This document shows, piece by piece, positions 1-64,000 of a DNA stretch of 64,000 nt. The notes beneath the pieces were generated by a model. It was not told the origin of the DNA, made no database searches, and worked only from the letters and a program-made list of their open reading frames with translations. Position numbers and translations under genes: made by a program. Where the stretch lies: contig NZ_JAJOYX010000004.1 of the NCBI RefSeq assembly GCF_022565915.1, positions 62,001 to 126,000 of the forward strand, given 5' to 3'. This DNA is from Nesterenkonia sp. LB17 (GTDB lineage: Bacteria; Actinomycetota; Actinomycetes; Actinomycetales; Micrococcaceae). Position 1 is the first letter of the stretch; each line of letters starts with the position of its first letter.

Positions 1-917
1 CGGGCGACAACGCCGAGCCCGGTGAAGACGTCGTCATCGGGTTCTCCGGCCCTGCCGCCGGACACGGCTGGATCGGCGCCATCACCGAAGGCGCCCAGTC
101 CCAGGGGGAAGAGTTCGAAGACGTCGAGCTGCGCGTCTCCGAGGGCACCGATGACGTCAATCAGCAGATCAGCCAGATCGAGCAGTTCATCAACGACGGC
201 GTGGACGCGATCGTGGTCCTGCCCTTCGACGGCGCCGCACTGACCGAGGTGGCCACCGAAGCGATGGAGGCGGGGATCCCCGTGGTCAACGTCGACCGCG
301 AATTCTCCAGTCCCTTCGCCGCGCGCACCACGATCCTCGGGGACAACTACGGCATGGGCGTCTCCGCCGGAGAGTACATCTGTGAACAGCTCGGCGACCA
401 GGAGGATGCGGTGGTCGCGGAGATCGCCGGCATCGACTCGCTCCCGCTGACCCAGGACCGCAGCGAAGGGTTCGAACAGGCCCTCAGTGACTGCGGACTC
501 GAGGTCGACAACCGGGTCGCCGCGGACTTCACCGTCGCCGGCGGCGAGAGCGCCACCGCGAACCTGCTCCAGGCCGCACCGGAGATCGATGCGATCTGGA
601 ACCACGACGACGATCAGGGCGTCGGAGTCCTGGCCGCCATCGAGAACGCCGGGCGCGACGAGTTCTTCATGGTCGGCGGCGCAGGCTCCGCGAACATGAT
701 GCGCGAGATCGAGTCCGGGGACTCCGTGGTGGAGGCCACGGTCATCTACCCGGCCACCCAGGCCGCCGACGGCGTCCGGCTGGCTCGGCTGCTCGCCCAG
801 GGCCGGGCCCTGGGCGACCTGGTGCAGATCGAGGTCCCTCGCGAGATCCAGCTCTACGCACCGGTGGTCACCGCCGAGAACGTGGACCAGTACCTGCCCT
901 ACGCCTTCGAATCCTGA
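1..917 (+). CDS. Sugar ABC transporter substrate-binding protein (5' truncated by window)
   Basis: Extracellular receptor of an ABC sugar importer. The 5' end lies outside the window; 304 residues can be read from base 3. The stretch DAIVVLPFDGAALTEV, then NVDREF and the second-lobe segment DQGVGVLAAIENAG, follow the pattern of RbsB/XylF-like type I periplasmic-binding proteins (Peripla_BP_4). The signal peptide or lipobox is not visible. The next gene, a Gfo/Idh/MocA dehydrogenase, starts 9 bp after the stop, followed by an isomerase, so this is probably the last transport gene of a sugar or polyol catabolic operon. The ligand cannot be read from the sequence. Confidence 0.85.
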   Translation, partial: GDNAEPGEDVVIGFSGPAAGHGWIGAITEGAQSQGEEFEDVELRVSEGTDDVNQQISQIEQFINDGVDAIVVLPFDGAALTEVATEAMEAGIPVVNVDREFSSPFAARTTILGDNYGMGVSAGEYICEQLGDQEDAVVAEIAGIDSLPLTQDRSEGFEQALSDCGLEVDNRVAADFTVAGGESATANLLQAAPEIDAIWNHDDDQGVGVLAAIENAGRDEFFMVGGAGSANMMREIESGDSVVEATVIYPATQAADGVRLARLLAQGRALGDLVQIEVPREIQLYAPVVTAENVDQYLPYAFES

Positions 918-926
918 GCGGCAGTC

Positions 927-2177
927 ATGGCTGAACTGGAGAAGCCACGATTGGGCGTGGCCATGATCGGGCACGCCTTCATGGGCCGGGTCCACTCCCA
1001 GGCCTGGAGGTCCGCCTCACGGTTCTTCGACCTTCCGATGGAGCCGCAGATGCGGGTGCTCGTCGGCCGGGATGCACAGCGGAGCAAGCAGGCTGCGCAG
1101 CGGCTGGGCTGGGTCGAGTCCGCCACCGACTGGCGGCGGGTGCTCGAACGCAAGGATGTGGATCTGATCGACATCTGCACCCCGGGTGACACCCACGCGG
1201 AGATCGCCGCGGCGGCGCTGGAGGCCGGCAAGCACGTGCTGGTGGAGAAGCCGATGGCCAACTCGGTGGCGGAGGCGCAGCGGATGAACGACGCCGCCCA
1301 TCGAGCGCGAGCCCAGGGCATCCATGCGATGGTCGGCTTCACCTACCGCCGGGTGCCGGCGCTGAAGCTGGCCCAGGAGCTGATCGCTGAGGGCCGGATC
1401 GGTGAGGTGCGCCAGGTGCGGGCCCAATATCTGCAGGACTGGCTCGGCGATGAGACCGCGCCGCTGTCCTGGAGGTTGGACAAGGCCCGCGCGGGGTCCG
1501 GGGCGTTGGGCGACATCGGCGCCCACATCGTGGACCTGACCTGTTTCCTCACCGGTCAGCGTTTCGCCGGGGTCTCCGGGATGCTCGACACCATCGTCGC
1601 GGAACGCCCGGTGGCCGCTGCGGCCGCCGTCGCCGCAGGTGGGATCGGCGGTGGCAGCGGTGGTCTCCGTGGCGGGCCGGGAGCCTCCGCCGAAGCGTCT
1701 GGCACGGCCGCGACGGGCCCGGTCACGGTGGACGACGCCGCCCTGGTCACCGCTCGGCTGAGCTCGGGCGCCCCGGTGATCCTGGAGGCCTCCCGGTTCG
1801 CCTGGGGTCGGAAGAATGCGCTGCGCATCGAGGTCTCCGGGTCTCGCGGGGCGGTCAGCTTCGACTTCGAGGACATGAACGTCCTGCACTACTACGATGC
1901 GACGCAACCGGCGCGGACCGCAGGGTTCACCCGGATTATGGCCACCGAACCGGAGCACCCTTATCTCGAAGCCTGGTGGCCGGCCGGCCACGGGTTGGGC
2001 TACGAACATGGATTCACCCACCAGGTGGTGGATCTGGTGCGCGGGATCGCTGCCGGGAAGGATCCGCGGCCCTCATTCGAGGATGGCCTCCACGTGCAGC
2101 GGGTGCTGGAGGCAGTGGAGCGCTCCAGCGGGGCCGCGCATCAATGGACCGAGATCCACGATCACGAACGGAGATGA
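927..2177 (+). CDS. Gfo/Idh/MocA family NAD(P)-dependent oxidoreductase
   Basis: Sugar or polyol dehydrogenase of 416 residues. The N-terminal Rossmann fold has a dinucleotide loop in [15 protein letters not shown] (residues 8-22), and the family motif EKPMA occurs in [11 protein letters not shown] near residue 110. The C-terminal alpha/beta substrate domain follows. An unusual Ala/Gly-rich stretch (about residues 225-262, bases 1600-1715) interrupts the C-terminal domain and is probably a disordered surface loop. The stop overlaps an ATG of the downstream isomerase, implying translational coupling. Together with the upstream binding protein it suggests uptake and oxidation or epimerisation of an unidentified sugar. 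Confidence 0.88.
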
Positions 2178-2182
2178 AGACC

Positions 2183-3184
2183 ATGGCACGACCAGTCACG
2201 CTGTTCACCGGACAATGGGCGGACCTGCCCTTCGAGGAGGTCGCCCGGCTCGCGGGTGAATGGGGCTACGACGGCCTGGAGATCGCCTGCTGGGGTGATC
2301 ACCTGGACCCACGGCGGGCCGCAGAAGACGATGCCTACGTGAAGGATCGCCTGGACATCCTGGAGAAGAACGGGCTGAAGGTCTACACGATCGCCAATCA
2401 CCTCCGTGGACAGGCGGTCTGCGACGACCCGATCGACGCCCGGCACCGCGACATCCTGCCCGATCACATCTGGGGCGACGGCGACCCCGAGGGGGTGCGG
2501 CAGCGGGCGGCCGAGGAGATGAAGTACACGGCGCGGGCCGCGGCCCGACTGGGGGTCAACACGGTGACCGGCTTCACCGGGTCCGCGAGCTGGAAGTATG
2601 TGGCGATGTTCCCTCCGGTCTCCGCGGAGCTGGTCGAGGCCGGCTACCAGGACTTCGCTGACCGGTGGAACCCGATCCTCGACGTCTTCGACGAGGTGGG
2701 GGTCCGCTTCGCCCATGAGGTGCATCCTTCGGAGATCGCCTATGACTATTGGACGACCCAGCGCGCACTGGAGGCGATCGGGCACCGGCAGGCGTTCGGC
2801 CTGAACTGGGATCCCTCCCATATGGTCTGGCAGGACATCGATTCGGTGGCGTTCCTCTGGGACTACCAGGACCGGATCTATCACGTGCACTGCAAGGACA
2901 CGAAGAAGCGGCTGAACGGGCGCAATGGCCGGCTGTCCTCGCATCTCGCCTGGGCTGATCCGCGGCGCGGCTGGGACTTCATCTCCACCGGCCGCGGCGA
3001 TGTGCCCTGGGAGGACGCCTTCCGGATGCTCAACGCGATCGGATACACCGGTCCGCTCTCGGTGGAGTGGGAGGACGCCGGGATGAACCGGCTGATCGGA
3101 GCACCCCAGGCCCTGGAGTTCGTGCGGGCCAATGCGTTCGAACCCTCGGATGCCGCGTTCGATGCGGCGTTCTCCTCCTCCTGA
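2183..3184 (+). CDS. Sugar phosphate isomerase/epimerase (xylose isomerase-like TIM barrel)
   Basis: Cytoplasmic TIM-barrel isomerase/epimerase of 333 residues (AP_endonuc_2 fold). Likely metal ligands are the Glu/His in [10 protein letters not shown], the Asp/His in NWDPSHMVW, the His in YHVHCKD and the Glu in LSVEWEDAG, spaced as in the family. The ATG at 2183 is preferred because GGAG at 2170-2173 lies 9 bp upstream. An in-frame ATG at 2174 overlaps the previous stop but would have no spacer after that site. It is the last gene of the sugar operon and is followed by a strong hairpin. The substrate is unknown; pairing with a Gfo/Idh/MocA enzyme is common in inositol- and keto-sugar-type pathways. 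Confidence 0.87.
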
Positions 3185-3215
3185 GGCGGGACTGGCGCGT
3201 CAGCCCAGGACATGA

Positions 3216-3276
3216 CGAAGGGCCCGATCTGACACCTGGTGATTGCACCCACCAGGTGTCAGGCTCGGGCCCTTCG
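3216..3276. terminator. Bidirectional hairpin terminator between convergent genes
   Basis: A long inverted repeat: the outer arm cgaagggcccga pairs with tcgggcccttcg, and the inner arm ctgacacctggtg pairs with caccaggtgtcag, with a short asymmetric bulge between the arms and an 8-nt loop. It sits between the converging stops of the isomerase gene (3184) and the surface-protein gene (3311), so it can serve both. There is no clear T run on either side. Confidence 0.8.
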
Positions 3277-3310
3277 GCTGTCTGGACCTTGGATCAGGCC
3301 CAGGATCGAA

Positions 3311-4732
3311 CTAGTCGCTCGAGGTCGAGCGCTGCCGCCTGATGATCAGCAGTGTGGCGCCGCCGAGGATGAGCAGCACGCTCAGCCCGACGAGCACGCT
3401 GGTCAGCGTCCCGATGCCGGTAGAGGGCAGATCCGAGGAATCGGATGCCGCCTCGGCTGAGTCGTCGTCCGTGTCAGCCGCCGATGCGTCTGCCTCACTG
3501 GTCGCGTCGTCTGAGTCTGACGGGGCAGCGGATTCTGTCGCGTCATCGTCCGTTGTGTCATCCTCCGTCACGGCATCGTCCGTTGTGTCAGATGCGGTTG
3601 GGGAATCCGATCCACTCGGGGCATCGGATTCCGTAGGTGATGCCGAAGCTTCCGGGCTCTCCGCGTTCGTCCGCGCGGCCGAATCGGTGGGCTCCTCGGT
3701 TGGGACCGCAACCTCAGTCGGCTCGTCCGTCGCGGCTGGAACATCAGTGGGCTCCTCGGTCGGGACCGCAACCTCGGTCGGCTCCTCAGCAGGAACCGGC
3801 ACCTCAATGGGTTCGTCCGTGGGGACTGGGACCGCGGTCGGCTCCTCCGTCGGGACCGAAGTCTCCGTGGGCTCCTCGGAAGGAACTGGAGTCTCCGTCG
3901 TGACTGGCGTCTCGGTGGGCTCCTCGGTAGGAACTGGAGTCTCGGTCGGTTCTCCCGTCGACTCCACGGCGCAGCTGGTGGTGGTGAAAGTGTTGGTGTC
4001 CAGGGTCACGGCGCCGTTGCGAGCGAGGGCCCGGCCCTGCACGGTGGCGCCCGTCGTAGCGCTGATCGAGGTGAGCGCCAAGATGGAACCCACGAAGGTG
4101 GATCCGGTTCCCAGGGTCGCTGAGCTCCCGACCTGCCAGTAGACGTTGCAGGCTTGTGCACCGTTGATCAGTGAGACATTGCTGGACGTTGCGGTGATCA
4201 GGCTCGACGCCACCTGGAAGATGAACACCGAATTCGGATCCCCCTGGCCGTCAAGCGTCAGCGTGCCGGTGAGTTCGATGGCCCCGGTGGAATTGTAGAC
4301 ACCATCAACGAGGGTCTGCCCGCCGAGATCACCGGCGATGCTCGCAGTCGGAGCGCGCCCGGCCACGTCGTTATAGGCAGTCACGAGATCCGATTGAGCC
4401 TGAAGGGCCTCTGCACCGCCCGCGTGAGTCGTTCCGCCGACCAGCCCCGGGGGGAAGCCCGTGATGGCGTTGCCCGGGCTGACTCCCAGGTCCCCGCTCA
4501 GGATGCTCGGGCCCGTATTCGTGACGGTCTGGCCACCAAGCACCGAATAGGACCCGGCAGTGCCAAGCCCTACAGGAGTGGTGGCGGCAGAGGCAGCGGA
4601 CGAGAACGACAGAGCGACCGCCATAACAACAAAAGTGACGAGCAGAGCGCTCAGCCCAACTCTCAACTGTGTACTGAAATCGGGCCGCTGGACTGCTGGC
4701 GCAGATCGAGCCGAGCTGGTCGTATTATTCAT
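3311..4732 (-). CDS. LPXTG-anchored DUF3494 (ice-binding-like) surface protein
   Basis: Probable cell-wall-anchored surface protein. From the ATG at 4732 (473 residues) there is a signal peptide (hydrophobic core LSALLVTFVVMAVALSF, cleavage near ASA-ATT), then a DUF3494 domain of about 200 residues with typical segments SYSVLGGQTVTNTG, SILSGDLGVSPG, NSVFIFQVASSL and GRALARNGAVTL. Next come about nine units of a degenerate 10-residue repeat resembling PTEEPTEVPV, an Asp/Ser-rich stretch, the sorting motif LPSTG, a membrane helix and a short basic tail. ATG 4732 is preferred over an upstream GTG at 4807 because a GGGGGG tract lies just before it. DUF3494 proteins include ice-binding proteins and adhesins; here adhesion is a guess. 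Confidence 0.85.
   Translation of the reverse strand: MNNTTSSARSAPAVQRPDFSTQLRVGLSALLVTFVVMAVALSFSSAASAATTPVGLGTAGSYSVLGGQTVTNTGPSILSGDLGVSPGNAITGFPPGLVGGTTHAGGAEALQAQSDLVTAYNDVAGRAPTASIAGDLGGQTLVDGVYNSTGAIELTGTLTLDGQGDPNSVFIFQVASSLITATSSNVSLINGAQACNVYWQVGSSATLGTGSTFVGSILALTSISATTGATVQGRALARNGAVTLDTNTFTTTSCAVESTGEPTETPVPTEEPTETPVTTETPVPSEEPTETSVPTEEPTAVPVPTDEPIEVPVPAEEPTEVAVPTEEPTDVPAATDEPTEVAVPTEEPTDSAARTNAESPEASASPTESDAPSGSDSPTASDTTDDAVTEDDTTDDDATESAAPSDSDDATSEADASAADTDDDSAEAASDSSDLPSTGIGTLTSVLVGLSVLLILGGATLLIIRRQRSTSSD
3684..3960 (-). repeat. About nine 30-bp degenerate coding repeats (Pro/Thr/Glu stalk)
   Basis: Within the surface-protein gene the codons for a 10-residue unit like PTEEPTEVPV recur about nine times. 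This is a wall-spanning stalk typical of sorted surface proteins. The units differ by point changes, so the array looks old rather than freshly expanded. Confidence 0.75.
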
Positions 4733-5160
4733 TTTTCCCCCCGGAATGGAATGCACTTTTTGCCGATCGAACCTAGTCGTTCGCACAAGTTCCAACAGAT
4801 TTTTCACCCATGTAGATCTGGGCGATCTGGGTCACTTTTCGCTGAGATTACGGCGCAGTCTGAAGATCCACAAGCCCAGTTTCATCGCCATGCCTCACAA
4901 GATTAACCAGGCGCGGCCTGAGGTGCAGTGATGGTGGAAAATATCATTTTTAGCCGGCCGAGTAAGTACTACGTAATTCATCAGTAGAAAATACCGAGGG
5001 AGTATCACCAGGTTCTCTGCCTTGCACGACGATGCAGAAAACACAATTCCGCGGAGGCGGAAAACCGCGCGAGCACTGCCTGGAGACGACCGAAGACGCT
5101 GTCATCGGTGAAGAATTCTCGTTCGCCTGTGCCCTAAGAACGTTTCTCTGCCCGTTCGAG
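4733..5160. other. Intergenic region, no gene recognised
   Basis: This 428-bp gap lies between the start of the surface-protein gene and the stop of the prepilin peptidase gene. It is less GC-rich than its surroundings and should contain the surface-protein promoter. No protein-like reading frame, tRNA or strong hairpin was seen. Confidence 0.5.
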
Positions 5161-5805
5161 TTACGGCAGCAGCGCCACGGCACAGACTGCGCCGAGGGCC
5201 ATCGACGGGCCGAAGGGAATCTGCGTGTCCCGGCCTCCATTCCGGCTGGCCAAAACCAGCAGCGCGATGACCCCATTGATCGTGAATCCCAGTACCGTGC
5301 CAGCCGCCACGTGGGACCACCCGAACCAGCCCAGGAATCCGCCGACCAGAAAAGCGAACTTCACGTCACCGAGACCCAGCCCGCTCGGCGCGATCAGCGC
5401 CAGCAGGAAGTACCCGGCGAGGAGAACGACGGCCGCCAGCAGACTCCGACCGAACGTGGACCATTCATCCGCGGTAGCTGCCGCCACCGCAAGTGGCACC
5501 AGCAGTGCCACAGCGGTACATGCCACCAAGACATCGGGCAGCCGACGCACCATCAGGTCGATCACCACCAGCAGCGCGCAACCGACTCCGACCGCCGCGA
5601 AGGCCACCAGCTCCGCGGCACTGTCCGCGACGCTCGCGGCACCGAATCCGGCCAGCGCGGCAAGCACCGCAACAGGCACACGCAGGAGGCTCCCCACCCG
5701 CTCGGAATCGTCCTGGAGGAACGGACGCAGGGCCGGGCTGAGCAGGCCGCCCAGCACTGCGGCCAGCAACGCGGTCAGAAGAGGGATCATGACGGGTTCA
5801 CTCAT
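5161..5805 (-). CDS. A24-family prepilin peptidase (TadV/CpaA-like)
   Basis: Membrane aspartic protease that cleaves the Flp prepilin leader; about 214 residues, almost wholly hydrophobic with 6-7 predicted helices. The two family aspartates are visible: one in LVVIDLMVRRLPD and one in the GXGD motif, GLGLGDVKFA. The ATG at 5805 shares its A with the TGA of the upstream tadC-like gene, so it is translationally coupled and the last gene of the tad operon. There is no methyltransferase domain, as expected for the short TadV type. Confidence 0.87.
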   Translation of the reverse strand: MSEPVMIPLLTALLAAVLGGLLSPALRPFLQDDSERVGSLLRVPVAVLAALAGFGAASVADSAAELVAFAAVGVGCALLVVIDLMVRRLPDVLVACTAVALLVPLAVAAATADEWSTFGRSLLAAVVLLAGYFLLALIAPSGLGLGDVKFAFLVGGFLGWFGWSHVAAGTVLGFTINGVIALLVLASRNGGRDTQIPFGPSMALGAVCAVALLP

Positions 5806-6713
5806 CACATCCCGCTGAAGGAGTCGACGATGTTGATCGCGGCCGGGCCCATCACCACGATGAAGATGACAGGGAGGATGAAGAGCATCAACGGCATGAG
5901 TACCTTGACTGGGATCTTCTGGGCCTTCTCCTCAGCGCGCTGGCGTCGCTTCAGCCGCATCTCATCCGCCTGGGTCCGCAGGACGCTCGCGATGGAGACC
6001 CCGTAGGCATCCGCCTGGATCACAGCGCGGACAAAACGGCGCAGGTCCACGACAGTGGTGCGCACCGTGAGCGCCTCGAACGCCTGCCTGCGCGAGTTTC
6101 CCATCTGGATGTCCTGGAGGGTGCGGACCAGCTCATTCGCCAGCGGTCCTTTGCCGTTCTGCGCGGCGCGCGCCATGGCGGAGTCGAATCCCAGACCTGC
6201 CTCGACCGCGATGGTCATCTGGTCCAGGGTGTCGGCGAGCTCCAACTCGATCTGCTGGTTGCGTTTGGTCCCTTCGCTGTTGAGCAGCAGCTCCGGCACG
6301 AAATAGCCGACCACCGAGACGCCGAGAGTCATCAGCACCATGAGGGGCGGGGGCCCGGACAGCAGGATGAGTGCGCTGACCACTCCGGCGGCCAGGAGCC
6401 AGAGGAGCTTGAGCGTGAGCAGCTTCTCCACCGTCCAAGCGGCGGGACGGCCGGCGAGGGTGTGCTGCCGGTCCAGGGTCTTCACGATGACCTCGGGCGT
6501 CACCCTCCTGGCTAATGAGGACAGTGAGAAGCTGCTTTCGTTCGGGCCCGGGCCGTTTGGGGCCACCACCAGGGTGACTCCGGCGCGCCGCAGGTTCTCG
6601 CGGACCTGGCGTCGCGTCGGATCCACCGCCGTCCAGATCAGCCAGACCGCCATCCCCACGGCGAGCGCGGCACACGCGGTGGCCAGCGCGACGGGCGTGG
6701 TCAGGGAGATCAA
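5805..6713 (-). CDS. tadC: Tad pilus inner-membrane platform protein TadC-like (T2SS F family)
   Basis: One of the paired T2SSF-domain membrane proteins that form the platform for Tad pilus assembly; 302 residues. An N-terminal helix (VALATACAALAVGMAVWLIW) is followed by a central helix pair and a cytoplasmic F domain with DTLDQMTIAVEAGLGFDSAM, and the protein ends in a C-terminal helix (PLMLFILPVIFIVVMGP). The start is TTG at 6713 overlapping the TGA of tadB; no better ATG exists nearby. It lies between tadB and the prepilin peptidase, as in other monoderm tad loci. Confidence 0.85.
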   Translation of the reverse strand: MISLTTPVALATACAALAVGMAVWLIWTAVDPTRRQVRENLRRAGVTLVVAPNGPGPNESSFSLSSLARRVTPEVIVKTLDRQHTLAGRPAAWTVEKLLTLKLLWLLAAGVVSALILLSGPPPLMVLMTLGVSVVGYFVPELLLNSEGTKRNQQIELELADTLDQMTIAVEAGLGFDSAMARAAQNGKGPLANELVRTLQDIQMGNSRRQAFEALTVRTTVVDLRRFVRAVIQADAYGVSIASVLRTQADEMRLKRRQRAEEKAQKIPVKVLMPLMLFILPVIFIVVMGPAAINIVDSFSGM

Positions 6714-7663
6714 AACTTGATCTCCACGACTTTGCGCAGCCAGAGTCCACCGATGGTGAGCATGACCACGCCAAGAATCATCAGGCCATAACCGAGCGCG
6801 GTCTCGGTGAAGGGGGCGAGATACCCGGGATTGCTCATCAGCAGGAAACCCGCGAGACCGAACGGGAGTACCATCAGGATCAGCGCTGAGAGCCGGCCCT
6901 CGGCGCTGAGGGTGGCGACCTGGCGACGGATCTCGTTGCGCTGCCGGATGGTGTTGGCCACGCCGTCGAGCACCTCGGCGAGGTTTCCGCCGACCTCGCG
7001 GTTGATGGCGATCGCCTGGGTGATCCAGGAGAAGTCCTCGCTGGCCATGCGGGCGGCTGTCATGTCCAGGGCGACGCCGAGGTCTCGTCCCACCCGGGTC
7101 TCGTTGACGATGCGCACGAACTCATCGGAGGTGGGACTCTCGGCCTCTTTGGCGACCGAGGACAGCGCCTGCGGAAGACTGTGCCCTGCGCGCAGATTCG
7201 AGGCCATTAGCTGCAGCGAGTCATCGAGCTGATCAGCAAACTGCTTCTGCCTTTTGGAGATCTTCAACCCGAGCAGTATCCGGGCTCCCAGCGGGACAAC
7301 ACCGGCGAGCATGATCGCCAGCAGCACACCGCTGAGCACCAGGCCCAGGGCGAAGCCCACGACTGAGCCCACCATGACCAGGAAGACGAAGTCCTGGGGG
7401 CGCAGCTTCACCGCTGCGAGCTCCAACGTCGAGGCGCCCACTGGCGTTCCCCGGCGGTGGATCAGCCGCTCCACAAACGCCGTCGCGGTCCCCGCGCCGC
7501 GCTCCAGGGCGCTGGGCGTAGGAAGGTGGCCGGGCTGTCGGCGCTCCACCGGCACGCGCACCGGGCCCGGGGACACCACCAGGTAGCTGATGATGCCCAC
7601 TGCGATCGCGCCAGCGAGCGCGCCGATGGTAGGCCCAAGGTTCTCGAGAATGATCTCGATCAT
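6710..7663 (-). CDS. tadB: Tad pilus inner-membrane platform protein TadB-like (T2SS F family)
   Basis: Second T2SSF membrane protein of the Tad apparatus, 317 residues. It has an N-terminal helix (GALAGAIAVGIISYLVV), a helix pair near residues 90-130, the cytoplasmic F domain (QLDDSLQLMASNLRAGHSL) and two C-terminal helices. Its ATG at 7663 overlaps the tadA stop (ATGA), and its own TGA overlaps the TTG of tadC. TadB and TadC are thought to dock the TadA ATPase to the membrane. Confidence 0.86.
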   Translation of the reverse strand: MIEIILENLGPTIGALAGAIAVGIISYLVVSPGPVRVPVERRQPGHLPTPSALERGAGTATAFVERLIHRRGTPVGASTLELAAVKLRPQDFVFLVMVGSVVGFALGLVLSGVLLAIMLAGVVPLGARILLGLKISKRQKQFADQLDDSLQLMASNLRAGHSLPQALSSVAKEAESPTSDEFVRIVNETRVGRDLGVALDMTAARMASEDFSWITQAIAINREVGGNLAEVLDGVANTIRQRNEIRRQVATLSAEGRLSALILMVLPFGLAGFLLMSNPGYLAPFTETALGYGLMILGVVMLTIGGLWLRKVVEIKF

Positions 7664-9147
7664 TGTCCAGGCCTGGCCTCTGGCCGGGAGAAGACGCCCG
7701 GGGAGACGGTGATGCCGAGGTCCGCGAAGCGTTCGGTGAATCGCGGCCGGATGCCGGTGGAGATGGGTTTGCCGAGGAACTTCCCGGCGTCGTCGACTCC
7801 GGCCGAGTAGTCGAAGAGGAAGACGTCCTGGAGCGTGACGGTCTGGCCCTCCATGCCGTGGACCTCGGTGACCGCGGTGACCCGTCGGGTGCCGTCGCGC
7901 AGCCGCGTGAGCTGCACGATCAGGTCCACCGCTGACGCGATCTGTTCCCTGATGGCGCGCAGCGGAAGGTCCATGCCGGCCATCAGGACCAGGGTCTCCA
8001 GCCGGGCGATCGCATCGCGGGGTGAGTTGGCGTGGACGGTGGACAGGGAGCCGTCGTGGCCGGTGTTCATCGCCTGGAGCATGTCGAGGCTCTCTCCACC
8101 GCGGACCTCGCCGACCACGATCCGGTCCGGTCGCATGCGCAGCGAGTTGCGCACCAGATCCCGGATGCTGACCTCGCCCTTGCCCTCCACATTGGGCGGC
8201 CGAGATTCCAACCGGACCACGTGGTCCTGCTGGAGCTGGAGCTCGACCGCATCTTCGATGGTGACGATCCGCTCGCCGTCGGGGATGAAGGAGGAGAGCA
8301 CGTTGAGCAGGGTGGTCTTGCCGGAGCCGGTGCCGCCCGAGACGATGATGTTGAGCTTGGCCGCGACACAGGCGTCCAGGAGTTCTGCCATCTCCGGGCT
8401 GAGTGTGCCGAAGCGGACCAGATCATGGACCTTGAAGGGGTCCTTGCTGAACTTTCTGATGGTCAGCGAGGACCCGTTGAAGGCCAGCGGCGGGATCACG
8501 GCATTGACGCGGGATCCGTCCAGAAGACGGGCGTCAACCATCGGGGCGGACTCATCGATCCGGCGTCCGATGCGGGAGACGATGCGTTCGATGACCAGGC
8601 GCAGATGTTCCTCGGAGGCGAACCGGCTGGCCGCGCGCTGGAGCTGGCCCGACTTCTCGATGTAGATCATGTCCGGCCCGTTGACCATCACCTCGGTGAC
8701 GGTCTCATCGTCGAGCAGCCGCTGCAGCGGGCCATAGCCGAGCACGTCGTCCTGGACCTCGGCGGTGAGCCGTTTGCGCTCCTCGGTGCTGAGCGGGATG
8801 GCGGACTTCTCGATGACGGCGTTCAACTCGGCCCGGACCAGGGCATGGAGCTGACGCTCATCCAGGGAGGGGTCGTTGAGCCGGGCTCCGATGCGTTGGA
8901 ACAACGTCGCGGCGGCGCTGTCTTTGAGGCGACGCAGTGCGTCGTCAGGCTCATCCGACCGCGCTGGCGCCGGTGGTCGCTCTCGGGCACTGGCAGCGGT
9001 CCGGCGCGTGATGGGCTGCGGGGAAGCTTCTGTTGAGTTGTCGTGGGTCAGAGTGAGCTCAACGGCGTCCACCGCAGCCGGTGTTGCCTCGGCGTGCGGC
9101 GGCGGAGACCCTGCCTGTGCGGCCTTCAGCCGTTCGGAGAGGCTCAT
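7660..9147 (-). CDS. tadA: Tad/CpaF secretion ATPase
   Basis: Hexameric AAA-type traffic ATPase that powers Flp pilus assembly; 495 residues. After a low-complexity N-terminus of about 75 residues come the CpaF N-terminal domain and a RecA-like core with Walker A SGGTGSGKTTLLNVL, the acidic segment IVTIEDAVELQL (Asp box), Walker B RIVVGEVRGGE and the His-box region MNTGHDGSLSTVHAN. The ATG at 9147 overlaps the stop of the tadZ-like gene. It is the only motor ATPase in the locus, consistent with TadA-type systems. Confidence 0.93.
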   Translation of the reverse strand: MSLSERLKAAQAGSPPPHAEATPAAVDAVELTLTHDNSTEASPQPITRRTAASARERPPAPARSDEPDDALRRLKDSAAATLFQRIGARLNDPSLDERQLHALVRAELNAVIEKSAIPLSTEERKRLTAEVQDDVLGYGPLQRLLDDETVTEVMVNGPDMIYIEKSGQLQRAASRFASEEHLRLVIERIVSRIGRRIDESAPMVDARLLDGSRVNAVIPPLAFNGSSLTIRKFSKDPFKVHDLVRFGTLSPEMAELLDACVAAKLNIIVSGGTGSGKTTLLNVLSSFIPDGERIVTIEDAVELQLQQDHVVRLESRPPNVEGKGEVSIRDLVRNSLRMRPDRIVVGEVRGGESLDMLQAMNTGHDGSLSTVHANSPRDAIARLETLVLMAGMDLPLRAIREQIASAVDLIVQLTRLRDGTRRVTAVTEVHGMEGQTVTLQDVFLFDYSAGVDDAGKFLGKPISTGIRPRFTERFADLGITVSPGVFSRPEARPGQ

Positions 9148-10331
9148 GACTTCTTCCCCTTCGTGCGCAGCCGTCCGCGTCGGTCGAGCCTCACGCCTTC
9201 GGGGAGCAGCCTGTTCGCCAAGGACGCCAGTGCTCGGACCAGCGGATCGCGCGTCTGGGACTGCATCAGCGGCACGCCTACGTTGATCGAAGCAGGGGCA
9301 CCTTTGGCCCTGGGGATCGCGGTGCCCACCGGAACCCCGAGGGTCTGTTCCACATCGCTCAGCGCGACGCCGTCGGCGGCGTCGGCGTGGTTGACCACCA
9401 CGTGATATCGCTCGGTGAACATCTGGAGCACCGAGAGGGTGTCGACGATCTTGCGCAGTCCGCTGAGCGCGGGAACGCTCAGCGTGGTGAGCAGCAGCGG
9501 ATCGGTGGTGTGATCCAGCGCTCCCAGCGTGTGATCGGCCAGACCTGGGGAGGTGTCCACCACCACGTACGGGAACTCCTGGGTGAGCACCTGCAGCAGC
9601 TGACTGATCTGCGCGCTGGTGATCCCATCGGCGGCGGCCGGGTCTGCCGGGGCCGGCACCACGTAGAGCCCGGTCTCGTGCAGCGTCAGCCGGGTCTTCA
9701 GCGCGATGGTGTCTCCGCTGGCCACGCTCTGCAGCGCGTCGGGCAGGAAATGCTCTGGGGAGAGGTTCAGCGCCGTGGCCACATCGCCGAACTGCAGATC
9801 CAGGTCCACGATCACTGTCGAGTTCGGCACCGCCTGAGCCAGCGCGACCGCGAGGTTGGTCATCACCGTCGTCTTGCCCACGCCTCCCTTGGAAGCGACG
9901 ACGGTGATAACCCGGCCGGTGGGGCCCTGAGTATCGGTGATGGCGTGCCGGGCGGCGAGAGCCTCGGCCTGTTCTTTGGCAACAGTGAGGGCCCGAGTCA
10001 CCTGTTCCAGGTCGACACCGGGGGCGAGAAGGTCAGTGACTCCGGCACGCATGGCGCGCAGGCCGAGGGCATCGGGCTGATCCGTGATCAGCAGCACCAC
10101 GGTGTCAGGATGTTCGGTGTGGAAGCGCGCGGACAGAGCGAGACAGAGATCAGGGTCGCGCCGGGAGTCCATCACGAGCACACCGGGAACGGAACCCGCC
10201 TTGAGTCTTCCCAGCAGATCTGCCGGGTTCTCCGAATAGGGCACGGGCAGCGAGAGGTACCCGGCCCCTGCGGCCTGGGCGTAGGCGGGCTCGAGATCGG
10301 CGTCAGCGACGGCCACAGCGATGCGGATCAT
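9144..10331 (-). CDS. CpaE/TadZ-like MinD-family ATPase
   Basis: Localisation factor of the Tad pilus, 395 residues. The N-terminal half (about residues 1-125) resembles an atypical receiver domain (VLVMDSRRDPD, VVLLITDQPD). The C-terminal half is a ParA/MinD-type ATPase with deviant Walker A VVASKGGVGKTT and the partner motif VIVDLDLQFGDVA. TadZ/CpaE proteins mark the polar or membrane site where the pilus machine assembles. The start ATG overlaps the stop of the cpaB-like gene. Confidence 0.88.
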   Translation of the reverse strand: MIRIAVAVADADLEPAYAQAAGAGYLSLPVPYSENPADLLGRLKAGSVPGVLVMDSRRDPDLCLALSARFHTEHPDTVVLLITDQPDALGLRAMRAGVTDLLAPGVDLEQVTRALTVAKEQAEALAARHAITDTQGPTGRVITVVASKGGVGKTTVMTNLAVALAQAVPNSTVIVDLDLQFGDVATALNLSPEHFLPDALQSVASGDTIALKTRLTLHETGLYVVPAPADPAAADGITSAQISQLLQVLTQEFPYVVVDTSPGLADHTLGALDHTTDPLLLTTLSVPALSGLRKIVDTLSVLQMFTERYHVVVNHADAADGVALSDVEQTLGVPVGTAIPRAKGAPASINVGVPLMQSQTRDPLVRALASLANRLLPEGVRLDRRGRLRTKGKKS

Positions 10332-11044
10332 CGCAGCATGTCCTGAACCTCGACAGGATCGGTGTCATCCTCGGGACCGTCCTCGGGCTCCAGCGAGAGC
10401 CAGATCCCATGGAACTCCGCAGCGTGAGCAACAATCTTGGCATCGGTCGCCTCGACCGCAAGAGTCACCATGAGCGTGTCTGCGGCGGGAGTGGTGGTCT
10501 CCGTGCCATCCTCCTCGACGGTTTCGGTGACTCCGCCCTGCACCCGCGTGACGAGGACTTTCTGCAGAGTCAGCTGCGTCTCTTGGGGCTCAGTAAGACT
10601 GACGAAGAAGCCGACCGTATCCCCGGGATTCAGGTGGCCGCCGACGACCCTCGTCGTGGGCAGCTGGACGGTGATCTCATGGAATCCCTGAGGGATCTCC
10701 ACCTCCCCGGCGCCTTCCAGGTCTTCTGGGGAGGCGAAGCGTTCTGCCACGAGCTGCTCCCCGGGGTAAAGCGGCGCGATCGTGACCTGCCCTGCCACCT
10801 CTTCCAAGGAGCCGATCCCAGCCGGGACGACGGCGGCGGAAGGCACCTCATCGGTACCGACGAACTCCCCCATCTCTTCAACGGGAGTCCCCTCCGGAAC
10901 AGCTTCGGTCACCACCATGACGGTCTCGGGGGACATGTCCGCCATGGCGCGATCGTCGGCCTGGTTGACGTAGCTGATCACCAGCACGGCTGCCAGGGCA
11001 GCGAGGACGACGGCGGCAAGTGCGGCAATCAGGCGACGGGACAT
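10328..11044 (-). CDS. SAF-domain Flp pilus assembly protein (CpaB/RcpC-like)
   Basis: 238-residue protein with an N-terminal membrane anchor (LIAALAAVVLAALAAVLVISYV) followed by an extracellular SAF domain (TVMVVTEAVPEGTPVEEM, PLYPGEQLVAERF) and a region with HLNPGDTVGFFVSL, the layout of CpaB/RcpC. In diderms these proteins work with the outer-membrane secretin; monoderm loci keep them without a secretin and their role is unclear. It lies 7 bp after the TadG-like gene and overlaps the tadZ-like start. Confidence 0.82.
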   Translation of the reverse strand: MSRRLIAALAAVVLAALAAVLVISYVNQADDRAMADMSPETVMVVTEAVPEGTPVEEMGEFVGTDEVPSAAVVPAGIGSLEEVAGQVTIAPLYPGEQLVAERFASPEDLEGAGEVEIPQGFHEITVQLPTTRVVGGHLNPGDTVGFFVSLTEPQETQLTLQKVLVTRVQGGVTETVEEDGTETTTPAADTLMVTLAVEATDAKIVAHAAEFHGIWLSLEPEDGPEDDTDPVEVQDMLR

Positions 11045-11051
11045 TTAGGCC

Positions 11052-12095
11052 TTACTCGGTCAGGGCGACGACGGCGGCGCCGAGGCGCGGACCGCTGGGG
11101 CTGTAGTCGAAATCTTCGGTCAGGTCGACGAATCGATCGAAGCTTCCCTTGATGCAGCGGTCTGGACTTCGGCAAGGTGCCGGCGAAGGATGCTGGACCG
11201 ATTGTCCGAAATAGAAGCCAGACAGCGTGAATGCCGCGTACCCAAAGACCTGGTACTGGGCGTTGTTACCCGTCTCCTCGTTTGTCCTGTCGAAGATCGG
11301 TAGCAGGACGGTCTTCCCGACCCACTTCTCAAAGTGTTCCTTGGTGCAACCCGAGGGGACGTTGTTACCTGTGTCAGACCTGACCCAGCCGCCGATGACT
11401 GATTCCGTCTTCCCGCATCCACCCGGGCCCGGTACGACCCATCTGAATCCACCGGGGACTACATTCCCCGAGGACCCACCCGACTGACTGCCGGAGGTTC
11501 CGTGGCAGTTGTGGTCCTGCTCGCCACCCTTATTGAAGAGAGTGACCTCCGGGGTCTCATCTGGGATGTCTACACCGGTGACGTTGTTCTCCGCGTCTCG
11601 CAATACGGTGATCCCGATCTGATCCTCGAGTTCACACCAGGAGAATGTCAGTGGCATGACGGCAGTTCCGCCGGTGGGGTATCCCCAGCGCGCGCTTGAC
11701 TGGGCCTGAACCGGGGATGAGTTGATGCCGATGATTGGGGCAAACCAGTGGTCCTGCACACTACTGGTCTGCACAACCACGTCGCCGGATGTCTCATCAA
11801 CCTCGGTACTTATCTGATCGATGCTGTTGGGGCCGTTCAGGTTGGCTTCCGCCATGGTCTCGGCTGTGTCATCCGTTGTGCTGCAATCTCCGCGCGCGCA
11901 ATCTTGGGCGATGGCGAGGGCACCCGCGTCGGCGCCGGTCTGCAGCTGCTGCTTGTTGGCGTGCATGGCTGCAATATCGATGGCAAGCGCGGCCAGGATC
12001 ATGATCGGCACCATCATCAGCGCCACGATGACGGCGGACGCGCCACGGTCACTGTGGTTGAACCGTCGCCTGGCTAGGGTTCTCAGCCATTGCAT
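11052..12095 (-). CDS. TadG-like pilus assembly protein
   Basis: 347-residue protein with the TadE/TadG N-terminal pattern: basic residues then RGASAVIVALMMVPIMILAALAIDIAAM, a Flp-like hydrophobic segment followed by HANKQQLQTGADAGALAIAQDC, typical of the putative Flp pilus-assembly TadE/G-like family. The remaining region is extracellular, Gly/Ser-rich, with several cysteines. The ATG at 12095 overlaps the tadE stop; longer in-frame extensions run into tadE and are unlikely. The function is inferred from the family and operon. Confidence 0.82.
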   Translation of the reverse strand: MQWLRTLARRRFNHSDRGASAVIVALMMVPIMILAALAIDIAAMHANKQQLQTGADAGALAIAQDCARGDCSTTDDTAETMAEANLNGPNSIDQISTEVDETSGDVVVQTSSVQDHWFAPIIGINSSPVQAQSSARWGYPTGGTAVMPLTFSWCELEDQIGITVLRDAENNVTGVDIPDETPEVTLFNKGGEQDHNCHGTSGSQSGGSSGNVVPGGFRWVVPGPGGCGKTESVIGGWVRSDTGNNVPSGCTKEHFEKWVGKTVLLPIFDRTNEETGNNAQYQVFGYAAFTLSGFYFGQSVQHPSPAPCRSPDRCIKGSFDRFVDLTEDFDYSPSGPRLGAAVVALTE

Positions 12096-12487
12096 CGCAT
12101 GGTCCCCTTGCCGGTAAGCGTGACGGACCCTACGCCGCCCAGTAATTGCATGGGATATCGAATAATCATCGTCGCCGTCCCGGGGCCGGAGGTTCCGGAT
12201 CCCGCACATGTTGACGGGGTAATGCTGATCTGCCCGGCGGAGACATTCGCCGCTGGTGCCGCCGAATCGATGGCCGTGTTCTTCGCTGCGACCTGCGGGT
12301 CCGTGACGCCCGAAGCGTCCTGCAGCGCCATGACACGGACCCCGTCACGCGCAGCGTTCGAGAGCACTGACTGCACGTGGAAGGCGTGGCCGAACGCGAT
12401 GATGCCGAGCAGCATGAGCACTAGGACCGGGGCGACGAGGGCAAACTCCACCGCAGAAGCACCGCGGTCACACGCACGTTTTCTCAC
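12083..12487 (-). CDS. TadE-like minor pseudopilin
   Basis: 134-residue TadE-family protein: a short basic leader, then DRGASAVEFALVAPVLVLMLLGIIAF, a prepilin-like hydrophobic segment with the conserved Glu, then an extracellular domain. The GTG at 12487 is chosen because GAAGGG lies 7 bp upstream. A longer frame with a TTG start at 12556 would have to be read through the perfect hairpin at 12532-12579. It follows flp and overlaps the TadG-like gene. Confidence 0.8.
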   Translation of the reverse strand: MRKRACDRGASAVEFALVAPVLVLMLLGIIAFGHAFHVQSVLSNAARDGVRVMALQDASGVTDPQVAAKNTAIDSAAPAANVSAGQISITPSTCAGSGTSGPGTATMIIRYPMQLLGGVGSVTLTGKGTMRCNG

Positions 12488-12531
12488 GCCTGAACCCTTC
12501 TGAGGAGACTTCTGCTTGGTGGAGATACCTG

Positions 12532-12579
12532 ATAGGGGGCTGTCGATTGAAACCAACGGTTCAATCGACAGCCCCCTAT
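12532..12579 (-). terminator. 20-bp perfect hairpin between flp and tadE (probable partial terminator)
   Basis: The arm atagggggctgtcgattgaa (12532-12551) pairs perfectly with 12560-12579 around an 8-nt loop. It begins 17 bp past the flp stop on the transcribed (minus) strand. No T run follows, so it may attenuate read-through into the pilus machinery genes or protect the 3' end of the flp mRNA rather than terminate fully. Confidence 0.75.
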
Positions 12580-12595
12580 TTACGGCCTAACCTAC

Positions 12596-12814
12596 TCACT
12601 CGCCAACAGGGGCGTCAGTGACAGCATTGTTCACACCGTTGAACAGGTTCGTCAGGGTGTCTCCGAAAGCCATGACCGCAGCGATAATGACGACAGCGAG
12701 CAGCCCAACCAGCAGGCCGTACTCCACGGCGGTGGCGCCGCGGTCTTTGCGGCCTTCGAAGCGGTCAGTCATGAAGGACTGGAGGGTGGCGACGAGCGCG
12801 TATGCACGATTCAT
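12596..12814 (-). CDS. flp: Flp-family type IVb pilin
   Basis: Major Flp pilin precursor, 72 residues. The leader ends RKDRG and the mature part begins ATAVEYGLLVGLLAVVIIAAV, matching the Flp motif with Gly before the cleavage site and Glu-Tyr at mature positions 5-6. The prepilin peptidase at the other end of the operon is the likely processing enzyme. AAGGA lies 7 bp before the ATG. It is the first gene of the tad operon and is separated from the rest by a strong hairpin, as expected if much more pilin than machinery is needed. Confidence 0.92.
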   Translation of the reverse strand: MNRAYALVATLQSFMTDRFEGRKDRGATAVEYGLLVGLLAVVIIAAVMAFGDTLTNLFNGVNNAVTDAPVGE

Positions 12815-13140
12815 GGCGGATTCCTTCTCATCAAAATGGAAGCCCAGGAGAGGCCCTGTGGACTTTGGCCCCGCCCCCGTTCAGGAATCAGGTGCCGCCT
12901 TGATCATTACAGCGTTTTGCGGTTTGCGCAAGTTTCTTTTTGAATGAAATTGCGTTTCATGCATGCTTGCCCTGACAGCATTCAGGCCAGCGCGAATGCG
13001 GTGTGCGGGCAGCTAAAGAAAATGACCGGACATCGGGGACAACCGACATGAGCACGATGCAGCGTCTCTGCCGAGATTCCAAAGAATTTTGCAGGTTAGG
13101 CAAAGAGTCTCAATCAGCAGGCCTGCGGTAATCTTGAACA
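12815..13140. promoter_or_regulatory. Divergent promoter region of flp and tetR
   Basis: A 326-bp AT-richer gap between the divergent flp and TetR genes. It contains the inverted repeat ATGAAA-5-TTTCAT (12944-12960), close to a TTGCGCAA palindrome (12924-12931); either could be an operator. No coding potential was seen. Assignment of the repeat to the neighbouring TetR protein is inference. Confidence 0.4.
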
Positions 13141-13782
13141 ATGGATGAAGAGCAGGTGGGCCTACGCGAGCTCAAGAAGCAGATAACCAGAGAAGCGATC
13201 GCTGGGGCCGCATTGAAGCTGACCTTGGCCAAAGGACTCAGTGATGTCACCATCGATGAGATCGCGCGCGAAGCCTTCGTCTCCCCGCGCACGGTCTCGA
13301 ACTACTTCCCCTCCAAAGAAGAAGCCGTGCTCGCGGCCGGCAGCATCGGCGCGGAGCAGGTCCTGGATGAATGCGGAGGCGAGCAGTCTGACGAGCCACC
13401 ATTGAAGGTGCTCTGCGAGCAGCTCAGCGAGTATGCGCGCGAGCATCCCGAGCAGCTGCGGAGGGCCTCTCAGCTCGCACAGCTGGAGGAGAAGAATCCC
13501 TCACTGCGCCCCTTCCGCGTCACCCAGCAGGTGGAGCTGGTGGAACTTCTGAGCGCGCGCATCGCCGTGCACTCCGGCACCAATGTCAGCACGGACCTCT
13601 ATCCCTCGCTCGCCGCCTCAGGTGCGGTCTCGGCGATGGTCACCTCGCTGGCCCTCTGGTCGCAGAATAACCTGCCGGATGAGAAGCTCCCGGCGCTCAT
13701 CCAGGATGCCTTCAACATCCTCACCGCCGGCTATCCACACCCGCCCGCTGAGGCCAGGAAGGTTCAGATCGCGGACGCCTGA
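13141..13782 (+). CDS. TetR/AcrR family transcriptional regulator
   Basis: 213-residue regulator. The N-terminal TetR helix-turn-helix is clear: ITREAIAGAALKLTLAKGLSDVTIDEIAREAFVSPRTVSNYFPSKEEAV. The C-terminal ligand domain is not diagnostic of a specific inducer, though the arrangement resembles the MftR-type subgroup. It is divergent from the flp/tad operon across a 326-bp promoter region, which makes pilus control possible, but no direct evidence links them. Confidence 0.85.
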   Translation: MDEEQVGLRELKKQITREAIAGAALKLTLAKGLSDVTIDEIAREAFVSPRTVSNYFPSKEEAVLAAGSIGAEQVLDECGGEQSDEPPLKVLCEQLSEYAREHPEQLRRASQLAQLEEKNPSLRPFRVTQQVELVELLSARIAVHSGTNVSTDLYPSLAASGAVSAMVTSLALWSQNNLPDEKLPALIQDAFNILTAGYPHPPAEARKVQIADA

Positions 13783-13845
13783 ACACCACCAGGTCGGCAC
13801 GCGCCCTGCGAGCATGAAGCGCCCGAACGGATGACACCGAACAAG

Positions 13846-13904
13846 GAGAGGCCCGGCCCCGCCCCGATGGAGATCAACTCCACCGGCACGGAACCGGGCC
13901 TCTC
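13846..13904. terminator. Hairpin between convergent tetR and yceI-like genes
   Basis: gagaggcccgg (13846-13856) pairs with ccgggcctctc (13894-13904) around a 37-nt loop that itself holds a small repeat (tgga...tcca). It lies between two converging stops, so it is a plausible shared terminator; there is no T run. Confidence 0.6.
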
Positions 13905-13961
13905 TCAGCAGAGGGCCTGAGCCCTCATCGCCAGTGCGCTGAGCACCGCCTCAGAATCGAA

Positions 13962-14495
13962 TCACTGAGCCAGGACGAAGGCTGCCTCGAGGTCGATCGA
14001 GACCTTGTCGCCGACCAGCACGCCGCCGGCTTCCAGGGCTGCGTTCCAGGTCAGGCCGAACTCCTTGCGGGAGATCACGGTGTTGGCCGAGAAGCCCGCA
14101 CGTGTCATGCCGAAGGGGTCCACCGCCTGACCGCCGAACTCGACCTCGAAGGTCACCGGCTTGGTGACGCCGCGGATGGTCAGGTCGCCGGAGATCTCGA
14201 ACTCTTCACCGCTTGCGGCGATGTTGTTCGCCACGAAGGTCAGCTCGGGGTGGGCCTCGGAGTTCAGGAAGTCCTCGCCGCGGACGTGGGCGTCGCGGTC
14301 GGGGCTCTTGGAATTGAAGGACACGGCCTTGACGTGCGCGTCAACAGTCGCCTCATCACCCTCGGAGACGACGAGGGTGGCCTCGGCCTCTTCGAAGATG
14401 GCCCTCACCTTGGAGATGCCGGCGTGGCGCACGGTCATGCCGATCTCGGAGTGCGAAGAATCAAGGTTCCAGGTGCCGGGGGTCAGATGTGCCAT
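13962..14495 (-). CDS. YceI family lipocalin-like protein
   Basis: 177-residue YceI-domain protein, a beta-barrel family that binds isoprenoid-type lipids. Visible are the N-terminal GTWNLDSSHSEIGMTVRHAGISKVRAIF, the middle FNSKSPDRDAHVRGEDFLNSEAHPELTF and GDLTIRGVTKPVTFEVEF. The ATG at 14495 is supported by AGAGGAG 8 bp upstream. No signal peptide is seen, so it is probably cytoplasmic, as in many actinobacterial members. It stands alone with no operon partner. Confidence 0.9.
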   Translation of the reverse strand: MAHLTPGTWNLDSSHSEIGMTVRHAGISKVRAIFEEAEATLVVSEGDEATVDAHVKAVSFNSKSPDRDAHVRGEDFLNSEAHPELTFVANNIAASGEEFEISGDLTIRGVTKPVTFEVEFGGQAVDPFGMTRAGFSANTVISRKEFGLTWNAALEAGGVLVGDKVSIDLEAAFVLAQ

Positions 14496-14618
14496 GAATG
14501 GGACTCCTCTTAGGGTCGCGGCCCCGCGCCGAACGCGCAGAACCACCGTGGTTGGTCAATGGGGACAACAGCAGTCTGCCTCATTTTATTTCAAAACTGA
14601 AGCAAGTTCACCTGAATG

Positions 14619-15623
14619 TCATCCCGATGTCCGTTTGACCATGGCGGTCTGCAGCACCACAGGGTCCACGTTCTCCCCCTGCATCAGCTGCAGCAGCAGG
14701 TCCACTGCACGCCCGGCGAGCTCCCCCACCGGGTTGATCACGGTGGTCAGCGGCGGGCGGGTCAGCTGTGCGGCGTGGGTGTCATCGAATCCCACCACTG
14801 CGATCTGCTCCGGCACGGCGATCCCTCGAGACTGGACCTCATGCATGGCGGCCACCGCCATCAGATCCGAGGCCACGAAGACGGCGTCGAGGTCCGGAGC
14901 GCGCTCGAGCAGCCGCTCCATCGCCACCGCACCCGAGGCGGAGGTGAAGTCGCCGAACTCGACCAGGCCGGAGTCCAGGCCCGCGCGCTGCAGCGCCTCG
15001 GTCCACCCAGTCAATCGATCCGACCCGGCTGCCATGTCCTGCGGACCGGCGATGGTGGCCAGCCGACGTCGTCCCTGACTGATCAGGTGGTCTGCCGCGA
15101 GCGCCGCACCCGAGCGGTTGTCCACATCCACCCAGGGAATGCCGACATCTCCGGCGTAGGGCCGGCCGACGTAGACCGCGGGCAGCTTCGTCTCGTGGAG
15201 CACGTCGGAGAGGTCATCGTCGCGGTGGTGCGAGACGATGATCGCGCCGTCGGTGTAGCCGCCGCGCAGATACCGCTCGATCTTCTGCCGTCCCCCGGGC
15301 TGACCCATGGCCAGCAGCACCTGCACCGGGGAATCCGCCAGCCGCTGGGTGATCGAGGCGAGCATCGAGGCGAAGAACGGATCCGCGAAGACCCGGTCCT
15401 CGGCCTCAGGCACGACGACGGCGATCGAGTCGACCTCCTGGTTCACCAGCGAGCGCGCGGCCCGGTTCGGGCGGTAGCCGAGCTCGGTCACCGCCGCCTC
15501 CACTGCGATCCGGGACTGCGCGCGGACCCGTGGATCCAGGTTCACCGCCCGGGAGGCGGTGGCGCGGGAAACACCTGCCCTGGCTGCCACATCCTCCAGG
15601 GTCGGCAGTCGCCGAGCAGGCAT
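14619..15623 (-). CDS. LacI-family regulator of the beta-glucoside operon (CebR-like)
   Basis: 334-residue LacI/GalR repressor: N-terminal helix-turn-helix TLEDVAARAGVSRATASRAVN followed by a hinge and a periplasmic-binding-protein-like sensor domain (VDSIAVVVPEAEDRVFADPF through PPLTTVINPVGELAGRAVDLL). The ATG at 15623 has AGGGGG 5-6 bp upstream. It is the last gene of the beta-glucoside operon, 46 bp after the glucosidase. Together with the GTGAGAGCGCTCTCAC palindrome before the first gene, this matches CebR control of cebEFG-bglC in Streptomyces. The inducer is inferred to be cellobiose or a similar glucoside. Confidence 0.88.
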   Translation of the reverse strand: MPARRLPTLEDVAARAGVSRATASRAVNLDPRVRAQSRIAVEAAVTELGYRPNRAARSLVNQEVDSIAVVVPEAEDRVFADPFFASMLASITQRLADSPVQVLLAMGQPGGRQKIERYLRGGYTDGAIIVSHHRDDDLSDVLHETKLPAVYVGRPYAGDVGIPWVDVDNRSGAALAADHLISQGRRRLATIAGPQDMAAGSDRLTGWTEALQRAGLDSGLVEFGDFTSASGAVAMERLLERAPDLDAVFVASDLMAVAAMHEVQSRGIAVPEQIAVVGFDDTHAAQLTRPPLTTVINPVGELAGRAVDLLLQLMQGENVDPVVLQTAMVKRTSG

Positions 15624-15669
15624 CGGTCCCCCTTCGTCGGATGTGGTCACCACGGCGTCGTTGCTTCTC

Positions 15670-17115
15670 TCAGTCCACCACACCTGTTGCCGCGACCTGT
15701 GCGTACCAGTTCGCGGAGGCCTTCGGAGTGCGCGTGAGCGTATCGTAATCCACCCGTACGATCCCGAAGCGCCGGTCATAGCCGAAGGCCCATTCGAAGT
15801 TGTCCAACAGCGACCATACGAAGTATCCCCGCACATCCGCACCGGCCTCCCTAGCCTGATGCACGGCATGGAGGTGTTCTCGGATATAGCTGAGCCGCTG
15901 ATCGTCCTGGACGAAGCCCGCGGCGTCGGGCGCATCCGGGTAGGCCGCGCCGTTCTCGGTGACATAGAGCGCCACTCCGGCGGGACCGGTGTATTCGCGG
16001 TGCAGCCGAAGCAGCAGATCATGCAGTCCCTGAGGGAAGACCTCCCATCCCATCGCGGTGGCCGGCAGTCCCCTCGGCACCGCCGAGACGTGTTCGGAAC
16101 CCACGTTCGGGTTCGGCTCCCCCGTCGCCCGCGCCGTGGCCGCCGCCTGCGCGGCGCGTTCGGGCTCTACACCGGTGAGCAGCTCCCCGGTGTAGAAGTT
16201 GACCCCCAGCACGTCGATGGGCGTCGAGATGATCTCCAAGTCTCCCGGCTGGACCAGCCCCTCGCGCCAGAGCCCTGCCTGGTCGGCAAGCACATCCTCC
16301 GGGTAGGCCCCGTCGAAGATCGCCCCAGCGAAGAAGCGGTTGAAGCTGCCATCGAGCCGGCGTGCGGCATCCACATCTCCCGGTGACTCTGGATCCGCCG
16401 GCCGGTAGTCGGTGAAGTTTAGCGTCAGCCCCAGCTCCAGCTGCGGATCACGACGACGCAGCCGCCTCACCGCGAGCCCGTGTCCGAGCAGCAGGTGATG
16501 CGCCGCGGCCAGAGCGTCCTCCGGGGAGGTCCGCCCCGGCGCGTGGTGCCCGTTGGCGTAGCCCAGGAAGGCCGAACACCACGGCTCGTTCAGGGTGGTC
16601 CAGTGTCGGACCCGATCGCCCAGCGCCTCGTGCAGCACCACCGCGTAGTCAGCAAAGAGCTCAGCGGTCCGGCGGTTGGTCCACCCGCCCTGATCCTCCA
16701 GTGCCTGGGGCAGATCCCAGTGGTACTGCGTGAGCCAGGGCAGGATCCCGGCGGCGAGCAGCTCATCGACGAGATCCGAGTAGAACCTGAGTCCCTCCGG
16801 GTTGACGGTCACCCCGTCAGGCATCACCCGGGACCAGCTGACCGAGAACCGGTAGACCTTGAGGTTCAGCCGCTTCATCAGCGCCACGTCGTCACGGAAG
16901 CGGTGGAAGTGGTCGCAGGCGACGTCCCCGGTGTCCCCGGCGTGGACCTTCCCCGGGGTGTGGGCGAAGGTGTCCCACACCGAGGGGGCGCGGCCGCCTT
17001 CTGCGGCAGCACCTTCGACCTGGTAGGCCGCGGTGGCGGAGCCGAAGAGGAAGTCGGCGGGGAAGGCCACGGTGCGCGGTGCGCTGGTTGCCTGGGTGGT
17101 GAGGGAAGAACTCAT
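15670..17115 (-). CDS. Glycoside hydrolase family 1 beta-glucosidase
   Basis: Retaining beta-glucosidase of the GH1 family, 481 residues, near the family's usual length. The N-terminal signature FPADFLFGSATAAYQVEGA is clear; the acid/base Glu lies in TTLNEPWCS and the nucleophile Glu in LYVTENGAAY, with the conserved FVWSLLDNFEW near the C-terminus. No signal peptide is present, so it acts on imported disaccharides. The ATG at 17115 overlaps the permease stop (ATGA). It probably hydrolyses cellobiose or another beta-glucoside delivered by the adjacent transporter. Confidence 0.94.
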   Translation of the reverse strand: MSSSLTTQATSAPRTVAFPADFLFGSATAAYQVEGAAAEGGRAPSVWDTFAHTPGKVHAGDTGDVACDHFHRFRDDVALMKRLNLKVYRFSVSWSRVMPDGVTVNPEGLRFYSDLVDELLAAGILPWLTQYHWDLPQALEDQGGWTNRRTAELFADYAVVLHEALGDRVRHWTTLNEPWCSAFLGYANGHHAPGRTSPEDALAAAHHLLLGHGLAVRRLRRRDPQLELGLTLNFTDYRPADPESPGDVDAARRLDGSFNRFFAGAIFDGAYPEDVLADQAGLWREGLVQPGDLEIISTPIDVLGVNFYTGELLTGVEPERAAQAAATARATGEPNPNVGSEHVSAVPRGLPATAMGWEVFPQGLHDLLLRLHREYTGPAGVALYVTENGAAYPDAPDAAGFVQDDQRLSYIREHLHAVHQAREAGADVRGYFVWSLLDNFEWAFGYDRRFGIVRVDYDTLTRTPKASANWYAQVAATGVVD

Positions 17116-18089
17116 TGCTTGACGGCTCCTTGCATGATTCCGGATACGAGCTGACGGCCCGTGAAGATGAACAGGATGAGCAGCGGGATGGTGGCCATGG
17201 TGGCCCCGGCCAGCACCAGCGAGTAGTCCACGAAGTGCGCCGCCTGCAGCTGCTGCAGCGCCACGGGCAGGGTGGGATTCTGCGGGCCCAGCACGATGAA
17301 CGGCCAGAAGAAGTTCGTCCAGTTCAGGACGAAGGTGAAGAGGAACAGCATCGCCGCCGCCGGCTTCGCGGCCGGCAGGGCCACGTGCCAGAAGGTGCGG
17401 ATCATGGAACACCCGTCCACGGTGGCGGCCTCGATGAGCTCATCGGGGATCGCCTGCCGCAGGTACTGGGTCATCCAGAACACTCCGAAGGCGGTCACCA
17501 GGCCCGGCACGATGACGGCCTGCAGCTCCCCGATCCAGCCCAGCCGCGCCATCACCTGGTAGAGCGGAACGACGCCGAGCTGGGTGGGGATCGCCATGGT
17601 GGCGATCACGAAGACCAGCAGCGGCGCGGCACCCCTGAAGCGCAGCTTCGCGAAGGCGTAGCCGGCCAGGGTGGAGAAGAACACCACCGAGACCGCAGTG
17701 ACGGTGGAGACGATGATCGAGTTCATCGTCGCCCGCCAGAAGGGCACGGTGTTGATCACCGAGGCGGCGTTGTCCAGGAAGTTCCCGCCCGGGAGCAGCG
17801 GGAAGGAGTCCCGGGAGAGGATCGTCGAGTCGTGGCTGCCGATCAGGTAGGACCACCACAGCGGGAACATGCTGCCCAGGATCACCGCCGCCAGGCACCC
17901 GTAGACGATCCAGCCCGGTCCGCGGCCCGGCCCTCCGGAGCCTCCGCGTCGGCGGCGGTGTCCCTCAGGTCGGGATCCTGCCCCGGATCCGGACCCGCGG
18001 CGGCCGAAGGGGTCTTCGTCGTTCTTGGGCGCTGTCGCGGGTCCCGTGCGCGGGATGATCGGCAGCGGCCTCTCTTCGAGCGCGCTCAT
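17112..18089 (-). CDS. Carbohydrate ABC transporter permease (CebG/MalG-like)
   Basis: 325-residue inner-membrane subunit with about six helices. The ABC-permease EAA loop is visible as IEAATVDGCSMIRTFWHVALP, which docks an ATPase. A charged Gly/Arg-rich N-terminus of about 60 residues precedes the first helix. The ATG at 18089 overlaps the stop of the partner permease. No ATPase gene is present in the operon, as in ceb-type systems that share a general MsiK-like ATPase encoded elsewhere. Confidence 0.9.
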   Translation of the reverse strand: MSALEERPLPIIPRTGPATAPKNDEDPFGRRGSGSGAGSRPEGHRRRRGGSGGPGRGPGWIVYGCLAAVILGSMFPLWWSYLIGSHDSTILSRDSFPLLPGGNFLDNAASVINTVPFWRATMNSIIVSTVTAVSVVFFSTLAGYAFAKLRFRGAAPLLVFVIATMAIPTQLGVVPLYQVMARLGWIGELQAVIVPGLVTAFGVFWMTQYLRQAIPDELIEAATVDGCSMIRTFWHVALPAAKPAAAMLFLFTFVLNWTNFFWPFIVLGPQNPTLPVALQQLQAAHFVDYSLVLAGATMATIPLLILFIFTGRQLVSGIMQGAVKQ

Positions 18090-19090
18090 CGCTTGACCTC
18101 CGAGCTTGAGATGCGGCGGGTGATGACGAAGTTGACCAGTCCGATGGCCACGATCAGCAGGAACAGCAGCACCGCCACCGCGGAGGCGAGCCCGAAGTCG
18201 GACCGGGTCCAGCCCAGTTCGTAGAGGTACAAAGTCATGGTCTGCCACTGGCCGTCGGCGCCGCCGCGGCCGTACTGGTCGAACATCCGCGGCTCGTCGA
18301 AGATCTGGAGCCCGCCGATGGTCGAGGTGATGATCACGAAGATGATGGTCGGGCGCAGGTTCGGGATGGTCACCGAGATGAACTGACGGACCTTCCCCGC
18401 GCCGTCGATCGCGGCCGCCTCATAGAGGTCTCGCGGGACAGCCTGCATGGCGGCCAGGAAGATCAGTGCGTTGTACCCGGTCCAGCGGAAGTTCACCATG
18501 GTGGCGATGGCCAGGTGGCTGGGCAGCACGCCCGAATGCCAGCCGACGGCGTCGATGCCCACGGTCTCGAGCATCGAGTTCACCAGCCCGAACCGGTCAC
18601 CGAAGAGGTTGGAGAAGATCAGCGCCACGGCCACCGGAGTGACCACATAGGGCACCAGCACGCCCATCCGCCAGAAGGTTCTGGCGCGCAGGTTGTAGTC
18701 GAGCAGGTAGGCGATCAGGATTGCCGCCACCACCTGCGGGGCCGAGGAGAGGATGAAGATCGAGAGCGTGTTGCGCAGCGAGATCCAGAAGGCCCGCTGA
18801 CCCAGCACGTGCGCGAAGTTGTCCGTGCCGACGAATTCGCCCTGGCCCATGATCAGGTCCCAGTCGTGGGCGGCGACCCAGATGGTGTAGATCAGCGGGA
18901 ACAGCCCGACCACGGCGAAGAGCAGGAAGAAGGGACTGATGTAGAGGTAGGGCGAATACCGGCGGTCCCAGGCCGAGGCCCGGTGCCGGAAGCTGATGCG
19001 CGGCTTCCGGCGACCGGTCCCGGTCCGGCCCGCCGGACCGCCGCTACGGGATCCCGTGGCGGCGGCCTCGGCCCTTGAAGGTGCGGTCAT
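18086..19090 (-). CDS. Carbohydrate ABC transporter permease (CebF/MalF-like)
   Basis: 334-residue permease, partner of the downstream subunit. A basic N-terminus is followed by six helices (first: YISPFFLLFAVVGLFPLIYTIW) and the EAA loop YEAAAIDGAGKVRQFISVTIP. It starts at ATG 19090, directly before the stop of the binding-protein gene (19093), and overlaps the next permease by 4 bp. Confidence 0.9.
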   Translation of the reverse strand: MTAPSRAEAAATGSRSGGPAGRTGTGRRKPRISFRHRASAWDRRYSPYLYISPFFLLFAVVGLFPLIYTIWVAAHDWDLIMGQGEFVGTDNFAHVLGQRAFWISLRNTLSIFILSSAPQVVAAILIAYLLDYNLRARTFWRMGVLVPYVVTPVAVALIFSNLFGDRFGLVNSMLETVGIDAVGWHSGVLPSHLAIATMVNFRWTGYNALIFLAAMQAVPRDLYEAAAIDGAGKVRQFISVTIPNLRPTIIFVIITSTIGGLQIFDEPRMFDQYGRGGADGQWQTMTLYLYELGWTRSDFGLASAVAVLLFLLIVAIGLVNFVITRRISSSEVKR

Positions 19091-19092
19091 GA

Positions 19093-20463
19093 TCAGCGCA
19101 GGGCTTCCATGTCGTTGACGAACTTCTGCCAGGAGGACTCCGGATCGTCGGAGCCGTCGACGTCGACCCGGTTGATCGCGTCCTGGATCGCCACATTGAT
19201 GGTCAGGTACTCGGTGCCCTTCAGCGGCTGGGTCTCCACAGCCTCGGCGCGTTCGGCCAGGATCTCGCCGGTGGGAGCGTCGTTGAAGAACTCATTGGTG
19301 GCTGAGAGCAGCTCCTCGGACTCCAGCGCCTCCGCCGTGGATGGGAACGCGTTGACAACCTCGAAGGCCTTCAGCTGCTGCTCCGGAGCGGTGAGCCAGG
19401 CTGCCAGCTCCTTGGCCGCCTCGACGTTGTCTCCCTGCGACGGCACGGTCAGATATGAGCCGCCCCAGTTGGCGCCGCCGCCCGGGAAGGTGTTGGCGAT
19501 GTCCCAGCCCTCGACCTCCGCGGCGTTGCCCTCGATGATGCCCAGCATCCAGCCCGGGCACATCATGGTGGCGAAGGTCTCCTCGCGCTGGAAGGCGTCA
19601 GACCAGTCGCCGCTCCACTGGGTCAGACCCGCCGAGAGCTCGTCCTGAACCGAGGCCTCGAGCAGCTGGTCGTAGAGGTCCTTCACCTCGGGATTCGTAT
19701 CGGCGATGACCTCGCCCTCCGCATCCTGGAAGGGCACCTCGACCTGGTTGATCATGCCCTGCCAGACGTTGTCGGAACCGGAGTACCAGGCGGAGTCGGA
19801 CTCAGCCACGAACTCCCGGCCGGCCGCGAAGTAGTCCTCCCAGGTGTCTCCGAGGAAGTCGGCCACCTCGTCACGGTCGGTGGGCAGCCCGGCCTCCTCG
19901 AACAGGTCCGCCCGGTAACAGACGGCCTGCGGACCGCTGTCGGTGCCGTAGCCGATGAGGCTGCCGTCCTCGAGCAGAGCATCCTCGTACTTCCAATCGA
20001 GCCACCGGCCCTCGACCTCGGGATCCGAGAGGTCCTCGAAGCGGTCCGGGTACTGCTTGAACTCGGCGAGCCAGTCCACCTCCAGGGGCTCGATGTCCGA
20101 GGCGCCCTGCCCGGCGCCGAGGCTGTTGCGCAGCGAATCACGGGCGTTCTCTGCGGTGTCGATCTTGTTGTGCTCGATGGTGACGTTCTCGTTGAGCTCC
20201 TCGTACTCGGTGAAGAGCTCCTCATAGCCGAACTCGTTGAAGGTGGTCACGCTCAAGCTGACGTCCTCCCCCTCGGCCACGCCGCCGTCGTCGTCCCCGC
20301 CGGCGGCACCTCCGCAGGCGGTCAGGGCGAGCGCCAGGCCGGAGGTGAGCGCGATGCCCCGCAGCACATGGGCGCGGCGATGCGCGCCTCGGGCCGAGCC
20401 TGGCCGACGCCCCGGGTGGGCGGCTGCGGAGGTGTTCTCCTCCGCGTGATCAGTAGTCCTCAT
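19093..20463 (-). CDS. Sugar-binding lipoprotein of ABC transporter (CebE-like)
   Basis: 456-residue extracytoplasmic receptor. The N-terminus has an arginine-rich segment, a hydrophobic stretch and the lipobox LTAC followed by GGAAGGDDD, so it is membrane-anchored after lipidation. The rest is a type 2 solute-binding protein (SBP_bac_1): EVADFLGDTWEDYFAAGREF, MMCPGWMLGIIEG, LAAWLTAPEQQLKAFEVVNAFPS. The ATG at 20463 has AAGGAG about 9-10 bp upstream. It is the first gene of the operon, directly behind a palindromic operator. The ligand is inferred to be cellobiose or a related beta-glucoside. Confidence 0.9.
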   Translation of the reverse strand: MRTTDHAEENTSAAAHPGRRPGSARGAHRRAHVLRGIALTSGLALALTACGGAAGGDDDGGVAEGEDVSLSVTTFNEFGYEELFTEYEELNENVTIEHNKIDTAENARDSLRNSLGAGQGASDIEPLEVDWLAEFKQYPDRFEDLSDPEVEGRWLDWKYEDALLEDGSLIGYGTDSGPQAVCYRADLFEEAGLPTDRDEVADFLGDTWEDYFAAGREFVAESDSAWYSGSDNVWQGMINQVEVPFQDAEGEVIADTNPEVKDLYDQLLEASVQDELSAGLTQWSGDWSDAFQREETFATMMCPGWMLGIIEGNAAEVEGWDIANTFPGGGANWGGSYLTVPSQGDNVEAAKELAAWLTAPEQQLKAFEVVNAFPSTAEALESEELLSATNEFFNDAPTGEILAERAEAVETQPLKGTEYLTINVAIQDAINRVDVDGSDDPESSWQKFVNDMEALR

Positions 20464-20513
20464 CACAGAAATCTCCTTCGATATGAGGTGCGAGCGAGTC
20501 CCCAAGCCGTCTT

Positions 20514-20568
20514 GTGAGAGCGCTCTCACGGTGAGAAGAAAGTAGCACCCCTGGTAAGACTGTGGCAA
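20514..20568 (-). promoter_or_regulatory. Operator and promoter of the beta-glucoside operon
   Basis: The perfect 16-bp palindrome GTGAGAGCGCTCTCAC (20514-20529) lies about 50 bp before the binding-protein start. Its core differs from the Streptomyces CebR box TGGGAGCGCTCCCA by two symmetric changes. Just upstream on the minus strand are a possible -35 TTGCCA (20563-20568) and -10 TACTTT (20539-20544) with an 18-bp spacer, placing the operator at or just after the transcription start, suited to repression. Confidence 0.75.
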
Positions 20569-20722
20569 GGGTCACAGCCCCGTCCCGCCATTGAGGCCCT
20601 GCGGGAGGAGCCACTGGGCGGCACGGTGCAGGGGTGAGACAGTAGACTCTGGACTTATTGCCCAGTTCAGCACGCAGCCGCTTCAAGGCTGGGCACACAT
20701 TCATCAGTAGAAGGAGGTGCCG

Positions 20723-21514
20723 GTGGGACTGCTAGACAAGCTTGAACACGGCATCGAAAAGGCCGTCCGCGGTGCCTTCTCAGGACGAGGAGGGAGTCTC
20801 GGACCCGTGGAGATCGCCACCGCCGTACGCCGCCACATGGACCGAGAGTCCAAGACCATCGCCGAGGGCCAGCACCTGGCACCGAACCTGTACAAGGTCC
20901 GGCTCGCCGGTGAGGACTTCAGCGAGGCCAAGAAATATGGCGTCGCCCTGGCCGAGGAGCTCTGCGAGGAGATCCTGCGCCACGCCGAATCCCAGGGATA
21001 CACCCTGCTGGGCCCGGTGAAGGCGACCTTCGTGAAGAACACCGAGCTCAAGCGCGGTCAGCTCAGCATCGAGTCGCGCACCGACAAGGACCCGCTGGCC
21101 AGCCCCGTCGCGCCCCAGCAGTCCTCCCCGGCAGCCGGCCCCAGCGCCGCCGCCCCGCTTCCGGCCACGATGTCCCAGCCCACGGTCACCCCTCCGCCCG
21201 CGCCGACATCAGTCCCTGCCCCGCAGCCCACGGCGAGCCTGGAGTATGAGGAGCAGACCTACCCGCTGCGCCCGGACTCCACCGTGATCGGGCGCTCCAC
21301 CTCGGCCGATGTCACCGTTCCCGACACCGGGGTCTCGCGCAAGCACCTGGAGCTCTTCCGCTCCGGCGGCGCGTGGTACGCCCGTGACCTGGGCTCCACC
21401 AACGGCTCCTATGTGGACGGCGAGCAGCTCACCGGTGACACGCCCAAGGTGCAGCTCATCGACGGCGCCCTGATCTCGCTCGGCAACGCGCGCCTGCGCT
21501 TCCGCCAGAGCTGA
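20723..21514 (+). CDS. fhaA: FHA-domain protein FhaA
   Basis: 263-residue signalling adaptor. Residues about 1-120 form the DUF3662 domain (LLDKLEHGIEKAVRGAF ... YKVRLAGEDFSEAKKYG), followed by a Pro/Ala linker and a C-terminal FHA domain that binds phosphothreonine (TVIGRSTSADVTVPDTGVSRKHLEL, DLGSTNGSYVDG). In Mycobacterium FhaA is a PknB substrate and docks with MurJ and the elongation machinery. The GTG at 20723 has AAGGAGG 5 bp upstream; the earlier GTG at 20717 overlaps that site. It is first in the operon with fhaB, pstP, rodA, pbpA, pknA and pknB. Confidence 0.92.
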   Translation: MGLLDKLEHGIEKAVRGAFSGRGGSLGPVEIATAVRRHMDRESKTIAEGQHLAPNLYKVRLAGEDFSEAKKYGVALAEELCEEILRHAESQGYTLLGPVKATFVKNTELKRGQLSIESRTDKDPLASPVAPQQSSPAAGPSAAAPLPATMSQPTVTPPPAPTSVPAPQPTASLEYEEQTYPLRPDSTVIGRSTSADVTVPDTGVSRKHLELFRSGGAWYARDLGSTNGSYVDGEQLTGDTPKVQLIDGALISLGNARLRFRQS

Positions 21515-21527
21515 AGGACGCCTACAC

Positions 21528-22028
21528 ATGAGTGAACTCGCTGTCACGGTGCTGCAGTTCGGGCTGCTGCTGCTGCTCTGGATCCTGATCCTCTCGATCA
21601 TCGGAGCGCAGGGCCGGGACATGACCATCTCCAAGCGCTCACGGGCCCGGGCCGCCGCCCCACACGCTGCACCGGCCCCGCGCAGCGGACCCCCCGCCCC
21701 CGCCGGCAGCAACCACAGCGGCCCCACTCCGCGTCCGCGACCCCGACGCCTGCTGGTCAGCGAGGGCCCCCTGGCCGGGACCGAGCTCCCGCTCGGCTCA
21801 GCCTCGATCATGATGGGCCGGGCACAGGAATGCACCCTGGTGCTCGATGACGACTACGCCTCCGGCAAGCACGCCCGGCTCTTCCCGCAGGGTTCCCGCT
21901 GGTTCCTCGAGGACCTGGGCTCCACCAACGGCACCTGGCTCGGTGAGGAGCAGCTGACCCGCGCCTCCACGGTCGAGCCCGGGGACCGGATCCGCATCGG
22001 CAAGACCGTCCTGGAGCTGAGGACCTAG
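21528..22028 (+). CDS. fhaB: FHA-domain membrane protein FhaB
   Basis: 166 residues: an N-terminal membrane helix (VTVLQFGLLLLLWILILSIIGA), a basic/proline-rich linker and a C-terminal FHA domain (SIMMGRAQECTLVLDDDYASGKHARL, DLGSTNGTWLGE). It matches mycobacterial FhaB/FipA in position, length and layout; that protein links kinase signalling to cell division. It sits between fhaA and pstP with short gaps. Confidence 0.92.
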   Translation: MSELAVTVLQFGLLLLLWILILSIIGAQGRDMTISKRSRARAAAPHAAPAPRSGPPAPAGSNHSGPTPRPRPRRLLVSEGPLAGTELPLGSASIMMGRAQECTLVLDDDYASGKHARLFPQGSRWFLEDLGSTNGTWLGEEQLTRASTVEPGDRIRIGKTVLELRT

Positions 22029-22031
22029 CCC

Positions 22032-23861
22032 GTGGCTCTGGTATTCCGCTTCGCAGCGCGCTCCGACACCGGTGCCGTGCGCTCCAAGAACGACGACTCC
22101 GGCTACGCGGGCCGCTATTTCGCCGTGGTCGCAGACGGCATGGGCGGCCACGCCGGCGGCGACGTCGCCTCCGCCTCCACGGTGCTGGACCTCGCACACC
22201 TGGACACGCGCGGGTTCGCGGACCCCGAGACGGTGCTGCCGGATGAGATCCAGACCGCGAACTCCTTCTTGAACAAGCTGGTCAAGGCCAACCCGAAGCT
22301 CGCCGGGATGGGCACCACCATCACCTCGCTGCTGATCACCCAGGAACGGCTGCAGTTCGCCCACATCGGCGACTCCCGCGCCTACCGGCTCAAGCGTGGA
22401 CGGTTCCGGCAGGTCAGCAAGGACCACACCTTCGTCCAGCGACTGGTCGACGAAGGCCGGCTGGATCCAGACCAGGCCGAGCACCACCCGCACAAGAACG
22501 TGCTGATGCGCGTGCTCGGCGATGTCGATGCCTCACCCGAGCTGGACATCACCTCCTTCCCGCTGGAGGCCGGTGAGCGCTGGCTGCTCTGCTCAGACGG
22601 GCTCAACGCCGTCGTCTCCGAACGGCTGATCGAACAGAAGCTGCGCTCCACCCAGACCCTGGAGTCGATCGTCGATGACCTTGTCGACCTGACCCTCGGC
22701 GGAGGCGCCCCGGACAATGTGACAGTGGTCTGCCTGGAGGTCGTGGAGGCCGATGAGGCCGCCCTGGCACCGAGCAACGAGCTGCCGCTCAGCGAGGCCG
22801 CCGTGGCCGCCGCCTCCCACAACTACGGCGGAGCCGACGCGACCATGGAGCTCGACGTGGTCCCGGTGGTCAACTCCGAGGCCTTCTCCGCCCACGACGA
22901 CGAGGACTCGCTCTCCCCGCTGTCGGCCGCCATGGTGCGCAAGAAGCTCGGAGCGCGTCCGCACCTGCTGGTCGGCGCCGCCAACAAGGCAGCCGACACC
23001 GGCACGATTCCCGTGGTCGCGCGCAATGTGGATGAGCACCCGATGGCCTCGCTGCTCACCGGCCAGCCGCTGCGTCCCGTGCGCCACACCTACTCCGAGC
23101 TGCTCGAGGAGCATCCGCACGACCCTGCCGCGGCCAACGGCGAAGCAGACGAGACCGGGGCCGACTCAGGCGCCGCCGTCGGTGCCTCCGACCCCGCTGA
23201 CCCCGCTGGCGCGACCGACCCCGAATCCGCTGAACCCTCCGCCGATCAGCCGGCTCCACGTGATCCGGACTCATCCGCGGCGCAGGCCCCCAGTGACGAC
23301 GGGCCGCACCGGGCCGGCGCCGGACTCGCCGAGGAGCCCGAGAGCATCCAGGAGGAGGAGCTGGTCCTCGATGAGGAGGAGCTCGACGCGTTGGAGACGA
23401 CGCGACGACGCAGCTCCTGGTTCCTGCCCACCTTTGTGGCGCTGTTGGCCGTGCTGGTCGCCGTCGTCACCTTCCTGGGGTACGTCTGGACCCAGACCCA
23501 GTACTACGTCGGAGAGGACCAGGGCGAGGTCGCCATCTACAGCGGCGTCTCCCAGTCCCTGGGGCCGATCAGGCTCTCCGAGGTCGACGAACACGCCGAT
23601 ATCGCCCTGGGAGACCTCACCCAGTACCACCAGGAGCGGATCGAGCGAGGCATCGCCGCCGACGACCGTGATCACGCGGAACACATCGTCAGCCAGCTGC
23701 GCGCCATGGCCACCGCCAATGCCGAGCAGGACGAACCCGGCCCGGAGGACGAGCCGGGGGCGGATGAGGCCGACGAGCCCGCCGATGAGACGGCCGAGGA
23801 TCCCGCGGAGGATCAGCCAGCCCAGGACCAGCCAGCCGAGAATCAGGGAGGTGACCAGTGA
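22032..23861 (+). CDS. pstP: PP2C-type Ser/Thr phosphatase PstP
   Basis: 609-residue membrane phosphatase opposing the Ser/Thr kinases. The catalytic domain (residues 1-240) shows the metal-binding motifs RSDTGAVRSKNDDSGY, FAVVADGMGGHAGGDVAS, AHIGDSRAYRL and GGGAPDNVTVVCLE. An acidic, Ala/Pro-rich cytoplasmic linker of about 200 residues leads to a membrane helix (SSWFLPTFVALLAVLVAVVTFLGYVW, near residues 460-486) and an extracellular tail rich in Asp and Glu. The linker and tail make it longer than mycobacterial PstP. The start is GTG at 22032; its stop overlaps the GTG of rodA. Confidence 0.93.
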   Translation: MALVFRFAARSDTGAVRSKNDDSGYAGRYFAVVADGMGGHAGGDVASASTVLDLAHLDTRGFADPETVLPDEIQTANSFLNKLVKANPKLAGMGTTITSLLITQERLQFAHIGDSRAYRLKRGRFRQVSKDHTFVQRLVDEGRLDPDQAEHHPHKNVLMRVLGDVDASPELDITSFPLEAGERWLLCSDGLNAVVSERLIEQKLRSTQTLESIVDDLVDLTLGGGAPDNVTVVCLEVVEADEAALAPSNELPLSEAAVAAASHNYGGADATMELDVVPVVNSEAFSAHDDEDSLSPLSAAMVRKKLGARPHLLVGAANKAADTGTIPVVARNVDEHPMASLLTGQPLRPVRHTYSELLEEHPHDPAAANGEADETGADSGAAVGASDPADPAGATDPESAEPSADQPAPRDPDSSAAQAPSDDGPHRAGAGLAEEPESIQEEELVLDEEELDALETTRRRSSWFLPTFVALLAVLVAVVTFLGYVWTQTQYYVGEDQGEVAIYSGVSQSLGPIRLSEVDEHADIALGDLTQYHQERIERGIAADDRDHAEHIVSQLRAMATANAEQDEPGPEDEPGADEADEPADETAEDPAEDQPAQDQPAENQGGDQ

Positions 23862-25381
23862 ACGCAGCATCTCAGCAGGTGTACAAGCCGCGCAGGAATC
23901 TCGAGCTGGTGCTGCTCCTGATGGCCCTGACTGTGGCGATCGGCGCCCAGATGCTGGTCGCGCTCGCCCTCGACGAGCCGATCACCGCCGACTACTACGT
24001 CGAAGGCGCCGTCTTCGCCGGACTGGTCCTCGCCTTCCATGTGGTGCTGCGGCTGCGCGCGAAATACGCGGACCCCTTCATCCTTCCCATCGTGGTGACC
24101 CTCAACGGGCTGGGCCTCGCGATGATCCACCGGCTCGACTTCACCCCCGCCTACTCCGGGGTCGCCGATCGGCAGCTGATGTGGACCGGGGTCTCGATCG
24201 TGGCCGCCGTGGCCCTGCTGTGGCTGCTCAAGGACCACCGTCGGCTCCGGCAGCTGACCTACATCTCCTTGGCGGCCAGCGTCGTGCTGCTCTTCCTGCC
24301 GATCGTGCCGGGAGTGGGCCAGGAGCTGCACGGCGCCCGGATCTGGGTGAACCTCGGCCCGCTGTCCTTCCAGCCCAGCGAGATCGCCAAGATCACCCTG
24401 GCAGTGTTCTTCGCCGGATTCCTCGCCAACAACCGCGATCTGATCCTGCTGGCGGGCCGGAAGTTCGGGCCCGTGACCTTCCCCCGGCTGCGTGACCTCG
24501 CCCCGATGTTCATCGCCTGGATCATCGCCATCGGCGTGCTCGTGGTGCAGAACGACCTCGGGAACGCGCTGATGTTCTTCGGCCTCTTCGTCGCCGTGAT
24601 CTACGTGGCCACCTCCCGGTTCTCCTGGATCGCGATCGGCTCGGTCTTCATGCTCATCGGCGCCGCCCTGGCCTATCGGTTCGTGTCCCACTTCCGGGAC
24701 CGGGTCGAGATCTGGCTCAACGCCTTCGACCAGGACATCTACGAACGCGCCTTCGGCGGCTCCCACCAGGTGGTGCAGGGCCTGTTCGGCATGGCGCACG
24801 GCGGCCTCGCCGGCACCGGCCTGGGCTCGGGCAACCCGAACATGGTCTCGCTGGCCAACTCGGACATGATCATCGCCGCCTTCGGCGAGGAGCTCGGCTT
24901 CATCGGGCTCTCCGCCATGCTGCTGCTCTACCTTCTGCTCTTCAGCCGCTACATGCGCGCCGGGCTCGGCACCCGCGACACCTTCGGCAAGCTGCTCGCC
25001 GTGGGCCTCGCCGTCGTCCTGGTGCTGCAGGTCTTCGTCGTCGTCGGAGGCATCACGCGAGTCATCCCGCTGACCGGACTGGCCACGCCCTTCCTTGCCG
25101 CAGGCGGCTCCGCGCTGTTGGCTAACTGGCTGATCGTGGCGCTGGTGCTGCTGATCTCCCACTCCGCCCGGCAGCCGGTGATCGTGGGACCGATGGTCAA
25201 CGCGACCGGGGAATCCTCCTCCGGCATCGAGTCGCGACTGCACTCCGACGGGCCGGGGGCACGCGAGAGCGCCGTCCACCGGCACGGTGCGCACCGACAG
25301 CCCGACCACCATGACCGCCACGACGACGACCACACCGGCATCGACCATGTGCCAGCTGAGCAGGGAGGGACGACGAGATGA
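23858..25381 (+). CDS. rodA: SEDS peptidoglycan polymerase (RodA/FtsW family)
   Basis: Peptidoglycan glycosyltransferase of the SEDS family, 507 residues with about ten helices. Family segments include WVNLGPLSFQPSEIAKITLAVF, VVQNDLGNALMFFGLF and IIAAFGEELGFIGLSAMLLLY. Its position before pbpA indicates RodA, with the transpeptidase as partner. The GTG overlaps the pstP stop and the stop overlaps the pbpA start. The C-terminal tail carries an unusual His/Asp-rich run in its last 35 residues (HRHGAH, HHDRHDDDH). Confidence 0.92.
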   Translation: MNAASQQVYKPRRNLELVLLLMALTVAIGAQMLVALALDEPITADYYVEGAVFAGLVLAFHVVLRLRAKYADPFILPIVVTLNGLGLAMIHRLDFTPAYSGVADRQLMWTGVSIVAAVALLWLLKDHRRLRQLTYISLAASVVLLFLPIVPGVGQELHGARIWVNLGPLSFQPSEIAKITLAVFFAGFLANNRDLILLAGRKFGPVTFPRLRDLAPMFIAWIIAIGVLVVQNDLGNALMFFGLFVAVIYVATSRFSWIAIGSVFMLIGAALAYRFVSHFRDRVEIWLNAFDQDIYERAFGGSHQVVQGLFGMAHGGLAGTGLGSGNPNMVSLANSDMIIAAFGEELGFIGLSAMLLLYLLLFSRYMRAGLGTRDTFGKLLAVGLAVVLVLQVFVVVGGITRVIPLTGLATPFLAAGGSALLANWLIVALVLLISHSARQPVIVGPMVNATGESSSGIESRLHSDGPGARESAVHRHGAHRQPDHHDRHDDDHTGIDHVPAEQGGTTR

Positions 25382-26823
25382 ACAACGCCATTCGTCACAC
25401 CTGGGTCGTCGCGGTGGGCCTGTTCCTCACGCTCTTCGTCGCGCTCTCCATCATCCAGGTGGCGATGACCGATGAGCTCAATGCCAACCCCAACAACGTG
25501 CGGCAGGTCTATGAGGACCGCGGAGCCCCGCGCGGCGCGATCACGGTGGAGGGCACCGCCGTCGCGGAATCCGTCCCCTCGGAGAACTCCAGCTTCGCCT
25601 ACCAGCGGGTCTACCACGAGCCCGAGCTCTACTCCGGGATCACCGGCACCTACTCCATCGCCGCGAACCCCACCGGACTGGAGGGCACGCTCAACGAGTA
25701 CCTCTCGGGGCAGTCCGACAGCCAGTTCTTCGACCGGATCACCTCGGTGTTCACCGGCGACACGATGGACGGCGGTCAGGTCGAGCTGACCCTCGACGCC
25801 GAGCTGCAGCAGCTCGCCTACGACCAGATCCCCGAGGGGACCCGCGGAAGCATCATCGTCACCGAGATCGCCACCGGCGACATCAAGGCCATGGCCGCCA
25901 AGCCCAGCTATGACAACAATGCTCTCGCCGTGCAGGACTCCACCCAACTGATCCAGAACCAGGAGGAGCTGGAGTCCGACCCGGATCTGCGCTACATCTC
26001 CCGGGCCATCTCCAGCACCCTCGCCCCCGGCTCCACCTTCAAGCTCGTCGATCTGGTGGCGATGCTGGAGTCCGGGGACTACGAGCCGGACACGATCCTG
26101 GCCAACCCGAACTCGATCACGCTGCCGGATTCGAACACCGAGCTGGCGAACTTCGATCGCGGCATCTGCGCGCAGCGTTCCCAGGCGGAGCTCTCGTGGA
26201 TCGTGGCGCAGTCCTGCAACACGCCCTTCGCGCAGGCCGCCATGGACCTCGGCGAGGGCTCGATCAGGGACAGTGCCGAGGCCTTCGGGTTCAACTCCGA
26301 TGGCCTGGGCATCCCGCTGCGCGTGGACACCTCGAACTTCCCCACCGACCTCTCCGACGCCGCCCTGGCCCAGTCCTCCATCGGCCAGTTCGACGTCACC
26401 TCCACCCCGCTGCAGATGAACATGGTCGCCGCCGCCATCGCCAACGACGGCACCCTGATGAAGCCCAACCTGGTCAACGCGATCCGTGGCTCCGACCTGC
26501 AGCTGCTCTCCACCTCCGAACCAGAGACGCTCTCCGAGGTCACCTCCGAGCAGGTGGCAGACGAGATCACCGAGATGATGGTCGGGGTCGTCGAGTCCGG
26601 CACGGGCACCCGCGCGCAGACCGAGACCTTCCAGGTCGCGGCCAAGACCGGCACGGCAGACGTCGGCGACACCGGAGAGGTGAACTCCTGGATCACCGGC
26701 TTCGCCCCCGCCGACGACCCGCAGTATGCGGTGACCGTGGCCTACGAGCGGATCGACTTCGACACCGGATCTTCGCTCACTGGACCGCAGCTGCTGACCA
26801 TGCTCGAGGCGGCGATCGAATGA
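25378..26823 (+). CDS. pbpA: Class B penicillin-binding protein PbpA (transpeptidase)
   Basis: Monofunctional D,D-transpeptidase of 481 residues anchored by an N-terminal helix ([22 protein letters not shown]). Active-site motifs are SXXK in [12 protein letters not shown] in [11 protein letters not shown] and KTG in [10 protein letters not shown]. It forms the crosslinking half of the RodA-PbpA elongation pair. It overlaps rodA and pknA by ATGA junctions, so all are translated as a coupled set. Confidence 0.93.
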
Positions 26824-28649
26824 GGCCCGTGGTCGGCATCCTGATGGGTGAGCGCTACCAGCTCACCGAACGCATCGCCATCGGCGGCATGGGCGAGGTC
26901 TGGAAGGCCTCTGACCAGGTACTCGGACGCACCGTGGCGATCAAGATCCTCAAGGAGGAGTACACCGGGGACGAGGCGTTCCTGCGTCGGTTCCGCGCCG
27001 AGGCGCGCCACACCGCCCTGCTGAACCACCCCGGCATCGCTGACATCTACGACTACGGCGAACAGTCCGGCTCCGGCTACCTGGTCATGGAGCTCGTGCC
27101 GGGACGCCCGCTCTCGGTCCTGCTCGAGACGGACAAGACGCTCTCCTGGGAGAAGACCCTCTCGATCCTCGCCCAGACCGGCCGCGCCCTGCAGGTCGCC
27201 CATGACCAGGGCCTGGTCCACCGCGACGTCAAACCCGGCAACCTGCTGATCACCCCCACCCGGCGGGTGAAGATCACCGACTTCGGCATCGCCCGACTGG
27301 CTGATCAGGTGCCGCTGACCGCCACCGGACAGGTGATGGGCACGGTCCAGTACCTCTCCCCGGAGCAGGCCACCGGCCAGCACGCCACCGGCTCCTCGGA
27401 CATCTACGCACTGGGCATCATCGGCTATGAAGCGCTGGTCGGGCACCGCCCGTTCACCGGCGAATCGCAGATCGCCATCGCGCTGAAACAGGTCAACGAG
27501 CCGCCGCCGGCGCTGCCGGACACCGTCCCTGAGCCGGTGCGGGCGCTGATCATGTCGATGCTGGAGAAGGACCCCAGCAAGCGACCGCTCACCGCGACCA
27601 AGCTCGCCGAAGCAGCCGACGCCCTGCTGCGCCATGACACGGAGTCTGCGCTGAAGGCAGTTCCCGCCATAGCAGCCCATATGGACGGCGCCGAGCCCGA
27701 CGCGGACGCCACCACCGCCATCCCACGAACCGACACCACACCGACCGCCGTCGTCCCCGGCAGCAGCCGGGCCCCGTCGGCGCGCACGCCGGAGCAGCCT
27801 GCCGAGGCCGCCGAGCACACTGCCCAGCAGGGAGCCGCCCCCGCCGCGGCCGGCGGCGCACACCCGCGCCCCAGCGCGCCCACGGCTGGCTCGGAGGCCG
27901 GAGCGGAGAAGGAGCCGCGCCGACTCCATGGGGGTCGACGGTGGTACTGGCCGCTCATCGCACTGCTGTTGCTGGTCCTGCTGGCCCTGATCGGCTCGTG
28001 GCTGTTCCCGCGGTTCGGCGGCAACGGCGGCGAGGACGAGCCGAGCCCGACGCCGACGGTCACCGAGACCTTCATCCCCGGCGCCGAGATGGTCGAGATC
28101 TCCGAGAGCGACTTCCTGGGACTCTCCCTGGAGGAGGTCACCGCACGGCTGCAGGACGCTGGGCTCCAGGTCCAGGCCGAACCCGTGGAGTCAGGCGAGC
28201 CCACGGGCGTGGTCACCGGGGTGGCACCGTCGGGCAGCGTCCCGGCGGGGTCGACGGTCACCGTGTTCTATTCCGCCGTCTCGAACGACACCGTGCCTGA
28301 GAACCAGGACCCGGCCCCCGGCCAGAATGATCAGGGTCAGAACGGCCAGGACCAGCAGGACGGCGACGGGCAGAACGGCACCGGTCAGCAGGAGGAGGAG
28401 CCCGAGCAGGACACCTCCCCGGCCCCCACGCCGACTCCCGCCCCATCCCCCTCGCCCGAGGACCAGGACGACGCTGAGGACCCCGAGGCGACCCAGCCGG
28501 AGCCGACGGAGTCCGACGTGGTCGAGGACGAGTCACCCCAGGACGGGCAGGCCGGCGGCGAATCCGGTGCCGAGGGCACCGAGGATCCCGATCGGGCTGG
28601 CTTCTCAGCCGAGGATGGGCCAGGATCGGAGACAGGAACCGACATATGA
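26820..28649 (+). CDS. pknA: Ser/Thr protein kinase PknA with one PASTA domain
   Basis: 609-residue transmembrane kinase. Kinase domain residues about 11-275: Gly loop [12 protein letters not shown], Lys42 in TVAIKIL, catalytic VHRDVKPGN and DFGIARL. An Ala/Pro/Thr linker, a membrane helix (near residues 373-397) and one PASTA repeat (about 420-490, [18 protein letters not shown]) follow, then a Gln/Asn/Glu/Pro-rich tail. The ATG at 26820 overlaps the pbpA stop; an internal ATG at 26844 is an alternative. Mycobacterial PknA lacks PASTA repeats, so this architecture is more PknB-like. Confidence 0.92.
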
Positions 28650-30982
28650 CCGAGACTGCTGAGCGCGTCCTCAACAACCGCTACCGAATCACCTCGTTGA
28701 TCGGACGCGGCGGGATGGCTGATGTCTACCTGGGCCATGACCTCACGCTGGATCGCCAGGTCGCGGTCAAGATGCTGCGCCCCGACCTGGCCCGTGATCC
28801 CCAGTTCCAGGGCCGCTTCCGCCGCGAGGGCCAGTCGTCGGCCTCGCTGAACCACCCCAACATCGTGGCCGTGTATGACTCCGGCCGCGCCGAGGTCGAG
28901 GACCAGGCGCACCACGAGATCAAGACTCCCTACATCGTCATGGAATACGTCGACGGGGTCACCCTGCGCCATATCCTGCATGGCACTCCGCGCATCACCG
29001 ACACCGCAGACGTCGATGATGAGCAGACCCGGATCGCCGGGGAGACGAACCATGCACCGGCACCCGATGAGCCCGACGACGACGTCCTGGCCCTGGGCGA
29101 CACGGGCCGGGTCCACGACGGCGAGGACCACCTCCCCGCCGCCCAGGTCGGCTCCCAGCTGCAGTCGAAGATCGACCATGCGCTGAACAAGCCGCTCTCC
29201 GAGCGGGAGACGGCCGGCTATATGCACGGGATCCTCGGCGCACTGGGCTACAGCCACGAGAAGGGCATCGTCCACCGCGACATCAAGCCCTCCAATGTGA
29301 TGGTCTCCCAGACCGGACAGATCAAGGTGATGGACTTCGGGATCGCCCGAGCCCTGGCTGACTCCGCGTCGACCATGACCCAGACCTCCGCCGTGGTCGG
29401 CACCGCCCAGTACCTCTCCCCTGAGCAGGCGCGCGGCGAAGTGGTGGACCACCGGTCGGATCTCTACTCGGCCGGCTGCGTGCTCTTCGAGCTGCTGACC
29501 AACCGTCCGCCCTTCCAGGGCGAGTCCCCCGTCTCGGTGGCCTACCAGCATGTGCGCGAGGCCCCACCGTTGGTGAGCGACTTCAACCACCAGGTCAGCC
29601 CGGCGATGGAGTCAGTGGTCGGCAAGGCCCTGACCAAGGATCCCGCGTTGCGGTTCCAGACCGCCGAGGAGTTCAACCAGGCCATCCAGAAGGCGCTGAT
29701 CGGCATCGGCGTGGACGACGACGACCACCCCACCGCGGCGATGGCGGCCATCGGCGGCCGGCAGGACTTCAATCAGGTCCTCGCCGCCGGCGGCGTCGCA
29801 CCGGCCACCCAGCTCTCCGCGCGCACCCCGGAGGACCCCGACCTCTATCAGAGCCACGACCAGCCTCAGGAACGACCGCGTCGTCGTCGTGGCGGCCTGA
29901 TCCTGATCTGGACGCTGCTGATCCTCGCGCTGGCAGGCGGCGGCACCTGGGCGCTGATGAACATGCTCGACAGCCCCGAGGTCTCCATCCCCGATGTGAC
30001 CGGGATGACCGAGGAGGACGCGCGGGCGGAGCTGACCGCGCTGAACCTGAACCCCACCGTGGAGACCGAGGCTCACCCCGAGATCGAGGAAGACCTAGCG
30101 ATCCGCACCGACCCCGAGGCAGAGACCGCGGTGGCTCCTGACAGCGCCGTGGTGCTCTACATCTCCACCGGGCCGCAGAGCGTGCGCATCCCCGACGGTC
30201 TGCAGGGCTCCTCCGAGGAGGAGGTGCGTGAGGCGCTGGACGAGGTGGACCTGGAGGTCGGCGAGATCAGCCAGGAGAATCACCCCAGCATCGAGGAAGA
30301 CATGCTGATCAGCACCGACCCGGAAGCTGGTTCCTCGGTGGCGCCAGGATCCGAGGTGGATCTGGTGCTCTCCACCGGTCTGGTGGAGATGCCGGGAGTC
30401 TTCAACCGCACCCGCACCGAGGCCCAGACGATCCTCGAGAACCTGGGGCTCAGCGTGGCCATCGTCGAAGATGAGCGCACCGACTACGCCGAGGACACCG
30501 TCGTCGGCCAGCGGGTGGGCGGCGCGTCCGTCGTCGCCGGAGACACCATCCCGCAGCGCTCCACCGTGACGCTGGTCGTCGCGGTCGCCCCGGAGCCGGC
30601 TCCCGCTCCCGCTCCCGCTCCCGCGCCGGAGCCTGACCCGGAGCCGGAAGAGGAAGAGGAAGAGGCGCCCGAGCCGGACACCGATGACGGCGACAACCGT
30701 GAATCCCCCAGGGAAGACCCCGAGGAGTCCCCCAGCGAGGACGCTGAGGAAGCCGACGATGGCGGAGCCGAGTCCGGCAACGAGGACGAAGACGCAGCGG
30801 ACGAAGACTCCGAAGCACCCGAGGAGTCCCCCGCAGAGGAGGAATCCCCTGAGGCGAACAGCGGAGCGAACGGCGGATCGAACGGCGACGCCGAGGAGTC
30901 CCCGGGAAACGCGGGTGATGACTCAGCAGACTCGGAGGACACGAACGGGAACTCCAACGGCAACGGCGGCAACGGCGACTGA
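28646..30982 (+). CDS. pknB: Ser/Thr protein kinase PknB with three PASTA domains and an insert in the kinase fold
   Basis: 778-residue transmembrane kinase that senses cell-wall fragments. Kinase landmarks: Gly loop [12 protein letters not shown], Lys42 in VAVKML, hinge YIVMEYVDG, catalytic Asp212 in [12 protein letters not shown] Asp230. Between the hinge and the helix before HRD there is an acidic insertion of about 70 residues (113-180); Mycobacterium PknB has 98 residues from Lys to the HRD Asp, here 170. A basic stretch and membrane helix (about 411-443), three PASTA repeats (about 446-650) and a long Glu/Pro then Asn/Gly-rich tail follow. The ATG overlaps the pknA stop. It is the end of the operon. 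Confidence 0.93.
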
Positions 30983-31084
30983 GACGCCTTGCGCCTCACG
31001 GACCGCCACCAGGACCACCTCCTCGACCACCGCGCGGCACCGACCTGCGCGGCACCCCAGAAATGAGATGAAATAATCAGCGCC

Positions 31085-32398
31085 ATGTCCAGACTCTCCT
31101 TCTCACCGCGAAACCTCGGCACGGCTCTGGGCTCGGCCGGCTCGGTGCTCATCGGTCGGGCCGCCCGCACCGTGACGAAGCTGCGCGGCGGCGGCGGGTC
31201 GGCCTTCCCAGGACTGGTCGTCGAGAAGCTCGACCCGCATTTCCTCGCCCGCACGCTGCACCGGCTCCCGCGCGGGGTCATCGTCGTGTCGGGGACCAAC
31301 GGGAAGACCACGACCACCAAGATGGTCGTGGAGCTGCTGCAGGGCCAGGGTCTGAAGGTCTTCACCAACCGCAGCGGCTCCAACTTCACCCGCGGCGTCG
31401 TCGCCTCGATCCTCGAAGAGGTCAAGCTCTCCGGGAAGCTCGACGCCGACATCGCGGTGCTGGAGCTCGATGAGGCCCACGCGGTGCACTTCGTCAAGGC
31501 GGTGCGCCCCAACCACAGCCTGCTGCTCAATGTCATGCGTGATCAGCTGGACCGTTTCGGGGAGATCGACACCACCGCAGGGATGCTGCGCACCATCGCC
31601 CAGCACACGGTCGAGGCCGTGGTGCTCAACCGTGAGGACCCCCGGGTCCGGGCCATCGCCGAGACCCTTGGCGCCCAGCGGGTCGACTACTTCGGGCTCA
31701 GCGAGTCGCTGCGCGGCCACTTCCCCAGCGACGATGACTTCCACTCAGGACCCGCGACCGCGGCGGATCACCCGCACGCCGATGTCGTCCTCGAAGAGCT
31801 CATCGAGGGCGGTGGCCGGTTCACCGTCGACGGCGAGTCGGTGACCACCTCACTGACCGTCAACGGCGCCTACAACACCTTCAACGCTGCGGCCGCGATG
31901 GCGGTCGTCCGCCAGGCGCTGGGCGACACCGTGGACGCCCCGGCGCTCATCGACTCCCTCTCCAAGGTCTCTCCGGCCTTCGGACGTGGCGAGAGCCTCA
32001 CCGTGCAGGGACGTCCGCTGGACCTGGTGCTGGTGAAGAACCCCTCCGGATTCCGGCTCGGACTGAGCTCCTTCCCTGCCGGCGGTGTGGCCACGATGAT
32101 CGCGATCAACGACAACTACGCCGACGGCCGGGACATGAGCTGGCTCTGGGACGTGGAGTTCGCCTCGCTCGCGGAGGAGGGCGTGCGGATGATCTCCGGA
32201 GTGCGCGCCTACGACATGGCTCTGCGGCTGAAATACGACGAGGTCGACTTCGACGCGGTGGAGCCTGACCTGTCGCTCGCGCTCACCCGCTTCCTCGAGG
32301 AGAACCCCGGGAAGCCCGCCCGGATCTTCTGCACCTACACCGCCATGCTCGGGCTGCGAAAGCGGCTTGGCGCCTATACCGAAGTCGAGGCCTTCTGA
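31085..32398 (+). CDS. murT: Lipid II isoglutaminyl synthase subunit MurT
   Basis: 437-residue Mur-ligase-like subunit that, with GatD, amidates D-glutamate in the lipid II stem peptide. The ATP loop VVSGTNGKTTTTKM and the central Mur ligase motif NGAYNTFNAAAAMAV are clear, and the C-terminus is the MurT-specific DUF1727 domain. Only one cysteine is present (near residue 418), so the four-cysteine zinc ribbon known from Gram-positive cocci is missing. The stop shares one base with the gatD start. Confidence 0.93.
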   Translation: MSRLSFSPRNLGTALGSAGSVLIGRAARTVTKLRGGGGSAFPGLVVEKLDPHFLARTLHRLPRGVIVVSGTNGKTTTTKMVVELLQGQGLKVFTNRSGSNFTRGVVASILEEVKLSGKLDADIAVLELDEAHAVHFVKAVRPNHSLLLNVMRDQLDRFGEIDTTAGMLRTIAQHTVEAVVLNREDPRVRAIAETLGAQRVDYFGLSESLRGHFPSDDDFHSGPATAADHPHADVVLEELIEGGGRFTVDGESVTTSLTVNGAYNTFNAAAAMAVVRQALGDTVDAPALIDSLSKVSPAFGRGESLTVQGRPLDLVLVKNPSGFRLGLSSFPAGGVATMIAINDNYADGRDMSWLWDVEFASLAEEGVRMISGVRAYDMALRLKYDEVDFDAVEPDLSLALTRFLEENPGKPARIFCTYTAMLGLRKRLGAYTEVEAF

Positions 32399-33147
32399 TG
32401 GCAGAGTCCAAGCCCATCCACGTGCTCCAGCTCTATCCCCGGGACATGAACATCTATGGAGACTTCGGCAATGCGCTGGTGCTCCAGCGACGTCTGCAGT
32501 GGCGCGGCTATGAGCCGATCCTGCACAGCTACGACCCGGAGGATGAGTTCCCGGAGCAGGTCGACATCGTCATCGGCGGCGGCGGTCAGGACAGCGGTCA
32601 GGACAAGATCCAGCAGGACCTGCTGCGGATCGGTGACAAGCTCCACGCCCTGGCCGAGGACGGCACCCCGATGCTGATGATCTGCGGTCTGTACCAGCTC
32701 TTCGGGCACTCCTTCCGCACCCGGGAGGGCCGGGAGATCAAGGGCGTGGGCCTCCTGGACCTGAGAACCGAGGGCACCGACACCCGGCTGATCGGCAATG
32801 TGGTGGCCGAGTCCAAGGAGTTCGGCGAGATCCTCGGCTACGAGAACCACTCCGGACAGACCTATCTCGGGCCCGAGGTCCAGCCGCTGGCACGGGTCAC
32901 CAAGGGCGAGGGGAACAACGCCCGGGATTCACACGAGGGCGCGCGCTGGAAGAACATCGTGGGCAGCTACCTGCACGGGTCGCTGCTGCCGAAGAATCCG
33001 GCGATCGCGGACTTCCTGATCGCACAGGCCGTTCAGAACCGCTACGCCGAGACGATCCAGCCGCAGATCGATCCGGCCGGGTCTGCCCAGCCGATCGATG
33101 AGCTGACCCGCAAGGCCCGGACGACGGCGACCAGGCGACCCCGCTAG
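32398..33147 (+). CDS. gatD: Lipid II isoglutaminyl synthase glutaminase subunit GatD
   Basis: 249-residue class I glutamine amidotransferase that delivers ammonia to MurT. It begins HVLQLYPRDMNIYGDFGNAL, the usual GatD opening; the nucleophile Cys lies in LMICGLYQLFG and the catalytic His in GSYLHGSLLPKNPAIADFL. The start ATG overlaps the murT stop. A C-terminal tail of about 20 basic residues follows the domain. Confidence 0.93.
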   Translation: MAESKPIHVLQLYPRDMNIYGDFGNALVLQRRLQWRGYEPILHSYDPEDEFPEQVDIVIGGGGQDSGQDKIQQDLLRIGDKLHALAEDGTPMLMICGLYQLFGHSFRTREGREIKGVGLLDLRTEGTDTRLIGNVVAESKEFGEILGYENHSGQTYLGPEVQPLARVTKGEGNNARDSHEGARWKNIVGSYLHGSLLPKNPAIADFLIAQAVQNRYAETIQPQIDPAGSAQPIDELTRKARTTATRRPR

Positions 33148-33183
33148 GTCCTCACATCAGTTCATCGTCGATGCCTCGACCCA

Positions 33184-33480
33184 CTACTTCCAGCGCATCG
33201 TCATGAAGAAGCCGACCATGGTGATGCCGAAGCCGATGATGACGTTCCAGCCGCCGGCGGCCTGCACCGGGGCGGCGCCCTGGGTGATGTACCAGACGAT
33301 CAGCCAGAGCAGGCCCAGGATCATCAGCCCGATCATCGTCGCCCGGTACCAGAGCGGCAGCGAGTCGTCCTCGAGTTCGAGGTCCTTGACCTCCTTGGGA
33401 TCGGCGTCGTTCAGCGGAGACTTCTTCGTCTCGGTCTTGTCGCGCGTCCTGCGGTTCTTGCGGTGCTTGGACTCAGCCAC
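33184..33480 (-). CDS. crgA: Cell division protein CrgA
   Basis: 98-residue membrane protein. A very basic N-terminus (AESKHRKNRRTRDK) is followed by two helices, LWYRATMIGLMILGLLWLIVWYI and WNVIIGFGITMVGFFMTMRW, the CrgA layout. CrgA binds FtsZ, FtsI and other divisome parts in Actinobacteria. The GTG at 33480 is chosen because the AESKHRKNRR start matches the family; the longer frame adds unrelated residues. Convergent with gatD. Confidence 0.92.
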   Translation of the reverse strand: MAESKHRKNRRTRDKTETKKSPLNDADPKEVKDLELEDDSLPLWYRATMIGLMILGLLWLIVWYITQGAAPVQAAGGWNVIIGFGITMVGFFMTMRWK

Positions 33481-33626
33481 GTCGGTTCGGTCCCCTCTGG
33501 GTCTGGCACGGATCTCGGTTCGGTATCCTGGTCTCACGGCCGTGCCCCCTTGGGGCCCGGCCGTGGTCTGCGTGCCATTCTACCGTTTCGGTGTGATGGT
33601 CGCCCCACTCAACCTTCGGAGGATTC

Positions 33627-34388
33627 ATGTCGGGACACCGTGGCCGCAGCACAGGCGCCCGGATCCTCGGTGTCGCCGGCGAGCTGCTGATCACCCTGGG
33701 GGTGCTGGGGCTGCTCTTCGTGGTGTGGGAGGTCTGGTGGACCGGACTCGACGCGAATCGCGAGGCCCAGACCATCGAAGACGAGTTCCACACCCGAATC
33801 GAACAGCTGGACGCTGACCCGGCACGGCAGGAGCAGCCGGAGTCACAGCAAGACTGTCAGGAGCTTCCCAACGGGAAGGCTGCGGCGTGTCCAGAGAAGA
33901 TGGCCGCCGTGGACTCCGGGGCCATGGCCATGATCTACGCCCCCGCCATCGGCGCCGACTGGTCAGCACCTGTCCGCTCCGGAGTCGACGACCAGACGCT
34001 GAACACCGGCGGTCTGGGACACTACCCGGAGACCCAGCTGCCCGGAGAGCCGGGCAACTTCGCGGTGGCCGGACACCGCCTCACCTATGGCGACGTGCTG
34101 CGCGATCAGGACCGCCTGACTCCCGGGGACGAGGTCTACGTGGAGTCCCCCGATGGGTACTACACCTATGAGGTCTATGAGACCCATGTGGTGCTGCCCC
34201 AGCAGTCCGAGGTCATCCTCCCGGTCCCGGGCGAGCCGGAGGCAGAGGCTGATCGGTCGCTGCTGACGCTGACCACCTGTCATCCGCTCTTCTCCAACCG
34301 CGAGCGACTGATCACCCACGCGGAGCTGGTCGACTTCGCACCACTGACCGCCGAGGCGCCGGCTGCGCTCGGCCAGGGAGGTTCCTGA
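33627..34388 (+). CDS. Class E sortase
   Basis: 253-residue membrane transpeptidase that attaches surface proteins to peptidoglycan. An N-terminal helix (LLITLGVLGLLFVVWEVWW) precedes the sortase domain with catalytic His in FAVAGHRLTYG, Cys in LTLTTCHPLFS and Arg in NRERLI. GGAGG lies 4 bp before the ATG. Its place between crgA and the trpG/pabA-like gene is the usual origin-proximal class E position. The LPSTG protein at 3.3-4.7 kb is the only sorted substrate in the window, though class E enzymes are reported to prefer LAXTG. Confidence 0.92.
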   Translation: MSGHRGRSTGARILGVAGELLITLGVLGLLFVVWEVWWTGLDANREAQTIEDEFHTRIEQLDADPARQEQPESQQDCQELPNGKAAACPEKMAAVDSGAMAMIYAPAIGADWSAPVRSGVDDQTLNTGGLGHYPETQLPGEPGNFAVAGHRLTYGDVLRDQDRLTPGDEVYVESPDGYYTYEVYETHVVLPQQSEVILPVPGEPEAEADRSLLTLTTCHPLFSNRERLITHAELVDFAPLTAEAPAALGQGGS

Positions 34389-34389
34389 G

Positions 34390-34590
34390 ATGTATGCCTG
34401 GCTCTTCCGCTCGCTTCCCGGTCCGCTGGTGGTGCAGATCCTTCTGGCACTGGCCCTCGTGGCCGGTATCGTGTTCCTCCTGATGCAGTTCGTCTTCCCC
34501 TGGCTGAGCCAGTACAGCCCGCTCAATGACTCCACGCTTGAAACGATGACCTTCCCGGCGCTGGGCCGGGCCGAAGGGACCCCCGCATGA
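34390..34590 (+). CDS. Small membrane protein of unknown function
   Basis: 66 residues with a single strong helix (PLVVQILLALALVAGIVFLLMQFVFPWL) followed by a short extracytoplasmic tail (SQYSPLNDSTLETM). AGGGAGG lies 8 bp before the ATG. It follows the sortase by 1 bp and overlaps the amidotransferase start (ATGA), so it belongs to that operon. Short one-helix proteins are common at this spot in related genomes from memory, but no function is known to me. Confidence 0.75.
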   Translation: MYAWLFRSLPGPLVVQILLALALVAGIVFLLMQFVFPWLSQYSPLNDSTLETMTFPALGRAEGTPA

Positions 34591-35228
34591 GCGACACCCC
34601 CGCCCGCATCCTCGTCATCGACAACTACGACAGCTTCGTCTACACCCTTGTCGGGTACCTGCGCGAGCTCGGCGCCGAGGCCACGGTGATCCGCAACGAC
34701 GACCTCTCGGTGGAGGAGGCCAAGAAGCTCGCCGCCGAGCACGACGGCGTGCTCATCTCCCCCGGCCCCGGCACCCCCGGTGAGGCTGGTGTCTCGGTGG
34801 AGCTGATCCGCTGGTGCGCCGAGGCCCAGGAGCCGATGCTCGGGGTCTGTCTGGGGCATCAGGGCCTGGGGGAGGCCTTCGGCGCAACGGTCACCCATGC
34901 CGAGCAGCTGATGCACGGCAAGACCTCCCCGGTCACCCACACCGGGCACGTCTCCTTCGCCGGACTGCCCGAGACCTTCGTGGCCACTCGCTACCATTCC
35001 CTGATCGTGGCCCCGGAGACCATTCCTGAGGTGCTCGAGGTGACCGCGCGCACCGAGGACGGGGTCATCATGGGCCTGGCCCACCGCACGGCCCCGCTGT
35101 GGGGCATGCAGTATCACCCTGAGTCGGTGCTCACCGAGGGCGGCTACCGGATGCTGGGCAACTGGCTCGAGACCATGGGGCAGACCGGCGCGGCGGAGAA
35201 GGCTGCGAAGCTCAACCCCATCCGCTGA
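34587..35228 (+). CDS. Anthranilate/aminodeoxychorismate synthase glutamine amidotransferase (TrpG/PabA)
   Basis: 213-residue class I glutaminase. Motifs: VIDNYDSFVYTLVGYL at the start, ISPGPGTP, nucleophile Cys in MLGVCLGHQGLGE, and His/Glu in MQYHPESVL. It supplies ammonia to a chorismate-using partner for tryptophan or folate synthesis; no partner subunit is nearby, so trpG and pabA cannot be told apart. The location next to the sortase and kinases is the conserved actinobacterial position (Rv0013 in M. tuberculosis). Confidence 0.9.
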   Translation: MSDTPARILVIDNYDSFVYTLVGYLRELGAEATVIRNDDLSVEEAKKLAAEHDGVLISPGPGTPGEAGVSVELIRWCAEAQEPMLGVCLGHQGLGEAFGATVTHAEQLMHGKTSPVTHTGHVSFAGLPETFVATRYHSLIVAPETIPEVLEVTARTEDGVIMGLAHRTAPLWGMQYHPESVLTEGGYRMLGNWLETMGQTGAAEKAAKLNPIR

Positions 35229-35280
35229 GTGCCCGCGCAGGCCCAGCAGGAGCCCGATACGCGTCGGCGCAGACAGCACG

Positions 35281-35328
35281 ACACACAGGAGCGGACCTGA
35301 CGATCACGCCAGGTCCGCTCTTGTGTGT
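35281..35328. terminator. Hairpin between convergent amidotransferase and CwsA-like genes
   Basis: acacacaggagcggacctg (35281-35299) pairs with 35310-35328 over 19 positions with a single G-T pair and a 10-nt loop. It lies between converging stops (35228 and 35353) and likely serves both. Confidence 0.8.
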
Positions 35329-35352
35329 CTACGTTCTCAGTCGACGCTCGGC

Positions 35353-36315
35353 TCAGGTGGCCGGCTTCGGTGAGGGAACGTTCTTGCCCTTGGCCTCGTC
35401 AGCATTCTGCGCGTTGACGTTGGTCGCTCCCGAGGGCCCAGCCTTGGACTCCGGCGCACCGGAGGTCTTGGGGGCATCGGGAGTCGCCTTCGGCGCGGCG
35501 GCCGGGGTGCCAGCGACGGTGCTCGGCGCAGCCGGACCGCCCTGGGCAGCCGGCTTCGGCGCCGATGTTGCGGGCTGCGAAGCCGAGGCGGCTGGCTTGG
35601 GAGCCGAGGTCACCGGCTTGGGAGCTGCCGTGGAGGAGGTCGCTGGCCGAGTGACCGGCGCAGGCTTCTTCCACGGATCCTCCACCGGCTGGCTGGCGCG
35701 CCATGCGGCCACCCCTGCCGTCACGGCCGCGGCCACCAGTCCAAAGACCAGCAGACCCTTCTTGCGGCTGTTGGAGCGCTGGTGCTTCTTCAGCGTCTTG
35801 GCAGCGTCCTTCGCGTAGCGCTCGGAGCTCCTGCGCAGCTTCTTGACGATCTTCTTGTCACCGGTGGCCTTGATCAGCGCCTTCTCGACGCGGGGATCAA
35901 GCTCAGCGCGGTGGATCAGCTTCGCGGTCTTGTCCGCATAGCCGCCCAGCTTCGCCGAGGTGGCAGGGACGTACTCCGAGGTGAACTGCGTCTTGGCAGT
36001 GTCGTACTTGGAGAGGATCTTGGTCACCTCAGCCTTGGCCTGTGGGGGGAGCTTCTCGTACTGGGACGAGATGCCTCCTCCGGCGACCGAGGAGTACTCC
36101 TTGATCTTCTTGCCGGCCACTGAGGCGCTGTCGTTGACCGCCGTCAGTGCGCGACCCGAAGCGTCGTGCACCTTCGGGGCACCCTTGCGGTAGGTGTCCT
36201 CGGCCCAGTCTGCTGCCGCACCCAGTTTGGGGGCGGTCCAATCACGTGCGGTCTCGACCCCTGCGAGCACCAGGTGCTCCCAGCCGTGGTTCCGCTTCTT
36301 CTTCTTGCCGAACAT
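35353..36315 (-). CDS. CwsA-position membrane protein with Pro/Ala tail
   Basis: 320 residues. It starts MFGKKKKRNHGWEHLVLAG, has a Lys/Ala-rich helical region (residues 30-190, possibly coiled coil), one membrane helix (GLLVFGLVAAAVTAGVAAW) followed by RASQPVEDPWKKP, then a tail of about 100 residues rich in Pro, Ala, Thr and Ser. Its place next to ppiA and opposite in strand matches M. tuberculosis cwsA (Rv0008c), a cell-wall synthesis and polarity protein, but it is about twice as long. Identity with CwsA is inferred mainly from position and the helix-plus-PVEDPW pattern. Confidence 0.6.
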   Translation of the reverse strand: MFGKKKKRNHGWEHLVLAGVETARDWTAPKLGAAADWAEDTYRKGAPKVHDASGRALTAVNDSASVAGKKIKEYSSVAGGGISSQYEKLPPQAKAEVTKILSKYDTAKTQFTSEYVPATSAKLGGYADKTAKLIHRAELDPRVEKALIKATGDKKIVKKLRRSSERYAKDAAKTLKKHQRSNSRKKGLLVFGLVAAAVTAGVAAWRASQPVEDPWKKPAPVTRPATSSTAAPKPVTSAPKPAASASQPATSAPKPAAQGGPAAPSTVAGTPAAAPKATPDAPKTSGAPESKAGPSGATNVNAQNADEAKGKNVPSPKPAT

Positions 36316-36450
36316 GCATGTCCTCCGAATTCGGATCGGTTGCTGGCTCCAGCTTACGTGGTCTCTCCGTGACCTGCTATGGCACGGCCAATCCCTTCAT
36401 CATCCCCCCAGCTGGCACCGCGCGCCACCAAGAGTGAGAGAATGGGGTCC

Positions 36451-36984
36451 ATGAGTGCTATCGCAACACACAAGGCAACTATCCGTACTTCCCAGGGCGA
36501 GATCCTCGTCGAGCTCTTCGGGAACCACGCTCCCAAGACCGTGGACAACTTCGTCGGTCTCTCCACCGGTGAGCGCGAGTGGACCCACCCCGAGTCCGGC
36601 GAGAAGATGGTCGACACCCCGCTCTACAGCGGCACCGTGTTCCACCGGATCATCTCCGACTTCATGATCCAGGGCGGAGACCCGCTGGGCCTCGGCGTCG
36701 GCGGCCCCGGCTACAAGTTCGGCGACGAGATCCACCCGGAGCTGGACTTCACCTCCCCGTACAAGCTGGCCATGGCCAACGCAGGACCGGGCACCAACGG
36801 GTCCCAGTTCTTCATCACCTCGGTGGCCACCACCTGGCTGCAGGGCAAGCACACCATCTTCGGCGAGGTCTCTGATCCCGCCTCGCAGAAGATCGTCGAC
36901 GCCCTGAACACTGTCCCCACCGACAACCGGGACCGTCCGAAGGAAGATGTCGTCATCGAGAAGATCGACATCGAGAAGCTCTGA
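36451..36984 (+). CDS. ppiA: Peptidyl-prolyl cis-trans isomerase, cyclophilin type
   Basis: 177-residue cytoplasmic cyclophilin. The signature FHRIISDFMIQGGDP carries the catalytic Arg, with NGSQFFITSV and WLQGKHTIFGEV following. The ATG at 36451 gives the usual start MSAIATHKATIRTSQGEI; an in-frame ATG at 36442 is possible. It occupies the conserved origin-proximal ppiA position (Rv0009). Confidence 0.93.
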   Translation: MSAIATHKATIRTSQGEILVELFGNHAPKTVDNFVGLSTGEREWTHPESGEKMVDTPLYSGTVFHRIISDFMIQGGDPLGLGVGGPGYKFGDEIHPELDFTSPYKLAMANAGPGTNGSQFFITSVATTWLQGKHTIFGEVSDPASQKIVDALNTVPTDNRDRPKEDVVIEKIDIEKL

Positions 36985-37041
36985 GGATCTAGACCGATCA
37001 ACGCAACATTCTGTCCGCAGCACCCGGACAGGCCCGCCACC

Positions 37042-37893
37042 GTGCAGTGTCAACGCTGTGAGCGGCCGGCCTGTCCGGAGTGTCTGCGGGAGGCCCCGGT
37101 CGGCTTCCAATGTGTGGACTGCCTGGCCCGGGCCAGGGATGAGTTCCAACGCCGCCGGCCCCCGGCGCGCTCCCAGTTCGGTGCCGTGCTGCGCGACGAT
37201 CAGCGCCCGGTGGTCACCTTCACCGTCATCGGGCTCTGCGTCCTGCTCTTCTCCCTGCAGCTGCTCGGCAGCGCCGTCACCGACGCGAACCCTGACCCCG
37301 TCACCGGGGCCCTCTGGTATGCCCCGCTGCAGACGTCTTCCTGGGCTTTCGAGCCCTGGCGGATGCTCACCTCCGCGCTGGTGCATTCTCCGGCCAACGC
37401 CATGCATCTGCTCTTCAACATGTTCGCGCTCTGGTTCATCGGCCGGGCCATCGAACCGGCGCTCGGACCCCTGCGCTATATCGCCCTGCTGACCCTCTCC
37501 GCTCTCGGCGGCTCTGTCGCTGTGCTCTTCCTGACTCCCGCGTGGACCCCCACGCTCGGCGCCTCCGGAGCAGTCTTCGGCCTCTTCGGTGCGCTGTTCA
37601 TCCTGATGCGCGCCACCGGCTCCCAGACCGGCGGAATCCTGGCGCTGATCGCGATCAACGTGGTGATCAGCTTCGTGGTCCCCGGCATCTCCTGGCAGGG
37701 GCATTTCGGTGGACTCGTCATCGGCGCGCTGTGCGCCCTGGTGTTCTCCAAGCCCCCGGCCCGCTCCTCCACCGACCGGCGCCAGGACGCGCGCCGACGC
37801 GCGCGCTGGCAGGGCTTCGGTCTGCTCGGCATCGCCGTGGTCCTGGTGCTGCTCACCGGCCTGGGCATGACCCTGGTGAATCCCTACGCATGA
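37042..37893 (+). CDS. Rhomboid-family intramembrane serine protease with N-terminal zinc motif
   Basis: Rhomboid protease with six predicted helices. Catalytic Ser in TLGASGAVFGLFG, His in WQGHFGGLVIG, and the HxxxN motif in MHLLFNMFALWF. The cytosolic N-terminus is a B-box-like zinc module (CQRC, CPEC, CVDC). The first usual start codon is the GTG at 37042 (283 residues). The in-frame sequence upstream encodes FCPQHPDRPATV, which looks like the missing first half of the zinc motif, so translation may begin at ATC 36997, with GAGGA placed 9 bp before it. It follows ppiA closely. Confidence 0.85.
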   Translation: MQCQRCERPACPECLREAPVGFQCVDCLARARDEFQRRRPPARSQFGAVLRDDQRPVVTFTVIGLCVLLFSLQLLGSAVTDANPDPVTGALWYAPLQTSSWAFEPWRMLTSALVHSPANAMHLLFNMFALWFIGRAIEPALGPLRYIALLTLSALGGSVAVLFLTPAWTPTLGASGAVFGLFGALFILMRATGSQTGGILALIAINVVISFVVPGISWQGHFGGLVIGALCALVFSKPPARSSTDRRQDARRRARWQGFGLLGIAVVLVLLTGLGMTLVNPYA

Positions 37894-37926
37894 ACCACCC
37901 CGCTTCCTCCCCAGGCTGTGCAGGAC

Positions 37927-38033
37927 TAATCCACAGTTTTGTGCACAATTCACAGAAACCTGTGGATAGCGGGCTGACCTGGGGAATCACACCTGTGTAA
38001 CTTATACACACTGTGGATAAACCCTGTGGATAA
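37927..38033. other. Cluster of DnaA boxes outside oriC
   Basis: In about 107 bp: TAATCCACA (37927-37935, one mismatch to TTATCCACA), TGTGGATAG (37961-37969, one mismatch), TTATACACA (38002-38010, fits TTATNCACA), and two perfect inverse boxes TGTGGATAA at 38012-38020 and 38025-38033, spaced 13 bp apart. It lies in the non-coding gap between the rhomboid gene and the CNNM genes, about 13 kb from the dnaA-dnaN origin. No open frame explains it. Confidence 0.75.
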
Positions 38034-38066
38034 CCTTTTGATCTGGGCTTTCACAGCAGATACGAC

Positions 38067-38099
38067 GACGCCGAAACCACAGACCGTGGTTTCGGCGTC
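38067..38099 (-). terminator. Hairpin after the CNNM operon
   Basis: gacgccgaaaccac (38067-38080) pairs perfectly with gtggtttcggcgtc (38086-38099), 5-nt loop. It lies about 50 bp past the stop of the minus-strand CNNM gene. Confidence 0.75.
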
Positions 38100-38149
38100 A
38101 TCGTCATGTTCCGCTGGATGATCCAGCCGGGCCGCCGAGCTGCTGCTGC

Positions 38150-39229
38150 TCAGCGTCGTGCGGCCGCCCCGTGCGGACCGGAGTCGGCAGCGGCCTCTGA
38201 CTCGCTCCACTGCTCCTCCATGGTGGGCCACATCCGCTTGAGGATGTCGTTCCAGGTGATCGCCCCAGCAAGAACGCCGTCGGAGTACACCACTGCCAGC
38301 TGTTCGCCGGCCTCACGCATGGTCTGGAACGCGTCATAGACGGACGCTCCGGTGGACACGACCAGCGCAGGGCGGGCCAGTTCGCTGACCGGGTGCCCCG
38401 GCTCGACGGTGAGCGTGTCCCGCACATGGACCACCAGCGGGTTCGTGCCGGTCTCGGGGATGATCAGAATCCGCAGGTGCCCGGTGCGCTGGGCCGCGGC
38501 CTGCACATCAGCCGCCGTGGCCGAAGCGGTCACCGTAGTGGTCTCCTGACGGGTGCGCGCGGCAATCACATCGTCGACGGTGAGCGTCTCGAGGTCGATG
38601 ACCCGGGAGATCTGCGAGGCCGAGGCCTGATCCAGCATGCCGGTCCGGGTGGAGTGCTCGACCAGATGCCGGATCGTGTCGGAGTCGTAGCCGCCCGCAG
38701 CCGCACGGTCCACCGGGATGATTCCGCTGGCCGCGACCAGTCGGTTGGCGATGCTGTTGATCCAGAGCAGCCAGGGCCGGAAGACCCAGAGGATCACCTG
38801 GGCCGGGAGTGCGACGAGCTTCGCGGCTCGCTCCGGATGCGCGATGGCCCAGGATTTCGGGGCCATCTCGCCGACCACCAGGTGCAGGAAGGTCATCAGG
38901 AACAGCGCCAGCGCGAAGGCGAGCACGTCGGCGGCCCACAGCGGCATGTTCCACGACTCGAAGATCGGGGTGAGTGCGTAGTCGACAGCGGGTTTGCTGA
39001 CCGCGCCCAGCGCGAAGGTACACGCCGTGATGCCCAGCTGGGCTCCGGCGAGCATCACCGTGAGCTCGTTGAGCCCGCGCAGCGCGGCGCGCGCCGAACG
39101 GCTGTGCTCTGCTTCTTCCTCCAGGCGGTGGCGGCGGGCAGCCAGCAGCGCGAACTCAAGGATGACGAAGAAGGCGGAGATGGCAATGATGGCGATGGTT
39201 GCAATGGTGGGGATCAGCCAGTCGCTCAT
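38150..39229 (-). CDS. CNNM/CorC-type membrane protein (DUF21 plus CBS pair)
   Basis: 359-residue HlyC/CorC family protein, probably an ion (Mg2+/Co2+) transporter or regulator. The DUF21 membrane domain occupies residues 1-180 (TIATIAIIAISAFFVILEFALLAARRHRL, AGAQLGITACTFALGAV) and is followed by a CBS-domain pair (TLTVDDVIAART ... VYDAFQTMREAGEQLAVVYSDGVLAGAITWNDIL). Unlike its neighbour it ends without a CorC_HlyC domain. The ATG at 39229 overlaps the stop of the partner gene, and the two may form a heteromer. Confidence 0.87.
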   Translation of the reverse strand: MSDWLIPTIATIAIIAISAFFVILEFALLAARRHRLEEEAEHSRSARAALRGLNELTVMLAGAQLGITACTFALGAVSKPAVDYALTPIFESWNMPLWAADVLAFALALFLMTFLHLVVGEMAPKSWAIAHPERAAKLVALPAQVILWVFRPWLLWINSIANRLVAASGIIPVDRAAAGGYDSDTIRHLVEHSTRTGMLDQASASQISRVIDLETLTVDDVIAARTRQETTTVTASATAADVQAAAQRTGHLRILIIPETGTNPLVVHVRDTLTVEPGHPVSELARPALVVSTGASVYDAFQTMREAGEQLAVVYSDGVLAGAITWNDILKRMWPTMEEQWSESEAAADSGPHGAAARR

Positions 39230-40587
39230 CGTTCCTCCTCGAAATGTTCGGTCAGGCGAAGGTGCACTGACTCGGGAACGTGGCGGTCCACGCTGATCAC
39301 GGTGACGTCGACCCAGCGCTGCGGGGGCGAGGACTCGCCATAGTCGGCGGGTTCAGCCGGCAGATCGATCCGGACCTCCTGGCCTTCGGTGAGCAGCGCG
39401 CCCTCCTGGGACATCAGGAGCCCGGAGAGCGTCTCGTAATCGCCTTCGGGAAAGTCCTGACCGATGACGCGCTCCACCTCGTCCAGGTGCAGATCACCAT
39501 CGACGCGCCAGTGGTTCTCGCCGACATGTTCGATGCCGGCGGGCGCCTCGTCGTCGTGCTCGTCGGTGATCTCGCCGAGGATCTCCTCCGCAAGGTCCTC
39601 CATGGTCACCACACCGGTGAAGCCGCCGTATTCGTCGATGACGCAGGCGAGCTTGGCGTCGGCATCACGCAGCGTGCGCACCGCCTCAGGCAGCGGCATC
39701 AACGTCGGCACGATCACCGGAGAGCGCATGATCTCGATCGCAGCGGCCGCATCGGTGAACTTGGTGCCCAGCAGGTCTACGAGATGGACGACGCCGACGG
39801 GTTCGTCATGCATGTCGACCACCGGGTAGCGGGTGTGCTCCTGGGCCATGAGCGCACGGATCTCGCCCAACGTGGTGTCAGGATGGATCAGCCCGGTGCG
39901 GGACCGCGGAATCATGGCGTGCTCGACGTCGTGATCCGGGAAGTCCAGGATCCTGTCGAGGGTCAGGTACATCTCCTCGGCCAGGTCTCCGCTCTCATGC
40001 GAGCTGGTCACGATGTGCTCGAGGTCCTTCGCCGTGGCGCTGGACTCCACGTCGTGCACCGGCTCGATCCGCAACAGCTTCAGCAGCGCGTTCGCAGAGA
40101 CATCGAAGATCCAGATCAGCCAGCCGAAGGCGGCGAGATAGAGCTTCGTGGACCGCGCCAGGGCCAGCGACAACGGGGTCGGATTCGCGATCGCGTAGTT
40201 CTTCGGGAAAAGCTCACCGAAGATCATCTGCACGATCGTGGCGGCGGCCAGAGCGATGATCGTGCCGACCGCGATCCCCAGCGCCGCCGGGACGCCGATG
40301 CCGCCCAGCAGAGCGCCCAGACTCTCCCCCACCAGCGGCTCTGCGACATAGCCCACGAGCAGACCGGTGACGGTGATGCCCAGCTGGGCTCCGGAGAGCA
40401 TGAAGGAGGTGCGACCGGTGACGTCCAGCGCGCGCTGTGCGGACTTATCGCCTCCGGCGGCCAGTGCCCGCAGCTTATTGCGGTCCACGGACATGTACGC
40501 GAATTCTTGGGCCACGAAGTAGCCGTTGGCGGCAATGATGACCAGGATGACGAGGATGCCCAGCAGCAGAAGCAAGATGTCGATCAC
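39226..40587 (-). CDS. CNNM/CorC-type membrane protein (DUF21, CBS pair, CorC_HlyC)
   Basis: 453-residue member of the same family: DUF21 helices (IDILLLLLGILVILVIIAANGYFVAQEFAYMSVDR), a CBS pair (MIPRSRTGLIHPDTTLGEIRALM ... LACVIDEYGGFTGVVTMEDLAEEILGEI) and a C-terminal CorC_HlyC transporter-associated domain (GENHWRVDGDLHLDEVERVI). The GTG at 40587 fits the family start; an in-frame GTG at 40608 is an alternative, and neither has a strong ribosome site. First gene of the two-gene operon. Confidence 0.87.
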   Translation of the reverse strand: MIDILLLLLGILVILVIIAANGYFVAQEFAYMSVDRNKLRALAAGGDKSAQRALDVTGRTSFMLSGAQLGITVTGLLVGYVAEPLVGESLGALLGGIGVPAALGIAVGTIIALAAATIVQMIFGELFPKNYAIANPTPLSLALARSTKLYLAAFGWLIWIFDVSANALLKLLRIEPVHDVESSATAKDLEHIVTSSHESGDLAEEMYLTLDRILDFPDHDVEHAMIPRSRTGLIHPDTTLGEIRALMAQEHTRYPVVDMHDEPVGVVHLVDLLGTKFTDAAAAIEIMRSPVIVPTLMPLPEAVRTLRDADAKLACVIDEYGGFTGVVTMEDLAEEILGEITDEHDDEAPAGIEHVGENHWRVDGDLHLDEVERVIGQDFPEGDYETLSGLLMSQEGALLTEGQEVRIDLPAEPADYGESSPPQRWVDVTVISVDRHVPESVHLRLTEHFEEER

Positions 40588-40803
40588 CGGGTCACCACCA
40601 GCGTGCACCTGCGGAGATCAGCTTGCCCTGCGTTCGCAGTACTCGGGGGGCGAGATCGTCGCCAGCGGAGTACTGCGCGTTGTAACTCGTACACCTGTGT
40701 CAGGCACCTCTTCAGACTTTAGATTGGACCGATAGATCGAGACTATAGCGCAATCGGGTCCCGGGGGTAGACCGCGTGCGGCAGGTCCTGGCCGGAGTCT
40801 CCT

Positions 40804-41640
40804 GTGAAGGACCGTCTCCTGTTGATACCGTGTGCCCGTGACGACCGAGGCCTATGCGGTGTTTCTCGATCCGGCACACCATGCGGCGGGCACAGCGGGG
40901 CGCTCTGGCCGATCACCTCGCTGCTCGCCGCGCAGGGCCTGGACGTCGCCGCCGTGGATCTCCCGCTCTATGGCAGGACGCTCAGCCTGGACCCGGGCGC
41001 CGTGCGGTATCAGACCTGGGTCCGGCTGCTGGTCGACCTTCTCGACGCCGAGCACGACGACCGACCGCTGATCCTGCTCGGTGCGAGCATGGGCGGGATG
41101 CTCGCCTACGAGGCGGCAGCCAGATCACCGCACGTGGCCGCGGTCGGCGCGACCTCCCTGCTGGATCCGCAGGACTGGCGCGTCCGGGCGAGGCTGACCC
41201 GCTTCGGTCCCCTGGCCGTCGCCGGCGCTCAGCTCACCCGCCTCATCCCCGGAGGAGCCGCACAGATGAGGGTGCCGATGCGCGCCGTGGCTGATTTCGC
41301 AAAGATGAGCCGGGACCCGGACCTGGCCGAACTGTGCGCCTCGGATCCGCTGGGCGGAGGCGCCCGAATACCGGTGGGGTTTCTCAGCTCATTCCTGAAC
41401 TATGACCATGTCCCCGGGGCGGAGATGACCACACCGGTGACCCTCCTTCACCCCACACACGACGCCTGGACCCCCGTGCAGCTGAGCATGCGGTTCCTGC
41501 TGCGGATCGCGGCCCCGACCGAGGCTGTGATGCTGCGCAGATGCGGGCATTTCCCGATCGAGGAGCCCGGGGTGAGCGATCTCGTCGCCGCCGTGGTCCG
41601 CCTCGCCGGAAGACACATCGAGACAGGGCCCCCAGCGTGA
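40804..41640 (+). CDS. Alpha/beta hydrolase, probable frameshift near the 5' end
   Basis: The main frame gives a hydrolase fold: the oxyanion region GTPCGGHSGALWPI, DLPLYGRT, nucleophile elbow LGASMGGMLAYEAAA, acid in LLHPTHDAWTPV and His in RRCGHFPIEEPG. The first 25 residues in this frame (from GTG 40804) are Arg/Cys-rich and unlike any hydrolase start. The alternate frame from GTG 40838 (TTEAYAVFLDP) has better codon third positions and would supply the expected first beta strand just before GTPCGG. A one-base loss near 40871-40878 would explain this. If real, the gene may be inactive. Substrate unknown. Confidence 0.65.
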   Translation: MKDRLLLIPCARDDRGLCGVSRSGTPCGGHSGALWPITSLLAAQGLDVAAVDLPLYGRTLSLDPGAVRYQTWVRLLVDLLDAEHDDRPLILLGASMGGMLAYEAAARSPHVAAVGATSLLDPQDWRVRARLTRFGPLAVAGAQLTRLIPGGAAQMRVPMRAVADFAKMSRDPDLAELCASDPLGGGARIPVGFLSSFLNYDHVPGAEMTTPVTLLHPTHDAWTPVQLSMRFLLRIAAPTEAVMLRRCGHFPIEEPGVSDLVAAVVRLAGRHIETGPPA

Positions 41641-41712
41641 ACCACCAGACTGCACCGAGAGACGCATGCGGTGACAGGAAGCTCCACGGTCGCCGGGCCC
41701 GGCCCAGGACAC

Positions 41713-41746
41713 GAAAAAGCTCCCCGCACTTCAAGTGCGGGGAGCC
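41713..41746 (-). terminator. Intrinsic terminator after tRNA-Ala
   Basis: On the minus strand a 12-bp GC-rich hairpin (41719-41745, 3-nt loop) is followed by TTTTT (41714-41718 read in reverse). It lies about 20 bp past the tRNA-Ala CCA end and is the most convincing intrinsic terminator in the window, closing the gyrA-DUF3566-tRNA transcription direction. Confidence 0.88.
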
Positions 41747-41768
41747 TCTTCCGATTCAGATCCTCTGG

Positions 41769-41841
41769 TGGAGGCAAGGGGACTCGAACCCCTAACCCCC
41801 TGCTTGCAAAGCAGGTGCGCTACCAATTGCGCCATGCCCCC
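41769..41841 (-). tRNA. tRNA-Ala (TGC)
   Basis: 73-nt cloverleaf. Acceptor GGGGGCA pairs with TGCCTCC (one G-T pair), anticodon stem-loop CTGCTTTGCAAGCAG with anticodon TGC, T arm AGGGGTTCGAGTCCCCT, discriminator A. The 3' CCA is encoded (41766-41768). It follows tRNA-Ile on the same strand, the conserved actinobacterial arrangement downstream of gyrA. Confidence 0.95.
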
Positions 41842-41860
41842 AAAGGTGCTTCTCAGGTTA

Positions 41861-41974
41861 TCAGAGCGAGTCTGTGGCCTGAGACCAGACCTGCCGGGTG
41901 TCCTCGGCTCGTCGCCACTGGCGATAACCGAGGATCCCCGCCACGGAGAGAGCCACAAAGACGATGCGTTTCAT
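41861..41974 (-). CDS. DLW-39 family-like mini-protein
   Basis: 37-residue protein MKRIVFVALSVAGILGYRQW followed by RRAEDTRQVWSQATDSL. It has an N-terminal hydrophobic segment and a charged C-terminal tail with a Trp-centred motif, RQVWSQATD, resembling the (D/E)LWxEATD tail of the actinobacterial DLW-39 family, here with VW in place of LW. AAGGAGG lies 5 bp before the ATG, a near-ideal ribosome site. It sits between the two tRNA genes on the same strand, near DUF3566, where DLW-39 genes are usually found. Function unknown; possibly a single-pass membrane peptide. Confidence 0.8.
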   Translation of the reverse strand: MKRIVFVALSVAGILGYRQWRRAEDTRQVWSQATDSL

Positions 41975-41997
41975 GTTTCCCTCCTTGGAGTCCGGGG

Positions 41998-42071
41998 TGG
42001 GCGTAGGAGGACTTGAACCTCCGACCTCATCGTTATCAGCGATGCGCTCTAACCGCCTGAGCTATACGCCC
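41998..42071 (-). tRNA. tRNA-Ile (GAT)
   Basis: 74-nt cloverleaf. Acceptor GGGCGTA pairs with TACGCCC, D arm AGCTCAGGCGGTTAGAGC, anticodon loop CTGATAA with anticodon GAT, T arm GGAGGTTCAAGTCCTCC, discriminator A. CCA is not encoded, unlike the neighbouring tRNA-Ala. Confidence 0.95.
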
Positions 42072-42165
42072 GGACACCTTGTTTCAGGTGCGTCACCCCC
42101 GCGAGGGCGACCACTACACGTTACCCTGCACCCTGCGACCCCGCCAAATCGTGGAGCCGGAGCGC

Positions 42166-42810
42166 TCAGTCGTCGGTGAGCGTGACTCCCACGCCGCCCA
42201 CCAGGGAGGCGGAGAGGTTGTACAGCACTGCAGCGAGCATCGAGAGCACGGTCAGCAGCACCACGTTGACCACGGCGATGATCGTGGCGAAGGCCGCGAC
42301 CTGCGTGATGGTCACAAGCTCCTCGACCCGGAAGGACCCGCCGCCGCCCTCGGTGCCGAGGATCTGGCCGAGAAGCTCGTTGACTCGGTTGAAGATCCCC
42401 GAGACGTCCATGACGGTCCACAGCGTGACCGCCGCGACCACGGTCATGATGCCCAGGGCCACCGAGAGCAGGAAGCTCATCTTCAGCACCGACCAGGGGT
42501 CGACCTTGGAGATCAGCAGCCGCGCCTTGCGCACCTTCGCCTTGGGCGTCGGTCGCACCAGGCCGGGCTGGGGACGACTACCGGTGGGGCGCTGACCCTG
42601 AGCCGGACGTGCTCCCTGCCCGCTGGGGCGTGCCCCGGCAGTCGGTCGCGGCTTGGGGGCCCCGGCCTTCTCCGCCTGGGGACGGGGGGATGTGGTGGCT
42701 CCGCCAGCGGCCTGGGCACGCGGCCGAGGCGCGGGGAACCGGTTGGCCGGCCGCGCCGCGGAGGAGCCCGTCTGGCTCCCTGAATTACCTGCGCCGTTGC
42801 TTGCGCTCAC
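42166..42810 (-). CDS. DUF3566 transmembrane protein
   Basis: 214 residues. The first 110 are a disordered Pro/Ala/Arg/Gly-rich cytoplasmic region; the C-terminal DUF3566 domain has two helices (MSFLLSVALGIMTVVAAVTLWTVM and VAAFATIIAVVNVVLLTVLSMLAAVLY) separated by DVSGIFNRVNELLGQI. It follows gyrA by 12 bp with GGAGG 6 bp before the GTG start, as in Rv0007. The role is unknown; conserved linkage to gyrA and the tRNAs is its main recognised trait. Confidence 0.9.
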   Translation of the reverse strand: MSASNGAGNSGSQTGSSAARPANRFPAPRPRAQAAGGATTSPRPQAEKAGAPKPRPTAGARPSGQGARPAQGQRPTGSRPQPGLVRPTPKAKVRKARLLISKVDPWSVLKMSFLLSVALGIMTVVAAVTLWTVMDVSGIFNRVNELLGQILGTEGGGGSFRVEELVTITQVAAFATIIAVVNVVLLTVLSMLAAVLYNLSASLVGGVGVTLTDD

Positions 42811-42822
42811 TGAAGTCCTCCA

Positions 42823-45519
42823 TCAGGCATCGTCTCGGTCCGATTCATCCCGGTCCGCTTCATCAGGGACCAACGCTACTGCATCGACCGCGGCGGGACG
42901 CTCAGCTTCGCCGGCAGCAGCACCTGGTGTCCCGGGCTCCGACGTCGTGGCCTCAGCTGCACCCTCAGCTGCACCCTCGGCTTCACCCGTGGCGGCCAGG
43001 GTCACCCCGGAGTTGCGTGCGACCTTGAGGATGCGGTCCTTCTTGCGCGGCTTCGCGAAGATGACCCCCATGGTGTCACGGCCCTTGGAGGGCACGCCTG
43101 AGACGGGAGACCGGACCACATTGCCGGATTCCATGACGACCAGGACCTCGTCGTCGTCCTCGACGACCATGGCGCCGACCAGGTCACCACGGTCCTCCAC
43201 CAGCTTGCCCACCTTGATGCCCAGGCCGCCGCGGCCCTGGACCCGGTATTCGCTGACATCGGAGCGCTTGGCATAGCCGGCCTCGGTGACGACGAACACA
43301 TAGGAGTCCTCGGTCACCACGTCGGCGGCCAGCAGCTCGTCCTCCTCGCGGAACTTCATGCCGGTGACGCCCGAGGTGGCGCGACCCATGGGTCGCAGCG
43401 CCTCGTCGGTGGCGGTGAAGCGCAGCGACTGGCCCTTGCGGGAGACCAGCATCAGATCATCGGCGGACGAGATCAGCTTGGAGGAGACCAGCTCGTCGTC
43501 CTCGCGCAGGTTGATCGCGATCACGCCTGCCTGGCGGGGAGTGTCGTAGTCGGTGAGCACGGTCTTCTTCACCAGTCCGCGCTTCGTCGCCAGCACCAGG
43601 TAAGGGGCATCCTCATAGGTGCGCAGCGGCAGCACGCCGGCGATGTGCTCATCGGGCTGGAACGCCACGATGTTGGCCACGTGCTGGCCCTTGGAATCGC
43701 GACCGGACTCGATCAGGTCGTAGCACTTGGTGCGGTAGACCCGGCCGAGGTTGGTGAAGAACAGGATCCAGTGGTGCGTGGTGGTCACGAAGAAGTGCTC
43801 GACGATGTCGTCGGTGCGCAGCTGGGCGCCGCGGACTCCCCTGCCGCCTCGGTGCTGGGCGCGGTAGTTGTCGATCTTGGTCCGCTTCACGTAGCCGTCG
43901 CGGGTGATCGAGACGACCACGTCCTCCTGGGGGATCAGATCCTCCATGGACATGTCACCGTCGTAGCCCAGCTGGATGTGGGTGCGGCGGTCATCGCCGT
44001 GCTTGTCCACGATGGTGTCCAGCTCAGAGCTGATGATCCGGCGCTGGCGATCCTCTGAGGCCAGGATGTCCTGGAAGTCCTCGATCATCTTCATCAGCTC
44101 GTCGTACTCGTCCTGCAGGCGCTGGCGCTCCAGGGCGGCCAGCTTGCGCAGCTGCATGTCGAGGATGGCCTGGGCCTGGTCGTCGTCGATCTCCAGCAGA
44201 GACTTCAGGTTCTGCCGGGCCTCGTCGACGGTGGAGGAGGCGCGGATCGTGGCGATCACGCGGTCCAGGTCGTCCAGAGCCTTGAGCAGCCCGATCTTGA
44301 TGTGGGCCTCACGCTGGGCCTTGTCGAGCCGGAACTGGGTGCGCCGGACGATCACGTCGATCTGGTGGGTGACCCAGTGGTAGACGAAGGCGTCCAGGCT
44401 CAGCGTGCGCGGCACGCCGTCGACCAGGGCCAGCATGTTCGCGGAGAAGTTCTCCTGCAGCTGGGTGTGCTTGTAGAGGTTGTTCAGCACCACCTTGGCC
44501 ACGGCATCGCGCTTGAGCACGACGACGAGGCGCTGGCCGGTGCGTCCGGAGGATTCATCGCGCAGATCCGCGATCCCGGAGACCTTGCCGTCCTTGACCA
44601 GCAGCGCGATCTTTCGGGCCAGGTTGTCGGGGTTCGCGTGGTAGGGCAGCTCGGTGACCACCAGGCAGGTGCGTCCCTGGAGCTCCTCGACGCTGACCAC
44701 TGCGCGCATCGTGATCGATCCGCGGCCGGTGCGATAGGCCTCTTCGATCCCACGGGTGCCCAGGATCTGTGCGCCGGTGGGGAAGTCTGGGCCCTTGATC
44801 CGCTGCAGCAGCGCCTCGAGCAGCTCTTCGCGGCTGGCCTGCGGGTTCTGCAGATACCACTTCACGCCGTCGGCGACCTCGCGCAGGTTGTGCGGAGGAA
44901 TGTTGGTGGCCATGCCCACCGCGATGCCGGAGGAGCCGTTGACCAGCAGGTTCGGGAAGCGCGAGGGCAGCACGACGGGTTCCTGCTGCTTGCCGTCGTA
45001 GTTGTCCTGGAAGTCGACGGTGTTCTCGTTGATGTCCCGGACCATCTCCATGGCCAGTTGGGCCATCTTGGTCTCGGTATAACGCGGGGCCGCCGGGCCG
45101 TCGTCGCCGGGGTTGCCGAAGTTGCCCTGGCCGGTGGCCAGCGGGTAGCGCATCACCCAGTCCTGGATCAGCCGGGACAGGGCGTCGTAGATCGCCGAGT
45201 CGCCGTGGGGGTGATAGTTGCCCATCACGTCGCCGACCACGCGGGCGCACTTGTTGAAGGAGCGGTCCGGGCGGTAGCCGCCGTCGTACATCGCGTAGAG
45301 CACCCTGCGGTGCACCGGCTTGAGCCCGTCGCGCACATCGGGCAGCGCGCGGCCCACGATCACTGCCATCGCGTAGTCCAGGTAGGACCGCTTCATCTCG
45401 GTCTGCAGGTCGATCTGCCGGATCCGGTCGGTGGTCACGACCTCTTCGACGACGACGCCCTCAACGGCCTCGGACGGCCCGCCCTGCGGGTCCTGCGGTT
45501 CTTCGGTGTTGTCACTCAC
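42823..45519 (-). CDS. gyrA: DNA gyrase subunit A
   Basis: 898-residue breakage-reunion subunit. The catalytic Tyr147 lies in [16 protein letters not shown]. The quinolone-resistance region reads [13 protein letters not shown], with Ser108 and Asp112 at the positions of E. coli Ser83 and Asp87, so a susceptible-type allele. The C-terminal beta-pinwheel includes the GyrA box QRGGRG-type motif in [13 protein letters not shown]. The last 60 residues form an acidic Ala/Glu/Asp-rich tail. The start is GTG at 45519, 70 bp after gyrB. Confidence 0.97.
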
Positions 45520-45589
45520 GTGTGGTGTTCTCCCTTATGCGGAAATCGGCATCGTCTCGCGGCTGCGCCCTGCACGGGCTGGCAGCGGG

Positions 45590-47671
<2,082 letters not shown>

Positions 47672-47932
47672 CTATGCCGTCTCCTTGAGTTGCCGGGAAG
47701 GTCGTGAAGGTCGACCTTGTCATGACACAGACCAGCCCGAGTGGTGGGTACGCTCGGGCCGTCGCTCCAGTCTACCGCGCCATCGCCCCAGAATCGCATT
47801 TTTTGGACGCTGTGGACGCCCAGACTTCATGGTCAGCGGCCGGGGAACCGGCCTGGGACCATCTCGGGGATGCCCGGATGAGGTTGGGTTCCACTGGGTG
47901 GGCCCGAGCGCGGCATATCGCAGCCTGGCGTT

Positions 47933-48496
47933 TCAGCCATAGGTGTCTCGTGGGCCCCGCCCGCGCACCGAATAGCGCCCCTTCTTCCAACTCGGCGCCG
48001 CGGGACCGCGGATCGAGAGACCGGTGACGATCCCCGGGCCGAGCTGAGTGTTGAACACGTCCATCAGCTGCGGCTGCATGAGCTTCAGGTTCGTGGCCCA
48101 GGCGGTGGAGTCGCAGAGGACCTCCACCACCCCGTTCTCGAACTTCTCCGGCTTGCAGTGCTGCGCGATGGCAGAGCCGACCAGCTGCTCCCAGCGTGCG
48201 ATGACCGAGCCCACCGCGACAGGAGAGCTCCAGCCGCGGGTCTTGATGAGCCCCCCGACGACTCCGCCGAGCAGGTTCGGATCACGCCGGTCCGCCCCGG
48301 ACTGCGATCCCCCGGTGCTCTTCCCCCGTGCCTGGGCCTCTTTGGCGCCGCTGCGCGGGTCACCGGCGAGCGAGGAGCCGCGCGGGATTCCGCGCATCCG
48401 ATGCTCTCCGCGCCCGCGGGCCGCCGCGCGCATCCGGGCCAGCAGGATCTTGGCGGCGTCCTCATGATCGTGGAGCGGGTCCTCAATCTCGTTCAT
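47933..48496 (-). CDS. DciA-like protein (DUF721), putative helicase loader
   Basis: 187 residues. After a variable, basic N-terminus of about 75 residues comes the DUF721 domain: SVIARWEQLVGSAIAQHCKPEKFENGVVEVLCDSTAWATNLKLM. DciA family proteins load or activate the replicative helicase in bacteria lacking DnaC. It overlaps the recF stop by 14 bp and lies in the conserved recF-dciA-gyrB order. Confidence 0.9.
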   Translation of the reverse strand: MNEIEDPLHDHEDAAKILLARMRAAARGRGEHRMRGIPRGSSLAGDPRSGAKEAQARGKSTGGSQSGADRRDPNLLGGVVGGLIKTRGWSSPVAVGSVIARWEQLVGSAIAQHCKPEKFENGVVEVLCDSTAWATNLKLMQPQLMDVFNTQLGPGIVTGLSIRGPAAPSWKKGRYSVRGRGPRDTYG

Positions 48497-49754
48497 GGAC
48501 GGTCACCTGGCTGATCTGATCCACCGATTCCACCCGCAGCGCGTTGCGCATGAGGCTGGCCGGTACGTCGTCGTCCACTGCCGCAGTCACGATGAGCTGC
48601 TCCGCCTCGGCCGCGAGTTCGGCGAGGCGCCGTCGACGCCGGGAGTCGAGCTCGGCGAACACGTCGTCGAGGATCAGCACCGGCTGGGCGCCTTCACCGG
48701 GATCGTCGTCGACCATCACGCGGTACGCGGCCAGCCGCAGCGCCAGCGCGAAGGACCAGGTCTCTCCATGCGAGGCGAAGCCCTTGACCGGCACCTCGTC
48801 CAGGGTGAAGGCGATGTCGTCGCGGTGCGGACCCACCAGGGTGATGGCGCGATGCCGTTCTTCCCGCCGGGCTGCGCCGAGACGCTGAACCATCAGCGCC
48901 GCCAGCTCCTCGCGGGAGGCCGATTCCAGGGCCGAGACGTCGGCCGTCCCAGGCACGGTCGGGCTCCCGGCACCCGCATCGGCGGCCGGTGCCCCCTCCG
49001 TGTCCGGGGCAGCGGCCATCTCGACGTCTGGATCCTCGTCGTTCGTGCCCGCGGCATCAAGGGAGCTGAGGTACTTCAGCCGCGCCGTGCGGACGCTGCC
49101 GGAGAGCTGCCCGTAGGCGGTCGCCGTGTGGGGACGAAGCGCCGTGAGCATCTCCAATCGGGCTTTGAGCAGGTGAGATCCAGCTTCGGAGAGCTGGTGG
49201 TCCCATACCGCGAGCGTGGACTCATGAGTGGCCGTGAACCCCTCATGGCGCAGCGACTTGAGCAGGGCGTTGCGCTGTTTGAGCACCTTCTCGTAGTCCA
49301 GGCGCACCCTGCCGAGCGCCGGACGCAGCTGCACCGCGAGATCATCCAGAAGCCGACGCCGAACAGCGGGGGACCCCTTGATCAGCTCCAGATCCTCCGG
49401 AGCGAAGAGCACGGTGCGCAGGATCCCCAGCACATCGGTGGCCCGCACCGGGTTTCCGCGATTGATCCGGGCCCGGTTGCTGCGCCCCGGGTTGATCTCG
49501 ACCTCGAGTCGCGCCTGCCGAGATCCACGATGCGCATCGGCCCGGATGAAGGCCTGCTTCTCTCCATGTCGGACCAGGGGCCCGTCCTGGCTCACCCGGT
49601 GCGAGCTCAGCGTGGAGAGGTAGCCGATGGCTTCGGCGATGTTGGTCTTGCCCACCCCGTTGTATCCCAGCAGCACGTTGGGGCCAGGCTCCAATGTCAG
49701 CTGCGCGTGGGCGTAGCTGCGAAAGTCTGTGAGTGTGAGCTGTGAGATCCGCAT
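48483..49754 (-). CDS. recF: DNA replication and repair protein RecF
   Basis: 423-residue SMC-like ATPase of the RecFOR pathway. It begins MRISQLTLTDFRSY; Walker A is LLGYNGVGKTNIAEAIGYL, the signature region ITLVGPHRDDIAF and Walker B VLILDDVFAELD. An Asp/Glu/Ala/Pro-rich segment of about 40 residues (around residues 228-270) is inserted before the LVGPHRDD region. It lies 20 bp after dnaN and overlaps dciA. Confidence 0.95.
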   Translation of the reverse strand: MRISQLTLTDFRSYAHAQLTLEPGPNVLLGYNGVGKTNIAEAIGYLSTLSSHRVSQDGPLVRHGEKQAFIRADAHRGSRQARLEVEINPGRSNRARINRGNPVRATDVLGILRTVLFAPEDLELIKGSPAVRRRLLDDLAVQLRPALGRVRLDYEKVLKQRNALLKSLRHEGFTATHESTLAVWDHQLSEAGSHLLKARLEMLTALRPHTATAYGQLSGSVRTARLKYLSSLDAAGTNDEDPDVEMAAAPDTEGAPAADAGAGSPTVPGTADVSALESASREELAALMVQRLGAARREERHRAITLVGPHRDDIAFTLDEVPVKGFASHGETWSFALALRLAAYRVMVDDDPGEGAQPVLILDDVFAELDSRRRRRLAELAAEAEQLIVTAAVDDDVPASLMRNALRVESVDQISQVTVHERD

Positions 49755-49774
49755 GGTCTCCTGGGCTGCCAGGG

Positions 49775-50902
49775 CTACGGGTTGATCAGGCGCACCGGCA
49801 TCAGCAGATACCGGAAGTCGATGGCCTTCTCGCCGTCGGCTTCGGCCTGACCGGTGATCATCGCCGGCTTGGGCGCCGAGACGAAGGAGAAGCGCAGGAA
49901 CTCGGTGTCGATGACGCTGAGCCCTTCGTTGAGGTATGCCGGGTTGAATCCGACGGTGATCGCCTCACCGGTGAGTGTGGCGGGGATGACCTCGGAGGCG
50001 GAGGCCGCGTCGTCGACTCCTGCGTCGAGGATGACCTCGTTGTCCTGGGTGAACTGCAGCCGCACGTGGCCATTGCGTTCGGAGACCAGGGAGACGCGGC
50101 GGGCCGCCTCGATGAACTCTGCGGTGTTGACCACGGCGTGGATCGGGGTCTCTTCCGGGAACAGCTGTCGGATCTTGGGATAGTCCCCGTCGACCAGCAC
50201 AGAGGTGGTCCGCCGCCCGCCGGAGGAGAAGCCGACCAGCTCGGCGGTCTCGGAGAGCGCGATCTGCAGGGATCCGGCCCCGGCGAGGGACTTCGCCACG
50301 TCGTTCAGCGTCTTGGCCTTGATCAGCACCGAGGTGGAGATCTCGGGGTCTGCCGGGGACCAGTTGATCTCTCGCATGGCAAGCCGGTAGCGGTCAGTCG
50401 CCAGGAAGGTGATGGTGTCACCCTCGATCTCGACCTTCACGCCGGTGAGGATCGGCAGCGTGTCATCCTTCGACGCCGCGGTGATCACCTGGGAGACCGC
50501 GCGGGCGAATGCCGCACCGTCCACGGTGCCGGCGAGCTCCGGCATGCCTGGGAGCTCAGGATATTCGTCCACCGGCATGGTGGAGAGGGTGAACTTCGAG
50601 GATCGGCAGGTCAGCTGGACGCGTGCGTCCTGCAGATGCACGGTGACCGGGGCGTTCGGCAGGGATTTCACGATGTCATTGAGAAGCCGCCCTGAGACGA
50701 GGATCGTCCCGGACTGCTGCACGTCCGCCTCGATGTGCAGCTGGGCGGAGATCTCATGGTCGAAGCTGGAGATGGTGACGGTCTGATCAGCCGCGGTGAT
50801 GTGCAGCCCTGCCAGGACCGGCGCCGGGGGTCGGGGAGACAGCGAACGGGCAGCCCAAGAGACTGCTTCGGAAAGAACGTCCCGCTCAACAGTGAACTCC
50901 AC
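49775..50902 (-). CDS. dnaN: DNA polymerase III beta subunit (sliding clamp)
   Basis: 375-residue clamp. The start VEFTVERDVLSEAVSWAARSLSPRPPAPVLAGL (GTG at 50902) matches actinobacterial DnaN and gives the usual length; AAGGG and CAGGG lie just upstream. The longer in-frame extension runs into the origin. The C-terminus VSAPKPAMITG ... FRYLLMPVRL is the typical end. It starts the dnaN-recF-dciA run and borders oriC. Confidence 0.97.
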   Translation of the reverse strand: MEFTVERDVLSEAVSWAARSLSPRPPAPVLAGLHITAADQTVTISSFDHEISAQLHIEADVQQSGTILVSGRLLNDIVKSLPNAPVTVHLQDARVQLTCRSSKFTLSTMPVDEYPELPGMPELAGTVDGAAFARAVSQVITAASKDDTLPILTGVKVEIEGDTITFLATDRYRLAMREINWSPADPEISTSVLIKAKTLNDVAKSLAGAGSLQIALSETAELVGFSSGGRRTTSVLVDGDYPKIRQLFPEETPIHAVVNTAEFIEAARRVSLVSERNGHVRLQFTQDNEVILDAGVDDAASASEVIPATLTGEAITVGFNPAYLNEGLSVIDTEFLRFSFVSAPKPAMITGQAEADGEKAIDFRYLLMPVRLINP

Positions 50903-51608
50903 TGATCCCTGCCCTTCTTGTGGCTCATCGACAGCCCAGTGCGTAATGTCAAGCATCTGGTGGCTGTGTCGAGTGTCGAGCTTACCTGCAAGAGCGCGGC
51001 AGAAGCCAGCAAAGATCTCAGCGACCACCATATGAGCCCCATGACGGGTCATCAGCCACAAGATCTGGGATCCGAGGATCAGACTGAGACATCGTCGTGG
51101 CCGAGGATCTCAAAGATCGTGACGGTGGGTGTTCTCCGGCTGGATCTTCGTTTCAGCGAGCCAGGTGATTGTTCTCTGTCATTTAAAGGGTTAAGGGTCA
51201 GAAGTGTTAACAGGTGCTGTGGAATCTGTGGATAACCGCCTCCTTCGCGTGCCCTGTCCGGGATCCTCTGTGCACCCAGCGGTGGACCGCCGTCGCTTCA
51301 GCTGTGCACCGGCAGTGGAGATTCGAAGAGGGCCCAAGAGGCCGTTCCCCAGGCATAGCGCAGTTATCCACAGAAAAGTCGGCTTCTGCACCGCTTCGTG
51401 CACTGTTTTATCCACAGCTGTTAACAAGAATCGGGAAAACTCCACCGGTGCCTGTGGATATGTGGGAAAACCTGTGGAGATCGACGCTGTCAACTTCTCT
51501 GAATCCCAACCAGCACAACAAATGACAACGGTGTGAGTTGTGGAGCAGGAGCTTCTCCACAGGTGTCAGGGACGAGCTTGACTTAACTCAGGTCATTCTG
51601 CGGGTGGA
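50903..51608. other. oriC: Chromosomal replication origin oriC (dnaA-dnaN interval)
   Basis: This 706-bp non-coding interval holds perfect DnaA boxes at 51227-51235 (TGTGGATAA), 51364-51372 and 51408-51416 (TTATCCACA), plus one-mismatch boxes at 51453-51461 (TGTGGATAT) and 51553-51561 (TTCTCCACA) and weaker ones near 51473. An AT-rich stretch at 51180-51212 (atttaaagggttaag and tgttaac) beside the box field on the dnaN side is a candidate unwinding element. The dnaA-dnaN position is where actinobacterial origins lie. The part from 50903 to about 51180 shows no boxes. Confidence 0.92.
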
Positions 51609-53282
51609 TCAGCGCTGTTGTTTGATCTTGTTGGTCAGTTCCGTGACCTGGTTGAAGACGGCCCGACGTTCGGCCATGAGCTCACGGATCTTTCGTTCGG
51701 CATACATCACGGTGGTGTGGTCGCGGCCGCCGAGTGCCTGACCGATCTTGGGCAGCGACATCTCGGTGAGCTCGCGCAGCAGGTACATGGCGATCTGACG
51801 CGCCGTCACCAGGGTCCGATTGCGTGACTTCGAGGTCAGCTCCTCGACCGTGAAGTTGTAGTAGTCCGCGGTGGCATTGATGATCTGCTCGGAGGTGATC
51901 TCCTGGGCGTGGTCATCGGAGATCAGATCCCGCATGACCTGCTCTGCAAGCGACAGATCCACCGCCTGCTTGTTCAGCGCGGCGTACGCGGTGACTCGGA
52001 TCAGCGCACCCTCGAGCTCACGGATGTTGGTGGAGATCTTGGAACCGATGTATTCGAGCACATCGTCGGGACAGGAGAAGTTCTCCGCCGTGGCCTTCTT
52101 GCGCAGAATCGCGATGCGCGTCTCGAGCTCAGGCGGCTGGATATCGGTGATCAGGCCCCACTCGAACCGTGACCGGAGCCGCTCCTCGAAGCCGGAGAGC
52201 TGCTTGGGCGGCAGGTCCGAGGTGATGACGACCTGCTTGTTGTTGTTGTAGAGGGTGTTGAAGGTGTGGAAGAACTCCTCCACCGTGCGTTCCTTGTCGG
52301 CGAGGAACTGGATGTCGTCGAGGAGCAGGATGTCCACATTGCGATAGAGGTGCTTGAAGCTGGCGCCCTCGTCATCGCGGATGGAGTTGATGAAGTCGTT
52401 GGTGAACTCCTCCGAGTTCACGTAGCGCACCCGGATGCCGGAATACAGCCGTTGGGCGTAGTGCCCTATGGCGTGGAGCAGGTGGGTCTTGCCCAGCCCG
52501 GAGTCTCCGTAGATGAACAGCGGGTTGTAGGCCTTCGCGGGAGCTTCTGCCACGGCGTTCGCGGCCGCATGGGCGAACCTGTTCGAAGAGCCGATGACGA
52601 AGGTGTCGAAGGTGTAGCGCGGGTTCAGCCGGGAGGTCTCGTAGGACTCACCGCCGCCGCTGGCGGTGAAGGATTCTGCCGGGGCCGGACGGCTCGGACG
52701 GCGCTCGACGAGGCGCTGCTCGCGCTGCGTCGGCTCGGGGCGTTCATACTGCGAATAATCCGTGGGCGGGAAGCTCGGCTGACCGAACTCGTCACGTTCG
52801 CGGCCCGAACCGATGCCTCGGCGCTCCGGTGCACGCTCGACGCGGTCGTAGGGCGCCGCGTCTGCGGCGAGTCCCCGCCGCGGCTGTTCGACGACCGTCT
52901 CACTGGGGTAGAGATCATCCACGGCGGTGGATGAGGCAGAAGCGGCCGAGGGCGCCGAGGGAGCGGTGCTGTCGATGGTGTGTTCGCGCTGACGCTGAGA
53001 CATCTCAGGATCGATCACGTAGGCGCAGAGGACCTCCCTGCCGAACACGGTGCGCAGCGCGTCGCTGAGCTGAACAGTCAGAGTCGCCTGCATCAGTTCG
53101 CGAACCCGCTCGTGGGGGACTGCCACCGTCAGCAGCAGCGTCTCGCCGAGGAGCTGTTCCCCCTGCGGGACTGCTCGTCCCACATCAGTGAGGTTCAGGG
53201 CTCCGATGCCATGGTTCTCACGGAGCTCTGCGAGCACCTGCTGCCACTGGCGCGGCACATCGATCTCTGACTCAGCAGGCAC
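51609..53282 (-). CDS. dnaA: Chromosomal replication initiator protein DnaA
   Basis: 557-residue initiator. Domain I is at the N-terminus ([20 protein letters not shown]); a long, Arg/Pro/Gln-rich domain II spans about residues 100-225; the AAA+ domain has Walker [19 protein letters not shown] and Walker [15 protein letters not shown]; and the DNA-binding signature is [18 protein letters not shown]. The GTG at 53282 is chosen because GAGGGGAG lies just upstream; an in-frame GTG at 53330 is possible. Degenerate DnaA boxes before the start suggest autoregulation. Confidence 0.96.
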
Positions 53283-53383
53283 GCTGCTCCCCTCGTATAC
53301 ATCGGTGAAATTCTGCCCATAGTATTCCACAGCTTCTGTGGAGAGGCCTGTGGAACAACTCTGTGCTTCCGCGTCATTGCAGG

Positions 53384-55057
53384 TCAGCCGCTGGGGATCT
53401 CTCGGCGGTGCCAGCCTGTGAATCCCAGGAGGATCCCGCCCACTCCGATGGCGCTGAGCCAGATCACCGGACCCCATTCGAAAGCCTCCACCGGGTACTG
53501 CGCGAGGTGTCCGAACACGTTGAGCTCGAAGAAGATCTCCGGCAGATCCAGGAGCGGACCGAAGTTTGTGATCACGGCCGCGTAGCCGAGAACGGTCCAG
53601 CCCAGCACCCCGGCGAACCGAGGCGCCCAGCCGTATGCGGCGAACGTCAGTCCCAGCACAGCCAGGACGGCGGGCCCCTGATGCAGACTGGCCAGCAGAA
53701 TGTCGGTGAAGTGATCACCGGGCTCATCCGCGAGCACGGCCACGGCCGCTGCACCTGTGGCCAGGCCGGTGAGCACCAGCATGATGCTGAGTCCGCCGAG
53801 GATCACGGCGAGGTGCGCACCGAGCCAGCGAGTCCGGCTCAGCGGAGCGCTGAGAATCCACTCTGCTCGCCCGTGCTTCTCCTCACCACGCAGCTGTTGG
53901 ACCCCGCCGACTCCCGCGGCGGCGACGAAGAGTGCCAGAAACATCGCCATATAGGCCAGATATCCCAGCAGCACAGTCTCTCCGCTGAAGAAGCTGCGGA
54001 ACTCTTCGGGCAGGTCCGCGGCGGTGTCGACCATGGATTGGGCGTAGCTGCCGAAGAGCGCTCCACAGAGGACGACTGCAATCCCCCAGCCGCGCAGACC
54101 GCCGCGAAGGGTGTGCGTCGCCACACCTAGGGGTGTCGCCAGCCGGGGCCGAGCCCTGGACCTGCCGAGCCGGGAGGGCAGCAGCCCGGCCCCGAGATCG
54201 CGCCGGGTGCTCAGCTCGTACGCGCCGAGGACTGCTGCGGCGGCCAGCGCCAGACAGGGCAGCAGCGGCCACCAGCGATCTTCGACGTAGGGGGCGGTCT
54301 GCTGGGACCAGCCGAGGGGGGAGAACCAGGACAGCGTGGTCCCCTCGACGGCCGCCATGTCACCGAGCATCCGGATCAGATACGCCAGCCCCAGCAGGGC
54401 ACCGGTGAGTGCGGAGGCCGAACGGGAGGTCTCGGTCAGCTGGGCGGCGAGAGCCGCCGCGGCGGCGAAGAAAAGTCCGACGGATGCCCCGGAACCGGCC
54501 ACCAGCAGCGACCCTGTCAGCGCGAACCCACCGGAGAGCGCACCGAGGAGCACCAGCGCCGCCGCCGCTGCATTGGCCAGCAGCACCAGAATCAGCGCCG
54601 CGGTGAGCGTGGCGTGCCGACCCAGCACATCGGCACGCAGAAGCTCCGCCCTGCCGGAGGCCTCTTCGGCGCGCGTGTGCCGAACCACGGTGAACATGCT
54701 CATCAGAGCGGTGAGGATGTAGATGAACAGCACATAGCCGGCCGCATAGAAGCGCTCGAAGGTGGGTGACTCCATGCCGTAGGCCGGACCAGTCATCAGC
54801 CGTCCGACCGGCTCCGCGAACAGCCCCGCCATCTGGGCCAGCTCCGCCTCGTCGGTCACCAGTGCTTGCACAGCGTTGGCCACGTAGAAGCTCATCAGCC
54901 CGATGCCCACCACCCAGAGGCTCAGCCGAACCCGGTCCTGACGCAGCAGAAACCGCAGCAGGACACCGGTGCCGACCAGGCTCGCCTGGGTTTGACCGCT
55001 GGTGCTGCCGGACCTGTTGCCGGACCTGCTGGAGGACCGGGCCTGCGCCGTCGTCAT
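53384..55057 (-). CDS. ABC exporter permease (polyketide-antibiotic-exporter-like)
   Basis: 557-residue membrane protein with about twelve helices in two similar halves. Segments such as [47 protein letters not shown] and [21 protein letters not shown] (mirrored by [22 protein letters not shown] in the second half) are typical of the exporter-of-polyketide-antibiotics permease family. It overlaps the ATPase gene by 4 bp. Its stop lies about 100 bp before the dnaA start on the same strand, so read-through into dnaA is possible. The cargo is unknown. Confidence 0.88.
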
Positions 55058-56028
55058 GGTGCTGAAGTCTTGGAGACGGAGTTGCTGGAGGCGGAAGGAT
55101 GGGACTCCGGGATCACTCCGTAGTGCCGAATCAGGAGCTGTTCGAGCGTCGGAGGATGGGCGACGAGAGACTGCACGCCCAGGGATGCCAGGTGCGCGGT
55201 GATCTGCGCCAGGTGGTCGCTGTCGACCTCCAGGACAGTGCGGCTGGCACCGGCGGTGGTCTTCATGCGCAGATCATGAACCCCTTCGAGCTGCTGGAGT
55301 CCGGCGGTGGAGCCCTGGGTCTCGACCTCGATCGTGGTGCGGGTCATGTGGCGCATCTGCGAGAGACTGCCAGATTCAACGGTGCGGCCCTGACGAATGA
55401 TGGAGATCCGGTCCGCGAGGGCCTCGACCTGCGCCAGGATATGGCTCGAGAGCAGCACCGACCGGCCCTCCCGCCGGGTCTCGGCGATGATCTGTTGAAA
55501 GACCACCTCCATCAGCGGATCCAGTCCTGAGGTCGGCTCGTCGAGGAGCAGGAGGTCGACGTCGGCCGCCAGGGCCGCGATGAGCGCCACCTTCTGCCGG
55601 TTGCCCTTGGAGTAGGTGCGGGTCTTCTTGCGAGGGTTCAGACCAAAGCGCTCGATCAGCTCGTCGCGGCGCCGGGTCACATGCCTGGATCCTGCGTCGC
55701 GACTGCGCAGCCGCAGGAACACGTCGATCACCTCGCCGCCGGAGAGGTTGGGCCAGAGCTGCACCTCCCCCGGGACGTAGGCCAGGCGGCGATGCAGGGA
55801 CACCGCGTCCCGCCACGGGTCTCCGCCGAAGACCCTGACCGTTCCGGAGTCTGGACGAAGCAGGCCCAGCAGCACACGCAGCGTCGTAGATTTTCCGGAC
55901 CCGTTGGGCCCCAGGAAGCCGTGGACCTCGGCCGGGTTGATCTGCAGCGACAGCTTGTCCAGGGCGAGGACATCACCGAATGACTTCGTGAGGTCCTCCA
56001 CCTGGATCACGGGATCATGACCAGTCAT
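55054..56028 (-). CDS. ABC exporter ATP-binding protein
   Basis: 324-residue ATPase. Walker A FLGPNGSGKSTTLRVLLGLL, a degenerate signature RTYSKGNRQKVALIAALAADVDLLLLDEPTSGLDPL that includes Walker B and the D loop, and His switch LLSSHILAQVEAL. A C-terminal DUF4162-like region follows, as in drug and antibiotic exporters. The ATG at 56028 has AAAGGA 6 bp upstream. It lies divergent to rpmH; together with the permease it separates dnaA from rpmH. Confidence 0.92.
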   Translation of the reverse strand: MTGHDPVIQVEDLTKSFGDVLALDKLSLQINPAEVHGFLGPNGSGKSTTLRVLLGLLRPDSGTVRVFGGDPWRDAVSLHRRLAYVPGEVQLWPNLSGGEVIDVFLRLRSRDAGSRHVTRRRDELIERFGLNPRKKTRTYSKGNRQKVALIAALAADVDLLLLDEPTSGLDPLMEVVFQQIIAETRREGRSVLLSSHILAQVEALADRISIIRQGRTVESGSLSQMRHMTRTTIEVETQGSTAGLQQLEGVHDLRMKTTAGASRTVLEVDSDHLAQITAHLASLGVQSLVAHPPTLEQLLIRHYGVIPESHPSASSNSVSKTSAP

Positions 56029-56113
56029 GCCCAATCCTTTCGGCACCCCGACCGGCGCCGGGAGGTCCACCATAGGTCAGCCCGAACCCCTGGCCAATGG
56101 GTCACAACCCGGT

Positions 56114-56122
56114 TTATGCACA
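56114..56122 (+). promoter_or_regulatory. Single DnaA box upstream of rpmH
   Basis: TTATGCACA fits TTATNCACA. It lies between the divergent ABC ATPase and rpmH genes, about 160 bp before rpmH. As one isolated match it may be chance, but the origin-proximal position makes DnaA control of rpmH conceivable. Confidence 0.35.
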
Positions 56123-56280
56123 GTGTTCTGCACAGCTGTTGATGGCCGAATCGGGGCCGACTTGACGGCGGATGGAAAAAACCCCTAGTGTTGGCAGGTC
56201 GCCCCAGGGTATTGCCGTGCCTGCACGCAGATACTTTCCGGGGCCCCAATGACTTCAAACCATCCAAGTGGGAGTACACA

Positions 56281-56418
56281 GTGAGCAAGCGGACTTTCCA
56301 GCCGAGCAACCGCCGTCGCAGCCGCAAGCACGGCTTCCGTTCCCGTATGCGCACCCGTGCCGGCCGATCCATCATCTCGACCCGCCGCGCCAAGGGCCGC
56401 AAGGAACTCTCGGCCTGA
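56281..56418 (+). CDS. rpmH: 50S ribosomal protein L34
   Basis: 45 residues, the standard L34 sequence [22 protein letters not shown] with a basic C-terminus. GTG start at 56281 with GGGAG 6 bp upstream. First gene of the rpmH-rnpA-yidD-yidC-jag-rsmG run. Its usual direct neighbour dnaA is displaced here by a two-gene ABC exporter. Confidence 0.97.
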
Positions 56419-56594
56419 TTCAGAGCAATTCACGCTGACCAAGTGGTCAGCCGGTCCGAGCGCACAGCTGCAGGACCGACACCGCGGCCCGTCCCATCAA
56501 TCAGGGATCGGGCCGTTCGTGCATCCACGCACGGGTGCACGCCTGAGGACATCCAGGGCACCATATCGTCCGCACCGAAGGAAGGTCACCAGCT

Positions 56595-56990
56595 GTGCTT
56601 CCCAAGGAACACCGTCTGACCTCCTCCCGAGATCATCGCGCCGCGATGCGACACGGGTCGCGCGCCGGCGGCAGCGGGCTCATGGTCTCGGTACTGCCGC
56701 GCCCGGATGACGCTGCGGTGGATCACCGGTCCTGGCGCTGCGGGCTGGTCGTGTCCAAAGCCGTGGGCAATGCTGTGGTGCGACATCGCGTGCAGCGACG
56801 ACTGCGACACATCGTGATGGACCTGATGCGCCAAGAGGCGCTCGAGCCTGTTTCAGGGCACTCGCTGGACATCGTGATCCGCGCCTTCCCTGAGATCACG
56901 GCCCTGGACCACCCGCAGCTGCGCGCCGAGGTGCTCGGAGCAGCCCAGCGAGCCCAGCGGAAGTCGCTGCGCAGGGCGGCCCGGACGTGA
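56595..56990 (+). CDS. rnpA: Ribonuclease P protein component
   Basis: 131-residue basic protein that assists RNase P RNA in trimming tRNA 5' leaders. It begins MLPKEHRLTSSRDHRAAMRHG, and the RNR-type motif appears as KAVGNAVVRHRVQRRLRHI. The GTG start at 56595 has weak ribosome-site sequence (GAAGGA about 10 bp upstream). Its stop overlaps the GTG of yidD. Confidence 0.95.
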   Translation: MLPKEHRLTSSRDHRAAMRHGSRAGGSGLMVSVLPRPDDAAVDHRSWRCGLVVSKAVGNAVVRHRVQRRLRHIVMDLMRQEALEPVSGHSLDIVIRAFPEITALDHPQLRAEVLGAAQRAQRKSLRRAART

Positions 56991-57505
56991 ACGAGGCTCC
57001 GGACGTGAATGAGACCTCGCACCCGGACGAGGCTTCGGACCCGGATGAGGCTTCGGACCACGAGGGCCCCCAGGGTCACCGCGCAGGCAGCGCGGGCTGG
57101 GTCCGACACCGAGACTTCTACGTGGACAAGGGGGAGTCTCCCGGTCTTCCCGCATCGGCAGTCACCGAGGCCGAGCTGCGCCGCGGATGCTGGGGGTGGA
57201 TCCGCGCGGCGCCCTCCATCGTGCTGGCCTGGCTGCTGCGGGGATACCGCAAAGTCATCTCTCCCCTGTACGGTCAGGTGTGCAGCTTCTATCCGAGCTG
57301 CTCCGCCTACGGGTTGGAAGCGGTGACCGCTCACGGGGTCACTCGCGGTATTCCACTGACCCTCTGGCGGATTCTGCGCTGCAATCCCTTCACCGGTGGT
57401 GGAGTCGACCCGGTTCCACCCACGGCAAGGATTTGGCCGCAGGGTGGAGTACCGACGATCATAGAGACAAACCACCCCCCTATACCCCGCGGCGACGATG
57501 ACTGA
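56987..57505 (+). CDS. yidD: Membrane protein insertion efficiency factor YidD, N-terminally extended
   Basis: 172 residues. The YidD domain (about residues 70-145) is clear: APSIVLAWLLRGYRKVISPLYGQVCSFYPSCSAYGLEAV and LTLWRILRCNPFTGGGVDPVP, with the conserved cysteines. YidD is usually 70-110 residues. Here an acidic, repetitive N-terminal extension (DEASDPDEASD) of about 65 residues precedes it; the DNA holds short tandem copies of gaggcttcggacccggat-like units at 56992-57060. If a later start is used the extension would vanish, but no good internal start was found before the domain. Confidence 0.88.
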   Translation: MNEAPDVNETSHPDEASDPDEASDHEGPQGHRAGSAGWVRHRDFYVDKGESPGLPASAVTEAELRRGCWGWIRAAPSIVLAWLLRGYRKVISPLYGQVCSFYPSCSAYGLEAVTAHGVTRGIPLTLWRILRCNPFTGGGVDPVPPTARIWPQGGVPTIIETNHPPIPRGDDD

Positions 57506-57573
57506 TGCCATCGTCGCCCTCGAGCCGGCAGGCTGCTTTCGCATGACGCCTGGCCACGACATCTGAGAGATCC

Positions 57574-58536
57574 ATGGGCTTTTTCGACACAATCATGTGG
57601 CCCTTCACCTGGGCCGTCTCCTTCATCCTGAGCACCTTCCACGGTCTTCTGACCGCGGTGGGACTGCCGTTCGACTCAGGATGGAACTGGGTGCTGTCCA
57701 TCGTCCTGCTGGTGCTCGTGATCCGCATCATCCTGATCCCGCTGTTCGTCAAGCAGATCAAGTCGCAGCGCGGCATGCAGATCATCCAGCCCGAGGTGCA
57801 GAAGCTCCAGGCCAAGTACAAGGGCAAGAAGGACCCGGTCTCGCGCCAGCAGATGGCGCAGGAGCAGCAGGCGCTGTTCAAACAGCACAACGTGAACCCG
57901 TTCATGACGTGCCTGCCGCTGCTCGCGCAGATGCCGATCTTCTTCGCCCTGTTCTGGATGCTCAACCGGATGCGAGAGGAGCAGAACCAGGCCGAGGGCT
58001 ACGGCGCGCTCAGCGCGGCAGAGGTCCAGAGCTTCGATGGTTCGGAGATCTTCGGCGTCGGGATGTCGGACATCTTTCTCCCGGCCTTCAACGTGGACCC
58101 CACACGCTGGGACGTCATCGCGCTGACCTCGGTCATGATCGTGGCCATGGTCGCCACGCAGTTCTTCACGCAGAAGCAGCTGATGAGCAAGAACATGTCC
58201 GAAGCGGCCCTGACCGGACAGTTCGCACAGACCCAGAAGATGATGCTCTACGTGCTGCCCCTGGTCTTCGTGGTCGGCGGCGTGAACTTCCCCGTCGGCG
58301 TGCTCGTCTACTGGACGGCCACCAACTTCTGGACCATGGGTCAGCAGTGGTGGGTCATCCGCAACAACCCGACGCCCGGGTCGCTGGCGGAGAAGGAACT
58401 CAACCTGCGCCGCGCCGCGCGCGGACTGCCGCCCTTCAATGAGGCGCCCAAGCCCGCTGCCGAGCAGCCCAAGCCGACTGGAAAGCACCTGGGGCAGACT
58501 TCCCAGCCTGCAAAGAAGAAGAAGAGGAAGAAGTAG
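57574..58536 (+). CDS. yidC: Membrane protein insertase YidC
   Basis: 320-residue Oxa1-family insertase with five helices. The first lies near WVLSIVLLVLVIRIILIPLFV, with the conserved Arg; the cytoplasmic coiled region EVQKLQAKYKGKKDPVSRQQMAQEQQALFKQHNVNPF and the MTCLPLLAQMPIFFALFWML helix are typical. The C-terminus is lysine-rich (KKKKRKK), used for ribosome contact. It follows yidD by 68 bp. Confidence 0.95.
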   Translation: MGFFDTIMWPFTWAVSFILSTFHGLLTAVGLPFDSGWNWVLSIVLLVLVIRIILIPLFVKQIKSQRGMQIIQPEVQKLQAKYKGKKDPVSRQQMAQEQQALFKQHNVNPFMTCLPLLAQMPIFFALFWMLNRMREEQNQAEGYGALSAAEVQSFDGSEIFGVGMSDIFLPAFNVDPTRWDVIALTSVMIVAMVATQFFTQKQLMSKNMSEAALTGQFAQTQKMMLYVLPLVFVVGGVNFPVGVLVYWTATNFWTMGQQWWVIRNNPTPGSLAEKELNLRRAARGLPPFNEAPKPAAEQPKPTGKHLGQTSQPAKKKKRKK

Positions 58537-58541
58537 CAGCC

Positions 58542-59207
58542 ATGAGCGAGAACGAGACCCAGCTGAGCGAGACGGACGCCCCCGAGCAGGACTCGACCCC
58601 CGAGCAGGATGCGCCGTCTGAACAGCAGCACAGCGCCGCCGCAGCGGGTCAAGCCGCTCCGGTGAGCGGCGACGCCGCCGAGGCCCCCAGCGACGATGCA
58701 GAGGCCCCCAGGGATGATGCTGAGGGCGACAAGCCCCCCGCTGGAGGTGCCACCGACGAGGGTGACATCGCCGCTGACTACCTCGAAGAGCTGCTGGACA
58801 TCGTTGATCTGGACGGTGATATCGACATCGAGGTCCGCGGGGGACGCACGTACGTCTCCATCGTGACCGAAGACGGCGGCGAAGAGCTCGATGACCTCGT
58901 CGGACACCGCGGCGAGGTTCTCGATGCGCTGCAGGAGCTGACTCGGCTCGCCGTGCTCACCGCCACCGGCGAGCGGACTCGGCTGATCCTGGACATCGCG
59001 GGACACCGCGACCAGCGCCAGGAGGAGCTCAAGGAGCAGGCCGAGAGCGCGATCGCCAAGGTCAGGGACCGCGGTGAGGACGAGCACCTGGAACCGATGA
59101 GTGCCTATGAGCGCAAGATCGTCCATGACTTCGTCGCCGACTCTGGACTCATCAGCGAGTCCGAGGGTGAAGGCAAGCGCCGCCACGTGGTCATCTCACC
59201 GGCCTGA
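58542..59207 (+). CDS. Jag/KhpB-family RNA-binding protein (KH and R3H)
   Basis: 221 residues: a disordered acidic N-terminus (1-75), a KH-like domain (DLDGDIDIEVRGGRTYVSIV, LVGHRGEVLDALQELTRLAV) and a C-terminal R3H domain (LEPMSAYERKIVHDFVADSGLISESEGEGKRRHVVI). The family binds RNA and affects cell elongation in Gram-positives. It sits between yidC and rsmG, the conserved order. Confidence 0.92.
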   Translation: MSENETQLSETDAPEQDSTPEQDAPSEQQHSAAAAGQAAPVSGDAAEAPSDDAEAPRDDAEGDKPPAGGATDEGDIAADYLEELLDIVDLDGDIDIEVRGGRTYVSIVTEDGGEELDDLVGHRGEVLDALQELTRLAVLTATGERTRLILDIAGHRDQRQEELKEQAESAIAKVRDRGEDEHLEPMSAYERKIVHDFVADSGLISESEGEGKRRHVVISPA

Positions 59208-59288
59208 GCGCGACCATCTGCCGCTGGCGTCCGATACGCCGCAGCTCAGAACAGCCGAGGATCCGGTTCTTCCCCCAAGGAGCAAGTC

Positions 59289-60038
59289 ATGAGTGAGCCC
59301 CAGGACGACCGCGAAGCAGCCATCGCCGAGCAGATCAACGACGGCCAGCTCGGTGAGCCGGAGGTCCCCGGACAGGGACCGTCGCTCGAGGCTCCCGAGC
59401 TCACCGAGCAGGAGCAGCGCGCTGCAGAGACGCTCTTCGGTGAGCGCCTGGACCTGGCGAAGCGGTACGTGGGACACCTTTGCTCCACCGGCATCGAGCA
59501 TGGCCTGCTCGGTCCGCGGGAGGTTCCCATCATGTGGTCGCGGCATGTGCTCAACTGCGCTGTGCTGGGCCCTGAGCTGTCGGCAGGGACCACGGTCGCC
59601 GACGTCGGCACAGGGGCGGGCCTTCCAGGCCTCGCCCTGGCCATCGCGCGCCCCGACGTCGAGTTCATTCTGATCGAACCCATGGAACGCCGAGTCGAGT
59701 GGCTCAGCACCGTGGTCCAGGATCTCGAGCTCGACAACGTCCAGCTCATCCGGGCACGCGCTGAGGAAGTCACTGACGAGGTCATGGCCGATGTGGTCAC
59801 CGCTCGCGCCGTGACAGCACTCAAAAAGCTTTTGCCCATGACGGTTCCGCTGCTCGATGACGACGGCGAGCTGATGCTCATCAAGGGACGCAGCGCCCGT
59901 GGGGAGATCGCCGCGGCCGGAAAGTCTTTCAGCAAGCACAAGCTGGCAAACCCCACCGTCGAGCTTCTCGGCGAGGGCCTCCTTGAGGAGCCCAGCACGG
60001 TGGTGCGTTGCCGCCGTCGGTCCGCCGGACCGCGCTAG
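59289..60038 (+). CDS. rsmG: 16S rRNA (guanine-527-N7)-methyltransferase RsmG
   Basis: 249-residue SAM-dependent methyltransferase that modifies G527 in 16S rRNA; loss gives low-level streptomycin resistance in several bacteria. Motifs: RHVLNCAVLGP, SAM loop VADVGTGAGLPGLALAIARPD, and ADVVTARAVTALKKLLPMTVPLL. AAGGAG lies 6 bp before the ATG. The N-terminal 35 residues are an acidic extension. Confidence 0.94.
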   Translation: MSEPQDDREAAIAEQINDGQLGEPEVPGQGPSLEAPELTEQEQRAAETLFGERLDLAKRYVGHLCSTGIEHGLLGPREVPIMWSRHVLNCAVLGPELSAGTTVADVGTGAGLPGLALAIARPDVEFILIEPMERRVEWLSTVVQDLELDNVQLIRARAEEVTDEVMADVVTARAVTALKKLLPMTVPLLDDDGELMLIKGRSARGEIAAAGKSFSKHKLANPTVELLGEGLLEEPSTVVRCRRRSAGPR

Positions 60039-60201
60039 CTTCGGCTCATCCAGGGTCCTGCTCGACCCCATGCCGCTCCAAAGGCGCGGGGGGTGCCAGG
60101 TGACGGCAGTGGCCTAGACTCGTATCTGTGCCCACGCCGCGGTCCCTCCGGGGTGATGGGCACCGCCAGGTGCTCCAGTCATGACAAGGAAAGGATGGCC
60201 C

Positions 60202-61176
60202 GTGCAGGAGAAGCGCGTTTCACGTGAAACCAGTGGTGCCGCCAAGGCCGCCGAAGCAGCCGCGAGCACTGCAGAGGGCTCTTCGATCCTGGAGTCCCTC
60301 GCCGCGTCCTCTCCCCTGGCCGCTGAACTCGCGGACGAGAATCGCCGACGCAAGAAACTCACCACCACTGAGTTGAACCGCCCCAGCCACACCCGGGCCA
60401 TCACCGTCTCCAATCAGAAGGGCGGGGTCGGCAAGACCACAAGCACCGTGAACCTGTCCGCCGCACTGGCCGATCAGGGATTCAACGTGCTGGTGATCGA
60501 CATCGACCCGCAGGGAAACGCCTCCACAGCCCTGGGCGTGGATCACTCGGCGGACACCGATTCCGTCTACGACGTGCTGATCGAGGATTTCGCCCTCGCC
60601 GATGTCGTCGCTGACTGCCCGGACGTGCCTCGACTCCAAGTGGTGCCGGCCACGATCCACCTCGCCGGTGCCGAGATCGAGCTGGTCTCCCTGGTTGCTC
60701 GGGAACAGCGGCTTGCCCGCGCGCTCGCCGAGTACTACCGGTATCGCGAGGAGAACGGTCTCGAACGACTGGACTTCGTCTTCATCGACTGTCCCCCCAG
60801 CCTCGGACTGTTGACTGTGAACGCCTTCGTCGCCGCCCAGGAAGTCCTGATTCCGATCCAGTGTGAGTACTACGCGCTGGAGGGACTGAGTCAGCTGTTG
60901 AACAACATCGGCATGATCCAGAAGCACCTGAATCCGCCGCTGAAGGTCTCCACGATTCTTCTGACGATGTATGACGGTCGCACAAACCTGGCATCCCAGG
61001 TCGCGGGAGAAGTGCGCGAGCATTTCCCCGAGTCGGTGTTGAAATCCGTCATTCCGCGCAGCGTGCGCATCTCCGAGGCTCCTTCGTACCAGCAGACGGT
61101 GATCACCTACGACCGCTCCTCCACCGGCGCCCTGGCCTACCTTGAGGCCGCTGCTGAGCTCGTGCAGCGCTCCTGA
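60202..61176 (+). CDS. parA: Chromosome partitioning ATPase ParA
   Basis: 324-residue ParA/Soj. After an N-terminal tail of about 60 residues, the deviant Walker A is SNQKGGVGKTTSTVNLSAAL, with VIDIDPQGNASTALG and VFIDCPPSLGLLTVNA following. The GTG at 60202 has AAGGA 6 bp upstream; an in-frame ATG at 60181 lacks one. A parS site at 60217-60230 lies inside the first codons and is translated as VSRET. parB is over 1 kb away rather than adjacent. Confidence 0.93.
   Translation: MQEKRVSRETSGAAKAAEAAASTAEGSSILESLAASSPLAAELADENRRRKKLTTTELNRPSHTRAITVSNQKGGVGKTTSTVNLSAALADQGFNVLVIDIDPQGNASTALGVDHSADTDSVYDVLIEDFALADVVADCPDVPRLQVVPATIHLAGAEIELVSLVAREQRLARALAEYYRYREENGLERLDFVFIDCPPSLGLLTVNAFVAAQEVLIPIQCEYYALEGLSQLLNNIGMIQKHLNPPLKVSTILLTMYDGRTNLASQVAGEVREHFPESVLKSVIPRSVRISEAPSYQQTVITYDRSSTGALAYLEAAAELVQRS
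60217..60230. other. parS: parS site inside the parA 5' coding region
   Basis: GTTTCACGTGAAAC is the perfect palindromic core of the bacterial parS consensus TGTTTCACGTGAAACA. It sits in codons 5-10 of parA. Binding of ParB here could affect parA transcription. Confidence 0.92.
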
Positions 61177-62266
61177 CCTGGAACGATTGTTGTTTCTGAG
61201 CAGTCTTTACTGTGGTGCGTGACCGAATCTCGCGCTCGAGGCGCGGCGATTCGACTACCCTGTTTCACCTGAAACGCCCTTTGACCCTCACGCGCATGCT
61301 CTAGTTCCTACGCTGGTCACTGCGGTGCACCGTGGATCCCCGGGACCCCGACGACCGTCGGTGTGTCTCCAAGGAGTCAGCCGGGCGGTCTGGCGGATCA
61401 TCAACCGACACTGATCAGCTCGCGCGTCTTGGAGGCCGAGAATCAGCGGCTCTTGTGCCCATGGCGATGCGATCTGCGTTCGTTTCACGTGAAACCCATG
61501 CATGTCTGAGCCAGGCTGCCCTGACTCAGGCAGTCGACGGGCGGTGTGGTTCCATGTGGAACACACAGACGGCAAGTTGGACCGGCGTCACTGTTCGGCT
61601 GGGACCCTCGCTGCCGTGACCACCGGTTGGCTCGCGACCAGCGACCCGCCCGGGCAGAACAGCAGAAGACGCTGACGATCGTGCCGCGCCAGGGGCGTCT
61701 GCGCGCGTTTCACGTGAAACCAGCCCGTGGATGTGTTCTACTCTCTCGACCGTCCCGCCGCGAATACGTTTCACGTGGAACACGCCGAAGATTCTTCGGA
61801 CGGCTGAGCCTCATTCGTCCGAGGGTCGACGCACTGGAGTCCAGGAGGTTCCATCGGTGGCGTCGAGAAGGGTTCTGCCACCCGGATCTCTGACTGCAAC
61901 GCTGCGATCCGGTATTCGGCGGCGTTTCACGTGAAACCAGCCCCGCAGCGCACTCGTTTCCCATAACTGCAGCGACAATGGGGTGTTTCACGTGGAACAC
62001 GCCGACCGGATGATGGGTGCCAGGGTCTTGTCAGGCCGACGGATGGACTGCTGAGCGCAAAGAAGACCATCAGCTGGGTCTGAACAGGGGCTATACAGCT
62101 GACCTTCTCGACTCGAACGCCGCGTTCCGCCGATGCGCGGCGTTTCACGTGAAACTCCCACCCATTACCCCTCGCTTGGCCCATCCGCACCTGTTTGCTC
62201 CGTAGAATAGATGTCGCCGCCATTCACACTGAGCGGTTCCAGTTCTATCTCCTAGGAGGCTGCCGA
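61177..62266. repeat. parS: parS array in the parA-parB intergenic region
   Basis: This 1090-bp interval has no convincing gene. Intact parS cores lie at 61482-61495, 61707-61720, 61924-61937 and 62142-62155 (GTTTCACGTGAAAC) and at 61766-61779 and 61985-61998 (GTTTCACGTGGAAC, the asymmetric variant known from Bacillus). Degenerate copies are at 61262-61275 (core CACCTG) and 61549-61562 (GTTCCATGTGGAAC). Spacing is roughly 60-225 bp. The sequence between sites shows no repeats, so this is not a tandem array. Confidence 0.92.
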
Positions 62267-63619
62267 ATGGCAGAACGAAAGCGGCGCGGTCTTGGTCGAG
62301 GCTTGGGCGCACTGATCAATAGTGACGCTCAGGAAGCGGAAGCAGCCCAGGCAGCCCAGCCGGCTGAGCCGGCTCAGGTCGTCGAACCGGTTCGGGAGAC
62401 GGAGGCGACTGAAGACGCGGAATCGGTCGCTCCGAGCGACTCATGGGAACCTGCCCAGCAGGTTTCACGTGAAACGCGCGAGTCGCGCCCCGCTGCTCCT
62501 CGCCCCATCGACGTGTTCTTCTCGGCGAAGGCAGACCTCGATAGACAAGTCATCGCCCGGGAATCAGCCACGATCTCCAAGCCAGGCACGACGTCGCGTC
62601 GCGCGACGGCTGGTCAGCGGGCACCGATGCCAGATGTGCTGTCCCGAGCGGGTGCCAAGCCTGCCGCCGCGAAGCCTGTTGCAGCCACGGATCCACGCTC
62701 GACTGCTGAGCAGCACGTCGGCGAGGAAACGGGTCCCACAGCCGCAGTCGAGACCGCATCTGTGCCGGAGGGGGCCTGGACCAGCTCTGTTTCACGTGAA
62801 ACCGGCGGATCTGTCGACGGTGCAGAGTTTCGATCCATCTCGGTCGACGCCATCGTGCCGAACTCGCGTCAGCCGCGCCAGGAATTCGACGAAGAGCACA
62901 TGGATGAGTTGATCCACTCCATTCGCGAGATCGGTGTGCTGCAGCCCATCGTGGTGCGTCCGGCGGGTCCTGATCACTTCGAACTGGTCATGGGCGAGAG
63001 ACGCTGGCGAGCCTCGAAGGCCGCAGACCGCGAGACGGTCCCGGCGATTGTCCGGATGACCGCCGACGACGACCTTCTCCGCGACGCTCTTTTAGAGAAT
63101 ATCCACAGATCACAGCTCAATCCTTTGGAGGAAGCAGCTGCATATCGTCAACTTCTCGATGATTTCAACTGTACCCAGGACGAACTTGCCGAGCGCATCG
63201 GCCGGTCTCGCCCGCAGATCAGCAACACCCTTCGGCTGATGAAGCTCCCCCCCGGCGTGCAGCGGCGAGTCGCCGCCGGGGTCCTCTCCGCGGGACATGC
63301 GCGCGCTCTGCTGGGGCTGAAGTCTCAGGAGCAGATGGATCAGCTGGCCGGACGGATCGTGGCGGAGGGACTCTCGGTGCGCGGCACAGAAGAAGCCGTG
63401 ACGCTTGCGCAGCGCGATCTGGGCAGCGGCGATCTCGGCCGTGAGCGGGCGAAGAGTCCGCGGGTGCGCCAGCTGGAGGAGTTCTCCGACGCCCTGACCG
63501 ATCGATTGGACACCCAGGTCAAAATCACCCTGGGGGCGAAGAAGGGCCGGATCGCCATCGACTTCGGCTCCATCGACGATCTGCACCGCTTGATGGAGAT
63601 GATCGGTTCTCGTTCATGA
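62267..63619 (+). CDS. parB: Chromosome partitioning protein ParB with long linker
   Basis: 450-residue CTPase clamp. The N-terminal ParA-contact motif is [12 protein letters not shown]. An unusually long low-complexity linker (about residues 20-186) precedes the ParB/Srx core with [23 protein letters not shown] and GERRWRAS (243-250), the helix-turn-helix [25 protein letters not shown] and a C-terminal dimer domain. AGGAGG lies 7 bp before the ATG. Two parS sites occur inside the linker, each read as VSRET (residues 66-70 and 175-179). Confidence 0.95.
62462..62475. other. parS: parS site inside parB (first)
   Basis: Perfect GTTTCACGTGAAAC core in the linker-coding part of parB, translated as VSRET. 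Confidence 0.92.
62789..62802. other. parS: parS site inside parB (second)
   Basis: Core GTTTCACGTGAAAC, extended to TGTTTCACGTGAAACC, in the parB linker; also read as VSRET. Confidence 0.92.
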
Positions 63620-63645
63620 AGTCCGAGTCTTGATGAGCCGGCCGG

Positions 63646-63659
63646 GTTTCACGTGAAAC
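63646..63659. other. parS: parS site downstream of parB
   Basis: Core GTTTCACGTGAAAC followed by A, 27 bp after the parB stop. Its last base is the first base of the terminator hairpin stem. Confidence 0.92.
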
Positions 63660-63700
63660 AGGTGGGGCCCGGAACGCTGATGCGTTCCGGGCCCCACCTG
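63659..63700. terminator. Bidirectional hairpin between parB and thioredoxin gene
   Basis: caggtggggcccggaacgc (63659-63677) pairs perfectly with 63682-63700 over 19 bp with a 4-nt loop, between converging stops. Very stable, no T run. Confidence 0.85.
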
Positions 63701-63727
63701 TTCGGCCTCACGAAGTGCGACGAGCGC

Positions 63728-64000
63728 CTACTTCAGCAGGTCGGCGAATTCCTGCTCCAGGACCTGCTTCGGCTTGGCGCCGATGGAGGACTGGACATGC
63801 TCGCCGCCCTTGAAGGCGTAGACAGCGGGGATCGACGTGATCCCGAACTTCGCGGCGGTGCCTGGGTTCTCATCCACGTTGACCTTGACGACCTCGATCT
63901 TCTCGGGGTTCTCAGCGGCCAGTTCCTCGAGGATCGGGGTCAACATGCGGCAAGGGCCGCACCATTCGGCCCAGAAGTCCACGAGGACCGGCTTATCGGC
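63728..64000 (-). CDS. trxA: Thioredoxin (5' end outside window)
   Basis: C-terminal 90 residues of a thioredoxin; the gene begins beyond the right edge. The redox motif is in [16 protein letters not shown], with the cis-Pro loop [15 protein letters not shown]. The in-frame residues before it, ADKPVLVD, show that the gene continues past base 64000. TrxA next to parB is the usual actinobacterial position, often with trxB upstream. Confidence 0.93.

Follow-up and report, generated by a model that had tools for sequence, protein, structure and literature searches.

A conserved composite of DnaA boxes and a palindrome near the replication origin of Actinomycetota

What does a second, compact cluster of DnaA boxes do a short way from an intact replication origin? 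The question is raised by a 64,000-nucleotide stretch of the Nesterenkonia sp. LB17 genome (the window throughout this text), in which an earlier note, made from the letters alone, had recognised such a cluster and suggested that it titrates DnaA like the datA locus, serves as a regulatory site, or is a relocated or second part of the origin. To our knowledge, the limit of one round of replication per cycle is poorly known in actinobacteria, a group with antibiotic producers and major pathogens among its members. The cluster is part of a composite element that is kept in its sequence, its geometry and mostly its place over a range of genomes that begins at 1.2 Mb and extends to Streptomyces-like ones. 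The element is probably an overlooked switch helping to time chromosome copying.

Boxes, palindrome and hairpin in the rhomboid-CNNM gap

The genes for a rhomboid protease and a CNNM protein converge on a non-coding gap (37894-38149), and all five DnaA boxes attributed to positions 37927-38033 are present there (Table 1). The geometry described for them was also borne out, with two perfect boxes 13 bp apart from start to start and a TTATACACA box opposite this pair at a distance of 1 bp. The resulting trio (boxes I, II and III) spans 32 bp and the conserved core is only ~50 bp long. Absent from the earlier note was the palindrome TCACACCTGTGTAA, which lies 1 base from the TTATACACA box and is the most informative part of the cluster. 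The upstream block is conserved across the genus, but less so than the core; a box-like sequence recurs at the position of the CTATCCACA box in a number of congeners, and the TGACCTGGGGAA block occurs at many Nesterenkonia loci and in some other genera. The hairpin region (38055-38115) gave a folding energy of -33.6 kcal/mol (z -8.3) by computation. The hairpin is perhaps a shared terminator of the two convergent genes; a search there for a terminator with a T run found none.

Table 1. Positions of the features in the window, counted from its first base
Feature	Position	Strand	Remarks
Rhomboid protease gene	37042-37893	+	Pfam PF01694; anchor for finding the locus in relatives
DnaA box TAATCCACA	37927-37935	+	1 mismatch; first part of upstream block
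DnaA box CTATCCACA	37961-37969	-	1 mismatch
TGACCTGGGGAA block	37975-37986	+	directly before palindrome
14-bp palindrome TCACACCTGTGTAA	37987-38000	no strand	consensus TTACACNNGTGTAA; candidate operator for a dimeric factor
DnaA box I TTATACACA	38002-38010	+	faces boxes II and III
DnaA box II TTATCCACA	38012-38020	-	opposes box I, 1-bp gap
DnaA box III TTATCCACA	38025-38033	-	tandem with box II, 4-bp gap
Hairpin, 14-bp stem	38067-38099	+	without T run; outside the conserved element
CNNM/CBS protein gene	38150-39229	-	Pfam PF01595; converges on rhomboid
dnaN	49775-51061		DnaN confirmed by Pfam
dnaA-dnaN intergenic region (oriC)	51062-51608	no strand	three TTATCCACA boxes
dnaA	51609-53477		DnaA confirmed by Pfam

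Such boxes are far more frequent in the window than expected. The pattern TTATNCACA occurs 7 times against 0.11 expected from shuffled sequences, and sites with at most one mismatch to TTATCCACA occur 15 times against 3.04. In the whole 2.82-Mb genome there are 14 occurrences of TTATNCACA, comprising three at the gap, three at oriC (51227, 51364 and 51408) and eight others. The gap thus equals oriC in its number of good boxes and holds them in tighter spacing, as had been claimed.

Conservation, geometry and location of the element

A survey based on the rhomboid gene covered 58 genomes (LB17 included). Rhomboid was matched in 53 of them, and 30 of the loci were then read, 27 from Nesterenkonia (LB17 included) and three from other genera of the family. 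The earlier note would have been contradicted by close relatives with the same flanking genes but no boxes. On the rhomboid side, where this was checked, no such contradiction emerged: the cluster adjoins rhomboid in each of the 27 Nesterenkonia genomes in which that gene was matched, again counting LB17; the three genus genomes with no such match are 65-82% complete. The core is present in 30 of 30 loci as palindrome, box I, 1 bp, reversed box II, 4 bp and reversed box III, the single exception being a II-III gap of 3 bp (L017). The best core match reached 18-23 of 23 positions, against 13-16 in reversed loci. Among the 27 Nesterenkonia loci, the element has a pairwise identity of 0.71 and each flank one of ~0.28, the latter being background level, although part of this contrast arises by construction because the boxes served as anchors for aligning the loci; for the 40 unanchored bases preceding the boxes, identity is 0.47-0.62. 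A chance cluster is ruled out by the box enrichment, the genome box count, the conservation in the genus and the reversed-locus control.

The element reaches well beyond the family. A model of the sequence only, made from the rhomboid loci of genus and family, had a match in 324 of the 396 order genomes (E<=0.01); for a broader model made from 63 loci, the counts were 264 of 394 in the class and 85 of 296 in the phylum (both at E<=0.001), a match anywhere in the genome being counted in all three cases. At these cut-offs, with strict filters, 72 of the 396 order genomes and 130 of the 394 class genomes had no model match. Only the best matches of the searches were listed and the loci read are subsets of these, namely 30 + 40 in the order (five being refetches), 29 + 20 in the class (one of the 29 being the LB17 locus) and 20 outside the class.

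Most of the loci read share the neighbourhood trpG - element - rhomboid - ppiA. At least one of these three genes lies within the fetched locus in 25/30 top order matches, 33/40 wider order loci (five of them refetches), 28/29 top class matches (one of them LB17's own), 19/20 further class loci from 11 families, and 9/15 loci of a Streptomyces-like set in which second matches are included. Of 44 named loci retrieved with an exact pattern, from Amycolatopsis, Rhodococcus, Prescottella, Mycobacterium and Mycolicibacterium, Pseudonocardia and Nesterenkonia, 41 likewise have such a gene; the pattern fixes the spacing, and hence these loci are no evidence on spacing. Outside the class, 13 of the 20 loci have a neighbour gene, which is trpG in 12, ppiA in one and rhomboid in none. 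Because some of the fetched loci are short, missing neighbour genes are no proof of another location. Orientation relative to rhomboid varies, with 39 loci in the same and 106 in the opposite orientation over the sets compared, and 17 and 16, respectively, in the wider order set.

The distance from the element to oriC in the window is ~13.2 kb, in agreement with the 13 kb given before. Of eleven other genomes fetched for this measurement, G566 was left out as its dnaA falls outside the fetched stretch, and in the remaining ten the element begins at distances of 10.2, 14.4, 15.0, 15.4, 17.4, 20.2, 20.4, 25.2, 32.6 and 35.5 kb, counted from where the dnaA match starts. Hence, the element is a DnaA-box cluster outside but near oriC, both in the window and, at 10-36 kb, in the ten other genomes.

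The gaps between boxes I and II and between boxes II and III are mostly 1 + 4 bp or 2 + 3 bp across the fetched loci. The former spacing is found in 37/64 order and 35/48 class loci and the latter in 21/64 order, 9/48 class and 16/20 loci outside the class. The distance from box I to box III is constant, and box II moves by one base between both spacings. The motif ACA-N4-TGT directly precedes box I in 61/64 order loci, 47/48 class loci and 18/20 loci outside the class, every locus having been found by a model that itself includes the motif. In most Actinomycetes loci read, the tandem boxes II and III are 4 bp apart. One base added to a 3-bp box pair strongly reduced DnaA association in E. coli (PMC11317965); by analogy, the 4-bp tandem spacing, poorly tolerated by E. 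coli DnaA, counts against a reading of the element as a site of DnaA control.

This geometry also bears on a role like that of the E. coli DARS sites, in which the head-to-head trio would load ADP-DnaA and promote release of ADP, thereby raising ATP-DnaA and stimulating initiation, with the palindrome factor taking the part of IHF/Fis at DARS2. Box I stands opposite boxes II and III as in the cores of DARS1 and DARS2, both by the published rule (PMC5742627) and by the K-12 sequence that we read, where the three-box core runs -> <- <- just as it does in the window. The core here also has a possible site for a cofactor next to it. The directions of the boxes therefore agree with DARS; the core spacing does not, since the gaps are 5 + 3 bp in both DARS cores against mostly 1 + 4 or 2 + 3 bp here. 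Location differs as well, the DARS sites being placed between oriC and terC rather than near oriC, and DARS2 impairing timing when moved near either (PMC5742627). We consider a DARS-like role unlikely.

Several taxa depart from the common arrangement. Of the 198 element loci fetched, two contain dnaA or dnaN (L091 of family f3 and L230 of family f36; 0/30 top order, 1/40 wider order, 0/29 top class, 0/44 named, 0/20 further class, 1/15 Streptomyces-like and 0/20 outside the class, with some loci short and five refetched), and the best match is at oriC in one f36 and one f3 genome. In three genomes of a genus of family f3 (g61), a single contig ends with the module and begins with dnaA. If the chromosome is circular, the module is ~190-220 bp before the dnaA match (L336-L338 with L093, L103 and L104) and has either shifted to the dnaA/oriC region or remained there; because of this layout, the module is taken to be at or beside oriC in a few taxa. 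In genus g3, which has small genomes and belongs to the same family as LB17 (f1), the best copies are beside ABC transporter, MarR or hydroxyethylthiazole kinase genes. The genus (L063-L066, L035, L036, L039 and L041) has several copies of the module, some of them paired ~300-500 bp apart, and one g3 genome also carries a copy adjoining rhomboid. The Streptomyces-like genomes (family f37) have the trio beside rhomboid with a diverged palindrome and one extra box. At ~100-120 kb from the element they also carry another cluster of DnaA boxes (G444:C1:4406102-4406392, G552:C1:1663592, G742:C1:4359158 and G715:C63:297872; L234, L237 and L238), which in G742 is on the far side of dnaA, at ~80 kb from that gene.

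It is highly improbable that the element serves as a second origin, as an accessory one or as a part split off from a bipartite oriC. The number of good boxes, equal to that of oriC, their tighter packing and the position of the module at or beside oriC in a few taxa speak in its favour. However, dnaA, oriC and dnaN are intact in the same window with the element 13 kb away rather than beside them, dnaA or dnaN accompanies so few of the fetched loci, and a trio of 32 bp is far smaller than an origin. A crude measure shows no distinct AT-rich stretch apart from the boxes at the element and shows none at oriC either, the most AT-rich windows being the boxes themselves at both sites. For this genome, given the intact origin and the small core, the earlier suggestion of a relocated or second origin is not supported.

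The palindrome at whiB2 and nrd promoters

Only two sites in the LB17 genome have at most one mismatch to the palindrome consensus TTACACNNGTGTAA, the window element and C4:30507. With up to two mismatches there are 14 sites against 21 for a backward control, so that only low-mismatch sites are informative; these numbers rule out that the palindrome is a common genome-wide repeat. One two-mismatch copy within the window, GTACACCTGTGTCA at 40689-40702, lies in the gap between the divergent genes for CNNM2 and an alpha/beta hydrolase. It has no DnaA box with at most one mismatch near it and may be due to chance.

The one-mismatch palindrome at G000:C4:30507-30520 (L126) covers the -10 of a promoter-like CTTGAC-N17-TGTAAT upstream of a whiB gene. 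A glycosyltransferase gene follows, and from this whiB2-like context we take the gene to be whiB2. Among 30 whiB2 loci of the genus and family, 29 have a one-mismatch palindrome no more than 400 bp upstream of the coding stretch that was matched, and the thirtieth, which is near a contig end, has it when the whole locus is read. In the same regions, two control patterns at up to two mismatches gave no site. No DnaA boxes were noticed at the whiB2 promoter palindrome. In the order, this whiB gene is shared by 12 of 23 loci with the exact palindrome (17 of the 23 were compared by BLAST), and Pfam confirmed WhiB on three of the order loci. In the class, 27 new and three old exact-palindrome loci were fetched from a longer list; the 27 new ones comprise 11 copies of the element, seven whiB loci (by tblastn) and nine loci with shared genes.

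One of these nine loci contains NrdR and another a class II ribonucleotide reductase, both by Pfam, and nrdR-nrdJ promoters of other families show the exact palindrome. In one locus of the order (L110), the neighbour of the palindrome is a class I reductase gene. The nrdHIE promoter of LB17 itself (G000:C3:338753-338766, L335) has a two-mismatch palindrome followed by DnaA-like boxes, the reductase being assigned by Pfam (PF02867) and nrdH and nrdI by eye from the translations. Boxes resembling those of NrdR were also seen by eye at L335. The spacing from the palindrome to the DnaA-like box that follows it at these nrd promoters is similar to that between palindrome and box I in the element.

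In family f13 (L105 and L107-L109) the exact palindrome, by eye extended to TTTACACCGGTGTAAA, is near a gene for a solute-binding protein (called by Pfam on L107 only) and looks like the operator of another regulator. Loci L122 and L111 were assigned to no class. Known regulators were considered as owners of the palindrome. NrdR and parS were set aside since their consensus sequences are presumably different. FtsR and BldO were rejected because their published motifs (AACCCTAAAGTAAAGGTTGAGGGTA, PMC6683498; TGxAATTxCA, PMC5485038), do not match TTACACNNGTGTAA when compared by reading.

That the same palindrome covers the -10 of whiB2 promoters and stands beside DnaA boxes at nrd promoters raises the alternative that DnaA and the factor regulate a neighbouring gene or a small transcript at the element, as at the nrd promoters. 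CTGACC-N16-TGTAAC across the window palindrome forms a weak promoter-like layout by eye, and in genus g61 the module is just before dnaA. By contrast, the flanking genes converge, the flanks are unconserved and orientation to rhomboid varies; a promoter scan of 37700-38400 found none, and no Rfam family was found at the element at gathering score. Together these observations point to a site in DNA rather than a gene switch or an RNA, and make control of transcription quite unlikely. A transcribed RNA was rejected on the empty scan, the lack of an Rfam family at gathering score and the unconserved flanks.

The promoter copies bear as well on whether DnaA and the dimeric factor might mark the ori region for positioning or segregation instead of controlling initiation. 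The element is origin-proximal in the ten genomes measured and its palindrome has a fixed neighbour, as such a mark might have. The presence of the palindrome at nrd and whiB2 promoters, however, fits control of cell-cycle genes better than anchoring, and we rate a positioning role as very unlikely.

Since the palindrome is common to the nrd and whiB2 promoters, its factor probably ties together initiation, dNTP supply and division. We tentatively propose, as a reading almost as plausible as not, a cell-cycle regulon in which one dimeric factor on TTACACNNGTGTAA acts at the origin-proximal site and at the nrd and whiB2 promoters and, with DnaA, couples initiation, dNTP supply and septation. 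The factor would dock ~1 base from a DnaA box at both the element and the nrd promoters, and the origin-proximal site would be ancient. The joint role of the factor and DnaA would be comparable to that of CtrA and GcrA in Caulobacter. The element and the nrd/whiB2 palindrome offer a deletable handle on replication control and a bait for the missing regulator.

A proposed mechanism and its relation to known systems

On balance we favour, with moderate confidence, the view that the composite is an origin-proximal site that sequesters or regulates DnaA, is gated by a putative dimeric factor and is conserved in Actinomycetota. DnaA is predicted to bind all of the trio, in which box I opposes the other two, and the factor on the palindrome would assist or gate this binding. 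A dimeric partner, in place of the IHF/Fis of datA and DARS2, is suggested by the palindrome adjoining box I. Lying near oriC, the element would be duplicated soon after initiation, and the doubled element would then soak up or inactivate DnaA and so restrain re-initiation; the coupling to dosage that follows from early duplication suits sequestration of DnaA. Domain I of actinomycete DnaA forms a conserved dimer, proposed to serve cooperative assembly and perhaps the linking of separate boxes (PMC13270200). For E. coli, it has been argued that boxes crowded near oriC favour titration (PMC12371093).

From the observed sequence element, its geometry, conservation and position and the palindrome that it shares, we infer binding by DnaA, the existence of the factor, its cooperation with DnaA and a negative direction of control, and the sequence evidence fits either sequestration or reactivation of DnaA. 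Against the favoured view weigh the genomes with no model match, the diverged palindrome of the Streptomyces-like genomes, the g3 copies at unrelated loci and the taxa with the module at or beside oriC. With regard to the titrating or regulatory locus like datA in the earlier note, titration stands as something that we infer, and the regulatory option is weakened by the convergent genes and the varying orientation.

DnaA-box clusters outside oriC, and near it in Streptomyces, are an already known kind of site. Smulczyk-Krawczyszyn et al. (2006) reportedly described the clusters D78, H24 and H69 of S. coelicolor, deletion of D78 being said to raise replication. As the Streptomyces-like trio is beside rhomboid, one published S. 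coelicolor cluster, H69 judging by its cosmid, may be this locus. The second cluster of the Streptomyces-like genomes is perhaps another of the published ones. Okumura et al. (2012) are said to have described oriC-proximal DnaA-box clusters in Bacillus subtilis. The E. coli datA locus is farther from its oriC than the element is. The literature searched, which included few subscription journals and was partly seen in excerpt, held no account of the composite element, its phylum-wide conservation or the nrd/whiB2 link of the palindrome, nothing relevant on the palindrome sequence together with whiB, and no paper bringing a DnaA box together with two or more of crgA, pknB, ppiA, trpG and rhomboid.

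Compared with E. coli datA, the element is likewise an intergenic cluster of DnaA boxes with a site for a second protein, and datA titrates DnaA (PMC5742627; PMC11317965). The two differ in that datA has another set of boxes and works by IHF-dependent ATP hydrolysis, whereas the boxes of the element adjoin a different palindrome. The B. subtilis clusters are near the origin and restrain initiation, and the S. coelicolor clusters outside oriC are likewise actinobacterial; both are reported to repress untimely initiation (PMC5742627), the effect proposed here for the element.
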